A stretch of 64,000 bases of DNA from Chrysiogenes arsenatis DSM 11915 (GTDB lineage Bacteria; Chrysiogenota; Chrysiogenetes; Chrysiogenales; Chrysiogenaceae), in the NCBI RefSeq assembly GCF_000469585.1, contig NZ_AWNK01000006.1, positions 24,519 through 88,518 on the forward strand, read 5' to 3'. Under the pieces are notes generated by a model that did no database searches, was not told the DNA's origin, and worked only from the letters and a program-made list of their open reading frames with translations. The translations under genes and the position numbers were made by a program. Shown here piece after piece: positions 1 through 64,000 of this stretch; within the stretch, counting starts at the first letter, position 1, and the number at the start of each line of letters is the position of its first letter.

Positions 1-26
1 GTGAGAGATCTCGCCTTTGAGATTTC

Positions 27-48
27 TCGCTTCGCTCGAAACGACAAG
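27..48. repeat. Short dispersed repeat, copy 1
   Basis: A 22-base stretch reading TCGCTTCGCTCGAAACGACA and two more bases recurs in altered form at 1257-1278, just after the sulfate-binding protein gene. Roughly three quarters of the bases agree. The rest of the 1-235 gap holds no convincing gene; it carries a promoter candidate at 176-204. Confidence 0.4.
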
Positions 49-175
49 AATTTATGGCCATTTTACAGCCGAAAGTGGCTTAGCACTCTCTCATCCGATT
101 CCCCCTTCAATAGTAGGCGAAAAGCATACTTTCGCTGCCCAATAAAAAATAACACTACAAACACGATAATTTTAA

Positions 176-204
176 TTGACTAAATAGAGAATGTCGTCTA
201 ATGT
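176..204 (+). promoter_or_regulatory. Candidate housekeeping promoter for sulfate uptake operon
   Basis: TTGACT at 176-181, a 17-base spacer, then TAATGT at 199-204. The -35 box is close to consensus and the spacing ideal, but the -10 box is weak. It lies 32 bases before the sulfate-binding protein gene. No CysB-like operator or SAM riboswitch was recognised. Confidence 0.4.
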
Positions 205-235
205 CCGCGCCACATGAATCTACAAGGAGCGCAGC

Positions 236-1252
236 ATGCACACGGTCTTCAGAAATGGGTTACTGATTTTTATGTTGACGTTCGTATTTCAGGCAATGCC
301 GGGGTTTTCAAAAGGTATCACGCTCCTGAATAGCTCTTACGATCCGACGCGCGAGTTTTACCGCGAATACAATGCGGCGTTCGCAACATATTGGCAGGAA
401 AAAGGCGGACAGAAGGTGACGGTGCGCCAGTCGCACGGTGGTTCCGGCTCGCAAGCGCGCGCGGTAATAGATGGCCTGGAAGCGGATGTTGTTACTTTGG
501 CGCTGGCATACGATATTGATGCCATTCACGAACGGGCGGGGCTTATCCCGCAGAACTGGCAGGAGCGTTTGCCACTCAATAGTTCGCCATATACTTCCAC
601 CATCGTTTTGCTGGTGCGTAAAGGAAATCCCAAAAACATCAAGGATTGGGACGATTTGATCCGCCCTGACGTGCAGGTGATTACGCCAAATCCGAAAACT
701 TCTGGCGGAGCGCGCTGGAATTATCTGGCAGCGTGGGGGTTTGAAAAGCAAAGAACCGGCAGCGACGATGCCGCGCGTGAATTTGTCAGCAAGATTTTCG
801 CCAATGTTCCCGTGCTTGATTCGGCGGCACGCGGCGCCACCAACACGTTTGTGCAACGTCGTATCGGCGATGCGTTTATTGCTTGGGAAAATGAAGCTAT
901 TCTGGCGATTGAGCAGCTTGGCAAAGGTGAATATGAAATTGTTGTCCCATCAATCAGCATTCTGGCAGAGCCTCCCGTTACGCTTGTTGACAAAGTAGTC
1001 GACAAGCGCGGCACCCGCGAAGTGGCACAAGCGTATCTGGAATATCTTTATAGCGATGAAGCGCAAACGATTGCGGCAAAGCATTACTATCGTCCAACTA
1101 ATCCGGCGATAGCCGCACAGTTCGCGGCGCAATTCCCCACCGTAAAATTCTTCACGATTGATGAAGTGTTTGGCGGTTGGCAAAACGCACAAAAAACGCA
1201 TTTCGCCGATGGCGGCGAGTTTGATCGGATATTTGGTGGCATCAAACGGTAG
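236..1252 (+). CDS. sbp: Sulfate ABC transporter, periplasmic sulfate-binding protein
   Basis: This 338-residue protein captures sulfate (or thiosulfate) in the periplasm and hands it to the CysTWA importer. Residues 1-26 form a signal peptide with a hydrophobic core ([10 protein letters not shown]). The mature part carries family hallmarks: SYDPTREFY near residue 34, [11 protein letters not shown] near 66, and an [13 protein letters not shown] segment near 82. Length matches the Sbp/CysP family, usually 329-338 residues. The ATG at 236 follows AAGGAG by a suitable distance. Permease and ATPase genes come directly downstream, separated by a 276-base gap filled by a structured repeat. Sbp cannot be told from thiosulfate-preferring CysP by sequence reading alone. 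Confidence 0.93.
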
Positions 1253-1256
1253 TTGT

Positions 1257-1278
1257 TCACTTCGTTCGAGATGACAGG
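1257..1278. repeat. Short dispersed repeat, copy 2
   Basis: TCACTTCGTTCGAGATGACA plus two bases, a diverged copy of the sequence at 27-48. The two copies flank the sulfate-binding protein gene in the same orientation. Similar short sequences are scattered through many bacterial genomes; no function is known to me. Confidence 0.4.
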
Positions 1279-1307
1279 CGATAGCGCAGCTTTGTTTTCC
1301 CTCGGTA

Positions 1308-1454
1308 AGCTTTTGCCCCTTTGACGCGAAGACTGCTCGGCTAGACCCCGCAAGGGGCAGCCACAGGAAGTGGCCAAGTCCGGCAGTATGTACATGGATG
1401 GGCATTCTGCCGGATCTCCGAGGCAGGCGAGCAAGTCAAAGGGAAAGCAAAAGC
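1308..1454 (+). repeat. Structured multi-hairpin repeat element
   Basis: This stretch folds on paper into a closed multibranch structure. Outer helices pair GCTTTTGC near 1309 with GCAAAAGC near 1447, CCCTTTGAC (1317-1325) with GTCAAAGGG (1435-1443), and TGCTCG near 1333 with CGAGCA near 1428. Inside sit three hairpins: CCCC-GCAA-GGGG (1346-1357), GCCAC-AGGAA-GTGGC (1360-1374) and CCGGCAG-(20 nt)-CTGCCGG (1380-1413) with CATGGATG in the loop. The overlapping reading frame is judged spurious. Very similar elements are familiar as dispersed repeats in many proteobacterial genomes. It occupies the transcribed gap between the binding-protein and permease genes. Confidence 0.65.
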
Positions 1455-1473
1455 GCGAGGGCACTTTTCTTTG

Positions 1474-1503
1474 GTTCTTTCTTTTGGTGCCAAAAGAAAG
1501 AAC
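1474..1503. repeat. Near-perfect palindrome, copy 1
   Basis: Arms GTTCTTTCTTTTGG (1474-1487) and CCAAAAGAAAGAAC (1490-1503) are perfectly complementary around a TG centre. It completes the structured element that starts at 1308. The same palindrome, with CA at its centre, recurs at 7526-7553. Confidence 0.85.
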
Positions 1504-1528
1504 TACAACAACGTTAAATGGAGGTTTC

Positions 1529-2350
1529 ATGCAACTCAGGCAACACAGCGTCCTGCCAGGATTTTCGCTGACTTTAGGCGTCACGCTGGTTTATCTCACG
1601 GCGCTGGTATTGGTGCCGCTTGGCGGGCTGATCCTCTTTACCACGCAATTGTCGTGGGGCGAATTTTGGTCAACTATCAGCGATCCCCGCGTCGTCGCGT
1701 CCTACCGCGTCACCTTTTCCACCAGTCTGGCCGCAGCGCTGATCAACGTGGTCTTTGGACTGCTCGTGGCGTGGGTGCTGGTACGGTATGATTTTTTTGG
1801 GAAAAAGATTATCGATGCGCTGGTCGATCTTCCTTTTGCCCTGCCAACAGCGGTGGCGGGGATTTCGCTGGCGGCGCTTTATTCACACAATGGCTGGCTG
1901 GGGCAATTCTTGGAGCCAATGGGTATTCAAGTCGCCTATACGCCACTTGGCATTGCGGTAGCGCTCACGTTTATCGGCCTGCCGTTTGTTGTCCGCACGG
2001 TGCAGCCGGTGCTGGAAGAGCAGTCACGCGAGCTGGAAGAGGCGGCGGCAAGCCTTGGCGCAACACGCTTGCAGATTTTCACGCGGGTGCTCTTTCCCGC
2101 TATTTTTCCGGCACTCCTCACTGGCTTTGCGCTGGCTTTTGCCCGTGCTTTAGGCGAGTACGGATCGGTTATCTTTATCGCGGGCAACATGCCATTTGTC
2201 AGCGAGATCACGCCGCTCATGATTATCACCAAACTCGAACAGTACGATTATGCCGGTGCTACGGCCATTGGATCGGTGATGCTGCTGGCGGCGTTTGCAC
2301 TGCTGCTGGGGATTAACCTCTTGCAATATTGGGCAAGAAGGAGGGGGTAA
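1529..2350 (+). CDS. cysT: Sulfate ABC transporter permease CysT (CysU)
   Basis: A 273-residue inner-membrane permease, half of the heterodimeric sulfate channel. Several hydrophobic helices are visible, and the EAA loop that docks on the ATPase reads [22 protein letters not shown] in two parts around residues 172-193. Length agrees with CysT of other bacteria (about 277). The frame is open further upstream, but the ATG at 1529 has GGAGG just before it and gives the normal N-terminus, and the upstream extension would translate the repeat element. The next gene starts 2 bases after the stop, with its ribosome site inside this gene's end. Assignment as CysT rather than CysW rests on gene order and the N-terminal sequence. 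Confidence 0.93.
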
Positions 2351-2352
2351 CC

Positions 2353-3201
2353 ATGAGTCGACCATCAATAAACGCCGCCATTACGGAACCACTTTGGGTA
2401 AAAACACTTTTGATCACCTTGGCGTTGGGATTTATTGCGCTGTTTTTGCTGATGCCGCTGGCCGCAGTGTTTACGCAGGCCTTCGAAATGGGTTTATCGG
2501 TATATCTGGCGGCGATTACCGAGCCAGATGCTTTAGAAGCTATCAAGCTGACACTTCTGGTTGTGGTTATTGCGGTTCCGATCAACACCGTGTTCGGCGT
2601 AGCGGCGGCGTGGTGTATTGCCAAGTTTGAGTTTCGCGGCAAAAATCTACTTACAACCCTGATCGACCTACCGTTTGCCGTTTCGCCCGTGATCGCGGGG
2701 TTGATTTTCATCCTGCTTTTCGGCACGCAAGGGTGGTTTGGGCCTTTCCTACAGGAACACGATATCCGAATTGTCTTTGCGGTTCCGGGAATTGTACTGG
2801 CGACGATGTTTGTCACCTTTCCTTTTGTGGCACGGGAGTTGATCCCGCTGATGCAGGAACAGGGAAAAGATGAAGAGGAATCGGCGCTGACGCTGGGGGC
2901 AAATGGATGGCAAATGTTCTGGCGGGTCACACTGCCGAATATCAAATGGGGGCTGCTCTACGGCGTGATTTTGTGTAATGCACGGGCGATGGGGGAATTT
3001 GGAGCCGTAGCCGTCGTTTCGGGGCATATTCGCGGACTGACGACCACAATGCCGCTGCATATCGAAATCCTGTATGGCGAATACCTCTTTTCGGCGGCCT
3101 TTGCCGTAGCATCACTGCTGGCATTTCTGGCGCTGATTACGCTGGTACTGAAGAGTTTTATTGAGTGGCGCAGCGGGAAACGGCATGCAGCAAAACACTA
3201 A
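2353..3201 (+). CDS. cysW: Sulfate ABC transporter permease CysW
   Basis: A 282-residue inner-membrane partner of CysT. It shows multiple hydrophobic helices and the EAA loop ([18 protein letters not shown]) around residues 176-193, the contact point for CysA. The ATG at 2353 is chosen because AGGAGGGGG lies immediately upstream; a slightly earlier in-frame start would overlap cysT. Cotranslation with cysT is likely. CysW of enteric bacteria is about 291 residues. Nothing is missing or unusual. Confidence 0.93.
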
Positions 3202-3246
3202 CCGTTTGCTGAACAACTACACACTATCAATCAATGAGGATATCCG

Positions 3247-4329
3247 ATGAGCATTTCCATTAACGCTATCAGTCGTAATTTTGGCACCTTTAAGGCGCTT
3301 GACAATATCAATCTCGAAATTCCCGGTGGTGAGCTAGTGGCGCTGCTGGGGCCATCCGGTTCAGGAAAAACGACACTGCTGCGGATTATCGCCGGACTGG
3401 AGCAAGCCGATACGGGTTCGATCAGTTTTCATGGCGAAGATACGACCGACGTGCATGTGCGCCATCGTGGTGTCGGGTTCGTGTTTCAACATTACGCCCT
3501 TTTTAAACACATGAGCGTGTTTGAAAACGTGGCTTTTGGCTTGCGCGTTCGTCCCAAACATTTACGCCCATCAGATGCCGAAATCAGCCGCCGCGTGCAC
3601 GAACTGCTGGAGCTGGTGCAACTCGACTGGGTGCACGACCGCTATCCATCGCAGCTTTCCGGTGGGCAGCGGCAGCGGATTGCCCTGGCGCGGGCACTGG
3701 CGGTAGAGCCCAAAGTGCTGCTGCTTGATGAACCGTTTGGTGCGCTTGACGCCAAAGTACGGGCTGAGCTGCGCCGCTGGCTGCGCCGCTTGCATGACGA
3801 AATTCACGTGACCAGCGTGTTTGTAACGCACGATCAGGAAGAGGCGCTGGAAGTTGCCGATAAAATCGTCGTCATGCATAACGGCAAAATCGAACAGATA
3901 GGGTCGCCGCAGGACGTGTGGGATAAACCCGCAACGCCGTTTGTGTATAACTTTCTTGGCAACGTCAATCTGTTCCGTGGGCGCCTTGATGAAGGAAAAA
4001 ACTTTGTCGATCACGCGACTCCGGTTGCCACGGACGATGTTGCACCGCTTCCACAGGATGATTCTGCTCCGGCGATTGCCTTTGTTCGTCCATACGATTT
4101 GGAAATCCATCGTACGCTACAAAGTGAAAACGACATTCCAGCACGCGTGCGCTTTATCCACAGTGCCGGGATTTTTGTCCGGGTAGATATGGAGCGGCGC
4201 GACGGCGATGAACCGCTGGAAGCACAGATTTCGCGTGAGACATGGCAGAAGCTTCAGCTGGTGCCCGGCGATGAGGTGTATGTGACACGCAAAAATATCC
4301 ATTTCTTTGTGGGAGACTATCAGATATGA
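3247..4329 (+). CDS. cysA: Sulfate/thiosulfate import ATPase CysA
   Basis: A 360-residue ABC ATPase that powers sulfate import through CysT/CysW. Walker [10 protein letters not shown] is at residues 35-43, the signature LSGGQRQR at 137-144, Walker B VLLLDEP at 157-163, and the switch histidine in VFVTHDQEE near 195. A C-terminal TOBE-like region of about 110 residues follows, as in CysA proteins of enteric bacteria (365 residues). TGAGGATATCCG before the ATG supplies a modest ribosome site. Its stop overlaps the cysH start by four bases (ATGA), so import and reduction are translationally linked. Confidence 0.95.
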
Positions 4330-5033
4330 GGCTGACTCCAGCACTTGCCAACGACCTAAGCCAAGCGATTGCCGGTTTGGAAATACGCGATGCTATCCCC
4401 TTACTGGCAAAACGCTTTCATGGCGCAATAACGTTTGCCACCAGCCTTGGCGCCGAAGATCAGGTACTTACCCATATTGTGAGTACACTTTCGCAACCAA
4501 TCGAAATATTCACGCTCGATACCGGACGGCTCCACCCCGAAACCTACACACTACTGGATCGCACGGTGCAGAAATACGGTGTGCCGATCACCGTCTACTT
4601 TCCCGATTACCGCGAGCTCGAAACCTGGATTACTACGCATGGCATCAATGGGTTTTACGACTCCATTGAAAATCGCAAAGCGTGCTGCCGCCTGCGCAAA
4701 CTCGAACCACTCAACCGGGCATTGGCGGGGAAATCACTCTGGATCACCGGCCTACGCGCCGCGCAATCCGTCACGCGGCAGAGCATGGAACTGATCGAGT
4801 GGGACGAAGCGCACCAGATATTGAAATACAACCCGCTACTCCACTGGAGCGAGGAAGAAATATGGCACTATGCGAAACAGCACAACGTGCCGGTCAATCC
4901 CCTGCATACCCAAGGCTTTGCCAGTATCGGCTGTGCGCCGTGTACTCGCGCCGTGAAAAACGGCGAAAACATTCGCGCCGGACGCTGGTGGTGGGAAAGC
5001 CCAGAGCATAAAGAGTGCGGGTTGCATAAATAA
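4326..5033 (+). CDS. cysH: APS reductase (assimilatory, 4Fe-4S type)
   Basis: This 235-residue enzyme reduces adenylyl sulfate to sulfite and AMP with thioredoxin or glutaredoxin as donor. The cluster ligands are visible: Cys120-Cys121 (KACCRLRK) and Cys203/Cys206 (GCAPCTR). The catalytic cysteine is Cys231 in the C-terminal ECGLH. The CC...CxxC set marks the APS-specific class; PAPS-specific enzymes such as that of E. coli lack it. This agrees with the absence of an APS kinase (CysC) in the cluster. The phosphate-binding TSLGAEDQ near residue 39 is present. The ATG overlaps the cysA stop. A repeat-bearing gap of 157 bases separates it from cysD. Confidence 0.94.
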
Positions 5034-5064
5034 TGATCTACCGATTGTTCCGATTCCCGACAAC

Positions 5065-5157
5065 GGGCGATCACACAGGATCGCCCCTACAAAAAACCTT
5101 ACGGCATAAGTGCATTCGATAAACGCATTTTGTAGGGGCAGACCTATGTGTCTGCCC
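5065..5157. repeat. Inverted pair of REP-like hairpins
   Basis: Unit A is GGGCGATC (5065-5072), loop ACACAG, GATCGCCC (5079-5086), then CTACA. Unit B is TGTAG, GGGCAGAC (5136-5143), loop CTATGT, GTCTGCCC (5150-5157). Read on the other strand, B is the same unit as A with four stem base pairs exchanged in compensating fashion. The CCCCTACA and TGTAGGGG ends can also pair with each other. The element fills the cysH-cysD gap; a second pair and a third unit B lie at 14020-14148. Confidence 0.85.
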
Positions 5158-5190
5158 TCTTGGCTGGCCATCAAAAGAAAGGATACCTAT

Positions 5191-6099
5191 ATGACCCAAA
5201 CCCGTCTCACTCACTTAAAAGCACTGGAAGCGGAATCGATCCACATCATGCGCGAAGTGGTTGCGGAGTTCGATAATCCCGCCATGCTTTATTCCATCGG
5301 CAAAGATTCGTCCGTCATGCTCCATCTGGCACTGAAGGCCTTTCATCCCGCCAAGCTCCCGTTTCCCCTGGTGCATGTTGATACCACGTGGAAGTTCCGC
5401 GAGATGATTGAGTTTCGTGACCAGCGAGTGAAGGAGCTTGGGCTTGATTTACTTGTACATATCAACCAAGAAGGGGTTCAAGCTGGTATTGGCCCGTTTA
5501 CGCATGGCTCGCAAGTACACACCGACATCATGAAAACCGAAGGGCTGAAGCAGGCGCTGAATCACTATAAATTTGACGCCGTGTTCGGCGGTGCACGGCG
5601 CGACGAAGAAAAGTCGCGCGCGAAGGAACGAATTTATTCGTTCCGCGACCGTCATCACCGCTGGGATCCTAAAAACCAGCGTCCTGAACTGTGGAATATT
5701 TATAACGGTCGTGTCCATAAAGGGGAAAGCATCCGCGTGTTTCCGCTGTCAAATTGGACAGAACTGGATGTCTGGCAGTATATCTGGCTGGAAAATATCC
5801 CGATTGTTGATTTGTACTATGCCAAAGAACGCCCCGTGGTGGTGCGCGACGGGGTCAAAATTCTGGTCGACGATGACCGCTTGCCACTCCTTCCCGGCGA
5901 AGAGCCGCACCTCGAAAAAGTCCGCTTCCGCACCTTGGGTTGCTACCCGCTGACGGGAGCGGTGAATTCAGAAGCGACGACGCTGCCTCAGATTATTCAG
6001 GAGATGCTATTGTGCCGCACCAGCGAGCGTCAGGGGCGATTGATCGACAGTGACCAAAGTGGTTCGATGGAGAAAAAGAAGATTGAGGGGTATTTCTGA
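5191..6099 (+). CDS. cysD: Sulfate adenylyltransferase subunit 2 (small subunit)
   Basis: A 302-residue ATP-sulfurylase catalytic subunit that joins sulfate to AMP from ATP, making APS, driven by GTP hydrolysis in CysN. The PP-loop SIGKDSS is at residues 35-41, and [15 protein letters not shown] lies around 131-145. The length equals E. coli CysD exactly. The frame is open upstream, but the ATG at 5191 has AAAGGA nearby, while the extension would translate a repeat. The cysN start overlaps the last base of this stop codon. Confidence 0.96.
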
Positions 6100-7517
6100 T
6101 GAGCCAAACATCACTACTCGAACGCGATATCGAAGCCTATCTCAAAGAGCATGAAAATAAAGAGTTGCTCCGCTTTATCACCTGCGGCAGCGTGGACGAT
6201 GGCAAAAGCACGCTGATTGGGCGTTTATTGCACGATACCAAAGCGATTTACGAAGATCAGTTGGCCACGCTGGCCAAAGATTCGCAAAAATCTGGCACAA
6301 CGGGTGCTGCGCCGGATTTGGCACTCTTGGTCGATGGCTTACAAAGCGAGCGCGAGCAGGGGATCACGATTGATGTGGCCTATCGCTATTTTTCCACCGA
6401 TGTGCGCAAGTTTATTATTGCCGATACTCCGGGGCATGAGCAGTACACTCGCAATATGGCAACCGGCGCTTCGACGGCTGATCTGGCGATTATTCTGATC
6501 GACGCGCGCCATGGCGTACAGGTGCAAACGCGTCGCCACAGCTTTATCGTAGGATTGCTGGGGATTCGGCATATTGTCGTGGCAATTAACAAAATCGATC
6601 TCGTGGCGTATTCCGAAGAGCGCTTTGTGCAGATCGAACAGGAGTATCGCGCTTTTGCGCGGCAGATCGGCTTAGGTGATGTCCACTGCATCCCCGTTTC
6701 GGCACTGAATGGCGATAATATTGTAACACCGAGCGAGCACACTCCGTGGTATTCCGGCGCGACTGTGTTGCAAACGCTGGAAAAAGTGGATATTGCCAGT
6801 GACCGCAATTTGGCTGATTTCCGCTTTCCGGTGCAGTACGTCAACCGCCCCAACCTTAATTTTCGCGGATTTGCCGGGACGATCGCTTCTGGCCGCATTC
6901 AAGTTGGCGACGCCGTAACGGTATTGCCATCGCGTAAAACCAGCCGAGTACAGTCGATTGTCACCTATGATGGCGAGCTAAGCGAAGCGACGGCGCAGAT
7001 GGCGGTGACGTTGACGCTGGAAGATGAAATCGATATTTCGCGCGGCAATATGATTGTCCGCAGCGATACCATTCCCGAAACGACCGATCATCTGGAAGTC
7101 GATCTGGTGTGGATGCACGATGCCGTCATGGAGCCAGGAAAAAGCTATATCATCAAGCGGGCAACAACGGTAACAACAGGGATGTTCAGCCAACTGGCGT
7201 ATCGTCAGGATGTGAATACGCTGGAAAAAGTTCCGGCACAGCGCCTCGCACTCAATGAAATTGGTCGCGCGGGATTGATTCTGACCCAGCCGATTGCCTG
7301 TGATCCGTATAGCCGTAACCGCCTGACGGGGAGCTTTATCGTGATCGACCGCCTGACGAATAATACCGTTGGTGCAGGGATGATTGTCGGAAAGCTGGCG
7401 GAACATGCGAAGCCGCAGTTCAGTCCGTTTGAAATTGAACTTAACGCGCTGATCAGAAGACACTTTCCGCATTGGCAGGCGCGCGATATACTGATGGGCG
7501 GGGATTATTCGATTTAA
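6099..7517 (+). CDS. cysN: Sulfate adenylyltransferase subunit 1 (GTPase)
   Basis: A 472-residue EF-Tu-like GTPase that couples GTP hydrolysis to APS formation by CysD. G1 reads GSVDDGKST at residues 30-38, G3 DTPGHEQ near 109 and G4 NKID near 163; beta-barrel domains follow. At 472 residues it equals stand-alone CysN of E. coli (475). There is no fused C-terminal APS kinase, unlike NodQ/CysNC proteins, consistent with a pathway that stops at APS. A TGATG junction joins it to cysD. Confidence 0.96.
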
Positions 7518-7525
7518 GTTTGTTC

Positions 7526-7553
7526 TTCTTTCTTTTGGCACCAAAAGAAAGAA
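7526..7553. repeat. Near-perfect palindrome, copy 2
   Basis: Arms TTCTTTCTTTTGG and CCAAAAGAAAGAA surround a CA centre. This is the palindrome of 1474-1503 with its centre in the opposite sense. Here it stands alone, without the multi-hairpin part, in the 57-base gap between cysN and the sulfite reductase gene. The stem is AT-rich outside and has no U-run, so it is not an obvious terminator. Confidence 0.8.
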
Positions 7554-7574
7554 TACAAAACATGGAGTAAAGCA

Positions 7575-9122
7575 ATGGAAAAAGAGACGAAAGCACAGCG
7601 AGTGGAGCGGCTAAAAAAAGAAAAAGACGGCCTGGATATTCTGGATGATCTGCTGGCTCTGAGCGATGCCGGCGGCGTTGCTGACGCCGATATGGTGGAT
7701 CGTCTGAAATGGTACGGGTTTTACACGCATAATCAACACGCTTCGCCTGCAGGGAAGCAGTATTTCATGGTACGAGTGAAGATTCCCGGTGGTCGCTTGA
7801 CTCTGCCGCAGATGGAAACACTGGCAGGGATTTCACGCGATTTCGCCCGTAACACCGCTGATATCACGGTGCGCCAAGCGATTCAATTCCACTGGATTGC
7901 TATGGAAAATGTGCGCGAAATCTTTGCCCGTCTTGCTGCAGTCGGGATGACAACGCAAAATGCGTCCGGCGATTGCCCGCGCAGTATTGTCGGCTGTCCG
8001 GTAGCGGGGGAAACACATGATGAGCTGACGGATGTCAGTGATATCAGATGTCAGGTCGATCAATTCTTTCAGGGCAACCATGATTTCAGCAATTTGCCAC
8101 GCAAGTTCAAAATTGGCATCAGCGCCTGTGCGAAGCATTGCATGGGACATGAAATCCAGGATATGGCGTTCACTGGATTCCGTGCGGGTGATGGCTCTGT
8201 CCGTTTTGATGTTACCGTTGGTGGCGGCCTGGGAAGTAACTTGCGCATTGGCAGCCGCTTGGGGACGATCACAAAAGAGCAAATTTTTGCCGTCTGCGTC
8301 GCGTGTGCCGAGATTTTCCGCGATTATGGTAAGCGGGAAAACCGTGCCAGAGCGCGGGTTGGTCACCTGCTTGACGATCTTGGACTTACCGAATTTCGCC
8401 GTATGGTTGAGGAAAAAGTCGGCTTTGCACTGCAGCAGGATGATGAGCCAGAAATTACGCCATACGAGAAGCGATGCCACTTCGGCGTTGAGCCATCGCG
8501 GGTGGCAGGGAAAGCGCATGTTGGGTTTGCCATCCTGAGTGGACGACTCATGGGCGAACGGCTCTGGCACCTTGCAACGCTTGTACGGCAACACAGTGCA
8601 GATGGTATTGCGCTAACGACATCGCAGAACGGGATTGTCCTGAACGTACCTCAGGCAAACGTTGACGCGGTTGTCGCTGCGCTCGCTCAGGCGGATTTAC
8701 CGACCAATCCATCACCGTTTCGTGCTCGTGCCCTCGCGTGTACGGGGCTTGAGTTCTGCAAATTTGCCATCAGCGAAACGAAAAGCCGTCTCGATGATGT
8801 GGTGCGAGCCTTGGAAACACGCTTCCCCGACTTTCGCGAACCAATCACGCTGTGTTTAAGTGGGTGCCCGCATTCCTGTTCCCACCCGCATGTGGCCGAT
8901 ATTGGCTGTATTGGCTGGAAGGTTAAGGAAGACGACACGCTTAAAGAAGGGTTCACACTCGCGCTCGGAGGACACTTACAAGGCGAAGAAAAAAGCGTGT
9001 TTGCCCGCAAATCGGAAAGCAAAACGACGTCAGAAAACCTTGCAGAAACGGTAGCCGCCTTGCTTGATGAGTACGCACAATCAGGGAAGAAGTCACTGCA
9101 TCACTTTCTTGCTCTCCGATAG
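7575..9122 (+). CDS. sir: Ferredoxin-type sulfite reductase (siroheme, 4Fe-4S)
   Basis: A 515-residue siroheme protein of the nitrite/sulfite reductase family. The four ligands of the siroheme-bridged 4Fe-4S cluster are Cys389 and Cys395 (CTGLEFC) plus Cys431 and Cys435 (CPHSC). Two half-domains of the ferredoxin-like and siroheme-binding type are recognisable, with GISACAKHCMGHEIQD near residue 178. The overall form resembles NirA/plant-type Sir rather than the CysI/CysJ pair; no flavoprotein CysJ gene is here, so ferredoxin is the likely donor. Its place right after cysDN argues for sulfite over nitrite as substrate, though sequence alone does not exclude nitrite. The ATG at 7575 follows TGGAG. 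Confidence 0.85.
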   Translation: MEKETKAQRVERLKKEKDGLDILDDLLALSDAGGVADADMVDRLKWYGFYTHNQHASPAGKQYFMVRVKIPGGRLTLPQMETLAGISRDFARNTADITVRQAIQFHWIAMENVREIFARLAAVGMTTQNASGDCPRSIVGCPVAGETHDELTDVSDIRCQVDQFFQGNHDFSNLPRKFKIGISACAKHCMGHEIQDMAFTGFRAGDGSVRFDVTVGGGLGSNLRIGSRLGTITKEQIFAVCVACAEIFRDYGKRENRARARVGHLLDDLGLTEFRRMVEEKVGFALQQDDEPEITPYEKRCHFGVEPSRVAGKAHVGFAILSGRLMGERLWHLATLVRQHSADGIALTTSQNGIVLNVPQANVDAVVAALAQADLPTNPSPFRARALACTGLEFCKFAISETKSRLDDVVRALETRFPDFREPITLCLSGCPHSCSHPHVADIGCIGWKVKEDDTLKEGFTLALGGHLQGEEKSVFARKSESKTTSENLAETVAALLDEYAQSGKKSLHHFLALR

Positions 9123-9164
9123 GAAGCCATAAAAGACAGCATGCTTTTTGATAACTTTTCCTAC

Positions 9165-9193
9165 TTGACAGAATTGAAACCGTTTTGTATTAT
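9165..9193 (+). promoter_or_regulatory. Strong sigma-70-type promoter before rubrerythrin
   Basis: TTGACA at 9165-9170, a spacer of exactly 17 bases, then TATTAT at 9188-9193. This is the best housekeeping promoter match in the window. The implied start near 9200 leaves a leader of about 80 bases. No PerR or OxyR operator was recognised. Confidence 0.8.
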
Positions 9194-9280
9194 TGCCAAC
9201 ATCCAATGTGAAAAACAGAACACATGGAAAGCTGTGAAGCAATGCTTCCAGCAAGACACTATAATCAAAGGACATAAAGC

Positions 9281-9829
9281 ATGAAAAAATTCATTTGTAC
9301 AATTTGCGGTTACGTGCATCAGGGCGACAGCGCTCCAGACTTTTGCCCAACGTGTAAGGCGCCTGCCAGCAAGTTTCAAGAACAAGTAGCTGGCGAAATG
9401 AACTGGGCAGATGAGCACAGAATTGGCGTTGCGAAAGGTGTTGATCCGAAAATCATCGAAGACCTGCGCATGAACTTTACCGGCGAGTGCACGGAAGTTG
9501 GCATGTACCTTGCCATGAGTCGTCAGGCTGACCGCGAAGGGTATCCTGAAATCGCAGAAGCCTACAAGCGTATTGCTTGGGAAGAGGCAGAACACGCTGC
9601 GAAGTTCGCAGAGCTTCTTGGCGAGTGCGTTGTGGCTGACACCAAGACCAACCTGAAAATGCGCGTTGAAGCAGAATTCGGCGCTTGCAGCGGGAAAAAA
9701 GATCTGGCAACTCGCGCCAAGCAGCAAAACCTTGATGCTATCCACGATACAGTACACGAAATGTGTAAAGACGAAGCGCGCCACGGTTCAGCGTTTGCTG
9801 GCCTCTTAAAGCGTCACTTCGGCGAATAA
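9281..9829 (+). CDS. Reverse rubrerythrin (rubredoxin-ferritin-like protein)
   Basis: A 182-residue non-heme iron protein for peroxide or oxygen detoxification. The rubredoxin-like iron site is at the N-terminus (Cys6, Cys9, Cys22, Cys25: CTIC...CPTC), followed by a ferritin-like diiron domain with helices carrying GECTEVGMY and EEAEHAAKF, and a later DEARHG. Classical rubrerythrin has the opposite order, so this is the reverse form described in clostridia. It is monocistronic: its own consensus promoter precedes it and a strong hairpin terminator follows. AAAGGACAT sits before the ATG. It suggests an anaerobe or microaerophile. The exact electron donor cannot be read from sequence. Confidence 0.9.
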
Positions 9830-9851
9830 TTCATTTTCGTATTTCCCTGAA

Positions 9852-9883
9852 AGACCCTCGGTGTATACTGAGGGTCTTTTTTT
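9852..9883 (+). terminator. Rho-independent terminator after rubrerythrin
   Basis: AGACCCTC (9852-9859) pairs with GAGGGTCT (9870-9877), extended by further pairs toward a short loop, and is followed by an uninterrupted T-run. It begins 23 bases after the rubrerythrin stop codon. Confidence 0.92.
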
Positions 9884-9909
9884 ATGGACACATTTTTTTG
9901 GAGGGTTCT

Positions 9910-11067
9910 GTGAATATTGTTTTGCTCTCACCCCACTTTCCACCGAATTTTCGCCATTTTTCCACGCGACTGCGCGAACAAGGGGTCAATGTACTTGGTA
10001 TTGCCGATGCTCCTTGGGAAGAGCTGGCGCCCGAATTACAAACCGCGCTGACAGAGTACTATCGCACCGATATGTCGTCATACGAAAACATCCTGCGTGC
10101 GTGCGGCCACTTTACCCATCGCTACGGGAAAATAGACCGCGTGGAATCGCATAATGAGTATTGGTTGGAAACCGAGGCGCAACTGCGGCAGGACTTCAAT
10201 ATCGTCGGGATGAAACCAGATGAAATTGCCAATGTAACCCTTAAATCAAAGATGAAGGATGGATTCCGCACGGCTGGCGTTGCAACGGCACGCGGAACGG
10301 TGGTGAAAACTCTTGATGATGCACTTACGCTGGCAGGGGAGATTGGGTATCCCGCCATCCTGAAACCAGATCGCGGCGTAGGCGCGGCCAGCACGTATCG
10401 CGTTGATACTGATGAAGACCTGCGTCGCGTATTTCAGCAGAAACTCCCAACTGACTATTTCATGGAAGAGTTTATTCGCGGGGAAATCCATACCTATGAT
10501 GGACTGTGCGATAGCGAAGGAAACGTTATCTTTGCCGCATCACACGTTTTCCATCAGGGTATCATGGAAACCGTCAACGAAAACCGTGACCTGTTTTACT
10601 ATTCGCAACGGGAGATTCCTGCCGATCTTGAAATGGCGGGACGCAATGCGGTGCAGGCATTTAATATTCGCGAAAAGTTTTTTCATATTGAATTTTTCCG
10701 CACGTTTGATGAACAAAAACTGATGGGAATTGAAGTCAACATGCGTCCGCCAGGTGGACTCACGATGGACATGTTCAACTATGCTAATAATGCCGACCTG
10801 TTTGGCGAATGGGCGAATATTGTGGCCGGAAAATACTTTGGTGCCCACTGCACTCGCCCCTACTTCTGCGCGTACATTGGCCGGAAAGAAGGAAAACAGT
10901 ATCGCCATTCGCACGAAGAAATCATGCAGCACTACGCTCCGCTGATTGTTCATGCCGAAACGATCAGTTCTGTTTTCAGTGCCGCTATTGGCAACTTCGG
11001 CTACATCGCTCGCGCGCAGGATTTAGAGGAATTGGAAAACCTAGCACACTATATTCATGAGCAGTAA
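9910..11067 (+). CDS. ATP-grasp domain protein, substrate unknown
   Basis: A 385-residue enzyme of the ATP-grasp superfamily, which uses ATP to activate a carboxylate for attack by an amine or other nucleophile. An N-terminal Rossmann-like part (NIVLLSPHFPPNF at the start) is followed by the nucleotide-binding GYPAILKPDRGVGAA near residue 143. EFIRGEIHTYDG lies near 190, and a metal-binding IEVNMRPPGG near 276. A GTG start at 9910 is chosen because GGAGG lies five bases upstream; an in-frame TTG at 9898 would overlap that site. The gene stands alone between a terminator and the flagellin leader. It resembles carboxylate-amine ligases broadly, but I cannot name the product. Confidence 0.8.
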   Translation: MNIVLLSPHFPPNFRHFSTRLREQGVNVLGIADAPWEELAPELQTALTEYYRTDMSSYENILRACGHFTHRYGKIDRVESHNEYWLETEAQLRQDFNIVGMKPDEIANVTLKSKMKDGFRTAGVATARGTVVKTLDDALTLAGEIGYPAILKPDRGVGAASTYRVDTDEDLRRVFQQKLPTDYFMEEFIRGEIHTYDGLCDSEGNVIFAASHVFHQGIMETVNENRDLFYYSQREIPADLEMAGRNAVQAFNIREKFFHIEFFRTFDEQKLMGIEVNMRPPGGLTMDMFNYANNADLFGEWANIVAGKYFGAHCTRPYFCAYIGRKEGKQYRHSHEEIMQHYAPLIVHAETISSVFSAAIGNFGYIARAQDLEELENLAHYIHEQ

Positions 11068-11148
11068 ATACTCTCGGGTGCGCAGTGGGAGCTGCTGCAG
11101 ATAATCCTGAAGCATTGGCCACCGCGCATCCGCAAGTTCACTAACCAT
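11041..11148 (-). other. Possible small ORF or gene remnant
   Basis: On the minus strand a frame of 35 codons from an ATG at 11148 (or about 47 from a TTG at 11181) ends at a TAG inside the tail of the ATP-grasp gene. The translation has a protein-like character, including ADARWPMLQDYL and RTREYLLL. No ribosome site was recognised and a stop lies just upstream, so it may be the stump of a decayed gene. The rest of 11068-11334 is the flagellin promoter and leader. Confidence 0.25.
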
Positions 11149-11197
11149 TTGCCATTTGTGACATAAAGCTGACAACAGCAATAGTTAAAGAAAAAAT

Positions 11198-11225
11198 TCA
11201 AGTGAAGAAACGATTCACCCGATAA
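11198..11225 (+). promoter_or_regulatory. Candidate sigma-28 (FliA) promoter for flagellin
   Basis: TCAAGTGA at 11198-11205, a 12-base spacer, then CCCGATAA at 11218-11225. This is close to the FliA consensus (TAAAG or TCAAG, then GCCGATAA), with one mismatch in the -10 box. It leaves a leader of about 100 bases before the flagellin ATG. A fliA gene lies at 26314-27069. Confidence 0.65.
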
Positions 11226-11279
11226 GAAAAACACGTTGACAGATCGCTTGCGAGCGGTTAAATATCCAACAATAATACC

Positions 11280-11324
11280 CCGCTGAATGGATTCGGCGGT
11301 AGTCGTGAGACGGCAAGCCAAGGA
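11280..11324 (+). promoter_or_regulatory. Flagellin leader hairpin with two ANGGA motifs
   Basis: CCGCTGAA (11280-11287) pairs with TTCGGCGG (11292-11299), one pair being a wobble, leaving the four-base loop TGGA. The loop displays ATGGAT. A second ANGGA (AAGGA, 11320-11324) is the ribosome-binding site itself. A hairpin-loop GGA plus one at the Shine-Dalgarno site is the classic layout of CsrA translational repression, known for flagellin mRNA in Bacillus. Binding is inferred; no csrA or fliW lies in this window. Confidence 0.45.
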
Positions 11325-11334
11325 AGGTGATGTC

Positions 11335-14010
11335 ATGATTATCTATCACAATCTCCCCGCCATGAACACCATGAACTCCCTCGCCAAGACGAATGGGTCG
11401 ATGCAGAATACCATTCAAAGCTTGAGCAGTGGCTTGCGTATCAATAAAGCTTCTGACGATGCCGCTGGGCTGGCCATATCGGAGAAAATGCGTGGCCAAA
11501 TTCGTGGACTCGATCGCGCCGTTAGCAACGCGCAAGACGGCATTTCCCTGATTCAAACTGCCGAAGGGGCGCTCAACGAAACCACCTCCATCCTGCAACG
11601 GATGCGCGAACTGTCGGTACAAGCTTCCAACGGAACCCTCACCTCCAACGACCGATCTGAAATCCAAAAAGAGGTCGTGCAACTGCGCGACGAAATCAAC
11701 CGCATTGCTACCTCTACCCATTTCAACCAAAAACAACTCCTTGACGGCAGTGCTACTGGCCGCTGGTCGTCTGATGCCAAAGACCTGAATGTGCTCTTGC
11801 GTGGATCGCTGGCCGGCATCAATGCTCAAGGAGAACTGACTTCAGCCGAAGGGAACTACGTCGTTGACATCGAAACCCGTGCTGGCAAGGGGCAAATCCT
11901 GAAAACCAACATCTTCACCAAAGTATCGGATGAAGATTTGAAAGATTTGGGGATAGTGAGTAATGCCCTCACTATGCAAAATCCAGACTCAACGGCGAAT
12001 GCTTTTGCTATCAACGGCCCTGAGTTGGCGCGGTCTTCTGATACGCTGGATAAAGTAGCGAATTTTTATGACGCCAACGGTCGCTTTCTCCTTGACACCA
12101 CGCAGCAGATCACGATTACGCAGGGAGATGGTAAGACAGCGGTTTTTACCATCGAAAAAACCGATACGCTCGACTCGCTTTCCACAAAAATCAGCGACGC
12201 CATCACCGATGACCTTGGGCAAGGGGAATTGGTCTATGGTGACGTTCCCGGAGCACGCTTTCTTGGTGGGCACCCTGGGATCACGGGAGATGCCATTACC
12301 GACATTGTAAACGGCTTAAAATATGGTTGGCTCGAAGGATCGATGGCGCGCATTAAAGAGTTTTACGGCCTAGAAGGGCAAGGGCATGATCTAGAAATCC
12401 ACGTCTACAATAAAGCACAATTCGGCACGATAGCGCTGATTGCCGCTAGCGGAAGCGGGGTAGCTCCTTTCCCAGCTGATACCTTTAAATTCTACATTGA
12501 TGCCGCGGATTACCACCCACACACATGGCCAGATGGCAGTGTTGACCATTTAACGGCTGGACTTGGCGAAGGTATTGCGGCGCGCGTAACTGCGCACGAA
12601 ATGGTACACGCCACTATGGGGGCACAAATGGACTGGCTTGGTGCCGGCTCATTGCCGACATGGTTCCGCGAAGCGACGGCTGAACTTATCCATGGTCGGG
12701 CTGAAGGCGTTGTATCTGCTATGGAAGCGGGAGCTCGGACTGGAACCCTCGCTGATGCTCAGGCAATTCTTGCCAGTGATTGGAAGAACTGGGCAGGTGC
12801 TGCTGTTAACGATGAGTACACCTCCGCCTATTTTACTGGCGTCATGCTGCATGAGGCAGCGATGGCGCAAGATCCCACTGGTGGCGGGATGAAAGCCATA
12901 CTTAATGACTTGAAAAACGGCTCGACGCTTGATGCGGCTATCGCGAATAATACTGCTCATGCAAATACCGCTGCTTTCCTTACCGATGTTGACACTAATG
13001 GTGCCGCGAAACTGAAGGCTCTCTATGATAACATTAAAGCTGACACAACTGGTGATACTGCGGCAATAGGTGGTTTCTTACTTGATGGTGGGACAGTGTA
13101 CACCGCGACGAATGTCATTGATGTCAGTGCCGCTACCGACTTCGACGGTCAACCGATTGACACCTATGGCTGGAATATTATCTGGCCCGCGAACATGTCT
13201 AGCTTTGCCGAAAATCCAAGCTTCGATCCATTTACCGTTAGTGACTCTTACACCACAGGAACAACTAAAGCCACTGCGCACTCTGTACTTGGCACGATGG
13301 TTGTTCATTCGGCGATTGCCGGAAAAAATGGTGAGTTGAGTTTCTCCGGTGACGAAGAAGTCCTGCGCGCCCTCGGGCTTTCAGAAGTACAGGCTGCCAT
13401 CGACAATACCTATACCGTTTCAGTAAAAGATGCCCACACAGGGAATGCCGTCGTAGGACGCACAGCCTATAGCGGCGAAGAACTTAACGGCATCATCCAT
13501 TCAAATCTTGATTTACGGCTCGGCCTGAATACCGCTACAAGTGTTGCATGGAATGCTACTGAGGCCAAATATACGTTCACTGGCGAAGAGACTTCTTTTA
13601 AAATTCACCTCGTCGACCGCGCGCTTGATTTACAAATCGGTGCCAATGATGGCCAAAAGATGAACGTCAGTATTGGTAACCTCTCCGCCAAAGCACTTGG
13701 AGTGGATAACATTCTGGTTTCTAATCAGAAAGCTGCCATGGGGACGATTACCAAAGTAGATAAAGCGCTTGCGTATGTCTCTTCGCAACGGGCAGCGCTT
13801 GGTTCGCTGCAGAATCGCCTTGACCACACGATCAACAGCTTGAGTGTCGCCAACGAAAACCTGACCGCTTCAGAAAGTCGCATTCGCGATACTGATGTAG
13901 CAAAAACGATGACCAAGCTCGTCCGCGATCAGCTGCTATCGCAAGCAGGAACCTCAATGCTGACGCAGGCGAATCAGTTGCCGCAAGGGGTAATGCAGTT
14001 GTTACGGTAA
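11335..14010 (+). CDS. fliC: Proteolytic flagellin (flagellinolysin)
   Basis: An 891-residue flagellin, about twice the usual size. Residues 1-140 ([19 protein letters not shown], then [14 protein letters not shown] and NQKQLLDGS) are the normal D0/D1 helices, and the last 130 ([24 protein letters not shown]) the matching C-terminal helices. Between them is a very large variable region. Around residues 305-585 it holds a metallopeptidase-like domain with His421-Glu422-x-x-His425 (HEMVH) and a downstream WFREATAE, whose Glu446 or Glu450 could be the third zinc ligand. This matches the flagellinolysin family reported in 2017, in which the filament surface is enzymatically active. The ATG at 11335 has AAGGAAGG upstream; the frame is open slightly earlier but the family N-terminus starts here. 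Further segments (585-750) are probably additional surface domains. Substrate is unknown. Confidence 0.9.
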
Positions 14011-14019
14011 AGGATGAAA

Positions 14020-14148
14020 GGGCGATCACACAGGATCGCCCCTACACGGAACAGCAAAACCATAACATGTAGGGGCAGACCTGCGTGTCTGCCCTCTTCG
14101 CGTTTCGCCCCCGCACGGAAATGTAGGGGCAGACCTGTGTGTCTGCCC
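14020..14148. repeat. REP-like hairpin cluster (one A unit, two B units)
   Basis: Unit A: GGGCGATC (14020-14027), loop ACACAG, GATCGCCC (14034-14041). Unit B: GGGCAGAC (14073-14080), loop CTGCGT, GTCTGCCC (14087-14094). A second B unit lies at 14127-14148 with loop CTGTGT, and the bases after each B unit (CTCTT, C or T, GCGTTTCGCC) are also duplicated. The cluster fills the gap between the convergent flagellin and ispG genes. The hairpins might serve as weak bidirectional terminators, but no U-run follows. Confidence 0.85.
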
Positions 14149-14171
14149 TCTTTGCGTTTCGCCTGTTTGCC

Positions 14172-15239
14172 TTACTCGTGTCCGTCGCGCTCGATCACCT
14201 CCAATAGGCGATCAAGCAACTCACTTTCAGGATATCTTCCAATCACTTCACCATGCCGCATCACGATTCCCACGCCGTTGCCGCCGGCAATGCCATAGTC
14301 GGCTTCGCGCGCTTCACCCGGCCCATTCACAACACAGCCCATCACGGCTACATTCAGCGGGGTTTTCAGGTGTGCCAGTCGCGCTTCGGCGGCGTGTGCC
14401 AGCCCAATCAGGTCGACTTGCGTCCGTCCGCAGGTGGGACACGAAATTAAATTCACGCCGACACGGCGTAGTCCAAGTGATTTCAGAATTTCTTTGGCAA
14501 CGCGGATTTCATTGACCGGATCACTGGTGAGCGACACGCGAAAGGTATCGCCAATCCCTTCTGACAACAATCCACCAATCCCAATGGCGCTTTTAATGCC
14601 GCCGCCGAAATCTGTTCCTGCTTCGGTCACGCCAAGGTGGAGTGGATAGGGGATTTTAGTAGACATCAGGCGATAGGCCTGCATGGTGGTGACCACGTCG
14701 CTTGCTTTTAAAGAGATTTTAATTTCCGTGTAGCCAAGCTTTTCCAGCAATGCGATATGCCGCAGCCCACTTTCCACCATAGCTTCAGCAGAAGGATGGC
14801 CGTGTTTGGCCAGAATGTCTTTTTCCAGACTGCCGCCGTTGACGCCAATACGGATAGGCGTGTTGCGTTGCTTCGCTTCGGCCACCACGGCAGCAATTCG
14901 CTCTTCATGTCCGATATTGCCAGGGTTGATGCGCAACCCGTGGATACCAGCCCGAAGCGCTTTAATCGCAAAGGTATGATTAAAGTGGATGTCGGCAACG
15001 ACGGGAAGCGGCGATGCACTGACAATGAGACCAAGGGCATCGGCGGCGGCCTCGTCTGGGACGGCGACGCGGACAATTTCACATCCGGCTTGCGCCAGCG
15101 CATGGATTTGAGCCAGCGTGGCAACGGTGTCGGCCGTGTTGGTATTCGTCATGCTCTGAATGGAAACAGGAGCATCGCCACCAATGGCGACGCTCCCGAG
15201 CTTGATCTGTTGTGAAGGGCGGCGTGTGATAGTGGACAC
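14172..15239 (-). CDS. ispG: 4-hydroxy-3-methylbut-2-enyl diphosphate synthase
   Basis: A 355-residue 4Fe-4S enzyme of the MEP isoprenoid pathway, converting cyclic MEcPP to HMBPP. The N-terminal TIM-barrel region begins with VAIGGDAPVSIQSMTNT near residue 17. The cluster cysteines are in ISCPTCGRTQ near residue 262 and MGCVVNGPGEA near 300. Length is typical of bacterial IspG without the plant-type insert. It lies 8 bases downstream of purH on the same strand, so the two are probably cotranscribed, although the pathways are unrelated. Confidence 0.96.
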   Translation of the reverse strand: MSTITRRPSQQIKLGSVAIGGDAPVSIQSMTNTNTADTVATLAQIHALAQAGCEIVRVAVPDEAAADALGLIVSASPLPVVADIHFNHTFAIKALRAGIHGLRINPGNIGHEERIAAVVAEAKQRNTPIRIGVNGGSLEKDILAKHGHPSAEAMVESGLRHIALLEKLGYTEIKISLKASDVVTTMQAYRLMSTKIPYPLHLGVTEAGTDFGGGIKSAIGIGGLLSEGIGDTFRVSLTSDPVNEIRVAKEILKSLGLRRVGVNLISCPTCGRTQVDLIGLAHAAEARLAHLKTPLNVAVMGCVVNGPGEAREADYGIAGGNGVGIVMRHGEVIGRYPESELLDRLLEVIERDGHE

Positions 15240-15247
15240 GGGTTGGC

Positions 15248-16801
15248 TTAGTGGCGGAAGTGACGCATGCCGGTGAAGACCATGGCGATGCCGTGTTCGT
15301 TGCAGGCGTCGATCACTTCTTGGTCGCGCATGGAGCCGCCGGGTTGAATGATAGCTTTTACGCCTGCCGCCGCGGCAGCATCGATACCGTCACGGAACGG
15401 GAAGAAGGCGTCAGAAGCAAGCACCGTTCCGGCTAACGGCATTTGTGCTTTATCGACGGCAATACGTGACGAATCGACACGGCTCATCTGTCCAGCGCCG
15501 ACGGCGCAGAGTTGCCCTTCGTTGGCAAAGACGATGGCGTTCGACTTCACGTGCTTACACACTTTCCACGCAAATTCGAGTGCCCGCAACTGTTCGTCGG
15601 TTGGGGCAATATTTGTCACGATCTTGCATTCGGCAATAGATGAAATCATGCCAAGGTCACGATCCTGCACGAGAAAACCGCCGGTGACTTTGCGGACGAA
15701 TTTTGCTTTGTCAATCGAGGTATGGAGTGCACCGGTGCGCAACAGGCGGATATTCTTTTTCTGTGTCAGAATTTCCAGCGCGCAGTTGGTGAATTCAGGG
15801 GCAATGATAATTTCGACAAAGAGTTTGGCCATTTCGGCAGCGGCTTCCTTATCCACTTTGCTGTTCGTGGCAATAACGCCGCCAAAAGCACTCACAGGAT
15901 CGGTGGTCAATGCTTTTTGATAAGCTTCGCATACAGTGCTGCCAGTTGCGGCTCCGCAAGGGTTCGTATGCTTAATGATAGCAACAGCGATTTCGCTTTT
16001 GAACTCTTTTACCAGTTCCAGCGCGGCATCGGCATCGATGATATTGTTGTAGCTCAGCTCTTTGCCGTGCAACTGTTCGGCATTGCCGATGCCGGCTTCG
16101 GCGGTGAAGTTATCGCGATAGAAAGCGGCATTTTGATGTGGGTTCTCCCCATAACGCAAATCCTGTAACTTCAGACCGGACAGGGCGTACGACTCAGGGA
16201 ATTCCACCCCTTGCTGCCCATTGAGGTATTCGCTGATCATGGCATCGTAGCGGGCGGTATGCAGGAACACCTTGCGCGCGAGTTTCTGGCGGGTTTGCAG
16301 GGTCACGCCGCCGTTTTGCATTTCATCCATCACCACCTGATAATCGGCAGGATCGACGATAACGATGACGTCGTGGTGATTTTTCGCCGCGCTGCGCAGC
16401 ATGGTCGGGCCACCAATATCGATGTTTTCAATGGCATCTTCGTAGGAGCATCCTTTTTTGACGGTTTGCTCAAACGGGTAAAGATTTACAACAACAAGGT
16501 CAATTGGTGGAATATTGTTGGCGGCCATCTGCTGCTGATGCTCGGGATTGTGGCGCATACCGAGGATACCACCGTGCACTTTAGGATGGAGGGTTTTGAC
16601 GCGGCCATCAAGCATTTCGTGCGTACCGGTGTAGGCACCAACTTCCACAACGGGAACGTTTTCGGTCAGGAGCAGTTTAGCGGTGCCGCCGGTGGAAAGG
16701 ATTTCAACGCCTTGCGTGGCGAGAAATTGCATAAAAGGGACAATGCCATTTTTGTCGGATACGCTCACAAGGGCGCGGACGGGGGAAACGGTGTGAGACA
16801 T
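15248..16801 (-). CDS. purH: Bifunctional AICAR transformylase / IMP cyclohydrolase
   Basis: A 517-residue enzyme catalysing the last two steps of IMP synthesis. The N-terminal MGS-like cyclohydrolase domain ([23 protein letters not shown]) covers about residues 1-195. The AICAR transformylase domain follows, with the conserved KHTNPCGAA near residue 260 and the C-terminal QPGGSMRD...[14 protein letters not shown] pattern. Length matches PurH families (about 510-530). It leads the purH-ispG pair and is divergent from the SRP RNA gene, from which about 88 bases separate it. Confidence 0.97.
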
Positions 16802-16842
16802 GGTGCTTGGACTCCTGTTCTGTAATGAGCGGTGCGGCTAAA

Positions 16843-16870
16843 TTGCTTGCACTGCGGGAATGGTTATGTT
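16843..16870 (+). promoter_or_regulatory. Candidate promoter for SRP RNA
   Basis: TTGCTT at 16843-16848, 16-base spacer, TATGTT at 16865-16870. The implied start is some 7-20 bases later, just before the 5' end predicted for the SRP RNA. Spacing is one base under ideal. Confidence 0.45.
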
Positions 16871-16888
16871 AGAAACGCGGTCGACTTG

Positions 16889-16987
16889 TGGAAAGATCCG
16901 CTGCGGCGTAGATCTCCGAACCTCGTCAGGTCTGGAAAGAAGCAGCGATAAGGGGACCCCTGCGGGTGCCAGCGGGCCATCTTTCCC
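16889..16987 (+). ncRNA. ffs: 4.5S signal recognition particle RNA
   Basis: The RNA scaffold of the signal recognition particle, which binds Ffh and targets nascent membrane proteins. The diagnostic apical stem is plain: GTCAGGTCTGGAAAGAAGCA lies at 16925-16944, with the GGAA tetraloop and the asymmetric AGCAGC side. The ends close it: GGAAAGAT (16890-16897) pairs with ATCTTTCC (16979-16986), and CCGCTG pairs with CAGCGG just inside. Size is about 100 nt, the small bacterial form without an Alu domain. The 3' end abuts the stop codon of the convergent gene at 16991. Exact ends are estimated from the pairing. Confidence 0.93.
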
Positions 16988-16990
16988 AAG

Positions 16991-17323
16991 TCACTTTTCG
17001 TTGCTATGCTTTTCGTCGACGTATTCCTGTAGCACTTTATCGATTAAATCGTAATCTTCCGTGAATTCATATCGGTTTGAATCATTGCTATTTTCCTTTT
17101 TCATGCAGTGCTGGACGGCTTCGATGGCTTGGTGCAGTTCGTTGCCAAGTTCATCGCACAAACGATTCGTGAGTGTCAGATAGTCCACTATCATACCAAG
17201 CTTCTGCGAAGGTTTCAGCTCTGGCGAGTGAATGGCACAGCCAAGATTAATCGCCTCCTCCTGAAGAAAACTTACCCCTTTAGCAAGCGACATCAGCTGA
17301 CGGACGGTTTTATTCTGTGGCAT
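16991..17323 (-). CDS. Small hypothetical protein
   Basis: A 110-residue, mainly helical, soluble-looking protein of unknown function. It has no signal peptide or membrane segment. Acidic residues dominate the last 40 positions (FTEDYDLIDKVLQEYVDEK). Cysteines occur at scattered places without a metal motif. Its ATG is 4 bases after the stop of the Mrr-like gene, so the two are likely one transcript and possibly a functional pair. It ends next to the SRP RNA gene. I recognise no family. Confidence 0.6.
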   Translation of the reverse strand: MPQNKTVRQLMSLAKGVSFLQEEAINLGCAIHSPELKPSQKLGMIVDYLTLTNRLCDELGNELHQAIEAVQHCMKKENSNDSNRYEFTEDYDLIDKVLQEYVDEKHSNEK

Positions 17324-17327
17324 CGCG

Positions 17328-18299
17328 CTAGGCTCGCATCACGAGAATTGACATAAGGAGAAGGATGCCGGAAACGTAAAACAAAAGGATCATATTGCGA
17401 AAGCGTTCCCGTTTTTTTGCTTCGACTTCCCGAGCATCAAGATGCTCGATCAATTCGCGGTTGATCGCTGCTATTTCCCCATCGAGTTTCGCGATATTTT
17501 CGCGGTACATCGCAAGGTCTTCCAGCGGTTCTTCATAGAGAATGCCAGAAACAAGCATCATGACATTTTCCAAGAAACGGTCAGCATTGTCTTTCGAGTT
17601 GGTGGTTATTTCATCCACTTTGCATTTCATTAAATCGAAGTAGAGCACTTCTAGCTTATTTACCAGCCCTTTTAAGCGCTCAACGTCGCTTTTTGAAAGG
17701 TCATCAGGGTCGAGTTTCACTACCGACGCCAAGGTAACTTCAAGCTCCGACTTCGTCCGTTGCCAGATATTGAGCCACTCTTTGACGCTGACAGGTACAA
17801 GGTCAATGGAGTACTCTGATTCTATTTTGAGAACGAGCGCCTTACCATACGGAATCTTTGGCCGCTTACGCCGTTTTTTATTCATTTCTTGATCGCGCGA
17901 AGTTTCTTCGTCATACATCTGGTTAACCAGTGCAACCAGCTCTTCGCAACCGATGAGAGATACTTCTGATTCCGCTACATAATTTTTAAGTTCATCACTG
18001 TAGGTGGCGTTGGTAATAAAAAGGACGCGCCCAGTTCCTTCCTTCGTCATCCAATGGCTGGTGCTTTTCAGGAAGTCGATGTCAATGATATCGTCAATAC
18101 TCCCTTTTTTATGGCGGACAATATACTTGCCCAGATAGGGAGCTTTTTTACCAAGACCGGTATAGATCTTTTCGTCGGAGCCAAAGTCGATAGTATCGCT
18201 AATGGAAAAACCAAGGTAGCGAATAAGCCGACTGATAAGGTATTCAAACTCCTTATCAGTCATCATAATAAATGAATCAAAATCGACTTTTTTTGCCAT
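17328..18299 (-). CDS. Mrr-like domain protein with C-terminal membrane anchor
   Basis: A 323-residue protein. Residues 10-135 look like the Mrr-type restriction endonuclease fold: KEFEYLISRLIRYLGF at the start, DFGSDEK where the catalytic Asp lies, YIVRHKKG at the usual (Q/E)xK strand, and VLFITNATYSDELKNYV then LIGCEELVALV as in Mrr tails. The acidic or Gln residue before the catalytic Lys is replaced (RHK), so activity is uncertain. A helical, probably coiled-coil region spans roughly 160-300, and the last 20 residues (MILLFYVSGILLLMSILVM) form one membrane helix, suggesting a tail-anchored protein. No methylase lies nearby. It is followed closely by the 110-residue unknown. The Mrr relation is inferred from pattern, not from a search. 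Confidence 0.6.
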   Translation of the reverse strand: MAKKVDFDSFIMMTDKEFEYLISRLIRYLGFSISDTIDFGSDEKIYTGLGKKAPYLGKYIVRHKKGSIDDIIDIDFLKSTSHWMTKEGTGRVLFITNATYSDELKNYVAESEVSLIGCEELVALVNQMYDEETSRDQEMNKKRRKRPKIPYGKALVLKIESEYSIDLVPVSVKEWLNIWQRTKSELEVTLASVVKLDPDDLSKSDVERLKGLVNKLEVLYFDLMKCKVDEITTNSKDNADRFLENVMMLVSGILYEEPLEDLAMYRENIAKLDGEIAAINRELIEHLDAREVEAKKRERFRNMILLFYVSGILLLMSILVMRA

Positions 18300-18342
18300 A
18301 TTTCCTATTTCCGGTTAAAAGTGGGTAAAAAACAGTGATTGA

Positions 18343-18726
18343 TTAACGGTACCAAAGCCCTTTATCCGACCGAACCCCTTTGTCCTCGTTCGTCGCTTGC
18401 GCAGGACGAAGTTCGCGGTAGTTTCCTGGCCAAAGGCGATATTCTTTAAGAACTTCCTGAAATACGGCAAGCGAGTTGTTGTCCGCACGAATAGTTTCGA
18501 CCCGATAAACGCTCGCAAGCGCCCCCTTACCGCCATAATAATGGTAATAATCTTTCGGCGGAAGATGGGAAATAGTATGAAACGGCAGTGCATTTATTGG
18601 ATACACTTCAAGGAGAAAATACTTGACCTGACGATACGCATGCGCGTCACGCGGAGCGGCGAGCACTCCCGCAAGTAGTGTCATAAAAAGCATACTGCAC
18701 AGTAGCTTCCTCGACCAGCGTGTCAT
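18343..18726 (-). CDS. Small exported protein of unknown function
   Basis: A 127-residue protein with a clear signal peptide (basic start, LLCSMLFMTLLAGVLA, cleavage likely after AHA near residue 30). The mature part of about 97 residues is rich in Tyr (YYHYYGGKG) and has no cysteines. The ATG overlaps the cheA stop by four bases, so it is translated as the last gene of the chemotaxis transcript. I recognise no family. Its link to motility is by position only. Confidence 0.65.
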   Translation of the reverse strand: MTRWSRKLLCSMLFMTLLAGVLAAPRDAHAYRQVKYFLLEVYPINALPFHTISHLPPKDYYHYYGGKGALASVYRVETIRADNNSLAVFQEVLKEYRLWPGNYRELRPAQATNEDKGVRSDKGLWYR

Positions 18727-20468
18727 AACCCGCTTTCGGTAGCCATTTCAAGTAATGACGTCACATCAACTATCAGGTTCACGCGCCCGTCACCCATAAT
18801 GGTTGCGCCGGTTATTCCTGGCGTCCCCTTTAAGAAGTCTCCAAGCGACTTAATAACGATCTCCTCTTGCCCAAGCAGCTTGTCGACAATCAGGCCGATC
18901 CGCTTTTCGGCAAGCCCGAGGATAACGATATAGAAGTAGTCCTTCTCTTCACACGTAATGTCGAATATTTTACTTAATTCAAGTAAAGGAAGCACTTGGT
19001 CGCGCAAACGGAGCACGCGTTTCTGCTCAATTGTTTTTATTTCTGTACGTGGAACCTTTACGGTTTCGATTACCGAAACGAGCGGAATGGCATAACTTTC
19101 GTCCGCTACTCCAACGAGGAGCACTTGAATAATAGCGAGTGTCAGGGGAATTTTAATGGTAATGGTCGAGCCCGAACCAATTTCAGTATCAATAGAGATA
19201 AGCCCATTGAGTTTTTCAATGTTGGTACGGACAACATCCATACCAACGCCACGCCCACTGACATCTGTTACTTTGGCCGCCGTTGAGAATCCGGCAGCAA
19301 ATATCAGGTTGAGCGCTTCGGTGCGGCTCATTTTTGCCGCGTCAGCTTCGGTGATCAGCTCTTTCTCCACCGCTTTTTCTTTCAGCATTTCAGCATCAAT
19401 ACCTTTACCATCATCTTTAATTTCGATGACGATATGGTTTCCTTCATGGAATGCTGCAAGATGAACGGTTCCCAGTGCCGGTTTGCCACTAGCCTTACGC
19501 ACTTCCGGGATTTCAATGCCGTGATCGCACGAATTACGAATCAAGTGAACGAGGGGGTCGCCGATTTCTTCAATGACGGATTTATCGAGTTCTGTATCCT
19601 GACCAGTGATAACCAGTTCAATTTCTTTTTTCAGTTCGCGCGAAAGATCACGCACCATGCGGGGAAAGCGGTTGAATACTTTACCAACAGGGAGCATGCG
19701 CGTCTTCATAACCGCCATTTGCAGTTCAGTCGTAATCAAACTCAGTTGCGCGCTGGTTTCGCTCAGAGCTTCAATATGCTCGCCGCCAATGGTGGTTTCC
19801 ATCTGCTGCGTTAACTGCGCGATGCGGTTCCGACCGAGCACTAATTCCCCAACAAGGTTCATCAGCGAATCAAGTCGCTCAACGTCAACGCGGATAGTTT
19901 GATCGCCGCCACCTTTTTTCTTATCGTCGTTATCATTCGCTGCTGGTGCTTTTGCGGCAGGAGCGGGTTTTGCGGCAACTTTTTTCGGTTCCTTGGCTGC
20001 GGCAGGCGTGTCAGTTTTGACGCTCGCGGTTGGTGTGTGGTGAGCTGCAGGTGCCGCGCTCTCCCCGTCGCCATCTACATTCCCTGCAATAATAGAGCTT
20101 AGGCGGCCAACAACACCAGATATGTCGCGTTGCGAATCGCCTTTGCCATCGCGGATATCTTCGGTAATAACCTTGATCAAATCAAAGGCCTGCAAAAGAA
20201 TATCCATAATATGGGCAGTCATTTGCAGATCGCCTTTGCGCAATTTATTGAGAACATCCTCAGCATGGTGGGTCAGTTCAGTCATGGTGGTAAAGCCAAG
20301 GAAGCCACTGGTTCCCTTCACGGTATGAGCGCAGCGGAAAATGGAGTTGAGCAGATCAAGATCGCCAGGCGAGTTTTCCAATTCGACTAAATCGATATCA
20401 AGCTTTTCAAGAAGCTCGTCAGTTTCGACTAAAAAGTCATCAAGAATTTCAACTTCTTCCTGGCTCAT
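18723..20468 (-). CDS. cheA: Chemotaxis histidine kinase CheA
   Basis: A 581-residue chemotaxis kinase. An N-terminal HPt (P1) domain has its phospho-His at residue 48 (CAHTVKG). A 60-residue Ala/Pro/Lys-rich linker (residues 125-190) stands where many CheA proteins carry the P2 CheY-binding domain, so P2 seems absent. Dimerisation (SLMNLVGELVLGRNRI), the ATPase region (NSCDHGIE, DDGKGID, GRGVGMDVV) and a C-terminal CheW-like domain follow. The acceptors CheY and CheB are encoded in the same block. cheW and cheR are not in this window. Confidence 0.95.
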   Translation of the reverse strand: MSQEEVEILDDFLVETDELLEKLDIDLVELENSPGDLDLLNSIFRCAHTVKGTSGFLGFTTMTELTHHAEDVLNKLRKGDLQMTAHIMDILLQAFDLIKVITEDIRDGKGDSQRDISGVVGRLSSIIAGNVDGDGESAAPAAHHTPTASVKTDTPAAAKEPKKVAAKPAPAAKAPAANDNDDKKKGGGDQTIRVDVERLDSLMNLVGELVLGRNRIAQLTQQMETTIGGEHIEALSETSAQLSLITTELQMAVMKTRMLPVGKVFNRFPRMVRDLSRELKKEIELVITGQDTELDKSVIEEIGDPLVHLIRNSCDHGIEIPEVRKASGKPALGTVHLAAFHEGNHIVIEIKDDGKGIDAEMLKEKAVEKELITEADAAKMSRTEALNLIFAAGFSTAAKVTDVSGRGVGMDVVRTNIEKLNGLISIDTEIGSGSTITIKIPLTLAIIQVLLVGVADESYAIPLVSVIETVKVPRTEIKTIEQKRVLRLRDQVLPLLELSKIFDITCEEKDYFYIVILGLAEKRIGLIVDKLLGQEEIVIKSLGDFLKGTPGITGATIMGDGRVNLIVDVTSLLEMATESGL

Positions 20469-20488
20469 ATCCCCTCCACCATAATCAT

Positions 20489-21097
20489 TTAGAGTCCGAA
20501 TTCGGCCAGCAACTTGTCAACCAGCCCCTGATCCGGATCGATAATTTTACTATCACTCTCATCGTCATCAAAACCAAAAGGATCGGCGGGAGTATCCAGC
20601 GCGAGCGCGTCAATCAGCTGTTGCACCTGCTGTTGCATATCGCGAACCATCTTGTTTAACTTGTCTACAATCTGGTGCGTGATATCCTGAAACTCCAGCG
20701 AACCCATCATGTCAAAAATCTCATTTTGGTTCGAGCTGTTCAGCTCTTCAATTTTTCGAAATGAGATGACATAGTCACTGTTCTGACTGGCAATCCGCTC
20801 AAGAAGCTCACGAATGCTGTTCAGTCGATCAAGGAGTTGTTCACTTGAACCCATTAAACGGCCAACAGACTCTTCTGTGGTCGTCATGATGGTGTGTAGA
20901 GACTCTTCTATTTTCGGTATCGTTTCAAGACACGTAACAATCACGGGAGAGAGTACCTGGAAATTCGCCTGCAACTTTGCAAGACGCACGGCAACGACTT
21001 CCGGTATGTGTTCATCTTCCGCACCACCGTCGGCATAGTCCCCGTCAAGGATGGCGCGCAAACGTCTGACAATAGATTGCTTAACACTTGTCTCCAT
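20489..21097 (-). CDS. cheZ: CheY-P phosphatase CheZ
   Basis: A 202-residue protein that dephosphorylates CheY-P. The long helical hairpin is evident, and the catalytic segment reads LEFQDITHQIVDKL near residue 133, keeping the Asp and Gln that in E. coli CheZ are Asp143 and Gln147. The C-terminal tail VDKLLAEFGL matches the short CheY-tethering helix. CheZ between cheA and cheY is the layout typical of many polar-flagellated bacteria. E. coli CheZ is 214 residues. Confidence 0.9.
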   Translation of the reverse strand: METSVKQSIVRRLRAILDGDYADGGAEDEHIPEVVAVRLAKLQANFQVLSPVIVTCLETIPKIEESLHTIMTTTEESVGRLMGSSEQLLDRLNSIRELLERIASQNSDYVISFRKIEELNSSNQNEIFDMMGSLEFQDITHQIVDKLNKMVRDMQQQVQQLIDALALDTPADPFGFDDDESDSKIIDPDQGLVDKLLAEFGL

Positions 21098-21114
21098 GCT
21101 CTCCCTGACTTTGC

Positions 21115-21501
21115 TTAAATCTCAATACCGATAACTTTTCCCAGCTTCTCTTTGAGCGTCTCCGGCGTAAAAGGTTTGACGATATAATTATTTACACCAG
21201 AACGGAGTGCTTCGAGGATGTCCTCTTTGGCCGCTTCTGTTGTGATCATCAAAATAGGTAAATGTTTGTACTCTTCACTGGCACGGATCGCCTTGACAAA
21301 CTGGAGCCCATCCATCTCAGGCATGTTCCAGTCGGTGATCACCAGGTCGACCTTATTTTCTCCGAGTGCCGCTAACCCACTGACACCATTGTCTGCTTCA
21401 ATGACGTTTTTGAAGCCAAGCCGAAGCAGTGTGTTCTTAATAATGCGGCGCATCGTCGATGAGTCATCGACCGTTATGATGCGCATATCTTTTTTATCCA
21501 T
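21115..21501 (-). CDS. cheY: Chemotaxis response regulator CheY
   Basis: A single REC domain of 128 residues that, when phosphorylated by CheA, binds FliM to change motor rotation. The acidic pocket (VDDSSTMRRI), phospho-Asp (ITDWNMPEMDG), Thr (MITTEA) and Lys (VKPFTPE) are all present. The ATG at 21501 is preferred to a GTG five codons earlier because GGAGG lies between them at good distance. It precedes cheZ and cheA on the same transcript. Confidence 0.95.
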   Translation of the reverse strand: MDKKDMRIITVDDSSTMRRIIKNTLLRLGFKNVIEADNGVSGLAALGENKVDLVITDWNMPEMDGLQFVKAIRASEEYKHLPILMITTEAAKEDILEALRSGVNNYIVKPFTPETLKEKLGKVIGIEI

Positions 21502-21598
21502 TTTGACTCCTCCCACAAGCAGGGTATATCAAAAAATCTTTACAACAATGTGACGAAGCATAATGAAAAAACCGATAGAATGCAATCAATCAAGCGTA

Positions 21599-23086
21599 TC
21601 AGCCGAGTTTGCGTTCAATAAAAAGCCCTTGTGTTTCGAGCTGAGAATCGGTTGGGCGATTCATCTCTTTAATTGTGATCGCTTGTGAATGATTTGTGTC
21701 CAGGTCCACTGCGGCGACCGAGACAATGCCATTCGCATCAATACTAAAAGTCACTTCAATGCGTGGTTCGCCTCTGGGCGCTTGCCGCACACCAGAAAGC
21801 TGAAACTTCCCGAGCGAAATATTGGCTGATGCGCGATCGCTTTCCCCTTGCAGAATATGCACCTCTACAACACGCTGGTTATCTGAAATGGTGGTAAATG
21901 TTTTAAAGTCGGAACAAGGGATAGAGGTGTTTCTCTTTATAATCGGGATAAACCGATTTCCTTCCGTCTCAATACCGAGCGTCATCGGCGTAATGTCCAC
22001 GAGGATGAGATCTTTGATCTCTCCCGCTAAAATCCCCGCTTGGATAGCTGCGCCAGTGGCAACACACTCCACGGGATTGACACTTTTTGAAACGGGTTTC
22101 CCCATAAATTGCTCTATCGCCTGCTGCACAGCAGGGATTCTCGTCGAGCCACCCACAAGAAGTACGCGATCAATCTGCTCTGGCATAAGCCCTGCATCCT
22201 CTAACGCCTGCTTGGCCGGAGCAATCAGTTTCTCGAGCAGAGGAGCCACAAGCTTCTCAAAAACCTCTCGATTGATGGTAATATCAAGGTGCTTTGGCCC
22301 GGTATTATCTGCTGTAATAAAGGGAATACTAATGCTGATTTCCGATGCCTCGGAAAGCATGATCTTGGCTTTTTCCGCATCTTCGCGAAGTTTTTGTAAC
22401 GCCATCCGGTCTTTTGTCAGGTCGATGTTATTTTTGCGCTGAAAATCTTTGGCAATATATTCGATCAACACCGAATCAAAGTCATCGCCACCCAAGTGAT
22501 TATTCCCAGATGTTGCTTTCACTTCAACCACGCCATCGCACACTTCTAAGATCGAAATATCGTACGTGCCGCCACCCAAATCAAAGACAGCAATAAGTTC
22601 GCTCCCTTCCGAGCGAATGCCATACGACAATGCTGCCGCCGTTGGCTCATTGATAATGCGCAACACATTGAGCCCCGACAGCTTTCCCGCATCCTTGACC
22701 GCTTGACGCTGCGCGTCGCTGAAATAGGCGGGTACGGTAATCACGGCATGCTCTACTGTTTCACCAAGATACTTTTCCGCGTCTTGTTTCAAACGGCGCA
22801 TAATCATGGCGGCTATCATCTGTGAAGAGTACGAAACACCGTCCAGTCGAGCACGAAAATCGGCGCCCATATGGCGTTTAATAGAAAGAAAGGTCCGTTC
22901 ACTATTAATGACCGCTTGGTTCTTTGCCGTGCGACCAATCAGCACATCTCCATTTTTCTGGAATGCCACGGCGCTGGGAGTCAAAGTATCCCCAGAGCTG
23001 TTTGGTATCACAACGGGTTTCCCATTATCTATCGTCGAAATAACCGAATTGGTTGTTCCAAAGTCTATGCCGATGATTCGAGCCAT
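21599..23086 (-). CDS. Hsp70/DnaK-like chaperone lacking the lid domain
   Basis: A 495-residue Hsp70. The full actin-like ATPase domain is present: GIDFGTTNSV at residues 6-15, VFDLGGGTYDIS near 169, LLVGGSTRIPAV near 305. A beta-type substrate-binding domain follows (DITPMTLGIETEGN, then DANGIVSVAAVD). The protein stops about 120-140 residues short of DnaK, so the C-terminal helical lid is missing. The reading frame is intact, so this looks like a shortened paralogue rather than a damaged dnaK; no grpE or dnaJ is near. It sits between fliN and cheY, 6 bases after fliN, suggesting a role in motor assembly, which is inference. Confidence 0.85.
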   Translation of the reverse strand: MARIIGIDFGTTNSVISTIDNGKPVVIPNSSGDTLTPSAVAFQKNGDVLIGRTAKNQAVINSERTFLSIKRHMGADFRARLDGVSYSSQMIAAMIMRRLKQDAEKYLGETVEHAVITVPAYFSDAQRQAVKDAGKLSGLNVLRIINEPTAAALSYGIRSEGSELIAVFDLGGGTYDISILEVCDGVVEVKATSGNNHLGGDDFDSVLIEYIAKDFQRKNNIDLTKDRMALQKLREDAEKAKIMLSEASEISISIPFITADNTGPKHLDITINREVFEKLVAPLLEKLIAPAKQALEDAGLMPEQIDRVLLVGGSTRIPAVQQAIEQFMGKPVSKSVNPVECVATGAAIQAGILAGEIKDLILVDITPMTLGIETEGNRFIPIIKRNTSIPCSDFKTFTTISDNQRVVEVHILQGESDRASANISLGKFQLSGVRQAPRGEPRIEVTFSIDANGIVSVAAVDLDTNHSQAITIKEMNRPTDSQLETQGLFIERKLG

Positions 23087-23092
23087 AGTTTA

Positions 23093-24136
23093 TCAGCCTC
23101 GCAACGTGTTCAGTCGCTCTTTTTTACTTAATATCTCATTGATCCGCAACCCGAAGTTCGCATCAATAACCACCACCTCGCCACGAGCAATGACTTTATT
23201 ATTGACAACAAGCTCCACCGGATCGCTGGCCTTTTTATCCAGCTCGACGATTGACCCAGAGCCGAGCTTCAAAAGATCCTTCATGTAAATTTGCGTAGAA
23301 CCAATGCGGATGATAACCGAAAGGTCAACATCCAAAAGCATTTCGATATTCCGAAGCTGATCTTTATCCAAATGGGTAGTCGCAGCATGTCCGCCATCTC
23401 CACCACTCGCCGCTGGAGACACGGAATCGCCACCGCCAGTCAGCGAAGAAAAGTCGTCGCCACCAAAATCGAACATATCATCCGTCATACCAAAATCATC
23501 ACCACCATTCCCCACTCCTCGACCAAAAAGCGACTCGAAGCTCGCCGCTACCGTTGCGGGAATGAAAATCCAGAAATTGGAATCAACTTTATCAGGTATC
23601 GTGGCACTAAATTGCAGGCAGGCAAACGTGTCATCGCCTAAGGCTGACTGTAAGCCGCTCACATCCATTGGCGAAGCCGTGGTCGCACCAAAGCGAATTT
23701 TTTTCCCACTCAGCTTGCTGCTGAGCGGAACAGAACAACTGGCAATAGAGTTATTGACCAGATCATTAAAAGCATCGACATCTTCTGGTTCGAGCGTCTC
23801 TTTCGATTCGCCCGCACCCATCATCATCATGTCGACAAGTACCGAAGCGGACGAGACCGGTGCCGCAAAAAAGATAACACCATCTATCCCCTCATCAAGC
23901 GGGATAGTCACAAGGACTACTGCTTCGCCAGTATCGATACTATCGCCCGGCTTGGTTGTGTTATCAACAAGGTCGCAGCTAAAACTATCGTTGACGCTTG
24001 TTCCCACTGAAGCGCTAAAGTTATCACGGATAACTCCTACAAGCTCATCGAGCGGATAGTTTGTATCGCTATCGCTATCTCCAACCATATTCAGCATAGC
24101 GTTGATTTCTTCTTGGCTTAATCCTTCTGGTGTCAT
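23093..24136 (-). CDS. fliY: Flagellar motor switch protein FliN, FliY-like with CheC-type domain
   Basis: A 347-residue switch-complex protein, much longer than enteric FliN (137). It opens with a FliM-like CheY-binding peptide (LSQEEINAMLN, residues 6-16). A CheC/FliM-middle-type domain covers about residues 30-215, and the C-terminal 80 residues are a SpoA/FliN domain (LLDVDLSVIIRIGST, VVIDANFGLRI). The FliY arrangement implies CheY-P phosphatase activity as in Bacillus, but the ExxN motif reads DLVN here, so activity is uncertain. A CheZ is encoded nearby, which would make it redundant. A Gly/Ser/Asp-rich linker (217-262) joins the parts. The ATG overlaps the fliM stop. Confidence 0.88.
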   Translation of the reverse strand: MTPEGLSQEEINAMLNMVGDSDSDTNYPLDELVGVIRDNFSASVGTSVNDSFSCDLVDNTTKPGDSIDTGEAVVLVTIPLDEGIDGVIFFAAPVSSASVLVDMMMMGAGESKETLEPEDVDAFNDLVNNSIASCSVPLSSKLSGKKIRFGATTASPMDVSGLQSALGDDTFACLQFSATIPDKVDSNFWIFIPATVAASFESLFGRGVGNGGDDFGMTDDMFDFGGDDFSSLTGGGDSVSPAASGGDGGHAATTHLDKDQLRNIEMLLDVDLSVIIRIGSTQIYMKDLLKLGSGSIVELDKKASDPVELVVNNKVIARGEVVVIDANFGLRINEILSKKERLNTLRG

Positions 24137-25125
24137 GGGATATCTTCTTTCATCACCTTACGTTTAATACGGAAGGCCTTATTGTTATCGATAATACCGA
24201 TTTCGCCGTAGAATTTATTCGAATCGCCAACCTTAAAGAGCATCAGGTCGCGTACCTTTGTCGGGAGCATGATAACATCGCCAGGCTCAACCGAAAGGAC
24301 ATCGCGCAGACTCATGCGGGTTTCGCCAATATCAGCATGCACGGTCAGGCGAGTTTTGGAAACAATGTCCTTAATCTGCGATTCATTCCCCGTCGACGCC
24401 ATCTTTTTCGCGCCGATCAGCCAATCTTGCGAATCGATTTTTGGCATAATCGGCTCCAGCACAATAGCTGGAATACAAATATTCATCATCCCGCTGACTT
24501 CGCCAACTTTGATTTCAAAAACAAGCAGGATAACGACTTCGTTTTGGCTGACAATCTGGATAACGTGCGGGCTCGTTTCGCGCAACTCAATTTTGAGACG
24601 GAGGTTAATGATCGGCGACCATACCTCTTCAAGCTCTCGGAGTGCGATGGACAAAACACCATCAATAACATTCTGCTCAATATCGGTGATTTCGCGAACT
24701 TCTTCGATTGGCTCGCCTTGTCCGCCTAAGAGCTTGTCAATGATTGGAAAAACTAATGATGGGTTCACTTCGAGTACCGAGTTTCCATCAAGCGGAAGCA
24801 TGCTGACAATGTTAAAACTCGTTGGATTGGGCAAGCTCATTAAGAATTCGCCATACGTCATCTGGTCGACGCTAATCAGGTTGATATCGGTAATTGAACG
24901 GAGGTATCCGGAAAGACTGGAAGAAAAATTCCGCGCAAATTTATCGTGCAAGTTTTTAATTGACCGCATCTGATCTTTGCTGACGCGGTCAGGACGCTTA
25001 AAGTCATACAGGCTGATTTTTTTTCTGGTGTTGCCAATACTCTCTACCGCCGCCTCGGGTTCTTCCTCGTCGGTAACGGATGAAAGCAGAGCATCGATTT
25101 CTTCTTGCGAAAGAATATCAGCCAT
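24133..25125 (-). CDS. fliM: Flagellar motor switch protein FliM
   Basis: A 330-residue C-ring protein that binds CheY-P and sets rotation direction. The N-terminal CheY-binding peptide is LSQEEIDALLSSV (residues 5-17). The middle domain carries the GGxG-type GGQGEPI near 134, and the C-terminal SpoA-like domain (LSVEPGDVIMLP near 280) binds FliN. Length is standard (about 330-340). The CDS overlaps the next gene by four bases. Confidence 0.96.
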   Translation of the reverse strand: MADILSQEEIDALLSSVTDEEEPEAAVESIGNTRKKISLYDFKRPDRVSKDQMRSIKNLHDKFARNFSSSLSGYLRSITDINLISVDQMTYGEFLMSLPNPTSFNIVSMLPLDGNSVLEVNPSLVFPIIDKLLGGQGEPIEEVREITDIEQNVIDGVLSIALRELEEVWSPIINLRLKIELRETSPHVIQIVSQNEVVILLVFEIKVGEVSGMMNICIPAIVLEPIMPKIDSQDWLIGAKKMASTGNESQIKDIVSKTRLTVHADIGETRMSLRDVLSVEPGDVIMLPTKVRDLMLFKVGDSNKFYGEIGIIDNNKAFRIKRKVMKEDIP

Positions 25126-25139
25126 GACCTAAACCTCTT

Positions 25140-26261
25140 TTATACGTATGCCATCACCCGATCAGCCAACTGACCGAGTTCCGCCACTTCGCTGGCGGCG
25201 TTCGCTTCCACTACTGCACGTGGCATGCCATAGACGACACAACTCTCGGCACTTTGCGCCAACACCGTGCCCCCCTGATCGTGAAGCACCTTCATCGCCT
25301 TTGCGCCATCGCTTCCCATGCCCGTCATAATGACACCAAGCACCGATTTGCCGTATTCGCGAATCGCACTTGCCACCATAACATCAACGCTGGGGCGATG
25401 GAGTGAGTCAACAGGCTCGTCAGAAAGGACAATCCCTCCATTGCGCACCGTCATATGCTTGCCGCCTGGAGCCAAGAAGGCAACCCCTGGGGCAAGGCGT
25501 TCACCATGAATAGCTTCGCGAACTTCAATCTGACACAGCGAGTTGAGTCGCTTGGCCAGTGGCCCAGTGAATGCTGGCGGCATGTGCTGCACAATTAACA
25601 TTGGCACCGATAGTGACGCAGGAATTTTTGTAAGCAGTGCCTGTAGCGCTGGTGGACCACCCGTTGACGTACCAACTGCGATCACGCGCACCGCCGCAGC
25701 ACCACGCGCTGCAGGCGCTACTGGAGCGTATTGACGAACCGGCTGCGGCTCAGGCACGGCGTCGTGTCCAGCCACACCGGAACGTCCGCGCTGCATCATT
25801 TCTCGTTTTTTGGCAATCTGTGAGCTTTGCAGTGCAGGGCGATAATTGGCAACAAAGCTTTTTCGCCCAGATACCGCCTTAATTTTACGGATCAATTCCT
25901 GCTCAATTTTGACAATGTCGGTATTCACGAAACTGGTTTGTTTGGCAATAAAATCCACCGCTCCAAGATCCAGCGCCCTGAGGGTCATTTCTGCCCCTTC
26001 AGTCGTGTGCGAACTGACCATAATGACCGGAAGCGGGTATTGCTCCATGATAATTTCGAGCGCACTCAACCCATCCATGGCGGGCATTTCGATGTCAAGC
26101 GTCATGACATCGGGTTGAAGCTCTTTTACTTTTTCAATCGCATCGCGCCCATCGCGTGCTGTCCCGACAACCTTCAGGTTTGGGTCGCGCTCTATCATGC
26201 TCGATATCATCTTGCGCATGAAAGCCGAATCATCGACTACGAGTATTCGTACCTGTTCCAA
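25140..26261 (-). CDS. cheB: Chemotaxis methylesterase/glutamine deamidase CheB
   Basis: A 373-residue receptor-modification enzyme. The N-terminal REC domain has VVDDSAFMRKM and the phospho-Asp in TLDIEMPAMDG. The C-terminal esterase shows the catalytic triad context: Ser in GTSTGGP near residue 200, His in QHMPP near 228, Asp in GMGSDGA near 320. A linker of about 50 residues joins the domains. The partner methyltransferase CheR is not in the window. It lies between fliA and fliM on the same strand. Confidence 0.96.
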   Translation of the reverse strand: MEQVRILVVDDSAFMRKMISSMIERDPNLKVVGTARDGRDAIEKVKELQPDVMTLDIEMPAMDGLSALEIIMEQYPLPVIMVSSHTTEGAEMTLRALDLGAVDFIAKQTSFVNTDIVKIEQELIRKIKAVSGRKSFVANYRPALQSSQIAKKREMMQRGRSGVAGHDAVPEPQPVRQYAPVAPAARGAAAVRVIAVGTSTGGPPALQALLTKIPASLSVPMLIVQHMPPAFTGPLAKRLNSLCQIEVREAIHGERLAPGVAFLAPGGKHMTVRNGGIVLSDEPVDSLHRPSVDVMVASAIREYGKSVLGVIMTGMGSDGAKAMKVLHDQGGTVLAQSAESCVVYGMPRAVVEANAASEVAELGQLADRVMAYV

Positions 26262-26313
26262 TGGCGCTCCTTTATTCTGCTTGCAGGGTTCGTTGGTCGA
26301 TAACGTGTCAAAT

Positions 26314-27069
26314 TTATACCAGTTGTTCCAGTGATTTTTTCAGGCGAAACAACGCTTTTGAGTGGATTTGCGAGACTCGCGATTCAGTAATATCCAGCAC
26401 AAGGCCGATTTCCTTCATCGTAAGATCTTCATAGTAATAGAGCGCAATAACCTGCTGCTCTTTTTCTGACAAGCTACCGATCCGTTTTTGGATAAAATCA
26501 CGGATTTGCTTATCTTCAACCTGAGTCGCGGGGGATTCATGTTCATCATCAGCCAGCATATCACCAAAGGTACCCGACTCAGTGCCGTCCTTATCGTAGA
26601 CATCCTCGTCAAGACTCAGCATCGTGTACCCCGATGCCTGCGCAATAAAGAGCGGCAGCTCTTCTTCAGTAATACCTAGCTCGCTAGCAAGCTTGCTATC
26701 TTCGATGTCGCGTCCCTCAACAGTACCCAGTTTGGCATAAGCACGCTCAAGCGCTTTATTTTTCTGGCGCAAACCGCGCGGTAGCCAGTCAAGCTTACGA
26801 AGTTCATCAAGAATTTTCCCGCGAATACGCGATTCAGCGTACGTTTTAAACATGACTCCTCGTGTCGTGTCGTATTTGTCTATGGCGTCGATAAGGCCAA
26901 GCGCACCAATACTGATCAGGTCGTCAAGTTCGATTGATGGCGGCAAACCCAAATGAATTTTCGTTGCAATATAACGAATCAGCGGGGCATATTCGGTTAT
27001 GATCGAGTTCCGCACCTTCGGATCTTTTTTTAGATTTTCACTCGGGCAAAGTTCTTCGAAACTTCTCAT
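26314..27069 (-). CDS. fliA: Flagellar sigma factor sigma-28 (FliA)
   Basis: A 251-residue sigma factor that directs late flagellar promoters. Region 2 (DDLISIGALGLIDAIDKYD, with FKTYAESRIRGKILDELR) and region 4 (LSEKEQQVIALYYYEDLTMKEIG, then ESRVSQIHSKA) are clear, with a region 3 in between. It lacks region 1.1, as expected. Length is close to FliA of other bacteria (about 240-260). Its likely target in this window is the flagellin promoter at 11198. A 116-base gap separates it from the upstream small membrane gene; nothing certain was found there. Confidence 0.95.
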   Translation of the reverse strand: MRSFEELCPSENLKKDPKVRNSIITEYAPLIRYIATKIHLGLPPSIELDDLISIGALGLIDAIDKYDTTRGVMFKTYAESRIRGKILDELRKLDWLPRGLRQKNKALERAYAKLGTVEGRDIEDSKLASELGITEEELPLFIAQASGYTMLSLDEDVYDKDGTESGTFGDMLADDEHESPATQVEDKQIRDFIQKRIGSLSEKEQQVIALYYYEDLTMKEIGLVLDITESRVSQIHSKALFRLKKSLEQLV

Positions 27070-27185
27070 GCAATCCCCCGTTGATGCAAAGTGTTCCTGA
27101 TTTATTGTACAGCGAAACCGTCATTAAGAGCGAACCGTGCGAGCCGATAGCTACTATATACCTGCACTTGCCAGGTTCAAGCAAC

Positions 27186-27545
27186 CTATCCCTCTTTTAT
27201 TTCTTTTTCTTTTTCAGATTCGTAATCTATATCAAGCGCCTCTTCTTCCAAAACTTGATCTTCAGTTTGCGGAGGGCGAAAGTCAACCCGTGCGGCAATC
27301 GGCGTCTTGAGTGCTTCTTTTTTATATATTGACCCCTGAAGGGTGCGATAGTCCAGGTAAAGTTCACGGTAGATAAAGCCAATTAAATAGCCAAGTGCAA
27401 GGAGAATGCCGAATGACACGCCAGCTACTTGGAGATAGAATAACGGACTTTCCGAAAACATCATACTGATGCCAGCAATCAGAAAAGATCCTATCATAGC
27501 CAGAGCGATGGCAATACGCCACGGGTCGATATTTTTCCGATTCAT
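27186..27545 (-). CDS. Small two-helix membrane protein in flagellar operon
   Basis: A 119-residue protein. Two membrane helices (IAIALAMIGSFLIAGISMM, residues 10-28, and FLY...GILLALGYLIGFIY around 33-56) form an N-terminal hairpin. A charged cytoplasmic tail of some 60 residues ends in an acidic/Lys run (YESEKEKEIKEG). The ATG at 27545 overlaps the flhG stop (ATGA), which fixes the start; an earlier in-frame start would lie inside flhG. Its place between flhG and fliA is shared by small unknowns in some other flagellar operons. Function is not known. Confidence 0.7.
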   Translation of the reverse strand: MNRKNIDPWRIAIALAMIGSFLIAGISMMFSESPLFYLQVAGVSFGILLALGYLIGFIYRELYLDYRTLQGSIYKKEALKTPIAARVDFRPPQTEDQVLEEEALDIDYESEKEKEIKEG

Positions 27546-28423
27546 CGGCGTCCGCCGATAAGCTTTTTCATGAAAGAAGAAAAGTTTGAGGGTGATGTTT
27601 CGATGACATCGGACGATGCTTCTCCCAACAGCGACTTGACAACCTGGGCATAGCACTTACTCGCTGGCGAAGCCGGAAACGCCTCTGAGACAAGTTTTTG
27701 CTTTCGCACGCATTTGAGGAGCGTTTCATCCTGAATGATATATCCCAAGAAAGGGACTTCACATTTTAAAAACCGTTTCAGCATCATAGACATCTTCATG
27801 TGAACCTGCTGCGCATCAGCAGGATTTTGCGCCATGTTCACCAATAACTTTAAGTGAGTTTTTTCATATTTGACCATCATCAGCTTGAGCATGGCGTAGG
27901 CATCGGTAAAAGCCGTAGGTTCGGGCGTCGTGATAACCAGAATTTCGTCAGCAGCAACCAGAAAATTCGTCACAACGCCAGATATTCCCGCCCCCGTGTC
28001 GATCAACATGATATCAAAATCCTCCAACTCTTCCGCTTGTTGCAAAAGAGAGGTGAATTGCGATTCTTCTAAGCGGGTAAGTTCTTCAAGACCACTGCCA
28101 GCCGGAATAATCTGCATGCCGCCTGGGCCAGCGACTAACGTATCGCGCAATTGGCATCGCCCCGCCAACACATCCCCGATGTTATATGAAGGGGTAATAC
28201 CAAGCAATATATCCATGTTGGCCAGCCCTAAATCGGCATCAAATACCAGCACTTTTTGACCAGCCTTGCAAAGCCACCACGCAAGATTGGCAACCGTATT
28301 CGTTTTCCCCACGCCACCCTTGCCGCTGGTAACCGCAATCACTCGCCCACGGCGAAGTGATTCTTTTTTGCGTGCCTGTGCCATACGCCGCAATGAAGCC
28401 GCTTGATCGGTAGGTTGACTCAT
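27542..28423 (-). CDS. flhG: Flagellar number regulator FlhG (FleN, MinD-like ATPase)
   Basis: A 293-residue MinD/ParA-type ATPase that limits the number of flagella by antagonising FlhF. The deviant Walker A reads SGKGGVGKTN near residues 33-42. DADLGLANMDILLG near 62 and LIDTGAGIS near 140 complete the nucleotide site. An N-terminal stretch with QAASLRRMAQ resembles the DQAxxLR segment known to activate FlhF. The CDS overlaps flhF and the small membrane gene by four bases each. The flhF-flhG pair points to polar flagella. Confidence 0.94.
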   Translation of the reverse strand: MSQPTDQAASLRRMAQARKKESLRRGRVIAVTSGKGGVGKTNTVANLAWWLCKAGQKVLVFDADLGLANMDILLGITPSYNIGDVLAGRCQLRDTLVAGPGGMQIIPAGSGLEELTRLEESQFTSLLQQAEELEDFDIMLIDTGAGISGVVTNFLVAADEILVITTPEPTAFTDAYAMLKLMMVKYEKTHLKLLVNMAQNPADAQQVHMKMSMMLKRFLKCEVPFLGYIIQDETLLKCVRKQKLVSEAFPASPASKCYAQVVKSLLGEASSDVIETSPSNFSSFMKKLIGGRR

Positions 28424-29814
28424 GACTCACCTCCGGCACCAAATAAAATATCGTAGAACGTTGTCGCCTCTGCCGGCATGAGGTCATTGGGAACATCCTG
28501 CCCATTCGTGAAATATGAGACGGGGAGCCCTTTTTTCGCCAATGCGCTGAATATCGAACCGCACGAAGCGGTTTCGTCCAGCTTCGTCACAATCACGCGG
28601 TTAATTTCAATCGCCTGAAAACGGTCGATGATATCGGTCAGGTTCGCCAAGTTGGTCGTGGCACTCAATACCAGATGCACCTCAACCTTGACGCGATCTT
28701 CGCGCAGAAACCGAACTAAATCCTCTATCTGCCGCGTATCATTATGCGAACGGCCTGCCGTATCGACCAGCACAAGATCGCGATCGAAATTTTTCCGCAA
28801 CGCCAGCATCAAAGAGTCGTTTTGATTGACAACTTCCACGGGGGCATTAATGATATTTGCATAGGTTTTTAGCTGCTCTATGGCCGCAATACGGTAGGTA
28901 TCAAGCGTAACTAATCCTACCGTAACCCCTTTGTTAAGAAGGTAGTCGGCGGCCAGTTTGGCGATGGTCGTTGTTTTGCCCACGCCAGTTGGCCCCACCA
29001 GCGCAACTACTTTTTGATTGACGCCATCGACCTCTATCGGCCCTGCCATAGGCACCAGTTTTTTGACTAACTGCCGCACATGTCGCCAGACCGTCTCTTG
29101 ATCGCTATTGGCACCGAGTTTAGCCCGCAATGCGTCGACCATTTTGCGCGAAATATAGCGATCAAGTCCAATCGCAGTGAATTTATCGTAAAGTTCGGCG
29201 TACAACTGTTCCGAATACGACGGAGAAACTGAATATTTTTCCGATGCAATCTGCCGCAAAGTTTTCCGAAGCTGAGTGATCTGCTCCTGCTGTTGGCGCA
29301 ATTCGCGTGACGCAAGGCTTTCGTCGCGCAAAAGCTCTTTGATTTCCTTGATCTCCTGCATCATGCGGCTTAGTTCGCCTGCCGATGCCTCCTGGGCAGT
29401 CGTAATCGCCGATGGTCGCGAAGATACAGCAGCACCCCTTGCAGAAGCACCCGCGGTGGGCGTTGTGTTTTGAGCCGCTTCCTTAAAGGCGTCTAGCAAA
29501 CGCTGCACATCAAGGTCTTCGTGACCTTCGGTGGAAGAGGCTACCATTTTCCCTTTGGGAGAATACGTGGACGGCGGCGCAGACGCCGCGCTGGAAGATT
29601 TTTTTTCCCGACTCGTAAAAGGTTCAGGCTTGTTGGTCGCCGTGCTGGCATCGATGGCCGCCGTAACCTCTATGAGTGGGCGCGAAAAAATCCCGAAACT
29701 CCCTGGCTTGGTAATTTTTTTCGTCGAAAGAATCACCGCATCAGGACCAAGATCTTTTTTGATCCGTTCCATGGCTTCTTGCATATCAAAAACTTCATAG
29801 CGTTTTACTTGCAT
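28420..29814 (-). CDS. flhF: Flagellar placement GTPase FlhF
   Basis: A 464-residue SRP-type GTPase that marks the pole where the flagellum is built. The N-terminal basic segment (MQVKRYEVFDMQEAMERIKKDLGPDAVIL, in two parts) is the typical FlhF start. A poorly conserved Ser/Ala/Pro-rich region covers about residues 60-150. The NG domain follows with G1 GPTGVGKTTT near 273, DTAGRSHND near 350, and TKLDE near 410. Length is within the family range (370-500). Its start is 3 bases after the flhA stop. Confidence 0.95.
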   Translation of the reverse strand: MQVKRYEVFDMQEAMERIKKDLGPDAVILSTKKITKPGSFGIFSRPLIEVTAAIDASTATNKPEPFTSREKKSSSAASAPPSTYSPKGKMVASSTEGHEDLDVQRLLDAFKEAAQNTTPTAGASARGAAVSSRPSAITTAQEASAGELSRMMQEIKEIKELLRDESLASRELRQQQEQITQLRKTLRQIASEKYSVSPSYSEQLYAELYDKFTAIGLDRYISRKMVDALRAKLGANSDQETVWRHVRQLVKKLVPMAGPIEVDGVNQKVVALVGPTGVGKTTTIAKLAADYLLNKGVTVGLVTLDTYRIAAIEQLKTYANIINAPVEVVNQNDSLMLALRKNFDRDLVLVDTAGRSHNDTRQIEDLVRFLREDRVKVEVHLVLSATTNLANLTDIIDRFQAIEINRVIVTKLDETASCGSIFSALAKKGLPVSYFTNGQDVPNDLMPAEATTFYDILFGAGGES

Positions 29815-29817
29815 CTA

Positions 29818-31965
29818 TCACCCTTTCCGATCTTCCAGACCAATAGTCCCCAGCGATTCGATATTGACGTTTTCCGCTATTTCGCTGTGAGCGATAACGG
29901 AAACCTTGGGCGCATAGCGCACAATCAGCCGTCGCAACGCGGAACGAACTGCCGGCGAAACCATCAGCACAGGCGGAACCTGCTGCTCGATAAGCTTATC
30001 TGCCGTTTGGATCAGGTTGACGAGGAACATTTGCGCTTTATGAGGGTCTATTACAATAACACGACCCTGCTCACTTTTCTGTATTGCCTCAGCCATCATC
30101 TGTTCCAGACGAGGGTCGATCGTCAAGACGCGCATGACATTATTTTCATCGGTATAGAGCTTAGATACCTGACGCGACAACCGACCGCGAACATAGTCGG
30201 TCAAGATATCAGGATCCTTCGTGGCCGTCGCATAATCGCCAAGCGCTTCAAGAATAGTAAGCAGGTTCCGTATAGAGATCCGTTCGTCTAAAAGATTTTG
30301 TAAAACCCGTTGTACTACACCCAAAGGGAGGAGTCCCGGAACGAGATCAGTCACCACGCTGGGATGCGTCTTCTTGATGTTATCTAACAGGTGTTGCGTT
30401 TCCTGTTTCCCCAGTATTTCGCTGGCGTGTTGCTTAATGATCTCCCCGATGTGAGTAGCAATCACCGTTCCAGCATCGACCACCGTATAGCCAAACATCT
30501 GCGCTTCATCATAATGCTCAGCATCGACCCACACTGCTGGAAGGCCGAACGCCGGTTCAATAGTAGGAGTCCCTGGAATCGTAATTTCGCCACCACCAGG
30601 ATTCATGGCTAAGGATTGGCCTGGATAGACATCCCCTTGGCCTATTTCAATGCCGTCAAGCTTAAAAACATAATCATTTGGCCGTAGCTGAAGATTGTCG
30701 CGAATACGGATTGGTGGAACGATAAACCCAAGGTCGATGGCCGTTTGCTTGCGCAGTGATTTGATCCGATCAAGCAAGTCACCACCTTGTGCGGAATCGA
30801 TGAGCGGAATAACGCCATAACCGACTTCGAGCTCTAGTGCATCCATTTGCAGCAGCTCTTCGACCTCTTCTTCGGCAGTTTTCTTCGCTTCTTCTTCCGC
30901 TACAGGAGCATCTTTTTGTTTTTGCGACTTCCCGACGGCACTCAGGTTACCATCTTCATCTCGGGCACCAACTTTCCCGATACTGACCATATACGCCAGA
31001 AAGCCAATCAGTGCGGCCAGAATCAAGAAAGGCAATGTCGGCATCCCCGGCACAACCCCGAATAAGAAAATAATAACTGCCGCAACCCACAGTGCTTTGG
31101 GGTTGATAACGATCTGCTGCACAATATCTTCGCCAAGGTTCGACTCACTCGCGGCGCGCGTCACCACCATACCGACGGCGGTGGAGACAATCAGTGCCGG
31201 AATCTGTCCGACCAGTCCATCGCCAACCGTAAGGATTGTGTAGACCTCAGCCGCGTCGCTAAAGGACATACCGCCTTGCGCCATACCGATAATCAAACCA
31301 CCCACAATATTGACGACAGTAATAATAATCCCTGCCACGGCGTCGCCCTTGACAAACTTTGACGCACCGTCCATAGCTCCATAAAAATCAGCTTCACGGC
31401 GTATCCGATCGCGGCGGGATTTTGCTTCCATTTCGTCGATCATTCCAGCATTCAGATCCGCGTCGATTGCCATCTGTTTTCCCGGCATCGCATCCAAGGT
31501 GAAACGAGCAGCGACTTCCGCCACGCGCCCCGAACCGTTTGTGATAACCTTAAAGTTAATAATAACGAGAATAAGAAAGACAATAATACCAACAACGTAA
31601 TTCCCGCCTACGACAAATTCGCCAAAAGCCTGAATAACCTCACCCGCCGCCCCTTCGCCATTGGCACCATTCAGCAGAATTGTTCGCGTGGTTGCAACGT
31701 TCAAGGCGAGTCGAAAGAGAGTGATGATCAACAGCACTGACGGGAAGATTGAAAACTCTAAAGGCTCAGTGATATAAAGAGATATAAGAATAATTAGCAC
31801 GGAAGCAGCGATACTGACTGTCAGCAGGATATCAAGCAAAAATGTGGGTACAGGCAACACCATGATGGCAATAATCGACATAATCCCGAACGCGGCAAAA
31901 ACATCAGGGCTTGCCGTGAATTTAAGCAGTTTCATCGCGCTCGTGCGTGGGGATCCAGTTGCCAA
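29818..31965 (-). CDS. flhA: Flagellar type III export component FlhA
   Basis: A 715-residue core of the flagellar export gate. The N-terminal half has about eight membrane helices (IIAIMVLPVPTFLLD near residue 27) and the conserved FHIPEP loop region (FTLDAMPGKQMAIDADLNAG near 155). The C-terminal half is the cytoplasmic ring that binds substrate-chaperone complexes. The listed start is a TTG with GGTGAG upstream; an ATG ten codons further in is an alternative with a poorer ribosome site. Length equals other FlhA (about 690-710). Confidence 0.94.
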   Translation of the reverse strand: MATGSPRTSAMKLLKFTASPDVFAAFGIMSIIAIMVLPVPTFLLDILLTVSIAASVLIILISLYITEPLEFSIFPSVLLIITLFRLALNVATTRTILLNGANGEGAAGEVIQAFGEFVVGGNYVVGIIVFLILVIINFKVITNGSGRVAEVAARFTLDAMPGKQMAIDADLNAGMIDEMEAKSRRDRIRREADFYGAMDGASKFVKGDAVAGIIITVVNIVGGLIIGMAQGGMSFSDAAEVYTILTVGDGLVGQIPALIVSTAVGMVVTRAASESNLGEDIVQQIVINPKALWVAAVIIFLFGVVPGMPTLPFLILAALIGFLAYMVSIGKVGARDEDGNLSAVGKSQKQKDAPVAEEEAKKTAEEEVEELLQMDALELEVGYGVIPLIDSAQGGDLLDRIKSLRKQTAIDLGFIVPPIRIRDNLQLRPNDYVFKLDGIEIGQGDVYPGQSLAMNPGGGEITIPGTPTIEPAFGLPAVWVDAEHYDEAQMFGYTVVDAGTVIATHIGEIIKQHASEILGKQETQHLLDNIKKTHPSVVTDLVPGLLPLGVVQRVLQNLLDERISIRNLLTILEALGDYATATKDPDILTDYVRGRLSRQVSKLYTDENNVMRVLTIDPRLEQMMAEAIQKSEQGRVIVIDPHKAQMFLVNLIQTADKLIEQQVPPVLMVSPAVRSALRRLIVRYAPKVSVIAHSEIAENVNIESLGTIGLEDRKG

Positions 31966-32019
31966 AACTCACCATCCAGAGTAAGGAATTATCTCTTCTT
32001 AGCAACGGATAACTATACG

Positions 32020-33084
32020 TTACATCTTCCCTTTTTGTCTATAAATCTCGCCGAGTATTTCCGCAACCGCCTGATAGAGTTCGTGCGAAATCTCATCACC
32101 CACCTCAAGTGAGTCGTAAAGCTGGCGAGCCAACATCGGATCCTGAAAGATGGGAACGTTATTTTCGATCGCAATATCACGGATTCTTTTGGCAATCAAC
32201 TCCTGCCCTTTAGCGACAATATACGGCGCGCTCTTTTCCGTGGTATCGTATTTGAGCGCGATAGCCAGAAAAATCGGGTTAGTAATAACGACGTCGGATT
32301 TCGGCACATCCTGCATCATCCGCTTCATCACCATTTCACGCTGCATGGCACGAATCTTCTGTTTTACCTCAGGATTCCCCTCTTGCTGCTTATGCTCTTC
32401 TTTTACCTCCTGCTTCGTCATCTTTAACTGCTCGTTATGTTGATATTTTTGATATACAAAATCGATCATACTCACAATGAACATGATAATAATAATGATG
32501 ATCCATACTTTAAAGACAATCCACGCCATAACTTCCAGTGTTTGCATAGGAGTAGCGTTCAATAAGCCGGGAATAACATCAATTTCGGCTTTGGCCACGT
32601 AATACGCAACAGGCCCAAGAACGAACACCTTCAGGAGTGTTTTGATCAACTCCACAAGATTTTTCATGGAGAATTTCTGCATGATCCCTTTGATGGGATT
32701 GAGCTTATCAAATTTTGGAGCAAAGGCCTTCGAACTCCATAAAAGCCCTATTTGCGCCAAGTTGACTCCAAGCGCGACAAGAGTGATCACTAAAAACAAC
32801 GGCCATAAAATACGCGCCATCTCTTTGAGTGCTTGCACAAGGAAAGGGACAATCTCATTGATCGTTGGAAAGGGAGTTTCAGAAAAGTTCAAACGAGCGG
32901 TCATCATATCGGTAAAGCCCGCCAGCATGTAACCACCAAACATATAGAGCGCAACGATCCCCGCCAGCAATACCGCCGTATCACTCAGATCCTTGCTTTT
33001 GGCAACATTCCCCTCTTCGCGAGCTTTCTGCAGCTTTTTCGGGGTAGGCTCTTCGGTTTTTTCTCCATCCGACTCTGGCGGCAT
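32020..33084 (-). CDS. flhB: Flagellar export switch protein FlhB, atypical cleavage site
   Basis: A 354-residue export-gate protein that switches substrate class from rod/hook to filament. It starts with the standard ESDGEKTEEPTPKKLQKAREEG, and has four membrane regions and the KMTKQEVKEEHK cytoplasmic linker. In nearly all FlhB proteins the C-terminal domain cleaves itself at NPTH; here residues 269-272 read Asn-Pro-Ile-Phe, followed by the usual LAIALKYD. Asn269 and Pro270 sit at the same residue numbers as in Salmonella. The two residues after them are changed, so self-cleavage may be slow or absent. The frame is clean and length normal. Confidence 0.93.
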   Translation of the reverse strand: MPPESDGEKTEEPTPKKLQKAREEGNVAKSKDLSDTAVLLAGIVALYMFGGYMLAGFTDMMTARLNFSETPFPTINEIVPFLVQALKEMARILWPLFLVITLVALGVNLAQIGLLWSSKAFAPKFDKLNPIKGIMQKFSMKNLVELIKTLLKVFVLGPVAYYVAKAEIDVIPGLLNATPMQTLEVMAWIVFKVWIIIIIIMFIVSMIDFVYQKYQHNEQLKMTKQEVKEEHKQQEGNPEVKQKIRAMQREMVMKRMMQDVPKSDVVITNPIFLAIALKYDTTEKSAPYIVAKGQELIAKRIRDIAIENNVPIFQDPMLARQLYDSLEVGDEISHELYQAVAEILGEIYRQKGKM

Positions 33085-33110
33085 ATTGCACCCTTCTCAA
33101 TTAGCGGCAC

Positions 33111-33524
33111 TTACCTGATATCACGCATCTCATCAATACGCTTGCGGTGCCATGGCGAATAATAACGCACATCCCCCGGAGCGTGGGCAATAAATGAGGA
33201 GACCATGAGTAAACCCGCAAGGAACCAGAACGGTGTAGGATACCACGGGTGCCAAGCGAGAAGCAGCAGAACTTTGAAGAATATAATGTGACAGCGGAGT
33301 TGTAAAAAATAAATACCATGCGTCCACCCGTCAAGGACAACTAGGGCAAAACCACTAAAAATCAAGAGATGATGCAGCCACAGCCACATATCGTGCGGGA
33401 TTCCATAAATATATGCCCCAACCACCACAGCAACCGACCAGATATGCAGTGTGCGCAAGGATATCTTCACCCAACGCTTGCCGTTGAAGAAGCGATTTCG
33501 TGCAGGAAAAAGCCATGATGTCAT
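33111..33524 (-). CDS. Small membrane protein, possibly cytochrome b-like
   Basis: A 137-residue integral membrane protein with three to four helices. Histidines sit in or near helices (LRTLHIW, GIPHDMWLWLHHLLIF, DGWTHG), which could bind heme, but no family was recognised. The tail is basic (RYYSPWHRKRIDEMRD). It starts 27 bases upstream of flhB on the same strand and may be the first gene of that transcript. Three other frames overlap it; this one is chosen for its membrane-protein composition. Confidence 0.55.
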   Translation of the reverse strand: MTSWLFPARNRFFNGKRWVKISLRTLHIWSVAVVVGAYIYGIPHDMWLWLHHLLIFSGFALVVLDGWTHGIYFLQLRCHIIFFKVLLLLAWHPWYPTPFWFLAGLLMVSSFIAHAPGDVRYYSPWHRKRIDEMRDIR

Positions 33525-33659
33525 AAAAAACCTTTCGCAACGAGCTAAAATAGTGCCGACGCAGGGATTCTACATCAAACAATTCTACTGCGAAAGCTCA
33601 GCGTGCACTGGCCGGATTCAAGCGCAGAATCTGGCAGGCAAGCTATAAGCTCATAGCAA

Positions 33660-33690
33660 AAGCGGCCGGAGCATTTCGCTCCGGCCGCTT
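33660..33690 (-). terminator. Terminator of octaheme cytochrome gene
   Basis: A perfect 13-bp stem, AAGCGGCCGGAGC and GCTCCGGCCGCTT, with an ATTTC loop. Read on the minus strand it is followed by TTTT. It lies 28 bases after the cytochrome stop codon. Confidence 0.88.
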
Positions 33691-33717
33691 CACAACGCAT
33701 TCCACAAGAAACAGAGA

Positions 33718-35133
33718 TTACTTATTGCGTGCTGTTCCACCGGTCATCGGATCGGCAGCATAGCCAAGCGCTTTCCAGTCGAGTCTCCCTTGCGGGCTAT
33801 GGCAGTCAGCACATTGCAGTGCTTTCTCTTTTGGTGCCACCATATGGTTAACGCCAACATACTCTACAGTCGAGGCAAAGTCGTACTTACCGCTGTACTC
33901 CATGCCAGCCCCTTTTGCGCCTTCAATCAGAGCTTTCTGCCAGTCAAGGTGCGACCAGTAGCCTTGGAAGGTGTGCGGAGTGAGCAAGTAGTTATATTTT
34001 GTATCATATGGCTGCTTACCAACATGAGCCTTGAATGGGTAGATTTTGGCTTTTTTGTCAGCGATGCTGCCATCGGGAGCGTTCATTTCAAGCGTCTTTG
34101 TCGGATCGAATGTGTCGCCCTTCATGTAGCGCTTTGTTTTTCCGCTGTACCACATGTAGGTAGGGACAACATCCTTCTCCCATTTCATGGTTCCCTTTGT
34201 CGGATAATAGGTTTCACGGTCAAATTCCCAGTCTGGGTCTTTCGTCTTGTCACCCGCCGTCGACCAGTCCCACATGGTTTTCGTCGCCTGACCACGTGAA
34301 TGCGTTGGGATATGGCACGCTTGACATGACACCGCGTCGAGATGCTTGGCCATGATTGGATTATTCTGATGCGCCTCTTTGTGACAATCAGTGCAGCCAA
34401 CCCGTCCATCGTACGTTGCCATCATCGTAGAAGCACCCTTGATTTTGTGGTTCTTCTCAGAAGTGTGGCAGGTAATACAAGTAGTCCCTTTTTCACCACC
34501 AAGGTGAACATCAAGGTTACGATCGGCTTTGAAAAGCGATGAATCAAGATCGCCGTGTTTTACGGCATCACCACCGCCACCATAGAAGTGACAGGTGCCG
34601 CAGTTTACCATTGAAGGCTTCCCGATGCTGGTTGCAGATTTAACCAGGTCAAGGCGTCCGCTCTCAATAGCTGCCGGATCAGGAACTCCCGCACCACCAC
34701 GTTTTTTGGCGGCAAAGTAGTTAGCGTCTGTGGTATGGCAAACGAGACAGTCAATGTTAGCAGGGTTTTTATGATCAAAAGAGTTATCTTTCCACCCGTA
34801 GCCTGCATGGCAGCCAGCACAGCTCGCTTGATTTTGCGGATTAGTGCCACCTTCAACCGAGATACAGAAGTTGTTGATCATGTTCTTCTTACCGTACTCT
34901 TTGGTGGAGTTTTCCATCCCTTTTACGAGATTCGGCTTTCCTGACCATTTCCAGTGTGCCGTTTCCATAAAATCTTTCCCTTGCTTCTGATGGCACTCTA
35001 AGCATTTCTGGGTAACTTCAGGACCGCTTTTAAATGGTCCCTTAATAAACATAGCGTGATCCACACTAGCGAAAGCGCCAAGTGAGACCAGCATCGTGAA
35101 AATACCTGCCAGCAACAACCGTGTAAGTGTCAT
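33718..35133 (-). CDS. Octaheme c-type cytochrome, tetrathionate-reductase (OTR) family
   Basis: A 471-residue periplasmic multiheme cytochrome. A signal peptide ends near residue 23 (LLLAGIFTMLVSLGAFA). Eight CxxCH motifs are visible in order: CLECH, CAGCH, CLVCH, CGTCH, CITCH, CTDCH, CQACH, CADCH. Number and spread fit the octaheme tetrathionate reductase family of Shewanella, whose members also reduce nitrite and hydroxylamine in vitro. AAGGAGG lies right before the ATG. It is divergent from a small exported protein and a rhodanese lipoprotein. Physiological substrate is not proven; sulfur compounds are favoured by the neighbours. Confidence 0.85.
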   Translation of the reverse strand: MTLTRLLLAGIFTMLVSLGAFASVDHAMFIKGPFKSGPEVTQKCLECHQKQGKDFMETAHWKWSGKPNLVKGMENSTKEYGKKNMINNFCISVEGGTNPQNQASCAGCHAGYGWKDNSFDHKNPANIDCLVCHTTDANYFAAKKRGGAGVPDPAAIESGRLDLVKSATSIGKPSMVNCGTCHFYGGGGDAVKHGDLDSSLFKADRNLDVHLGGEKGTTCITCHTSEKNHKIKGASTMMATYDGRVGCTDCHKEAHQNNPIMAKHLDAVSCQACHIPTHSRGQATKTMWDWSTAGDKTKDPDWEFDRETYYPTKGTMKWEKDVVPTYMWYSGKTKRYMKGDTFDPTKTLEMNAPDGSIADKKAKIYPFKAHVGKQPYDTKYNYLLTPHTFQGYWSHLDWQKALIEGAKGAGMEYSGKYDFASTVEYVGVNHMVAPKEKALQCADCHSPQGRLDWKALGYAADPMTGGTARNK

Positions 35134-35252
35134 GGCATCCTCCTTGTTAGACTTCGCCCACGTAACTGTGGGCGGCGAATGGCGAATGTAATTTTTTTCG
35201 CATTCAGAACAATGGGATTATAACCATTTAGGAAGACATGTCAACACTATTT

Positions 35253-35267
35253 GAAATAGGCTATTTC
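35253..35267. promoter_or_regulatory. Palindrome in divergent sulfur-redox intergenic region
   Basis: GAAATAGGCTATTTC is a perfect 7-bp inverted repeat around one base. It lies 120 bases before the octaheme cytochrome and 317 before the small exported protein gene, a place suited to a shared operator. The regulator is unknown. The remaining 450-base gap is AT-rich and holds no gene. Confidence 0.35.
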
Positions 35268-35530
35268 CCACTCAGCCACGGCAATAGCAATTGCCTTTGT
35301 TATTACAAAATTGAGACTTACAGGCCATCACAAGCAAGAAATCGGCTTAAGCTAACTTTTTTCGCACAAAGCAATACGGGGATTATTATGAAATTTTATC
35401 CTATATATATCTGCTAGCTGAAGACCCCTTGCCAGAAAAATATCTTGATCTTTCTCGCACAAGGCCGTATCTATTGTGGGGTCTATTTACCAGATTGTTA
35501 AATGGCGGAATTTGCAGGTAGCAATAAAAT

Positions 35531-35558
35531 CGGCCTACGGAAAACATACTGTAGGCCG
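35531..35558 (+). promoter_or_regulatory. Leader hairpin before small exported protein
   Basis: CGGCCTAC (35531-35538) pairs perfectly with GTAGGCCG (35551-35558) across a 12-base loop. It is 25 bases before the ATG and leaves the AAAGGAG ribosome site free. It could stabilise the transcript; no riboswitch class was recognised. Confidence 0.4.
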
Positions 35559-35583
35559 GAAAAGTATACAAAAGGAGTGTGTC

Positions 35584-35916
35584 ATGAAGAGATTTTTAGG
35601 AATTACCGTTATTGCGCTAACGTCCGCGACAGCAGCGTGGTCATTTGACATCAGCGAGTACGAAACGGGCAATGCTGCTCGTGGGCAGTGGGCATGGTTC
35701 ACCGGTCAAAGCCGCGATTGTGCTGACCCAATCCCAGTTCCTGGAAAATTTTCCAGAGCGGAGTGGAAAGAGATGTTCACAACGGCCAAAGATAAGCTTC
35801 CATGTGGCGGAGCAGGGCTGAAAGAGAACACCATCAAGCACGTATTTAAGTTCCTCTACGAGCATGCCTCTGACTCAGAGACACCAATGAAGGAAAAGCC
35901 CGCTTCTTGCGGCTAA
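35584..35916 (+). CDS. Small exported protein of unknown function
   Basis: A 110-residue protein with a signal peptide (LGITVIALTSATAAWS, cleavage near residue 20). The mature part has three cysteines in DCADPIPVP, LPCGGAG and the C-terminal SCG. The sequence context resembles small cytochromes in layout but has no CxxCH, so no covalent heme is expected. AAAGGAG before the ATG is strong. It lies 51 bases before the rhodanese lipoprotein and opposite the octaheme cytochrome, suggesting a periplasmic sulfur or electron carrier; that role is inference. Confidence 0.7.
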   Translation: MKRFLGITVIALTSATAAWSFDISEYETGNAARGQWAWFTGQSRDCADPIPVPGKFSRAEWKEMFTTAKDKLPCGGAGLKENTIKHVFKFLYEHASDSETPMKEKPASCG

Positions 35917-35967
35917 GCAGCAATAGAATTTCGTGCAACTTCATATTTTTTTAAGGAGTGGTGACTT

Positions 35968-37158
35968 ATGTCTTTTTCAAAATGGTCTTTAACGCTTCTG
36001 GTTTCAGTCTTTGCTTCGTTTCTGCTGATTCTTTCCGGTTGCAGTGGGGCAACCGTTGCAACGACAGCACCGGCTGCGTCTGCAGCAGGTCACACGACTC
36101 CAGTTCCACAGGATCCGGCACTGCGCATTACCACAGAAGAAGTAATGAAGCTGTTCGCGATGGAATATGGCGACGCCCCGTTAATTGAAGAAACACTGAA
36201 GAAAAACAAAAGCTTTGTCATGGTGGACGCTCGCCCACTTCCACGTTTCCAAGAAGGGACAATCCCTGGCTCTATCCACATGCCTCCCGCCGCAGTGGCA
36301 GCTAACTTGGACAAATTACCAAAGGACAAGTTGATTATTTTCTGGTGTGGTGGGCTTGCCTGTCCACTTAGCCCGGAAGCAGCTGAAATCGCAAAGAAAA
36401 ATGGCGTTACAAACATCAAGGTTTACTACGAAGGTGATCAGGGCTGGAAAGCTGCTGGTAATTACATGATTTCCGACACCCCTTATGTAAAACGTATGGT
36501 TGATGCTCGCGATAAGGAAAATGTTCTCGTCGTGGACTCGCGCCCAGCACTTGTCTACAATAAAGAGTTCATCCCTGGCTCAGTTTCAATCCCATGGGCG
36601 CAGTTTGAACAGAAAAAGGGCCTACTACCGAACGATAAGAACACGAACCTTATCTTCCTGTGCGGCGGCCATCATTGCGATTTAAGCCATTTTTCCGCCT
36701 CTGCCGCGCTTAAAATGGGCTATAAAAATGTAAAAGTATATTCAGCAGGATTCCCCGATTGGAAAAAATCAAAATTCCCAACATGGGGGAATGAGTCGAG
36801 TGGCATTGTTGCCGCACCAACCAGCGGCCCAAGTGCGGTTATCTCCCCAGAAGACTTCACCAAAGCAGTTGCCTCTGGAAAATATACCGTTATTGATGTT
36901 CGCGGCGCCAGAGAGATTGCCAATGGTATGATTCCAGGCGCGATCAATATTCCAGATGGCGACTTCATGGGCGACTTCCAAAGCGCCATCAAGAAGATCC
37001 CAGCCGACAAGCCTGTGCTTATCCATTGCGCAACGGGCGCACGCGCTGCAGGAGTGTTCTTTGTTATGGAAGATGAAAAGTACAAGCATCCAAAAGGCGT
37101 TCAGTACCTTGATAAGAATATTGCCATCGCTAAAGACGGTTCATTCACGATTAAATAA
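35968..37158 (+). CDS. Triple-rhodanese-domain lipoprotein
   Basis: A 396-residue predicted lipoprotein (lipobox LSGC at residues 22-25) with three rhodanese folds. Domain 1 (about 55-165) has its active-loop Cys in WCGGLACP; domain 2 (about 175-270) has LCGGHHCD; domain 3 (about 290-385) has the standard HCATGARA. Each has the entry motif (VDARPLPRF, VDSRPALVY, IDVRGAREI). The first two loops keep a Cys in the expected place but are unusual in carrying a second Cys. Rhodaneses move sulfane sulfur between carriers. AAGGAG precedes the ATG. Probably anchored facing the periplasm and partner to the octaheme cytochrome and the small exported protein. Confidence 0.85.
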   Translation: MSFSKWSLTLLVSVFASFLLILSGCSGATVATTAPAASAAGHTTPVPQDPALRITTEEVMKLFAMEYGDAPLIEETLKKNKSFVMVDARPLPRFQEGTIPGSIHMPPAAVAANLDKLPKDKLIIFWCGGLACPLSPEAAEIAKKNGVTNIKVYYEGDQGWKAAGNYMISDTPYVKRMVDARDKENVLVVDSRPALVYNKEFIPGSVSIPWAQFEQKKGLLPNDKNTNLIFLCGGHHCDLSHFSASAALKMGYKNVKVYSAGFPDWKKSKFPTWGNESSGIVAAPTSGPSAVISPEDFTKAVASGKYTVIDVRGAREIANGMIPGAINIPDGDFMGDFQSAIKKIPADKPVLIHCATGARAAGVFFVMEDEKYKHPKGVQYLDKNIAIAKDGSFTIK

Positions 37159-37184
37159 CGCGCAGAAGCCCCCCTCTGCCTACA

Positions 37185-37212
37185 AAAAAAGCCCGCGCGA
37201 GCGGGCTTTTTT
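37185..37212. terminator. Bidirectional terminator
   Basis: AAAAAAGCCCGC (37185-37196), GCGA loop, GCGGGCTTTTTT (37201-37212). The perfect stem has A- and T-runs on both sides, so it can stop the rhodanese transcript (+) and the ATPase transcript (-), which converge here. Confidence 0.93.
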
Positions 37213-37225
37213 ATTGCATTGCAGG

Positions 37226-38107
37226 TTATTTCAGCAGATATTTCCCAACCCAGTTTTTCGAAAACTGGAAGGCCGTGCGGCCACACCGTTTCGTTTTCTC
37301 GTGACTCCAGCCAATAGCGGCTGACTCGACCTCTTTCGACCACGGGATAGTCGTGTTCAAACGTTTGCCCCACTGCTCAAAGCACAGTTGAACTGCCTCA
37401 AGATAGCGATCTTGCGAAAATACGTGAAATGGCACCCACAAACCGAAGCGATCAGAGAGTGAGCTTTTCTCTTCCATAATTTCACTCTGCTGCAACTCGC
37501 CTCTCACATATTTCCCCCCAAGATGATCGCCATCGTATTCGGGAAGCAAATAACGACGGTTAGACGTGACGTAAATCAACACGTTTTCTGGCGCAGAGTA
37601 CACCGAACCATCAAGAGCGCTTTTCAGCATCTTGTACGAAAGCTCACCCACCTCGAACGAGAGATCATCACATAACATAATAAAGCGGTATGGCTGACCT
37701 TCAACGGCGGCAAAAATTTCAGCAATATAAATGAGGTCTTCTTTTTCCACCTGAATAACGCGCAACCCTTCAGCGGCATATTCGTTGAGCAGCGCTTTTA
37801 CGATTGATGATTTGCCGGTACCACGTGAACCCCACAGCAGGGCATTATTCGCCGGCAACCCTTGCAAAAATTGCCGGGTATTATTCACCATAATGGCTTT
37901 TTGCTCTTCAACGCCCAACAATTGGTCAAGGCGAGTCGTGTCGGTCACTCTCACTGGCTCAAGATAGCCGGAAAATGAGTGACGACGCCAATTCGCCGCA
38001 TAACAAGTTTTCCATTCAATAGGCTTAATTGCCTTAGGGAGCAACATTTCGACAGAGCTTAATACTCGCTCTAATTGAGCAACAACTTCTGGTTTTAGGT
38101 TTAACAT
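37226..38107 (-). CDS. AAA+ family ATPase (DUF815 type)
   Basis: A 293-residue P-loop ATPase. Walker A GSRGTGKSS is near residues 93-101, Walker B FIMLCDDLSF near 142, and a sensor-like YVTSNRRYLLPE near 182. The pattern matches the DUF815 family, found widely and usually alone, with no settled role. It has no membrane segment. It is monocistronic, converging on the rhodanese gene through a shared terminator and divergent from the nuo operon. I would not assign a partner. Confidence 0.8.
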   Translation of the reverse strand: MLNLKPEVVAQLERVLSSVEMLLPKAIKPIEWKTCYAANWRRHSFSGYLEPVRVTDTTRLDQLLGVEEQKAIMVNNTRQFLQGLPANNALLWGSRGTGKSSIVKALLNEYAAEGLRVIQVEKEDLIYIAEIFAAVEGQPYRFIMLCDDLSFEVGELSYKMLKSALDGSVYSAPENVLIYVTSNRRYLLPEYDGDHLGGKYVRGELQQSEIMEEKSSLSDRFGLWVPFHVFSQDRYLEAVQLCFEQWGKRLNTTIPWSKEVESAAIGWSHEKTKRCGRTAFQFSKNWVGKYLLK

Positions 38108-38266
38108 ACCACTCTCTTTGATTCGTTTTTATGATGCGTAGCGGGCAATTCTATAAGGCAGATTTACCCTGACTGTCAAACGCTAACGGGTAAATAAACC
38201 GGCAAAACAACATTATGGCAATTTCTCTCTACTTAACTGAGGTTACTTCATGGCTGCTATGTGACT

Positions 38267-38285
38267 CAGTGCAAATTTTGCACTG
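38267..38285. promoter_or_regulatory. Long palindrome upstream of nuo operon
   Basis: CAGTGCAAATTTTGCACTG is a perfect 9-bp inverted repeat around one central T, 135 bases before nuoA. It is a good operator candidate for nuo or the divergent ATPase gene. No standard regulator site (FNR, Fur, NsrR) matches it. No confident -35/-10 pair was found in 38108-38419. Confidence 0.45.
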
Positions 38286-38380
38286 CTCCATTGTTAAACA
38301 AAGAACATGACTCTTTTCTTTGCCCAAAAAATCTGATACTCTGTTCTACTGGATTGTATACCGTATACTTTGCTTTTTTC

Positions 38381-38396
38381 CGGCATGAAAATGCCG
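38381..38396 (+). promoter_or_regulatory. GNRA-capped hairpin in nuoA leader
   Basis: CGGCAT-GAAA-ATGCCG, a perfect six-pair stem with a stable GAAA tetraloop, 23 bases before the nuoA ATG. It may affect transcript stability; it has no adjoining U-run on the + strand. Confidence 0.4.
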
Positions 38397-38419
38397 AACA
38401 TTTATTTGAGGGAAGGCCT

Positions 38420-38779
38420 ATGTCTGCAGAACTTGTGATGGCTTCCGTGTTGTTTATCGGTATTGCGCTCATTCTTCCGGCAGTGTTTATCCTGATGAAA
38501 TTCATCGGGCCGCACTCCGACGGCGCAATCAAGAATGACATCTACGAAAGCGGTATCTCGACGATGGTGGGAACTTCGACACAGCGTTTTAGCGTAAAGT
38601 ATTACCTGGTCGCCATTCTCTTCATCATCTTCGACATCGAAGCGATCTTCATGTTCCCCTGGGCGGTGAATGTGCAGGAGTTGGGGATGCATGGCTTTGT
38701 TGCCATGATGATCTTCATTGTCTCGCTGCTCGGTGGTCTGATCTACGTCATTCAGAAAGGAGCGCTGAAGTGGGAGTAG
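38420..38779 (+). CDS. nuoA: NADH-quinone oxidoreductase subunit A
   Basis: A 119-residue, three-helix membrane subunit near the quinone site of complex I. The conserved loop YESGISTMVG (residues 39-48) and the helix motif IFDIEAIFMFPWA near 74 are present. The frame is open for 53 codons upstream, but the ATG at 38420 has GAGGGAAGG before it and gives the family N-terminus. It opens a 14-gene operon, and its stop lies inside the start of nuoB. Confidence 0.95.
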   Translation: MSAELVMASVLFIGIALILPAVFILMKFIGPHSDGAIKNDIYESGISTMVGTSTQRFSVKYYLVAILFIIFDIEAIFMFPWAVNVQELGMHGFVAMMIFIVSLLGGLIYVIQKGALKWE

Positions 38780-39312
38780 GGCAAGTAGGGCTGGAAGCCT
38801 CGTTTGGCAACAGCATCATCACGACACGTATGGATGCCGTCGTTAACTGGGCAAGAACGTATTCGTTGTGGCCAATGATTTACGGAACCGCGTGTTGCGC
38901 AATTGAGTTTATGAGTGCTGCGGCATCGCAACACGACATTTCCCGTTTTGGAGCAGAAGTTGTGCGCTTCTCGCCTCGTCAGGCCGATCTTTTACTGGTT
39001 GCTGGCACCATCACGATGAAACAGGCTCCGATCCTGAAGCGAATCTACGAGCAAATGCCCGACCCCAAATGGTGTGTCAGCATTGGTGCTTGTGCGTGTT
39101 CGGGCGGATTTTACGACAATTACTGCACCTTACAGGGAATCGACCAAGTCGTCCCAGTTGATGCGTACATTTCAGGATGTCCACCGCGTCCGGAAGCTAT
39201 CCTTGACGCGCTGATTCTTATTCAGAAAAAACTTGCTGGCGAAACCGTACTTGTCAACCGCAAGCCTGACTTTAAGGGCTTGTATGACGATGTATTGTCA
39301 GTGAAGGCATAG
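38770..39312 (+). CDS. nuoB: NADH-quinone oxidoreductase subunit B
   Basis: A 180-residue peripheral-arm subunit carrying cluster N2, the last donor to quinone. Ligand motifs are TACCAIEFMS near residue 38, GACACSGGFYDNY near 110, and SGCPPRPEA near 135. The start is a GTG overlapping nuoA by ten bases, with AAAGGAG placed correctly inside nuoA. That overlap implies coupled translation. Length is typical. Confidence 0.95.
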   Translation: MGVGQVGLEASFGNSIITTRMDAVVNWARTYSLWPMIYGTACCAIEFMSAAASQHDISRFGAEVVRFSPRQADLLLVAGTITMKQAPILKRIYEQMPDPKWCVSIGACACSGGFYDNYCTLQGIDQVVPVDAYISGCPPRPEAILDALILIQKKLAGETVLVNRKPDFKGLYDDVLSVKA

Positions 39313-39323
39313 GGGGAATTTTC

Positions 39324-39851
39324 ATGAGTCAATCTCTCTCAAGTGCCGTTCAAGCGAAATGTCCCGGAATCATCAAAGAGGTTATCCAATTTCGCGGCCA
39401 AGAAACGTTTGTGGTAGAAGCGGCACACGTGGCAACGCTGATCGGCAAACTGCGTGATGAATTCGGATTTGCCATGTTGCTCGACATTGCTGGTATCGAT
39501 TATTTGACCTACCCCAAGCCGCAGCCCACCCGTTTTGCGTTAGCCTATGTACTGCGCAATTGGGACACCAATACGGTCGTGTGCGTGAAGGTATACGTGA
39601 ACGACCCACAAGCGGGAGTTCCCACTGTCTCGACACTGTTCAACTGTGCCAACTGGGCGGAGCGCGAAGCGTTTGACCAATTTGGCTTTATCTTTATTGG
39701 CCATCCAAACCTCAAACGAATCCTGAATCACAAGGATTTTGTCGGGCATCCACTGCGCAAAGATTATCCGATAACACGCCGTCATATTTTGGCCGAGTCA
39801 GATAGCTTGATGGATGAAATGGTTCAGCGTCTCAAGGAAAAGGGGGTGTAA
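39324..39851 (+). CDS. nuoC: NADH-quinone oxidoreductase subunit C
   Basis: A 175-residue peripheral-arm subunit that packs against NuoD. The 30-kDa signature reads EREAFDQFGFIF (near residue 112) and HPLRKDYP near 143. It is a separate gene, not fused to nuoD as in E. coli. The next gene starts within its stop codon region (TAATGATG). Confidence 0.94.
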   Translation: MSQSLSSAVQAKCPGIIKEVIQFRGQETFVVEAAHVATLIGKLRDEFGFAMLLDIAGIDYLTYPKPQPTRFALAYVLRNWDTNTVVCVKVYVNDPQAGVPTVSTLFNCANWAEREAFDQFGFIFIGHPNLKRILNHKDFVGHPLRKDYPITRRHILAESDSLMDEMVQRLKEKGV

Positions 39852-41068
39852 TGATGAGTCAAACGACAATCATACCCGAAGCTGATATGCACAAATACCT
39901 CAACACCGACCTCATGTTTTTGAACCTCGGGCCGTCTCACCCTGCAACGCACGGCGCCATCCGCACCTTTGTTGCCCTTGATGGTGAAACGATCATTGCT
40001 GCTGTCAATGAAATCGGCTATCTGCACCGTGGCTTTGAAAAGAGTGTCGAAGTTGGAACATGGAATCAGGTTATTCCGTACACCGACCGATTGAACTACT
40101 GTTCCGCCATGATGAACAACGTTGGTCTGGCCAAAGCGGTCGAAAAAATGCTTGATGTGCAGATCACCGAACGCTGCATATTCATGCGGGTTATCATTTC
40201 TGAACTTTCACGCATTATCGATCACCTTGTTTGTATTGCTGCCAACCTCGTTGATATGGGCGCGTTAACGAACTACTGGTATCTCTACAACCAGCGCGAG
40301 TATGTGTACGATTTCCTCTCGAAACTTACGGGCGCGCGTTTGACGAACTCCTTCACACGAATTGGTGGCATGTATCACGATTTCCATGAAGGTTGGGAAG
40401 TTGAACTCGAAGAAATGCTCAAAAAGTGTGAAACCGGTACGCTCGAATCGCTCACACTCGTCAAGAAAAACCGTATTTTCCAGGATCGCACACAAGACAT
40501 TAGTTGTGTAAGCGCTGCCGAAGCACTTTCGCACGGATTTACCGGCCCATGCCTTCGCGCGAGTGGCGTAGGGTATGACTTGCGTAAAGACGCTCCGTAC
40601 TACCACTATGACCAATTTGATTTCGAAATTCCTGTCGGATCAAAGGGTGATATCTACGATCGCTTTATGGTTCGCTATGAAGAGATCTTCCAGTCGATGA
40701 AAATTGTCCGCCAGGCCATGAAAATGATCCCCGGCGGTTCCGTCAACGTTGATAATCCTTCGGTATTCCTGCCGAACAAATCGGATGTCTACAGCAACAT
40801 TGAAGCATTGATGAACCACTTCAAGTTGATTTTTGACGGCGTAAAGGTACCGGCGGCGGAATTATACGATTCAACCGAAGCGGCCAACGGCGAACTTGGT
40901 TTTTATATGATTTCAGATGGCAGTGGCCATCCATACCGCATCAAAGTACGTCCGCCATGTTTTTACATGATGAGTGCGTACGCCGACATGGTAGAAGGGA
41001 CGATGGTGGCTGATTCAGTAATCAACCTTGGCAGTATCAACATTATCGCAGGTGAGTTGGACCGATGA
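39851..41068 (+). CDS. nuoD: NADH-quinone oxidoreductase subunit D
   Basis: A 405-residue, 49-kDa-type subunit that forms the quinone pocket with NuoB and is related to NiFe-hydrogenase large subunits. GPSHPATHGAIR near residue 27 and EIGYLHRGFEK near 56 contain the quinone-site His residues. The hydrogenase-type metal ligands are absent, as expected. Two adjacent ATGs (39851 and 39854) are both possible starts. It overlaps nuoE by four bases. Confidence 0.95.
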   Translation: MMSQTTIIPEADMHKYLNTDLMFLNLGPSHPATHGAIRTFVALDGETIIAAVNEIGYLHRGFEKSVEVGTWNQVIPYTDRLNYCSAMMNNVGLAKAVEKMLDVQITERCIFMRVIISELSRIIDHLVCIAANLVDMGALTNYWYLYNQREYVYDFLSKLTGARLTNSFTRIGGMYHDFHEGWEVELEEMLKKCETGTLESLTLVKKNRIFQDRTQDISCVSAAEALSHGFTGPCLRASGVGYDLRKDAPYYHYDQFDFEIPVGSKGDIYDRFMVRYEEIFQSMKIVRQAMKMIPGGSVNVDNPSVFLPNKSDVYSNIEALMNHFKLIFDGVKVPAAELYDSTEAANGELGFYMISDGSGHPYRIKVRPPCFYMMSAYADMVEGTMVADSVINLGSINIIAGELDR

Positions 41069-41571
41069 GTGCAGAAGTAAAGCCCACACGGGCGAACAAA
41101 CCATTCGTTTTCAATGCAGAAAACGAAGCTAAGTTTCAAAAGCTCCTCACGCGCTACCCGGACACCGCGGCGCTCAATCTTCCAGGCCTGTGGCTGATAC
41201 AGCAACAGGACGGTTGGATCAGCTACGAGGCCATGGAGTATCTTGCGGAGCGGATCAATATTCCCGTCACGCAGGTGTATGAAGTCGCAACGTTCTACAC
41301 CATGTACAATTTGCAGCCAGTGGGAAAATACCATTTTCAGGTTTGCCGTACCCTTTCGTGCGAACTGCGCGGTGGCGAGGAAATTCTGGCGCACCTGACC
41401 AAGAAACTCGGCATTAAGCCGGGTGAGACCAGCAAAGATGGTCGCTACACGCTCACAAAAGTTGAGTGTCTTGGATCGTGCGGCTCTGGGCCGATGTTCC
41501 AGTTAAATGACGATTATCACGAGTGGTTGACTGTTGAAAAAGTCGACGAAATACTCGCGAAACTACCGTAG
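41065..41571 (+). CDS. nuoE: NADH-quinone oxidoreductase subunit E
   Basis: A 168-residue thioredoxin-fold subunit with 2Fe-2S cluster N1a. Ligands are in CRTLSC near residue 94 and CLGSC near 135. The usual proline-containing follow-up reads GSGPMFQLND. Helices at the N-terminus include LPGLWLIQQQDGW. Overlaps nuoD by four bases; nuoF follows after 12. Confidence 0.95.
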   Translation: MSAEVKPTRANKPFVFNAENEAKFQKLLTRYPDTAALNLPGLWLIQQQDGWISYEAMEYLAERINIPVTQVYEVATFYTMYNLQPVGKYHFQVCRTLSCELRGGEEILAHLTKKLGIKPGETSKDGRYTLTKVECLGSCGSGPMFQLNDDYHEWLTVEKVDEILAKLP

Positions 41572-41583
41572 GAAGGGGGAAAT

Positions 41584-42861
41584 ATGGCTGTACAAGAAGT
41601 AAAAGTCCTCAGCGCCAAATATGGCATCAAGGATTCACGTACACTGGCCGTTGCCCGCGCTCACGGTGGGTATTCGCAAATTGAAAAAGCCTTCAGCATG
41701 GAACCGGCACAGATCGTTGAAATGGTCAAGGCCAGTGGCCTGCGTGGCCGTGGTGGTGCTGGCTTCCCAACCGGTATGAAGTGGTCGTTCCTGCCCAAAG
41801 GGCTAGACAAACCAACGTACCTCTGCATCAACTCTGATGAATCAGAACCGGCTACATTTAAAGATCGCCAGATCATCGAAAACGATCCGCACATGCTGAT
41901 CGAAGGGATTATCATTACGTGTTGGGCCATCAACTCACATGATGCCTACATTTATATCCGTGGTGAATTCGTCCGTCAGGCTGAAATGCTGAACACAGCG
42001 ATTGACGAAGCCTACGCGGCTGGTCTGCTCGGCGAAAAGGCTTGCGGTAAGGACTTCCGCGTTGATATTACGGTTCACCGTGGCGCAGGCGCGTATGTTT
42101 GTGGTGAAGAAACTGCTTTGATTGAATCGATAGAAGGGAAAAAGGGGCAGCCCCGTTCCAAGCCTCCCTTTCCGGCGGTTGTCGGTCTCTTCCAATGCCC
42201 GACGATTATCAACAACGTGCAAACGATTGCTTCTGTGCCGTACATCATTGAACACGGCGCCGAAGGGTATCGCAAGTTTGGCACGGAAAAGAGTGCCGGA
42301 ACATTCTTGTTCGGTATCAGCGGTCACGTGAATAAGCCAGGTGTGTACGAAACCGAGCTTGGCGTTTCCATGAAAGGCTTCATCGAAGACCTTGCGGGAG
42401 GCGTGTGGAAAAATCGCAAACTCAAAGCGGTTATCCCGGGTGGCTCTTCGACGCCGATTATGACTCCCAAAGAGGTTGAAACCTGCATGCTTGACTATGA
42501 GTCAATCGTAGAGCATGGCTCAATGCTCGGCTCGGGCGGAATAGTCGTCCTGGACGAAACGGTGTGCATGGTGAAGTCGCTGAAAAACCTGCTTTACTTC
42601 TACCATCACGAATCGTGTGGCCAGTGCACCCCGTGCCGTGAAGGAACCGGGTGGATTTACAAGATTGTCTCCAATATCGAAGCAGGCAAAGGGAAAATGT
42701 CTGACCTCGATTTGCTCCTGGAGCTGGCAGACAACATGGAAGGAAAGACGGTATGCGTCCTTTCCGGCGCGGCGGCCATGCCGACTCGCAGCTACATCCA
42801 GAAGTTTCGCCACGAATTTGAAGAACACATCAAACTGGGCAAATGCCCGTTTGCCGGGTGA
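41584..42861 (+). CDS. nuoF: NADH-quinone oxidoreductase subunit F (NADH/FMN)
   Basis: A 425-residue subunit that oxidises NADH through FMN and passes electrons to cluster N3. The nucleotide site has GRGGAGFPTGMKWSF near residue 54, the FMN/NADH loop GAGAYVCGEETALIESIEG near 165, and the 4Fe-4S ligands in ESCGQCTPCREG near 341. Length is standard. GAAGGGGG precedes the ATG. The presence of nuoE and nuoF implies a true NADH-oxidising complex rather than a ferredoxin-type 11-subunit form. Confidence 0.96.
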   Translation: MAVQEVKVLSAKYGIKDSRTLAVARAHGGYSQIEKAFSMEPAQIVEMVKASGLRGRGGAGFPTGMKWSFLPKGLDKPTYLCINSDESEPATFKDRQIIENDPHMLIEGIIITCWAINSHDAYIYIRGEFVRQAEMLNTAIDEAYAAGLLGEKACGKDFRVDITVHRGAGAYVCGEETALIESIEGKKGQPRSKPPFPAVVGLFQCPTIINNVQTIASVPYIIEHGAEGYRKFGTEKSAGTFLFGISGHVNKPGVYETELGVSMKGFIEDLAGGVWKNRKLKAVIPGGSSTPIMTPKEVETCMLDYESIVEHGSMLGSGGIVVLDETVCMVKSLKNLLYFYHHESCGQCTPCREGTGWIYKIVSNIEAGKGKMSDLDLLLELADNMEGKTVCVLSGAAAMPTRSYIQKFRHEFEEHIKLGKCPFAG

Positions 42862-42872
42862 GGGGAGAAACG

Positions 42873-44429
42873 ATGTCAAAATTGATAACCATGAACGTCG
42901 ATGGTCAGGAGTTGCAAGTTGAAGAGGGGAAAAACCTCATCGACGCGCTTTCCGCTGTCGGTATCCATATTCCCCACTTCTGCTACCATCCCGCGCTCGG
43001 GTTTGATGGCAACTGCCGCATGTGTCTGGTAGAAGTCGAGGGAGCCCGCGGGCCACAAATCGCCTGCAATACTCCAGTAAAAGAAGGGATGAAAGTTTCT
43101 CTCAGCTCAGAATCATCCATGAATCTGCGCCGTAAGGTACTGGAATTCGAACTGATTAACCACCCGCTTGATTGCCCAATCTGCGATCAGGCTGGTGAGT
43201 GCAAGCTGCAAGACTACTACATGGAAGCTGGCCTTTCTAAAAGCCGGATGGAAGTAGAAAAAGTTGCCAAAGAAAAGAATCTCGACTTTGGCTGTGGCGT
43301 TGTGCACGACCAAGAGCGTTGCGTACTGTGCGCCCGCTGTGTCCGTTTTCTGCGTAAATATACAAAAACGGCGGAACTTGGTATTGTCAACCGTTGCGAC
43401 AAAGCAAAAGTTACCACCTTCCCAGAGAAGCCCATCAATAACCGCTACGCACTGAACGTAGTCGATATTTGCCCGGTTGGAGCCATGACGAGCCGTGATT
43501 TCCGTTTCAAGCAGCGGGTCTGGTTCATGTCTTCCGAAAAGAGCGTGTGTCACGGCTGTGCCAAGGGGTGCAGTATTTACGTTGACCACAATCAAGAAAA
43601 GTACAAAGCAGAGCGGGTGTACCGTTTCCGCCCACGTGAAAATGCGCAAGTCAATGGGCACTTTATGTGTGACGCTGGCCGCTTGAGCTATCGCAAGGAA
43701 AACGAAAACCGTCTCACGACGGCCAAAGCCAGCGAGCGTTTTGAGGCGGTCGATATCGCCACCTCGCAAGCGGTGGCACTGCTAAGCGCTGCGAAAGGCA
43801 AAGCTGTCTTTATCGTTTCGCCAAGCTGGACAACCGAACAAATGGCGGTCGCCAAATCGTTGGCCACTCATTACGATGGATACCTTTCTGGCTACGCCGA
43901 TGGATATATCGTGAAAGGTGATGGCGATGACCTTTTGCTTAAAGAGGACAAAGCCGCCAACCGCGCTTCGCTGGAGCTGCTCGGTATTAGCACCGATCGC
44001 CAAAAGCTGATCAGCAACCTGAAAACGGCAGAAGTGGTCGTTGTTCTCAACAACGATCTATCGCTCACGGCTTCAGACAAACGCGAATTTGAAGCGCTCT
44101 TTGCTGGCAAGCAGGTTATTTTTGTTGGCTCACACCGTATTGCCCTCGCGGATTCCGCGCAAACGGTGATTCCATGCGCTTCGTACACCGAGTACGCTGG
44201 TGTGGTCGTCAACGTCGACAGTATCCTGCAAGAAGTTACTTGTGCCATCGAAAAAGAGTGCTTTGCGCGCCGTCCCGAACAGGTGATGGCGGCACTCAGT
44301 GGTAACGCCATCAAAGCGGAACTCGGTGCCGTTCGCCAACAATTGAGTGCCAGCGTACCAGCTTTGGCGCAGGTTGATTGGAACGCAATCCCTGAAAATG
44401 GGTTGAATCTGAAAGGGGGTGCTCAATGA
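42873..44429 (+). CDS. nuoG: NADH-quinone oxidoreductase subunit G, short form
   Basis: A 518-residue iron-sulfur subunit. Cluster ligands are visible in order: 2Fe-2S (FCYHPALGFDGNCRMC near residue 33), the His/Cys site (LDCPICDQAGECKLQD near 97), a 4Fe-4S site (CVLCARCVRF near 150, ICPVGAM near 200), and the N7-type set (CHGCAKGC near 225, then Cys about 28 further). The C-terminal part is only about 250 residues, against 500-650 in most homologues, so much of the molybdopterin-like domain is missing. The frame ends naturally, overlapping nuoH. The ATG at 42873 follows GGGGAG; an upstream open extension overlaps nuoF and is rejected. Confidence 0.92.
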   Translation: MSKLITMNVDGQELQVEEGKNLIDALSAVGIHIPHFCYHPALGFDGNCRMCLVEVEGARGPQIACNTPVKEGMKVSLSSESSMNLRRKVLEFELINHPLDCPICDQAGECKLQDYYMEAGLSKSRMEVEKVAKEKNLDFGCGVVHDQERCVLCARCVRFLRKYTKTAELGIVNRCDKAKVTTFPEKPINNRYALNVVDICPVGAMTSRDFRFKQRVWFMSSEKSVCHGCAKGCSIYVDHNQEKYKAERVYRFRPRENAQVNGHFMCDAGRLSYRKENENRLTTAKASERFEAVDIATSQAVALLSAAKGKAVFIVSPSWTTEQMAVAKSLATHYDGYLSGYADGYIVKGDGDDLLLKEDKAANRASLELLGISTDRQKLISNLKTAEVVVVLNNDLSLTASDKREFEALFAGKQVIFVGSHRIALADSAQTVIPCASYTEYAGVVVNVDSILQEVTCAIEKECFARRPEQVMAALSGNAIKAELGAVRQQLSASVPALAQVDWNAIPENGLNLKGGAQ

Positions 44430-45703
44430 CGTGGGTTGACGTACTTATGGTGCTTCTGCGCATCGTCTTTGCCGTGGTCGTTCCACTGCTCTTCGTACCG
44501 ATCTTTGTCTGGCTTGAGCGTCGCGGTGCGTCGTACATTCAGGATCGGAGTGGCCCCAACCGCTGTCATATCGGGGGAATCACCCTCTTTGGTCTGATTC
44601 AGCCGATTGCAGATGCGGTGAAGTTGATCTTCAAAGAAGATCTGACGCCGCGCCACATTAAGAACAAATTTTACTTCTATATTGCTCCGGCCATTCTTTT
44701 CTCCGCCTCACTGCTGACATTTGCGGTCATTCCGTTTGCAGACAGCGTGGAAATTGGCGACAAGAGCTACCTCATGCAGGCGATCCCAACCGACATCGGT
44801 ATCCTGTGGTTCCTTGGCATTGCTGGGATTGCCGTGTACGGAATTATTCTGGCGGGTTGGGCATCGCACAACAAGTACAGTATCCTTGGCGGCTTACGCG
44901 CCTCGGCGCAGGTGATCAGCTATGAAGTTCCGATGGGTCTGGCGCTGATCGGCATTTTGATATGCTATGGCACCGTAGACCTGAATCAGATGGTACGGAC
45001 GCAGAGTGAACTGCTCTTTGGCTTCTTGCCAAACTGGGGGATTTTCCTGCAGCCGTTTGGTTTCTTACTCTTTATGATTGCGGCTATTGCAGAATCAAAC
45101 CGTACTCCGTTTGACTGTGCCGAAGGGGAATCGGAAATCGTTGGCGGCTACCACACCGAGTACAGCTCAATGAAATTCGCTCTTTTCTTCATGGGCGAGT
45201 ACGTGGCGATGTTCGTATCGAGTGCGCTCATCGCCACGCTCTACTTTGGCGGCTACAACATTCCGTATGTCACAACCGAAATGTTGCGCGAAAACTCCAT
45301 GCTGGTCGCAGCCATCCTGATGGTTATTGTTCCGGTTGCCTTCTTGGCATTCATCTTTTGGATGCACCGCACCAACCGCAGTCACTACACAACGGCGGAT
45401 GATAAGCGGACGCGTGAGACCAAAATTCTTACGTGGGCGTTTCTGGTGGTTATGTTTGGTATTCAGGGCTTACTGGGGATTTCGATCTTGGCAGGTGATG
45501 CGGCTTCGCAAATGCTAACTGTGGTAATTCAGATTGTTGTGTTCCTGATGAAGACCTTCTTCTTCGGTTTCCTCTATGTCTGGATTCGTTGGACATTGCC
45601 ACGTTTCCGCTATGACCAGCTGCAGAACCTCGGATGGAAATACCTGCTGCCACTGGCACTGCTCAATATTTTCATTACCGGCGCCGTCGTCGTATGCCTG
45701 TAG
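44426..45703 (+). CDS. nuoH: NADH-quinone oxidoreductase subunit H
   Basis: A 425-residue membrane subunit that joins the arms of complex I and lines the quinone tunnel. The conserved WLERRGASYIQDRSGPNR (near residue 29) and PFDCAEGESEIVGGYHTEYSS (in two parts, near 227) are present. It is about 90-100 residues longer than E. coli NuoH (325); the extra lies near residues 285-360, where a hydrophilic loop (MHRTNRSHYTTADDKRTRE) is followed by an additional helix. Overlaps nuoG by four bases. Confidence 0.94.
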   Translation: MTWVDVLMVLLRIVFAVVVPLLFVPIFVWLERRGASYIQDRSGPNRCHIGGITLFGLIQPIADAVKLIFKEDLTPRHIKNKFYFYIAPAILFSASLLTFAVIPFADSVEIGDKSYLMQAIPTDIGILWFLGIAGIAVYGIILAGWASHNKYSILGGLRASAQVISYEVPMGLALIGILICYGTVDLNQMVRTQSELLFGFLPNWGIFLQPFGFLLFMIAAIAESNRTPFDCAEGESEIVGGYHTEYSSMKFALFFMGEYVAMFVSSALIATLYFGGYNIPYVTTEMLRENSMLVAAILMVIVPVAFLAFIFWMHRTNRSHYTTADDKRTRETKILTWAFLVVMFGIQGLLGISILAGDAASQMLTVVIQIVVFLMKTFFFGFLYVWIRWTLPRFRYDQLQNLGWKYLLPLALLNIFITGAVVVCL

Positions 45704-45729
45704 TGCCAGGAAAAGGAGGCCAATAAGTC

Positions 45730-46236
45730 ATGTCTAAAAAAGTGTATACCGTGGAGAGAACTGGCGGAACGCTGAGAGAAAAGATTTATCTCCCTGAAGT
45801 TTTCAGTGGGATGAAGCTGACCCTCAAGCACTTTCTGCGCAATATCTCCGATACGTCAAATTTGGCGGTGCGTGAGTACCCCGAGCAGCAGCCGGATATC
45901 CCTGAGCGCTGGAGAGGGCGTCATCGCCTGACCACGCGCGAAGATGGAACCATCAAATGTGTTGCCTGCTTTATGTGTGCCACCAACTGCCCCGCAAAAT
46001 GTATTCTGATTGAAGCGACCGAACGGACAGATGGCGTGACCGAAAAGATGCCAGCCCGTTTTGATATCGATTTGCTGGAGTGTATCTACTGCGGCTTCTG
46101 CGTGGAAGCGTGCCCAGTTGATGCGATCCGGATGGACACGGGGATTTTTTCGGTGGTTACCGAAAGCCGCGAGGCAATGGTCATGACCAAAGAGGCGCTC
46201 ATGGCGACCCCCGGAATGACGAAGGAGGAGAACTGA
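45730..46236 (+). CDS. nuoI: NADH-quinone oxidoreductase subunit I
   Basis: A 168-residue ferredoxin-like subunit with clusters N6a and N6b. Two classic 4Fe-4S motifs are present: CVACFMCATNCPAKC near residue 77 and CIYCGFCVEACPVDA near 118. An amphipathic N-terminus lies on the membrane. AGGAGG is located 13 bases before the ATG. The stop and the nuoJ start share one base (TGATG). Confidence 0.96.
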   Translation: MSKKVYTVERTGGTLREKIYLPEVFSGMKLTLKHFLRNISDTSNLAVREYPEQQPDIPERWRGRHRLTTREDGTIKCVACFMCATNCPAKCILIEATERTDGVTEKMPARFDIDLLECIYCGFCVEACPVDAIRMDTGIFSVVTESREAMVMTKEALMATPGMTKEEN

Positions 46237-46745
46237 TGGAACTGCTGTCACTGGTATTGTTCCTGGGTTTTGCAGGATTAGCGGTCGCAGGCGCGGCTGG
46301 GCTGATTCTGTTTCGCCACCCACTGAATAGCGCACTGAGCTTTATTGTTACCTTAATTGCCCTCGCTGGGCTGTACGCCATGCTCTCGGCTTCCCTGCTC
46401 TTCGCGGTACAAATTATTGTTTACGCCGGTGCGATCATGTCGCTCATTGTCTTCATTATCATGTTCCTGAACGTGCGTGATGCTGACTTGCCAGCGGAAC
46501 CAACGCGCTGGTACTTCCTGATTGGTGGCGCGGTTGTGCTGACTCCGGTTGGCGCGTTCCTGTTGAAAGTCGTCCGTCAGCTTCCCGGTGCCGATATGAG
46601 TGTGCCGTTACCTGAAGGTTTCGGTGGCATTCATGCGGTTGGTCAACTGCTGTTCATCAAATGGGTCTTCCCATTTGAAATCGTATCCGTGCTACTCGTA
46701 GTCGCCTTGCTTGGGGCGGTTATGCTGGCGAAGAGGAAGGTGTAA
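46236..46745 (+). CDS. nuoJ: NADH-quinone oxidoreductase subunit J
   Basis: A 169-residue membrane subunit with five predicted helices, lying in the proton-channel part of complex I. The family segment FRHPLNSALSFIVTLIALAG (residues 29-48) and VQIIVYAGAIMSLIVFIIMF (about 57-76) are clear. GGAGGAGAAC precedes the ATG. Two bases separate its stop from nuoK. Confidence 0.94.
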   Translation: MELLSLVLFLGFAGLAVAGAAGLILFRHPLNSALSFIVTLIALAGLYAMLSASLLFAVQIIVYAGAIMSLIVFIIMFLNVRDADLPAEPTRWYFLIGGAVVLTPVGAFLLKVVRQLPGADMSVPLPEGFGGIHAVGQLLFIKWVFPFEIVSVLLVVALLGAVMLAKRKV

Positions 46746-46747
46746 TT

Positions 46748-47050
46748 ATGGTAAGTATTCAGGCGTTTCTCGCCCTTGCCGTCATCCTCTTCCTGATGGG
46801 GGTTCTTGGGGTTATTTCACGACGCAATGTGTTTACGGTTTTTATGTCCATTGAATTGATGCTGAATGCAGGCAATCTGGCGTTCATCTCTCTCAGCCGT
46901 TTCTGGCACGGGATGGATGGTCACGTGATGGCGATCATCATTATGGCGGTTGCCGCAGCAGAAGCGGCGTTGGCACTCGCTGTGGTCATCTTAATGTACC
47001 GCAATAAAGGCTCACTCGACATCGACTTCTTCCGCGTTTTACGCGGGTGA
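46748..47050 (+). CDS. nuoK: NADH-quinone oxidoreductase subunit K
   Basis: A 100-residue, three-helix subunit homologous to MrpC antiporter parts. The conserved Glu-bearing helices are seen: FMSIELMLNAGNLAF near residue 33 and VAAAEAALALAVVIL near 68. Length is exactly that of E. coli NuoK. It is followed by nuoL after 27 bases. Confidence 0.96.
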   Translation: MVSIQAFLALAVILFLMGVLGVISRRNVFTVFMSIELMLNAGNLAFISLSRFWHGMDGHVMAIIIMAVAAAEAALALAVVILMYRNKGSLDIDFFRVLRG

Positions 47051-47077
47051 TGTAGCAACGACAGGAAGGTAGAACAC

Positions 47078-48994
47078 ATGCAGAATCAATCAGCACTGCT
47101 TGGCCTGATTCCACTGTTCCCCCTGATCGGGGCAACGGTCATTGGGCTGCTTTACATGGTCACCTGCAAGAAAACCAAACTGCCAAATGGCCTTTACGGC
47201 TTATTGGCAGTCGCAGGGCCCGCCGCAAGTTTTGTTGTGGCGCTTATGGTTTTTATGGAGCTTCTGGCGCTGCCAGAGGATGCTCGCGTCATCACGTATA
47301 CGGCGTTTGAATGGATGAGCGTTGGCTCGCTGACGCTGGATATCGGATTTCTTGCCGACACCCTTTCGGGGATGATGATTCTTTTTGTCACCTTTATCGG
47401 AACCCTGATTCACGTCTACTCGACGGGTTACATGGCGCAGGATAAAGAATTCGGGAAATTCTTTGCGTACCTGAACCTCTTCATGGGGAGCATGTTAATC
47501 CTTGTACTTGCTGATAACCCAGTTCTGCTCTTTGTTGGCTGGGAAGGGGTTGGACTCTGTTCATATCTCCTGATTAGCTTCTACTACAGCGAAGCAGAAA
47601 ACGTGGTTGCTGGGAACAAGGCATTTATCGTCAACCGTGTGGGTGACTTTGGTTTCCTGCTTGGGATGATTTTACTCTTCTGGGCGATCGGCGAAAATGG
47701 CTTCTCGTTCTTGGCACTCTCTGAAAATGCCAGTAGCTTGACACCGACTCTCACGCTTGCCGTCTGTTTGCTCCTCTTTGTGGGTGCAACCGGGAAATCG
47801 GCGCAGATTCCCTTGTATGTTTGGCTACCAGATGCGATGGCTGGCCCGACGCCAGTATCGGCACTGATCCACGCGGCGACGATGGTTACCGCGGGTGTCT
47901 ACATGGTCGCACGCTTCTCTTTCCTCTACAGCGCGGCACCGATTGCCGGTGAAGTGATTGCGTGGATTGGGATTTGTACCGCTTTGGTAGCGGCAACGAT
48001 TGCTACGCAGCAAAGTGATATCAAGAAAATTCTCGCGTACTCAACGGTTTCTCAGCTTGGCTACATGTTTGTGGCGGTGGGCTTAGGTGCGTATTCGGCG
48101 GGGATTTTCCACGTCACAACCCATGCGTTCTTTAAGGCACTCTTGTTCCTTGGCGCTGGTGCGGTCATTTATGCCCTGCACCATGAACAAAACGTCTGGA
48201 AAATGGGCGGCCTGAGATCAAAGCTACCAATTACCTACATCACCATGCTGATCGGTACGATTGCTATTGCCGGTATCCCACCGTTTTCCGGCTTTTTCAG
48301 TAAGGATGAAATCCTGCTGGCGGCCTTCCTACAAGGTCAATATGTGATTTGGATTATGGGGATGGGGACGGCTGGTCTGACTGCCTACTATATGTTCCGC
48401 ATGTTCTTCTTAACTTTCCACGGGAATCCACGCGACCACCATGCCTACAATCATGCGCATGAAGCACCGTTCAATATGACGGGTGTGCTCATTGTGCTGG
48501 CTATCGGCGCGGCGATTGCTGGTTTCTTTGGCGTACCGGTTGTCCTTGGCGGCAATGCTTGGTTCCAAAACTGGATTGGCGAATCGGCACCAACGGTGGA
48601 AATGGCACACATTTCCCACGCGGCGGAATATGCCCTGATGGCCGCCAGTGTTGGCGTGGCATTGGTCGGGATCTTTGTCGCATGGAAGCTCTTTGGCAAA
48701 GGGGCAACCGAACCAGTGGTCGATACTACTGTGGTGCGCATCCTCAAACAAAAGTACTACGTCGACGAGCTGTACGACTTTGTGTTTGTCAAGTCACTCC
48801 ATGTTCTCAGTACGTTTGTCGCGAAGGTGCTTGATAACCTGATCATTGATGGTGCCGTTCGCAACACGCGCCGGCTCTATCGTGGGATTGGCAATGTGTT
48901 TGCCATCACCCAGTGTGGCCGGGCTCGCGCCTATGCTGCCTACATGGTAGTGGGGATTGCCGTTTTGTGCATCACCATGGCGAAACTGGTGTAA
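47078..48994 (+). CDS. nuoL: NADH-quinone oxidoreductase subunit L
   Basis: A 638-residue antiporter-like proton-pumping subunit. The key GWEGVGLCSYLLISFYY near residue 158 holds the conserved Glu. The lysine helix region (GATGKSAQIPLYVWLPDAM near 236) and HAATMVTAGVYM follow. The long amphipathic C-terminal arm typical of NuoL is present beyond residue 540. AGGAAGG precedes the ATG. Length matches the family (about 610-650). Confidence 0.96.
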   Translation: MQNQSALLGLIPLFPLIGATVIGLLYMVTCKKTKLPNGLYGLLAVAGPAASFVVALMVFMELLALPEDARVITYTAFEWMSVGSLTLDIGFLADTLSGMMILFVTFIGTLIHVYSTGYMAQDKEFGKFFAYLNLFMGSMLILVLADNPVLLFVGWEGVGLCSYLLISFYYSEAENVVAGNKAFIVNRVGDFGFLLGMILLFWAIGENGFSFLALSENASSLTPTLTLAVCLLLFVGATGKSAQIPLYVWLPDAMAGPTPVSALIHAATMVTAGVYMVARFSFLYSAAPIAGEVIAWIGICTALVAATIATQQSDIKKILAYSTVSQLGYMFVAVGLGAYSAGIFHVTTHAFFKALLFLGAGAVIYALHHEQNVWKMGGLRSKLPITYITMLIGTIAIAGIPPFSGFFSKDEILLAAFLQGQYVIWIMGMGTAGLTAYYMFRMFFLTFHGNPRDHHAYNHAHEAPFNMTGVLIVLAIGAAIAGFFGVPVVLGGNAWFQNWIGESAPTVEMAHISHAAEYALMAASVGVALVGIFVAWKLFGKGATEPVVDTTVVRILKQKYYVDELYDFVFVKSLHVLSTFVAKVLDNLIIDGAVRNTRRLYRGIGNVFAITQCGRARAYAAYMVVGIAVLCITMAKLV

Positions 48995-49000
48995 GGGGGA

Positions 49001-50518
49001 ATGATGTTTGACTCCATGTTATCTATTCTAATTTTTCTGCCAATTGTGGCTGGTGCACTGGTACTGATTGCACCGCTTTCACCCAGTGTCGCCCGCAGCA
49101 TCGGCTTTGCCGTTTCGCTCATCGTGCTTGCCCTTGGGATCATGACGTATCAAGGATTTCAGTCAACAGGCGGATACGAGTTTGTTGAGAGCTACTACTG
49201 GATCAAGAGCTATGGCATCAGCTATACGCTTGGCATTGATGGCATCAGTTTGATGATCCTCATGCTGGTCGCTTTGCTTTTCCCAGTAGCATTCTTGCTC
49301 CTGTGGAACGATAAAAGCAAAGGGTACTGGGGCAACATGCTTCTCGTGCAAGGGGCGATGGTCGGAACGCTGAGTTCACTTGACCTGATTCTCTTCTATG
49401 TGTTCTGGGAAGTAATGCTGATTCCGATTTTCTTTATGATTGGTCTGTATGGCGGCGCGAATCGCTACGCGGCTGCGGTGAAGATTACGGTCTACACCAT
49501 GGTAGGATCGCTCTTTATGTTCGTAGCGATTCTGTACCTTGCGTACAGTTTCCAGACCGTTAGCGGCGTATGGAGCTTTGCGCTGGAAGACCTCACGAGC
49601 GTGAGCCTGACTGGCAAGGAAGCGTTCTGGGTATTTGCTGCCTTCATGCTGGCATTTGCGATTAAAATTCCACTGTTTCCGCTCCATACGTGGTTACCTG
49701 ATGCGTATACCGAAGCGCCAACCGGAGCAACATTCATCCTCTCTGCCATCATGGCGAAGCTCGGAATCTATGCGGTTATCCGTTTCGTGATGCCTGTTTA
49801 TCCGCAAGAGTACTTGATGTATGCGACTCCGCTGATCGTGCTTGGCTTAATCGGCATGGTGTACTGTGGAATCGCGGCGATCAAACAACAAGATGTGAAA
49901 CGGATGCTGGCCTATTCTTCGGCATCACACCTTGGGATTATTGCGGTCGGTATCTTTGCACTGAATACCGAAGCGATGGTCGGAAGCGTCTATCAGATCG
50001 TTGCTCATGCGATGGCAACGGGTGTACTCTTCTTGCTCGTCGGTTTGCTGGAAGAACGTCTCGGAACACGCAATATCGATTCGCTGGGCGGTATCGCAAA
50101 AGTCGCTCCGGTGTACGCAACTTTCTTCGCGGTTGCGATGCTGGCAAGTTGCGGTCTGCCGGGTACCAACGGCTTTATCGGTGAATTCCTGATCATTCTT
50201 GGTACGTTCAAATACCACTGGTTGCTTGGCACTATCGCCGCTACATCCGTCTTAGTCGGCGTGGCGTATATGCTCTGGATGTATCAGCGCGTTATCTTCC
50301 AGAAAACCAACGATCTCACCGTAAAATTTGCCGATCTGAACGGTCGCGAAATCATCGGTATTGCACCAGTATTACTCCTGATTATTTATATGGGTATTCA
50401 TCCGCAGCCCTTCTTGAAAAAGATTGAGCCAAGTGTGGAACGTTACATCAGCCAGATATCGCAACCCCAATCGGTGTTTGTGGCTGAGCACAGTGTCGTG
50501 AAAGGGGGGCAACGCTAA
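49001..50518 (+). CDS. nuoM: NADH-quinone oxidoreductase subunit M
   Basis: A 505-residue antiporter-like subunit, the second proton channel. It shows FYVFWEVMLIPIFFMIGLYGG near residue 129 with the conserved Glu, and FAIKIPLFPLHTWLPDAYTEA near 222 with the pumping Lys. The start follows nuoL by six bases, with AAGGGGGA as ribosome site. Its last base overlaps the nuoN start. Confidence 0.96.
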   Translation: MMFDSMLSILIFLPIVAGALVLIAPLSPSVARSIGFAVSLIVLALGIMTYQGFQSTGGYEFVESYYWIKSYGISYTLGIDGISLMILMLVALLFPVAFLLLWNDKSKGYWGNMLLVQGAMVGTLSSLDLILFYVFWEVMLIPIFFMIGLYGGANRYAAAVKITVYTMVGSLFMFVAILYLAYSFQTVSGVWSFALEDLTSVSLTGKEAFWVFAAFMLAFAIKIPLFPLHTWLPDAYTEAPTGATFILSAIMAKLGIYAVIRFVMPVYPQEYLMYATPLIVLGLIGMVYCGIAAIKQQDVKRMLAYSSASHLGIIAVGIFALNTEAMVGSVYQIVAHAMATGVLFLLVGLLEERLGTRNIDSLGGIAKVAPVYATFFAVAMLASCGLPGTNGFIGEFLIILGTFKYHWLLGTIAATSVLVGVAYMLWMYQRVIFQKTNDLTVKFADLNGREIIGIAPVLLLIIYMGIHPQPFLKKIEPSVERYISQISQPQSVFVAEHSVVKGGQR

Positions 50519-52008
50519 TGTGGGTCGATAACTTTATCCTGCTTGTGCCCGCGATTATTGTTTTTGTTGGTGCGTCTGCTTTAATGCTGGTAAGCGCAAC
50601 AAAAAACTTTGGCCTTATGACATCCGCTATTGTGGCCAACGTTTTCTTAGGTGTGGCCGCGTTAGTGCAGTTTTTCCAAATGGGAAGCCTCTACAGTGTT
50701 GGCGCTGAGGGTGGTCTGTTTCATGGAATGTTTATTGCCGACACCTTCTCCGGCTTTGTCTGCCTGATTGTGATTGTGTGCGGTATGGTGACAAATTCTA
50801 TGTCGACATCCTATTTCGCTACGAACAACTTTCACCGTCTCGAGTACAACGCACTGGTACTCTTCGCTGTTTTTGGCATGATGCTTATGTCAATGGCAGG
50901 TGAGCTGGTCACGATCTTCGTTGTACTTGAGATTATGTCGCTTTCTGTCTACGTGCTCATCGGGATGAATCGTACGAATAGCAACGCGACGGAAGCCGTC
51001 TTTAAGTACCTCATGCTCGGTGCGTTTGCAGGAGCGTTCTTTGTGATGGGCGCAGCCTTCATCTACGGCGCAACCGGAACCACTGTTATTTCTGAGATCA
51101 GCACGTATGTAAGCGCTCATGCGGGTGAGTCAATGCCATTCTTAGTGGCAGGAATTACGCTCATTTTGATCGCGCTCTTCTTTAAAGTCGCTGCCTTCCC
51201 AATGCATGCGTGGACACCAGATGTGTATGATGGCGCGGCAATGCCGGTGACGGGTTTCATGGCAACCGGGGTCAAAGCAGCTAGCTTTGCGGTTATGCTC
51301 CGCCTCTTTATGGTCGACTTCCTCGATGTTCAGGAAATCTGGGTCGGGCCGGTTTCGGTGGTCGCGATCTTGACCCTCTTCGCGGGGAACTTCCTCGCGA
51401 TGGCGCAAGACAACGTCAAGCGGATGCTGGCGGCTTCTGGTATCGTTCACAGCGGATATCTGCTGATCGGTATCGCATCACTCAGCATGACGGGCAACGC
51501 TGCCGCCTCTGTGCTGTTCTACCTTGCAGCCTATGCCATTGGCTCGCTCGGCGTGTTTGCGGCTCTGAGCTATCTGACTGGTCAAGGCGAAAAGCGGATC
51601 ACTTTTGATGACTTCAATGGACTTGCAAAAAAGCATCCATTTGTCGCCGCAGTGATTGCGCTCTTTATGCTCTCTTTTGTCGGCTTCCCGCCGACCATTG
51701 GCTTTATTGCAAAGTTCTACCTCTTCACCAGCGCGGTTGAAGCAGGGAACATCTGGTTGGCGGTATTCGGCATTATCAGCAGTGTAGTATCCATATACTA
51801 CTACCTGCGCCTGATCGTGGCCATGTACTTCAAGCCAGCAACTGAAGAGTTTGATGTTTGCGCGTGCACCTCCTGCGCAAAGTATGCTTCAGGTATTATG
51901 GCGTTTGCTACCATCTGGGGTGGCATCGGCACAATGACGCTGGTGATTTTCCCAAGCGCTACCACGCTCATGGCATCGGCAATACTGGGGATTCAGTCAC
52001 TGTTCTAG
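50518..52008 (+). CDS. nuoN: NADH-quinone oxidoreductase subunit N
   Basis: A 496-residue antiporter-like subunit, the third proton channel and the last gene of the operon. FVVLEIMSLSVYVLIGMNR near residue 141 carries the conserved Glu; FFKVAAFPMHAWTPDVYDGA near 223 carries the Lys. A cluster of three cysteines occurs late (VCACTSCAKYASG, near residue 446) in a loop, which is unusual but without known meaning. A GC-rich hairpin follows the stop. Confidence 0.95.
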   Translation: MWVDNFILLVPAIIVFVGASALMLVSATKNFGLMTSAIVANVFLGVAALVQFFQMGSLYSVGAEGGLFHGMFIADTFSGFVCLIVIVCGMVTNSMSTSYFATNNFHRLEYNALVLFAVFGMMLMSMAGELVTIFVVLEIMSLSVYVLIGMNRTNSNATEAVFKYLMLGAFAGAFFVMGAAFIYGATGTTVISEISTYVSAHAGESMPFLVAGITLILIALFFKVAAFPMHAWTPDVYDGAAMPVTGFMATGVKAASFAVMLRLFMVDFLDVQEIWVGPVSVVAILTLFAGNFLAMAQDNVKRMLAASGIVHSGYLLIGIASLSMTGNAAASVLFYLAAYAIGSLGVFAALSYLTGQGEKRITFDDFNGLAKKHPFVAAVIALFMLSFVGFPPTIGFIAKFYLFTSAVEAGNIWLAVFGIISSVVSIYYYLRLIVAMYFKPATEEFDVCACTSCAKYASGIMAFATIWGGIGTMTLVIFPSATTLMASAILGIQSLF

Positions 52009-52033
52009 TCGCATAATCGATTCTCTACTTTGT

Positions 52034-52061
52034 GCCCCCCTTGTTGAACGGCAAGGGGGGC
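52034..52061 (+). terminator. Hairpin at end of nuo operon
   Basis: GCCCCCCTTG (52034-52043) pairs perfectly with CAAGGGGGGC (52052-52061) over an eight-base loop. The run after it (GTTTAG) is a poor U-tract, so termination may be incomplete or Rho-assisted. It starts 26 bases after the nuoN stop. Confidence 0.7.
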
Positions 52062-52162
52062 GTTTAGAGAAAAAATCAAATCTCATTGCATCAAAAAAGT
52101 AAATAGAGTAAGGTTCGCCACAGAAGTCATATGCCATTCAGGCAAGTGCGGTGGGGAATGCG

Positions 52163-55100
52163 ATGTTACACTCACAGCAAATAAAGCGGATTGCACATAT
52201 AATATCTTTTCTGCTCATGTTTACGACCGCAAACGTGAGCGTAGCCGTAGAAGTTTTGTCGCCGCAAAAAAATATTCTCATCATCTACTCATTTAATGAT
52301 ACCAACCATTGGGACCATGCTATACGACTTGGACTGATGGAAGTTTTGCATGACACCATTCCACTGATCAATCTCTTTGACGAAAATCTGGACGCCGCAC
52401 GTTTTCCTACGGAGGCGCATCGAGAAAAATTCCGGCGCTACATCAGTGAAAAATACGCAGATATCAGGCTTGATGCTATAGTTTCTATGTCTGAACCAGC
52501 ATCATTATTTTTAATGACACTCGATAAAGATTTCCTTTCGGTCCCTTTGTTGATGATCGATCCCAGTGTAATGTTCCGGGAAGACTTTCAATGCGAAGAG
52601 CATACCCACATTTTCTCATATGGCTCCAATGTGTACGGCGCAGTACGTGATGTACTAGAGCGATTTCAGCCTCGCACGCTGTATATCGTTGGCGAAACAC
52701 TCTCTCAAAGTGGAGCGGAGAGAGTTGCTCAACTCCAACGCGCAGAACTTTCAAAAGTCAAGAATGGGAACCTCCATTTTCTTCTGAATCTTGAAGTGGA
52801 TGAGCTAGTTGAAGCTATTCACAGAATTTCCGCAGAAGATGCAATTTTTTACCTTCCGCTCACACATACACCATCGGGACGAGACCTTGATCCCTATCGG
52901 GTAGCACAGAGAATTGCTGGGATAGCTCAAGCGCCGACCTTTAGTCACTGGGATTCACTTCTGGGAAGTGGCATTATAGGCGGATACATGTTAAGCAGCA
53001 AACACGTTGGGCGCATCGCAGCTCAGGGTATAATGGAGCTTGCCACTGGCCAGTCCGACACGATTCTTGCCAACCCAGACGGGATCTTTGTCCGCGCATA
53101 CGACGCGCGTGTACTTGAACGGTTTGGGCTTACGGCAGAGCATCTCCCTGCTGATGCAGAAATTCGGTTCTACACTATTCCTCAATGGAAAGAGCACCTT
53201 GGTCTACTCGTGAGCGGAGCGGTCTTATTTGTGGGGTTAACGGTAATGTTAGTTATCACCGGCCGCTCCCTTACAAAAGTTTCCGCATCGCGCAATGCCC
53301 TTCATGATACGCAACAAAAACTTGAACAAAGCCATGCCGTGCTCGAACGACGTGTTGCCGAGCGCACAGAACGTTTACAATTGGCTCGACGTGAAGCTGT
53401 GGCCGCAAATAAAGCAAAAAGCGAGTTCCTTGCCAATATGAGCCACGAGTTGCGCACCCCGATGAACGCGATTATCGGACTTTCACAGCTTGCACTCCAG
53501 ACGGGATTAAATGAAAAACAGAAAAACTACATCCAGAAAGTACATCTTGCCGCTACGTCGTTATTGGGAATACTGAATGACATTCTCGATTTTTCGAAGA
53601 TAGAAGCAGGCAAGCTGGAAATCGAAAATGTCCCCTTTCGCCTTGAAGAAGTGTTCGATTCACTCACCAATATTATTACGTTAAAGGCACAAGAAAAAGG
53701 GATCGAGCTTCTCTTTGACCTACCATCTACTTTGCCAGTGTCGTTAATTGGCGATCCAATGCGATTGCGCCAAATACTTGTAAATTTATCGATGAACGCC
53801 ATCAAGTTCACCGATCATGGAGAGGTAGTGATAGGCGTAGCTGTCGAGGAAGAAGAAGCAGCGTATGTGCGACTACGCTTCATCGTGCGCGATACGGGAG
53901 TTGGAATCAGCAAAGAACAGCAAGCCAAACTCTTCCAATCCTTTATTCAGGGAGATAATTCGACAACGCGTCGTTTCGGCGGGACGGGGCTTGGATTAGT
54001 GATCTCCTTGAAACTCACGAAAATGATGCAGGGTGACATTTGGCTTGAAAGCGATGAAGGGAGGGGGAGTACGTTCTCTTTTACCGCTGTCTTCGAAAAA
54101 CAAAAACTAGGTTCGGTCGAAACGCCATCTTTAGCGCAGGAGATCGGTTCACTCTCTATATTGGTAGTAGAAGATAATGCAACATCGATGGATATTCTGA
54201 CGAACCTTCTCACAGGCTTTGGATTCCGAGTAGATCAAGCCCCGAACGGGGCAACTGCTCTTATTCTGGTTCAAGAGCGAGCCGATACATCGAAGTACGA
54301 TCTCATATTGCTTGATGCGGATCTGCACGATATTGGAGGGAACGAGGTTGTACGTGCTTTGGCAAGCAACATTGCATTGCATGAAAAAACGAAATATATC
54401 CTAATGATGCCAAGTGGGTGCGCGGAAACCATGCTAGCGTTTGATAACGTCGCAATATCCGCGTGCTTGCATAAGCCATTTACTCCTTCAAGCTTGCTGG
54501 AAGCAATAATGATTGCCATGGGAAAAGCGGAACTCATTACCCGGTATGTGGAAAGTGAATACGAAAGCATGCAGAGCGCGGTTGAAAAGCTTATTGGTGC
54601 GCGAATACTCCTCGTGGAAGACAACGAGTTAAATCGTGCGCTGGCGATTGACGTTCTTGGTAATAATGGCATCGCTGTTGTCGTCGCTAACCACGGGCGG
54701 GAAGCACTTGATATTTTGGCGGAAGATGCCGATTTTGACGGCATTCTAATGGATTGCCAGATGCCTATAATGGATGGGTATGCTGCGACGCAGGCAATAC
54801 GACAGCAACTCCGATTTGCCGAACTTCCGATTATTGCAATGACGGCAAACGTTATGGCTGGCGATCAGGAAAAGACACTTGCAGCGGGAATGAATGATCA
54901 TATCGGCAAACCGCTGAACCTCCGCGATATGTTTACTAAAATGGCGCGTTGGATTGTTCCAGCTCCGCATCGACAAGTAATAACACCAATACACCATACC
55001 ACGGTGCCAGCAAATGACAGCGCCGCTCTCGACAACTTACCTGGCGTTGATGTACGTCAAGGGTTGCGCACAACACAGAACAATATGGCGCTCTACCAGA

Positions 55101-55633
55101 AACTTCTCCAAGTGTTTAAGAGAAACCAGTCTGATTTCATTGATCAGTTCCGCAATGCGATCGATCAAGAAGAAGCCACTCGCTTGGCACACACTCTGCG
55201 TGGCGCGGCAGGAAATATAGGCGCATTGCCGTTATATACTGCTGCAGGGGAACTGGAAAAAGCTGCTGCACGTGGAAATAGCACACAGATTGCTACTGCA
55301 CTTGATTCTGTAATGGAGCACCTTGACCCACTTCTCTGTGCTATTCAGAGTCAAGAAACCGCAACAATAAACGGGGATTTAACTACACATTCAATAACAA
55401 GAAGCACAGCGCAGCTCATCGAACATTTACAAATACTGGCAGGCAAACTTGCGAATGATGATATTGAAGCGATGAACCTTTTTGAGCAGCTTGGCAACGC
55501 TTCGGTGGTATTTGCCGATATTCAGGAAGAAATTAACGCATTGGCCGAGTCGATTCAGGCGTGCGATTTCGAAACTGCATACGCTCAGACGATGACGATC
55601 ATTGAATATTTCACCAGCTCTGACCAGCACTAA
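52163..55633 (+). CDS. Hybrid histidine kinase with periplasmic substrate-binding-like sensor
   Basis: A 1156-residue membrane kinase. A signal/anchor helix (residues 9-28) precedes a periplasmic region (about 35-310) of the ABC-transporter substrate-binding type (NILIIYSFND at its start). A second membrane helix spans 345-366. Then come HisKA with phospho-His428 (NMSHELRTP), an ATPase domain (530-645), and two receiver domains (about 670-785, LLDADLHD; about 813-935, MDCQMPIMDG). An HPt domain has His1010 (AHTLRGAAG), followed by a helical tail. The internal phosphorelay ends in HPt, suggesting transfer to a separate regulator, likely the HD-GYP protein three genes on. The ATG at 52163 is preferred to a GTG four codons earlier. 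Confidence 0.9.
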   Translation: MLHSQQIKRIAHIISFLLMFTTANVSVAVEVLSPQKNILIIYSFNDTNHWDHAIRLGLMEVLHDTIPLINLFDENLDAARFPTEAHREKFRRYISEKYADIRLDAIVSMSEPASLFLMTLDKDFLSVPLLMIDPSVMFREDFQCEEHTHIFSYGSNVYGAVRDVLERFQPRTLYIVGETLSQSGAERVAQLQRAELSKVKNGNLHFLLNLEVDELVEAIHRISAEDAIFYLPLTHTPSGRDLDPYRVAQRIAGIAQAPTFSHWDSLLGSGIIGGYMLSSKHVGRIAAQGIMELATGQSDTILANPDGIFVRAYDARVLERFGLTAEHLPADAEIRFYTIPQWKEHLGLLVSGAVLFVGLTVMLVITGRSLTKVSASRNALHDTQQKLEQSHAVLERRVAERTERLQLARREAVAANKAKSEFLANMSHELRTPMNAIIGLSQLALQTGLNEKQKNYIQKVHLAATSLLGILNDILDFSKIEAGKLEIENVPFRLEEVFDSLTNIITLKAQEKGIELLFDLPSTLPVSLIGDPMRLRQILVNLSMNAIKFTDHGEVVIGVAVEEEEAAYVRLRFIVRDTGVGISKEQQAKLFQSFIQGDNSTTRRFGGTGLGLVISLKLTKMMQGDIWLESDEGRGSTFSFTAVFEKQKLGSVETPSLAQEIGSLSILVVEDNATSMDILTNLLTGFGFRVDQAPNGATALILVQERADTSKYDLILLDADLHDIGGNEVVRALASNIALHEKTKYILMMPSGCAETMLAFDNVAISACLHKPFTPSSLLEAIMIAMGKAELITRYVESEYESMQSAVEKLIGARILLVEDNELNRALAIDVLGNNGIAVVVANHGREALDILAEDADFDGILMDCQMPIMDGYAATQAIRQQLRFAELPIIAMTANVMAGDQEKTLAAGMNDHIGKPLNLRDMFTKMARWIVPAPHRQVITPIHHTTVPANDSAALDNLPGVDVRQGLRTTQNNMALYQKLLQVFKRNQSDFIDQFRNAIDQEEATRLAHTLRGAAGNIGALPLYTAAGELEKAAARGNSTQIATALDSVMEHLDPLLCAIQSQETATINGDLTTHSITRSTAQLIEHLQILAGKLANDDIEAMNLFEQLGNASVVFADIQEEINALAESIQACDFETAYAQTMTIIEYFTSSDQH

Positions 55634-55647
55634 ATAGGCGGACTTTT

Positions 55648-58600
55648 ATGTATTATTTTATCTTACAACCAGACGCAACAATTTTGGACTATCACACTGC
55701 CGAAACCGAAAATTTATATGTTCCGCCTGAGCAATTTCTTGGAAAAAAAATGGACGAATGCCTTCCAAGCTCTGTCAGCACAAGTTTCCGCAACGCCATG
55801 GCGCATCTTCGAACAGGCGAACCTATGGTTGAAGTCACCTACTCGCTGGAGATTCATGGAAAAATACGCCAATTTGCCTGCCAAATTTCAACTCTGAGAC
55901 ATTCAGGGAACGCCCTTGCCGCGGTAAGAGATATTACCGATAAGCAGCGAGTCCAGCAGATACGTGACCGCTATGAGCATTTATTTGAGAACTTCATGGA
56001 ACACGCACCCTTCCCTGTCGTGATCTGGGACTTTGAACAACATGAACTTTTATATGCCAATGTCCCCGCTTACGATTGGCATACGAAGTATGCAAAAAAA
56101 GGGACTTCATCCACATTAACCTATGCCATCCGAGGCATACTCACTCCGGCAATTCTCGCCACTTTGCGCAGTGGAAAAAGCGTACAGAACCTTGAAATAC
56201 ACACCACCAGTACTGGAGGAGGATTACCTGAGTGGGTTTCGCTCTCTGCCTCGACGGTCTTATATGATGACGCCACCGTCGCGATGCTGCTCCTGCAGGA
56301 CATTACTTCTTTACGTAATAATGCCATGCAACTGCAAGAGCGAATCAAAGAGATTAAATGCCTCTATCAGGTATTTCAGATCACAGACAATCAATCTGCT
56401 CCACTAGAAGAGGTGTTTCTGGCCGTAACAGACGTACTTGCCGCAGGTTTTCAGAATCCGGAAAAAATTTCTTCGAAAATCGAGTGGAAGGCACAGACAT
56501 ACTCCTGTCCAAATTACGAAGAAAGCCCCTTTCGCCTGACCGTTGAGGCATACACCCAGCAAAGCGAACAGATTCGTCTGACGGTGGTCTACCTCGGTGA
56601 ACACGATGTATACGCTCCTCAGCCATTCTTGGATGAGGAGCGACAATTAGTGCAAACTGTCGTGCAGCGCTTGGCAGAAATCGTCGAACAGCGCCAAGCC
56701 GATAACAACCTAGCAGAGCATACGGCACTGGTGAGTGTCATGTTTGCTCAGACAACCGAATCGATACTCATACTCGACCCTGACAGTGGACGTATCACGC
56801 ATTTTAACGAATCGGCACATACGAATCTGGGATACTCCCGCGAAGAATTTGCAACGCTTACCATAGCGGACATCGAAGCAAAATACTCTGCAACAAATAT
56901 TGCTCAACACAATGCGCAAGTAAAATCCGGAAAAACGCTGGAAATAGAGGGGCAGCATCGCCATAAATCCGGTGCCGTATCCGATGTAGCCATTACTGTG
57001 CGGCCAATAGAAATGCGCGGGAAAACTTTTATCTCGTGCGTCTGGCATGACATCACCGTGATAAAACAACGAGAGAACGAACTGAAAGACCGTGGCAATC
57101 GTTTTCGGGCGTATAATGAAGTGCTCAGCACACTCCATTCCGCTATCTCGGTAACGCAAGGCTACTTTGACCGTTTTGTGAAAATAGTGACAGAAACCGT
57201 CGCTTTGGAACTTCACATCGACCGAGTATCAGTATGGGTATTCCGGAATAATTTTTTACAGAGCGAATGCATTGATCTTTTTCAGCGCCAAAATAATGCC
57301 CACTCGCCAGGGCCAATACTTGATATTGAGTACTTCGAAGAAGAGTTTGCGATCATACGCCGTGCACGTTATTTTTACACAACTGACCCATTAAACGATC
57401 CTCGTGCGGCAGGCTTTCGCGAAAACTACACTATCCCGAATGGAATTCGTTCCATTCTTGACTGCACCATCCGCATCGGCGAAGAGTGCCACGGAGTGGT
57501 GAGTTTTGAGATGACCACAACAGACCGTGCGTGGCATTCGGACGAAATATCTTTTGGTTGTCAGGTTGCCGATCAGGTCGGTATCGCCTTATTAAACGTA
57601 GAGCGACTGCAACATATCAAAGAGTTGACCCACTATCAATGTGACCTCGAAGCACTGGTGCAAAAGCGCACGGCAGAGTTGGAAATGGCAAATGAAGAGC
57701 AGGTGGCTATCTTCAACTCTGTTTCCGTCGGGATTATTATTGCGAAAAATAACATGATCCGCCGATGCAATTTGCGCGTTGAAGAGCTTCTGGGCTATAC
57801 GCTGACTGAGTTGTGCCGTCAGAGCCTCCGCACCTTTTTTGAAAACGAACAGGCCTTTCTGGAAATCGACAATTCCTTTTCCCGTATGGGTTTCGGTGAA
57901 ACTATCCGCGTGAGTACTTTACTGAGACGCCGGAGCGGAGAGCTTGTATGGGTACGTTTGAGCGGAACACACCTCAAATCAGACTTAGGACAACCGGAGC
58001 TGTTGCTTGTCATTGAAGACATTAGCGATGAGCAAAAATCGGCAGCATTGTTACAAAAAGCTAAAGAATCCGCTGAAAATGCAAGTCGTGCAAAAAGCGC
58101 ATTTCTCGCAAACATGAGTCACGAAATTCGCACACCAATGAACGCTATTATCGGCATGTCATATCTGACATTGAAAACTGAATTGACACCACTACAGCGC
58201 GACTATGTAGCGAAAATTCACACCTCAGGAAACCACCTCTTGGATATCATTAACGATATCCTTGACCTTTCCCGTATTGAAGCAGGCAAATTAGTTGTTG
58301 AGCACACGCTGTGTCGCCTGATGGAAATTATAGAAAAACTCAGAGATATCATTCAAGACGCTACACAACGCAAAGGTCTGCAATTGACATTTGACATCGC
58401 AGATGATGTTCCATTGCATATCTGGAGCGACCCACTACGGATCGGTCAGATATTACTGAATTACATAAATAACGCCGTAAAATTCACGGAATCCGGCGAA
58501 ATCATCGTGCGAGTTCACACAGAGTTGCCTCTTACAGACCAAGCAATTCTCCGCTTTGAGGTAACAGACACTGGCATCGGGCTAACTGAAGAACAACTTG

Positions 58601-59868
58601 GCACCTTGTTTCAGGAGTTTCAGCAAGCCGACTCTTCAATCACCCGTCGCTATGGAGGCACCGGCCTAGGACTTTCTATTTGCAAGCAACTGGCCGGACT
58701 TATGGGCGGTTCCGTTGGCGCAAGCAGCCAAGTTGGCATAGGAAGTACCTTTTGGTTCACTATTCGGGTTGGAGTAACGGAAGGATGCTGTCCTATTGAA
58801 ACGTTGCCACATAACGAGCAACGAGCTTCAACAACCCTACGAGGGATACATGTATTGCTCGTTGAAGATAACTCTATCAACCAAGATGTTGCCTTTGGAT
58901 TGCTCAGTGAAGCCGGTATTCTGGTTGATATTGCCGAAAATGGGCAAATCGCACTCGATATGCTTGCGCAAAGAGAGTACGACCTCGTGCTAATGGATAT
59001 GCAAATGCCGGTAATGGATGGCGTCACTGCTACCACTGCTATCCGAAAAAACACGCAGTGGGATACCTTACCGGTTATAGCGATGACCGCGAACGCAATG
59101 CGCCAGGATCGCGATGCCTGCTTTGCCGCTGGGATGAACGATTTTATTGAGAAGCCAATAAACCCTGAAGTACTCATACAGGTGCTGCTGCGATGGGCCC
59201 CCTTACAGAAGGGAGTCGCGAATGAGCCGACGACCACTCCAATGGTACTGTCTCCATCGCCGAGGCCTTGTCGCCCCGACTTTTTGGATGCCTGCTCTCA
59301 TAATGGAATTGATGTTGATGGTGCTCTCGCTCGATTATTAGGGAACAATGCAAGCTTGATAGCAATTTTCCGCCGCTTTGCCGCGGCTCATGCCAATACC
59401 TGCCAGGAACTACTTCCGCTGATTCGCTACCAGCGTTGGAGTGACGCGGAGCTGCTTGTTCATACACTAAAAGGTTCAGCCGGCAATATTGGTGCGAAAG
59501 CCCTGCAAGCCTCTGCCGCGCAAGTAGAAAAAAACATCAAAATGCGGGAGTCGGAAGACACTCTCTTGGAACAGATTCACAATATGGATGAAGTATTGCA
59601 ACAGGTAGTTTCGACCCTGCAACATGCCATCGCCTGCTCGGATGCACAAACCGCCAGCGAACGTAGTGACAATGCAGCAGGCATAGATGAAGTGTGCCAA
59701 ATGCTTTGCTCCCTGCTGCGTGAGGATCAACCGGAAGCCTTAGAGTATTTTGAATCACACCATCTACTTCTGGAATCGCACTTTGGCAATAAATTTGCTA
59801 CTATCGCAAGATATATTCGTGCAATAAATTTTGAAGATGCGTTGGATATGCTTGAGGAGCACTTATGA
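55648..59868 (+). CDS. PAS/GAF multi-sensor hybrid histidine kinase
   Basis: A 1406-residue soluble-looking kinase without membrane helices. The sensor half appears to hold a PAS-like start (1-100), a second PAS (110-230), a third PAS (about 365-475, ILILDPDSGRITHFNESAH), a GAF (490-650) and a fourth PAS (685-800, VGIIIAKNNMIRRCN). HisKA carries His825 (NMSHEIRTP); the ATPase covers 930-1045; one receiver covers 1065-1180 (MDMQMPVMDG). An HPt (VHTLKGSAGN) lies near 1270, and a C-terminal helical tail follows. It starts 14 bases after the previous kinase and overlaps the next by four. Ligands are unknown. Confidence 0.9.
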   Translation: MYYFILQPDATILDYHTAETENLYVPPEQFLGKKMDECLPSSVSTSFRNAMAHLRTGEPMVEVTYSLEIHGKIRQFACQISTLRHSGNALAAVRDITDKQRVQQIRDRYEHLFENFMEHAPFPVVIWDFEQHELLYANVPAYDWHTKYAKKGTSSTLTYAIRGILTPAILATLRSGKSVQNLEIHTTSTGGGLPEWVSLSASTVLYDDATVAMLLLQDITSLRNNAMQLQERIKEIKCLYQVFQITDNQSAPLEEVFLAVTDVLAAGFQNPEKISSKIEWKAQTYSCPNYEESPFRLTVEAYTQQSEQIRLTVVYLGEHDVYAPQPFLDEERQLVQTVVQRLAEIVEQRQADNNLAEHTALVSVMFAQTTESILILDPDSGRITHFNESAHTNLGYSREEFATLTIADIEAKYSATNIAQHNAQVKSGKTLEIEGQHRHKSGAVSDVAITVRPIEMRGKTFISCVWHDITVIKQRENELKDRGNRFRAYNEVLSTLHSAISVTQGYFDRFVKIVTETVALELHIDRVSVWVFRNNFLQSECIDLFQRQNNAHSPGPILDIEYFEEEFAIIRRARYFYTTDPLNDPRAAGFRENYTIPNGIRSILDCTIRIGEECHGVVSFEMTTTDRAWHSDEISFGCQVADQVGIALLNVERLQHIKELTHYQCDLEALVQKRTAELEMANEEQVAIFNSVSVGIIIAKNNMIRRCNLRVEELLGYTLTELCRQSLRTFFENEQAFLEIDNSFSRMGFGETIRVSTLLRRRSGELVWVRLSGTHLKSDLGQPELLLVIEDISDEQKSAALLQKAKESAENASRAKSAFLANMSHEIRTPMNAIIGMSYLTLKTELTPLQRDYVAKIHTSGNHLLDIINDILDLSRIEAGKLVVEHTLCRLMEIIEKLRDIIQDATQRKGLQLTFDIADDVPLHIWSDPLRIGQILLNYINNAVKFTESGEIIVRVHTELPLTDQAILRFEVTDTGIGLTEEQLGTLFQEFQQADSSITRRYGGTGLGLSICKQLAGLMGGSVGASSQVGIGSTFWFTIRVGVTEGCCPIETLPHNEQRASTTLRGIHVLLVEDNSINQDVAFGLLSEAGILVDIAENGQIALDMLAQREYDLVLMDMQMPVMDGVTATTAIRKNTQWDTLPVIAMTANAMRQDRDACFAAGMNDFIEKPINPEVLIQVLLRWAPLQKGVANEPTTTPMVLSPSPRPCRPDFLDACSHNGIDVDGALARLLGNNASLIAIFRRFAAAHANTCQELLPLIRYQRWSDAELLVHTLKGSAGNIGAKALQASAAQVEKNIKMRESEDTLLEQIHNMDEVLQQVVSTLQHAIACSDAQTASERSDNAAGIDEVCQMLCSLLREDQPEALEYFESHHLLLESHFGNKFATIARYIRAINFEDALDMLEEHL

Positions 59869-62462
59869 ACACACACGATTCGCCCGATACCTTTTCAGGC
59901 CTTGCTGCGACTCACGATGCTGCCGGTGATCGGGAGTCAGAATCGAATGTTGATATCTTCCCGTGGAATGATCAAATGAATACCGGTATCGACATCATCG
60001 ATACGCAGCACCGCGCTTTGGTTGACATACTCAATCACATGACCAGCCATTTAATTTACCACACCGAAGTAATGGAGCTTGATCGCATCTTCGATGAACT
60101 CCGAGAATACATTACATTCCACTTTAAGACCGAAGAAGACATATGGGAAGAATGTATCGAAAACGATGAGTGGACTGTTGAGCATACGAAGGAACACCAG
60201 AGCTTTGTCCATGAGATAGATGCATTGGCACGGCATAAAGAACACAAACCATTTGACGTCATTATTGAAGATATTGTCATGTTCCTGACCAGATGGCTTG
60301 CCCTGCATATTATTGAGCTCGATAAGAGGATGGCGCTCACGTATTTTGCCATACGCGCTGGGCACTCGCGAGAAAAAGCCAAAACAATAGCCAATGAGCA
60401 AATGGCAGGCGCCACTCGGTCAATGATTACCGCTATTATGACAATGTACGATGCTTTGGCTATACGCACCGTTCATCTTGGTCGCGAAGCACACAAGCGC
60501 CGCGAAGCCGAGAATGAGTTACAACGCACCATCGACGAACTCGTGCTCGCAAAAGCAGCTGCTGAGGCATCAAGCATGTCCAAAAGTGCTTTTCTAGCAA
60601 ACATGAGCCATGAAATCCGTACGCCAATGAACGTCATTATGGGCATGTCATACTTGATAATGAAAACGTCACTTACCCCGCTGCAGCACGACTATCTCAC
60701 AAAAATTCAGTCGTCAAGCCAGCATCTGCTTTCTATAGTAAATAACATTCTCGACTACTCAAAAGTGGAATCAGGAAAACTACCGATTGAAAAATCATTC
60801 TTCCCCCTCAGTCAGCTTCTCAAGAACTGCTCTTTCTTTTTGCACGAACACGCCGAAGCAAAAAATCTAGCGTGTTCATTTGAGATCGCTCCCGACGTCC
60901 CCGAGATGATAGAAGGCGACCCACTTCGCATTGAGCAGATATTGTTAAACCTCATATCAAACGCCGTGAAATTCACCGAAGAAGGAGACATTCGGGTAAC
61001 AGTCGTTCGAGTCAATCACTCCGAAGAAACTGCCTTGCTACGATTTGCCGTTCACGATACTGGAATTGGCATCAGTGCAGAGCAGCAGAAGTTGATTTTC
61101 CAGAGTTTCCAACAGGTAGATGCCACATCAACACGCAAATATGGCGGAAGTGGACTGGGGCTTGCTATTTGCAAAAAACTGGTCGGGTTAATGGGTGGAG
61201 ATGCCGGTGTTTCCAGTGATCTGGGGAAAGGAAGCACCTTCTGGATCACTGTTCCCGTTGGCATCAACCATAGTGACAATTACTCTCCGCATCCCAAAAC
61301 ACTTGCTGAAGAGTGGCGGCGGATTGGTGGCGCGATGCTCCATGATACCGACACGGATACTGCGCAACCAGCCTTTCCGTTTGAGCGTCTGGCATCGATT
61401 ACCGGAGCACATCTACTGTTGGTAGAAGACAATCCTGTCAATCAAGAGGTTGCCCTTGGCCTGCTGGCAGAAGCAAAAGTTCATGTCGATGTGGCAGAAA
61501 ATGGGCAGATTGCCATCGAAATGCTGCGCCAGAAGCACTACGACCTCGTGTTCATGGACATGCAAATGCCGGTAATGGACGGCATTACGGCCACGTATGA
61601 AATTCGCCAGAATCCGCTTTGGACCGATTTGCCGATTATTGCGATGACCGCAAATTCGTTTCAACAGGATCGCGAGGCATGCATTGTTGCAGGAATGAAT
61701 GACTTCCTCGGTAAACCCGTTGCACCCCATCTCCTCTGGGATGTGTTGCTAAAGTGGATAACACCGCGGACAAGCACTCCATATGCCGAGCCACCAACAT
61801 ATATAAAACCTCAAGTAGATGCCGTTTCCGAGAAAGATCTGGAGTCTTTGCATGGGATAGATGTTCGTGCAGCTCTTGCGCGGGTGCTCAACAACCGAGG
61901 ACAGCTCGCGTCGATTCTCCGCTTATTCTTTACAACGCACCAGCAAACCGCAGCACAAATTCGCCAATTATTGAGTGATGGGCAATGGAACCAAGCGGAA
62001 CTTTTGGCACACACGATCAAAGGAGCCGCTGGAAATATCGGAGCGACAGCCTTGCAGCAAGGCGCGTTACAGCTAGAGCAAGCTATCCGCAACCAAGAAC
62101 CTTTCTTGACCGTAATATCGCTGTTACAACCTTTAGAAAACATGTTAAGCCGTCTCCTTCAGGAGTTGGCACATGTACTTGATATCGATCGTCCCACGCG
62201 ACTATCGGCCTCTCCTCCAAGCAAAGAGCGTATTGCTCAGCTGTTGAACGAACTCGCACAGTTGTTGGAAAACGATCAGATTGAAGCGCTTGACCTGCTA
62301 GCGGAGCAGGGGGAAATACTAAGGGACATTTTCGGGGAAGAATTCCCGCTTTTTGCACAGCGGATAAAACATTTCGACTTTGAAGCCGCCGGGGATATGC
62401 TAGGCAACCATCGGCATCGTATTGACCAGAAAGCAAGACAGATAGGTGACAACCATGAGTGA
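59865..62462 (+). CDS. Hemerythrin-sensor hybrid histidine kinase
   Basis: An 865-residue kinase whose N-terminal part (about residues 30-170) is a bacteriohemerythrin. The diiron ligands are visible in order: DTQHRAL, FHFKTEEDIWEE, HTKEHQSFVHE, LALHIIELDKRM. A hemerythrin can sense oxygen or NO. No membrane helix is present. HisKA has His249 (NMSHEIRTP), then an ATPase domain (350-460), one receiver (about 515-630, MDMQMPVMDG), an HPt (AHTIKGAAGN, near 715) and a helical tail. It overlaps both neighbours. Together with the neighbours it suggests redox input to a cyclic-di-GMP output. Confidence 0.9.
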   Translation: MNTHDSPDTFSGLAATHDAAGDRESESNVDIFPWNDQMNTGIDIIDTQHRALVDILNHMTSHLIYHTEVMELDRIFDELREYITFHFKTEEDIWEECIENDEWTVEHTKEHQSFVHEIDALARHKEHKPFDVIIEDIVMFLTRWLALHIIELDKRMALTYFAIRAGHSREKAKTIANEQMAGATRSMITAIMTMYDALAIRTVHLGREAHKRREAENELQRTIDELVLAKAAAEASSMSKSAFLANMSHEIRTPMNVIMGMSYLIMKTSLTPLQHDYLTKIQSSSQHLLSIVNNILDYSKVESGKLPIEKSFFPLSQLLKNCSFFLHEHAEAKNLACSFEIAPDVPEMIEGDPLRIEQILLNLISNAVKFTEEGDIRVTVVRVNHSEETALLRFAVHDTGIGISAEQQKLIFQSFQQVDATSTRKYGGSGLGLAICKKLVGLMGGDAGVSSDLGKGSTFWITVPVGINHSDNYSPHPKTLAEEWRRIGGAMLHDTDTDTAQPAFPFERLASITGAHLLLVEDNPVNQEVALGLLAEAKVHVDVAENGQIAIEMLRQKHYDLVFMDMQMPVMDGITATYEIRQNPLWTDLPIIAMTANSFQQDREACIVAGMNDFLGKPVAPHLLWDVLLKWITPRTSTPYAEPPTYIKPQVDAVSEKDLESLHGIDVRAALARVLNNRGQLASILRLFFTTHQQTAAQIRQLLSDGQWNQAELLAHTIKGAAGNIGATALQQGALQLEQAIRNQEPFLTVISLLQPLENMLSRLLQELAHVLDIDRPTRLSASPPSKERIAQLLNELAQLLENDQIEALDLLAEQGEILRDIFGEEFPLFAQRIKHFDFEAAGDMLGNHRHRIDQKARQIGDNHE

Positions 62463-63555
62463 AGCCATAGGCATAACTTCGCATCAGCATACCGTTTTGA
62501 TCGTTGATGATTCTCCTGAAAACCTGATCATCGTCTCCGGCTTGCTGAAGCGTGAGTATAAAGTCAAAGTTGCAAATAGTGGTGCACGAGCATTGAAAAT
62601 AGCATTTTCAGATACTCCACCCGACTTGATTCTACTTGATGTGATGATGCCGGAAATGGATGGCTATGAGGTGTGTCGACAATTGAAGCAGCACAAGCAT
62701 GCGAAGCATATTCCCGTTATTTTCATCACTGCCAAAGGGGACGATGCTGACGAAGAATGTGGGCTTTCACTAGGCGCAGTTGACTATGTGACAAAGCCAG
62801 TGAATCCGCCGATAGTGTTGGCGCGAGTAAAGTCCCATCTCTTGTTAAAGTCAGCGACCGATGCACTGCGCGACCGTAATGAGTGCCTTGAGATGGAAGT
62901 ACAGCGCCGCACAGAGGAAGTGGTCGCCATTCAGGATGTCACTATTTTTGCGTTTGCGTCTCTGGCAGAAACCCGGGATAACGATACTGGATATCATTTA
63001 CGTCGCACTCAACTGTATGTAAAGACGTTGGCACAGAAATTACAGCAGAACCCCCGTTTTTGTGCCTTTCTGACCGATGAGAATATTGAACTACTTTTCA
63101 AGTCGGCACCATTGCACGACATCGGCAAAGTCGGCATACCCGACTCCATCCTCATGAAGCCCGGGCGATTGACAGCAGAGGAATTTGAAATAATGAAAAC
63201 CCATGCCACCATAGGTCGTGATGCCATTGTTAATGCAGAAAATCATTTAGGTGCAAGTGTTGACTTCTTGTGTGTTGCCAAAGATATAGCCTACGGGCAT
63301 CACGAAAAATGGGATGGCAGCGGGTACCCACTCGGGCTTACAGGTGACGAAATCCCGATTGCCGCACGTTTGATGGCGGTAGCAGATGTGTATGACGCGC
63401 TGGTGAATAAGCGGGTGTATCACGATGCGATGGAGCCGGAATTAGTGGCGCAGATGATTTACGAAGGTCGCGGAAAACATTTCGATCCAGATGTAGTTGA
63501 TGCGTTCATGGATCTCAAAGAAACTTTTTTTGAGATAACACGGCAGTACCAATAA
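62455..63555 (+). CDS. Response regulator with HD-GYP phosphodiesterase domain
   Basis: A 366-residue, RpfG-type regulator that, in this family, degrades cyclic-di-GMP. Its receiver domain (about 14-130) has VDDSPEN and the phospho-Asp in LLDVMMPEMDG. A short helical linker (LEMEVQRRTEEVVAIQ) leads to the HD-GYP domain with HDIGKVGIPD near residue 222, GHHEKWDGSGYP near 282 and VADVYDAL near 310, so metal ligands and the GYP motif are intact. The ATG overlaps the kinase stop region, with AGGTGA upstream. Likely the output of the kinase cluster. Confidence 0.93.
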   Translation: MSEAIGITSHQHTVLIVDDSPENLIIVSGLLKREYKVKVANSGARALKIAFSDTPPDLILLDVMMPEMDGYEVCRQLKQHKHAKHIPVIFITAKGDDADEECGLSLGAVDYVTKPVNPPIVLARVKSHLLLKSATDALRDRNECLEMEVQRRTEEVVAIQDVTIFAFASLAETRDNDTGYHLRRTQLYVKTLAQKLQQNPRFCAFLTDENIELLFKSAPLHDIGKVGIPDSILMKPGRLTAEEFEIMKTHATIGRDAIVNAENHLGASVDFLCVAKDIAYGHHEKWDGSGYPLGLTGDEIPIAARLMAVADVYDALVNKRVYHDAMEPELVAQMIYEGRGKHFDPDVVDAFMDLKETFFEITRQYQ

Positions 63556-63577
63556 CGTCATGACATGACGTTATTGG
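63549..63577. terminator. Shared hairpin spanning two convergent stop codons
   Basis: CCAATAACGTCA (63549-63560) and TGACGTTATTGG (63566-63577) form a perfect 12-bp stem over TGACA. The TAA of the HD-GYP gene and the TGA of the opposite gene both lie in the left arm. No U-run follows on either strand, so terminator action is plausible, not certain. Confidence 0.6.
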
Positions 63578-64000
63578 CGTGACGTTCGAAAATAAGTCGT
63601 TTTTCAGCAAGATGATACGTAATCACGACCCCATCCATAGCAAAGCGAATAGGAAAATTGTTCCCGTACATTGAGACAGTTGTCCCTTCGACCACCGCTC
63701 CCAGTTCAATTTTTCCATTTTTTTGGTCGAGAAAGTCAGTGTTTACTCTGCGCATGTAAGCAATACGCTCGGTAAGCTGTGATTCCAGTGCGACAGCGGC
63801 AGCATACTCCGGATTTTCCTGCAGTGAATTTGCCATTTGTTCCGTAGTCGCTTTCGGGTGATTTTTAAAATACACCGATTCATGGTTCTTGCGCCGCTGT
63901 CGCACAAGAGATTTCTCGAAAAACAGATGAGAGGTTTCCAGCTGATAACTATTGATAACACGGTGAGTGAAAATATGCGGCCCTATCGAGAGGCGAGTCG
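63558..64000 (-). CDS. Unknown protein, 5' end outside window
   Basis: A minus-strand frame that stays open from the stop at 63558 to the right edge, giving at least 147 residues; the true start lies beyond base 64000. The visible end is hydrophilic, with a helical stretch (TEQMANSLQENPEYAAAV) followed by strands (KIELGAVVEGTTVSMYGN) and a YHLAEKRLIF segment. No signal peptide, membrane helix or known motif was recognised in this part. It converges on the HD-GYP gene with only two bases between stop codons. Confidence 0.65.
   Translation of the reverse strand, partial: TRLSIGPHIFTHRVINSYQLETSHLFFEKSLVRQRRKNHESVYFKNHPKATTEQMANSLQENPEYAAAVALESQLTERIAYMRRVNTDFLDQKNGKIELGAVVEGTTVSMYGNNFPIRFAMDGVVITYHLAEKRLIFERHANNVMS

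Follow-up and report, generated by a model that had tools for sequence, protein, structure and literature searches.

The window (the whole stretch of 64,000 nucleotides that was analysed) carries a flagellar flhB gene on the minus strand, followed directly downstream by flhA, and a long flagellin gene on the plus strand. The features used in the analysis are as follows.

32020..33084, minus strand: flhB, 354 residues (open reading frame; PF01312, 428 bits; TIGR00328, 390 bits)
32020..32448, minus strand: cytoplasmic domain of FlhB, residues 213–354 plus the stop codon (predicted model)
32269..32280, minus strand: N269-P270-I271-F272, at the site of the NPTH self-cleavage motif, with the predicted scissile bond N269-P270 (sequence and alignment)
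32086..32088, minus strand: S333 of FlhB (alignment; Pro in 97% of FlhB proteins)
29818..31965, minus strand: flhA (TIGR01398, 921.7 bits, over the cut-off of 772)
28420..29814, minus strand: flhF-like gene (name taken from inspection of the sequence and from the order of genes)
11287..14010, plus strand: flagellinolysin, a long flagellin of 907 codons, start codon uncertain (NF033876, 239 bits, over the cut-off of 205)

The match to TIGR00328, the NCBIfam model for flagellar FlhB, spans residues 8–353 of 354 and exceeds the equivalog cut-off of 349.25 bits; the model for the injectisome homologue SctU gave 334 bits, under its cut-off of 358. The context is also flagellar and not that of an injectisome, with an FlhA that scores over its own cut-off adjoining and with flagellin and FliK encoded in the genome. 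The order flhB–flhA–flhF is common to the window and both sister genomes (G001 and G002). FliK retains its switch domain and is followed by FlgD-like and FlgE-like reading frames; loss of FliK was therefore rejected. The whole genome (G000; 2.83 Mb, 22 contigs) was searched with PF01312, which returned this one full-length FlhB and no second.

The minus-strand codons AAC CCG ATT TTT (32280–32269) encode N269, P270, I271 and F272. The full NPTH signature is thus absent, and the catalytic Asn followed by Pro is present on the β1–β2 turn. In the predicted model (mean pLDDT 83, about 92 around the motif), residues 265–269 form a strand, 270–272 a turn and 273–278 a second strand, so that the canonical β1-NPxx-β2 hairpin is predicted to be kept. 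The closest solved folds are the cytoplasmic domains of FlhB, YscU and EscU (E = 1e-10).

Conservation of NPxF within the family and phylum

Both other genera of the family carry NPLF at the motif site. The codons for Leu-Phe differ between these independently sequenced genomes (CTC TTT in G001, CTG TTC in G002), the FlhB proteins are 67–68% identical between genera and the reading frame is intact. Among the 42 other members of the phylum that were examined, 39 have NPTH and three have NPIH. Since NPxF occurs in three genera with different codons, it is fixed in one bacterial family (three of three genera) and is not an error. A second family-specific change lies in the cytoplasmic domain, where residue 333 is Ser, Ser and Thr in the three members. 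That flhB is decaying, or that NPIF is a sequencing error, is accordingly a reading to which we attach next to no weight: the odd residues themselves are all that speaks for it, and it conflicts with the shared NPxF and its differing codons, the intact frame, the identity between genera, the score over the FlhB equivalog cut-off and the surrounding flagellar genes. The preliminary description had the replacement of NPTH by NPIF, its coordinates and its residue numbers right. It had asked whether the variant is fixed in the lineage and whether a second flhB exists, and had named a sequencing error as a possible refutation; fixation was confirmed, the error was ruled out and the only other match in the genome is FlhX, which lacks the motif.

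FlhX (90 residues; G000:C1:411716-411928) resembles the C-terminal quarter to half of FlhB, and its homology to FlhB starts just after the cleavage motif. It scored 102 bits against TIGR00789 (flhB_rel), under the curated cut-off of 117. Like that family it is homologous to the part of FlhB that follows the cut, but it has neither the motif nor a membrane part. The FlhX gene lies away from the flhB–flhA cluster in G000, and in all three genera of the family it stands directly beside glyS, which encodes the β-subunit of glycyl-tRNA synthetase (L002:1474-1746 on G000:C1; L034:1978-2256; L033:16626-17012).

The flagellinolysin has an internal HExxH metallopeptidase domain (AHEMVH) with FREATAE downstream, and belongs with the proteolytic flagellins described in PMC5595980, a paper whose main text does not mention the genera of this family. 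The genome encodes four further flagellins of 872–924 residues. Phylum members with an NPTH FlhB also have long flagellins, of about 770–830 residues, the long flagellins across the phylum spanning 770–924, and the flagellinolysin is found in G001 but not in G002, although both have NPLF. A link between flagellin length and the change in FlhB was rejected because long flagellins occur beside NPTH and because the metallopeptidase form is missing from an NPLF genome; the two are unrelated. The filament subunit of about 891 residues that had been called abnormal does correspond to a real long reading frame (11287–14010), but to a flagellinolysin without connection to the motif.

Motif residues across bacteria

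To place the variant, we took the best FlhB of each of 100 genomes that lie outside the phylum; most families are represented once, and the motif played no part in the selection. Asn and Pro were each present in 100 of 100, Thr in 81 and His in 80, and the exact NPTH was found in 66. The idea that Thr and His are near-invariant was therefore wrong for a broad sample, which reaches beyond the well-studied taxa. His was replaced in 20 proteins, by Arg (6), Glu (6), Phe (3), Thr (2), Ser (1), Leu (1) and Asn (1); these are L038, L040, L051, L102, L105, L107, L116, L122, L127, L129, L131, L135–L138, L145, L146, L168, L179 and L182. Across the 160 aligned FlhB-family sequences, too, Asn-Pro never varied. 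As judged from these alignments, the universal motif in the sample is NP and not NPTH, which we regard as a more useful result than NPIF itself. NPTH is treated in the cited papers as the signature of a self-cleaving export switch; only Asn-Pro is universal here, and about a fifth of the family-level lineages outside the phylum lack His. We did not find this pattern, His lost with Asn-Pro kept, stated in the open literature.

A scan of about 85,000 species genomes with a DNA pattern for D-V-x-x-T-N-P-x-[F/Y]-x-[A/S]-x-A returned 12 stretches; as the context was strict and near genomes were excluded, this is a lower bound. Eleven lie in FlhB-like reading frames, nine of them full length (that of L060 is truncated where its locus ends, and that of L063 is open where its locus begins); the twelfth belongs to an unrelated methyltransferase-like protein. 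NPx[FY] proteins occur in a Nitrospirota metagenome-assembled genome (L060), Latescibacterota (L056), Planctomycetota (L053), Synergistaceae (L063), Motilimonas (L054), Salinicola (L059) and Photodesmus (L058), and in further metagenome-assembled or other genomes (L052, L055, L057, L062, G200, G221 and G104). Like FlhB of the window they keep Asn-Pro and have an aromatic residue for His, mostly with Leu or Ile next, but most are far from its family in the tree. In a tree of 145 FlhB proteins those of the three genera group together firmly, possibly with L060 (NPTF) and L129 (G200, NPIF) as their nearest neighbours, at a support of 89 that is not firm. The remaining NPx[FY] proteins are spread over the tree, so the aromatic replacement of His probably arose several times, many deep forks of the tree being weak.

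Leu directly after the motif is enriched in His-less proteins (16/34 versus 11/126 among all 160 sequences). In the one-per-family sample the contrast between aromatic and non-aromatic residues at this position was not significant (p = 0.21), so the shift from Tyr/Phe to Leu/Ile that stands out alongside loss of His among the NPx[FY] proteins may reflect relatedness. At alignment column 299, Leu occurs in 29 of the 80 His-containing proteins and in none of the 20 His-less ones; contact between this column and the motif is possible, as is relatedness. The FlhB match of L050 (G055:C5:290871-291891) is broken into three frames close to the linker that joins the membrane and cytoplasmic parts, probably through assembly frameshifts, a natural split being the alternative.

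Self-cleavage and the export switch

Our preferred reading, to which we give a probability of roughly 0.77, is that NPIF is a drifted motif in an otherwise ordinary FlhB that has retained self-cleavage and the usual FliK-dependent switch. The side-chain amide of N269 would attack its own carbonyl and break the N269-P270 bond. This cut, on the tight turn between the two β strands, would free the PxF end; once cleaved, the domain would allow FliK to turn export from hook subunits to filament subunits. The Thr and His of NPTH would play an accessory part, tuning rate or shape, and could be replaced by Ile or Leu plus Phe. Cleavage is most likely, perhaps at a slower rate.

Mutants of homologues bear on each position of the motif. 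Asn is essential: all tested replacements in Spa40 of Shigella abolish cleavage (PMC2615192), and N269A of Shewanella FlhB gives no filaments (PMC7771051). Pro is partly so (PMC3189125). The wild-type Shewanella protein, with the natural motif NPEH, is cut, which leaves the third position free (PMC7771051). Xanthomonas HrcU retains cleavage in the T266A and H267A mutants, at an efficiency that is only slightly lower but leaves more uncut protein (PMC3040844). The EscU entries titled as T264A (3bzv) and H265A (3bzx) contain two chains, of 54 and 83 residues, the latter beginning at the Pro aligned with P270 of the window FlhB, and so were cut before Pro. The N262A, N262D and P263A entries hold a single 137-residue chain, and the P263A entry 3c03 also has split chains, matching the partial cleavage reported for P263A.

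The strongest argument for cleavage is evolutionary. All 20 His-less proteins of the sample keep Asn-Pro, so NPIF likely still self-cleaves; on the alignment, such retention would be hard to explain had cleavage been lost in each. Asn-Pro might instead be kept for the turn and not for the chemistry. The analogy with the mutants is also imperfect, as the tested proteins are those of injectisomes and have Ala for His, whereas this FlhB is flagellar and has Phe, and as the Thr and His positions have both changed at once in NPIF. No cleavage assay of any NPxF protein was found in the literature, no reports on FlhB H272A, YscU H266A or EscU H265A were found in the open literature, and a literature search on the flagella of the presumed species brought up nothing useful.

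The most serious rival, which we nevertheless consider improbable, holds that FlhB of this family is uncut or cut too slowly, and that FliK shifts the shape of the intact cytoplasmic domain. FlhB of the family, perhaps along with that of other lineages without His, would then work uncut through a purely conformational switch, and the hydrophobic NPIF or NPLF turn would mimic the shape after cleavage, permanently or reversibly; we regard the combination as equally improbable. It draws on HrcU Y318D, in which late secretion is active without efficient cleavage and the surface shape is thought to matter (PMC3040844), and on the same view of shape as argued for Spa40 and EscU Y316D (PMC2615192). 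FliK reportedly binds cleaved and uncleaved FlhB equally, according to a citation in PMC3542141, and the second family-specific change, of P333 to Ser or Thr, is in the cytoplasmic domain too. Against this, Asn-Pro is retained in every His-less FlhB sampled, the systems described in the cited papers fail to switch when Asn is exchanged for Ala, and proteins with Ala for Thr or His are still cut.

A substitution of FlhX for the cleaved C-terminal fragment, which would make self-cleavage unneeded, is more doubtful still. FlhX is present in all three genera of the family and its homology begins right after the motif, as this proposal would have it. However, when FlhX was approximated by the number of family matches that a genome has, a second match was found in 43 of 80 genomes with a His-containing FlhB and in 11 of 20 with a His-less one (p = 1), and such matches occur in most NPTH relatives of the phylum. 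FlhX thus did not arrive with NPxF, and compensation was rejected for want of association with loss of His.

The preliminary description had gone on from the altered motif to a switch that may work without cleavage or by another trigger. That the variant is fixed in the lineage and that there is no second full-length FlhB, the points it had proposed to check, stand; that loss of Thr and His means a switch without cleavage is not supported, given that both are dispensable in the homologues HrcU and EscU, that Asn-Pro persists in 20 of 20 His-less proteins and that FliK is present.

Comparison with known systems

The NPIF FlhB is a known protein in a form that is fixed in one lineage, and its function is probably conserved. 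It shares with known flagellar FlhB proteins (TIGR00328/PF01312), such as those of Salmonella, Aquifex and Shewanella, the membrane part and cytoplasmic domain, the Asn-Pro on the β1–β2 turn, the flhA neighbour, the length (354 residues) and FliK. It differs from them in Ile271-Phe272 for Thr-His and in Ser333 for Pro, and from its NPTH relatives in the phylum in Leu273, where they have Tyr or Phe. Natural His-less proteins (NPxF, NPxY, NPTE, NPTR) are ready test cases for the role of Thr and His and for cleavage versus shape. The nearest laboratory counterparts are EscU T264A and H265A and HrcU T266A and H267A, which likewise keep Asn-Pro with Thr or His removed; they are single mutants of injectisome proteins with Ala in place of Ile or Phe, and they are still cleaved.
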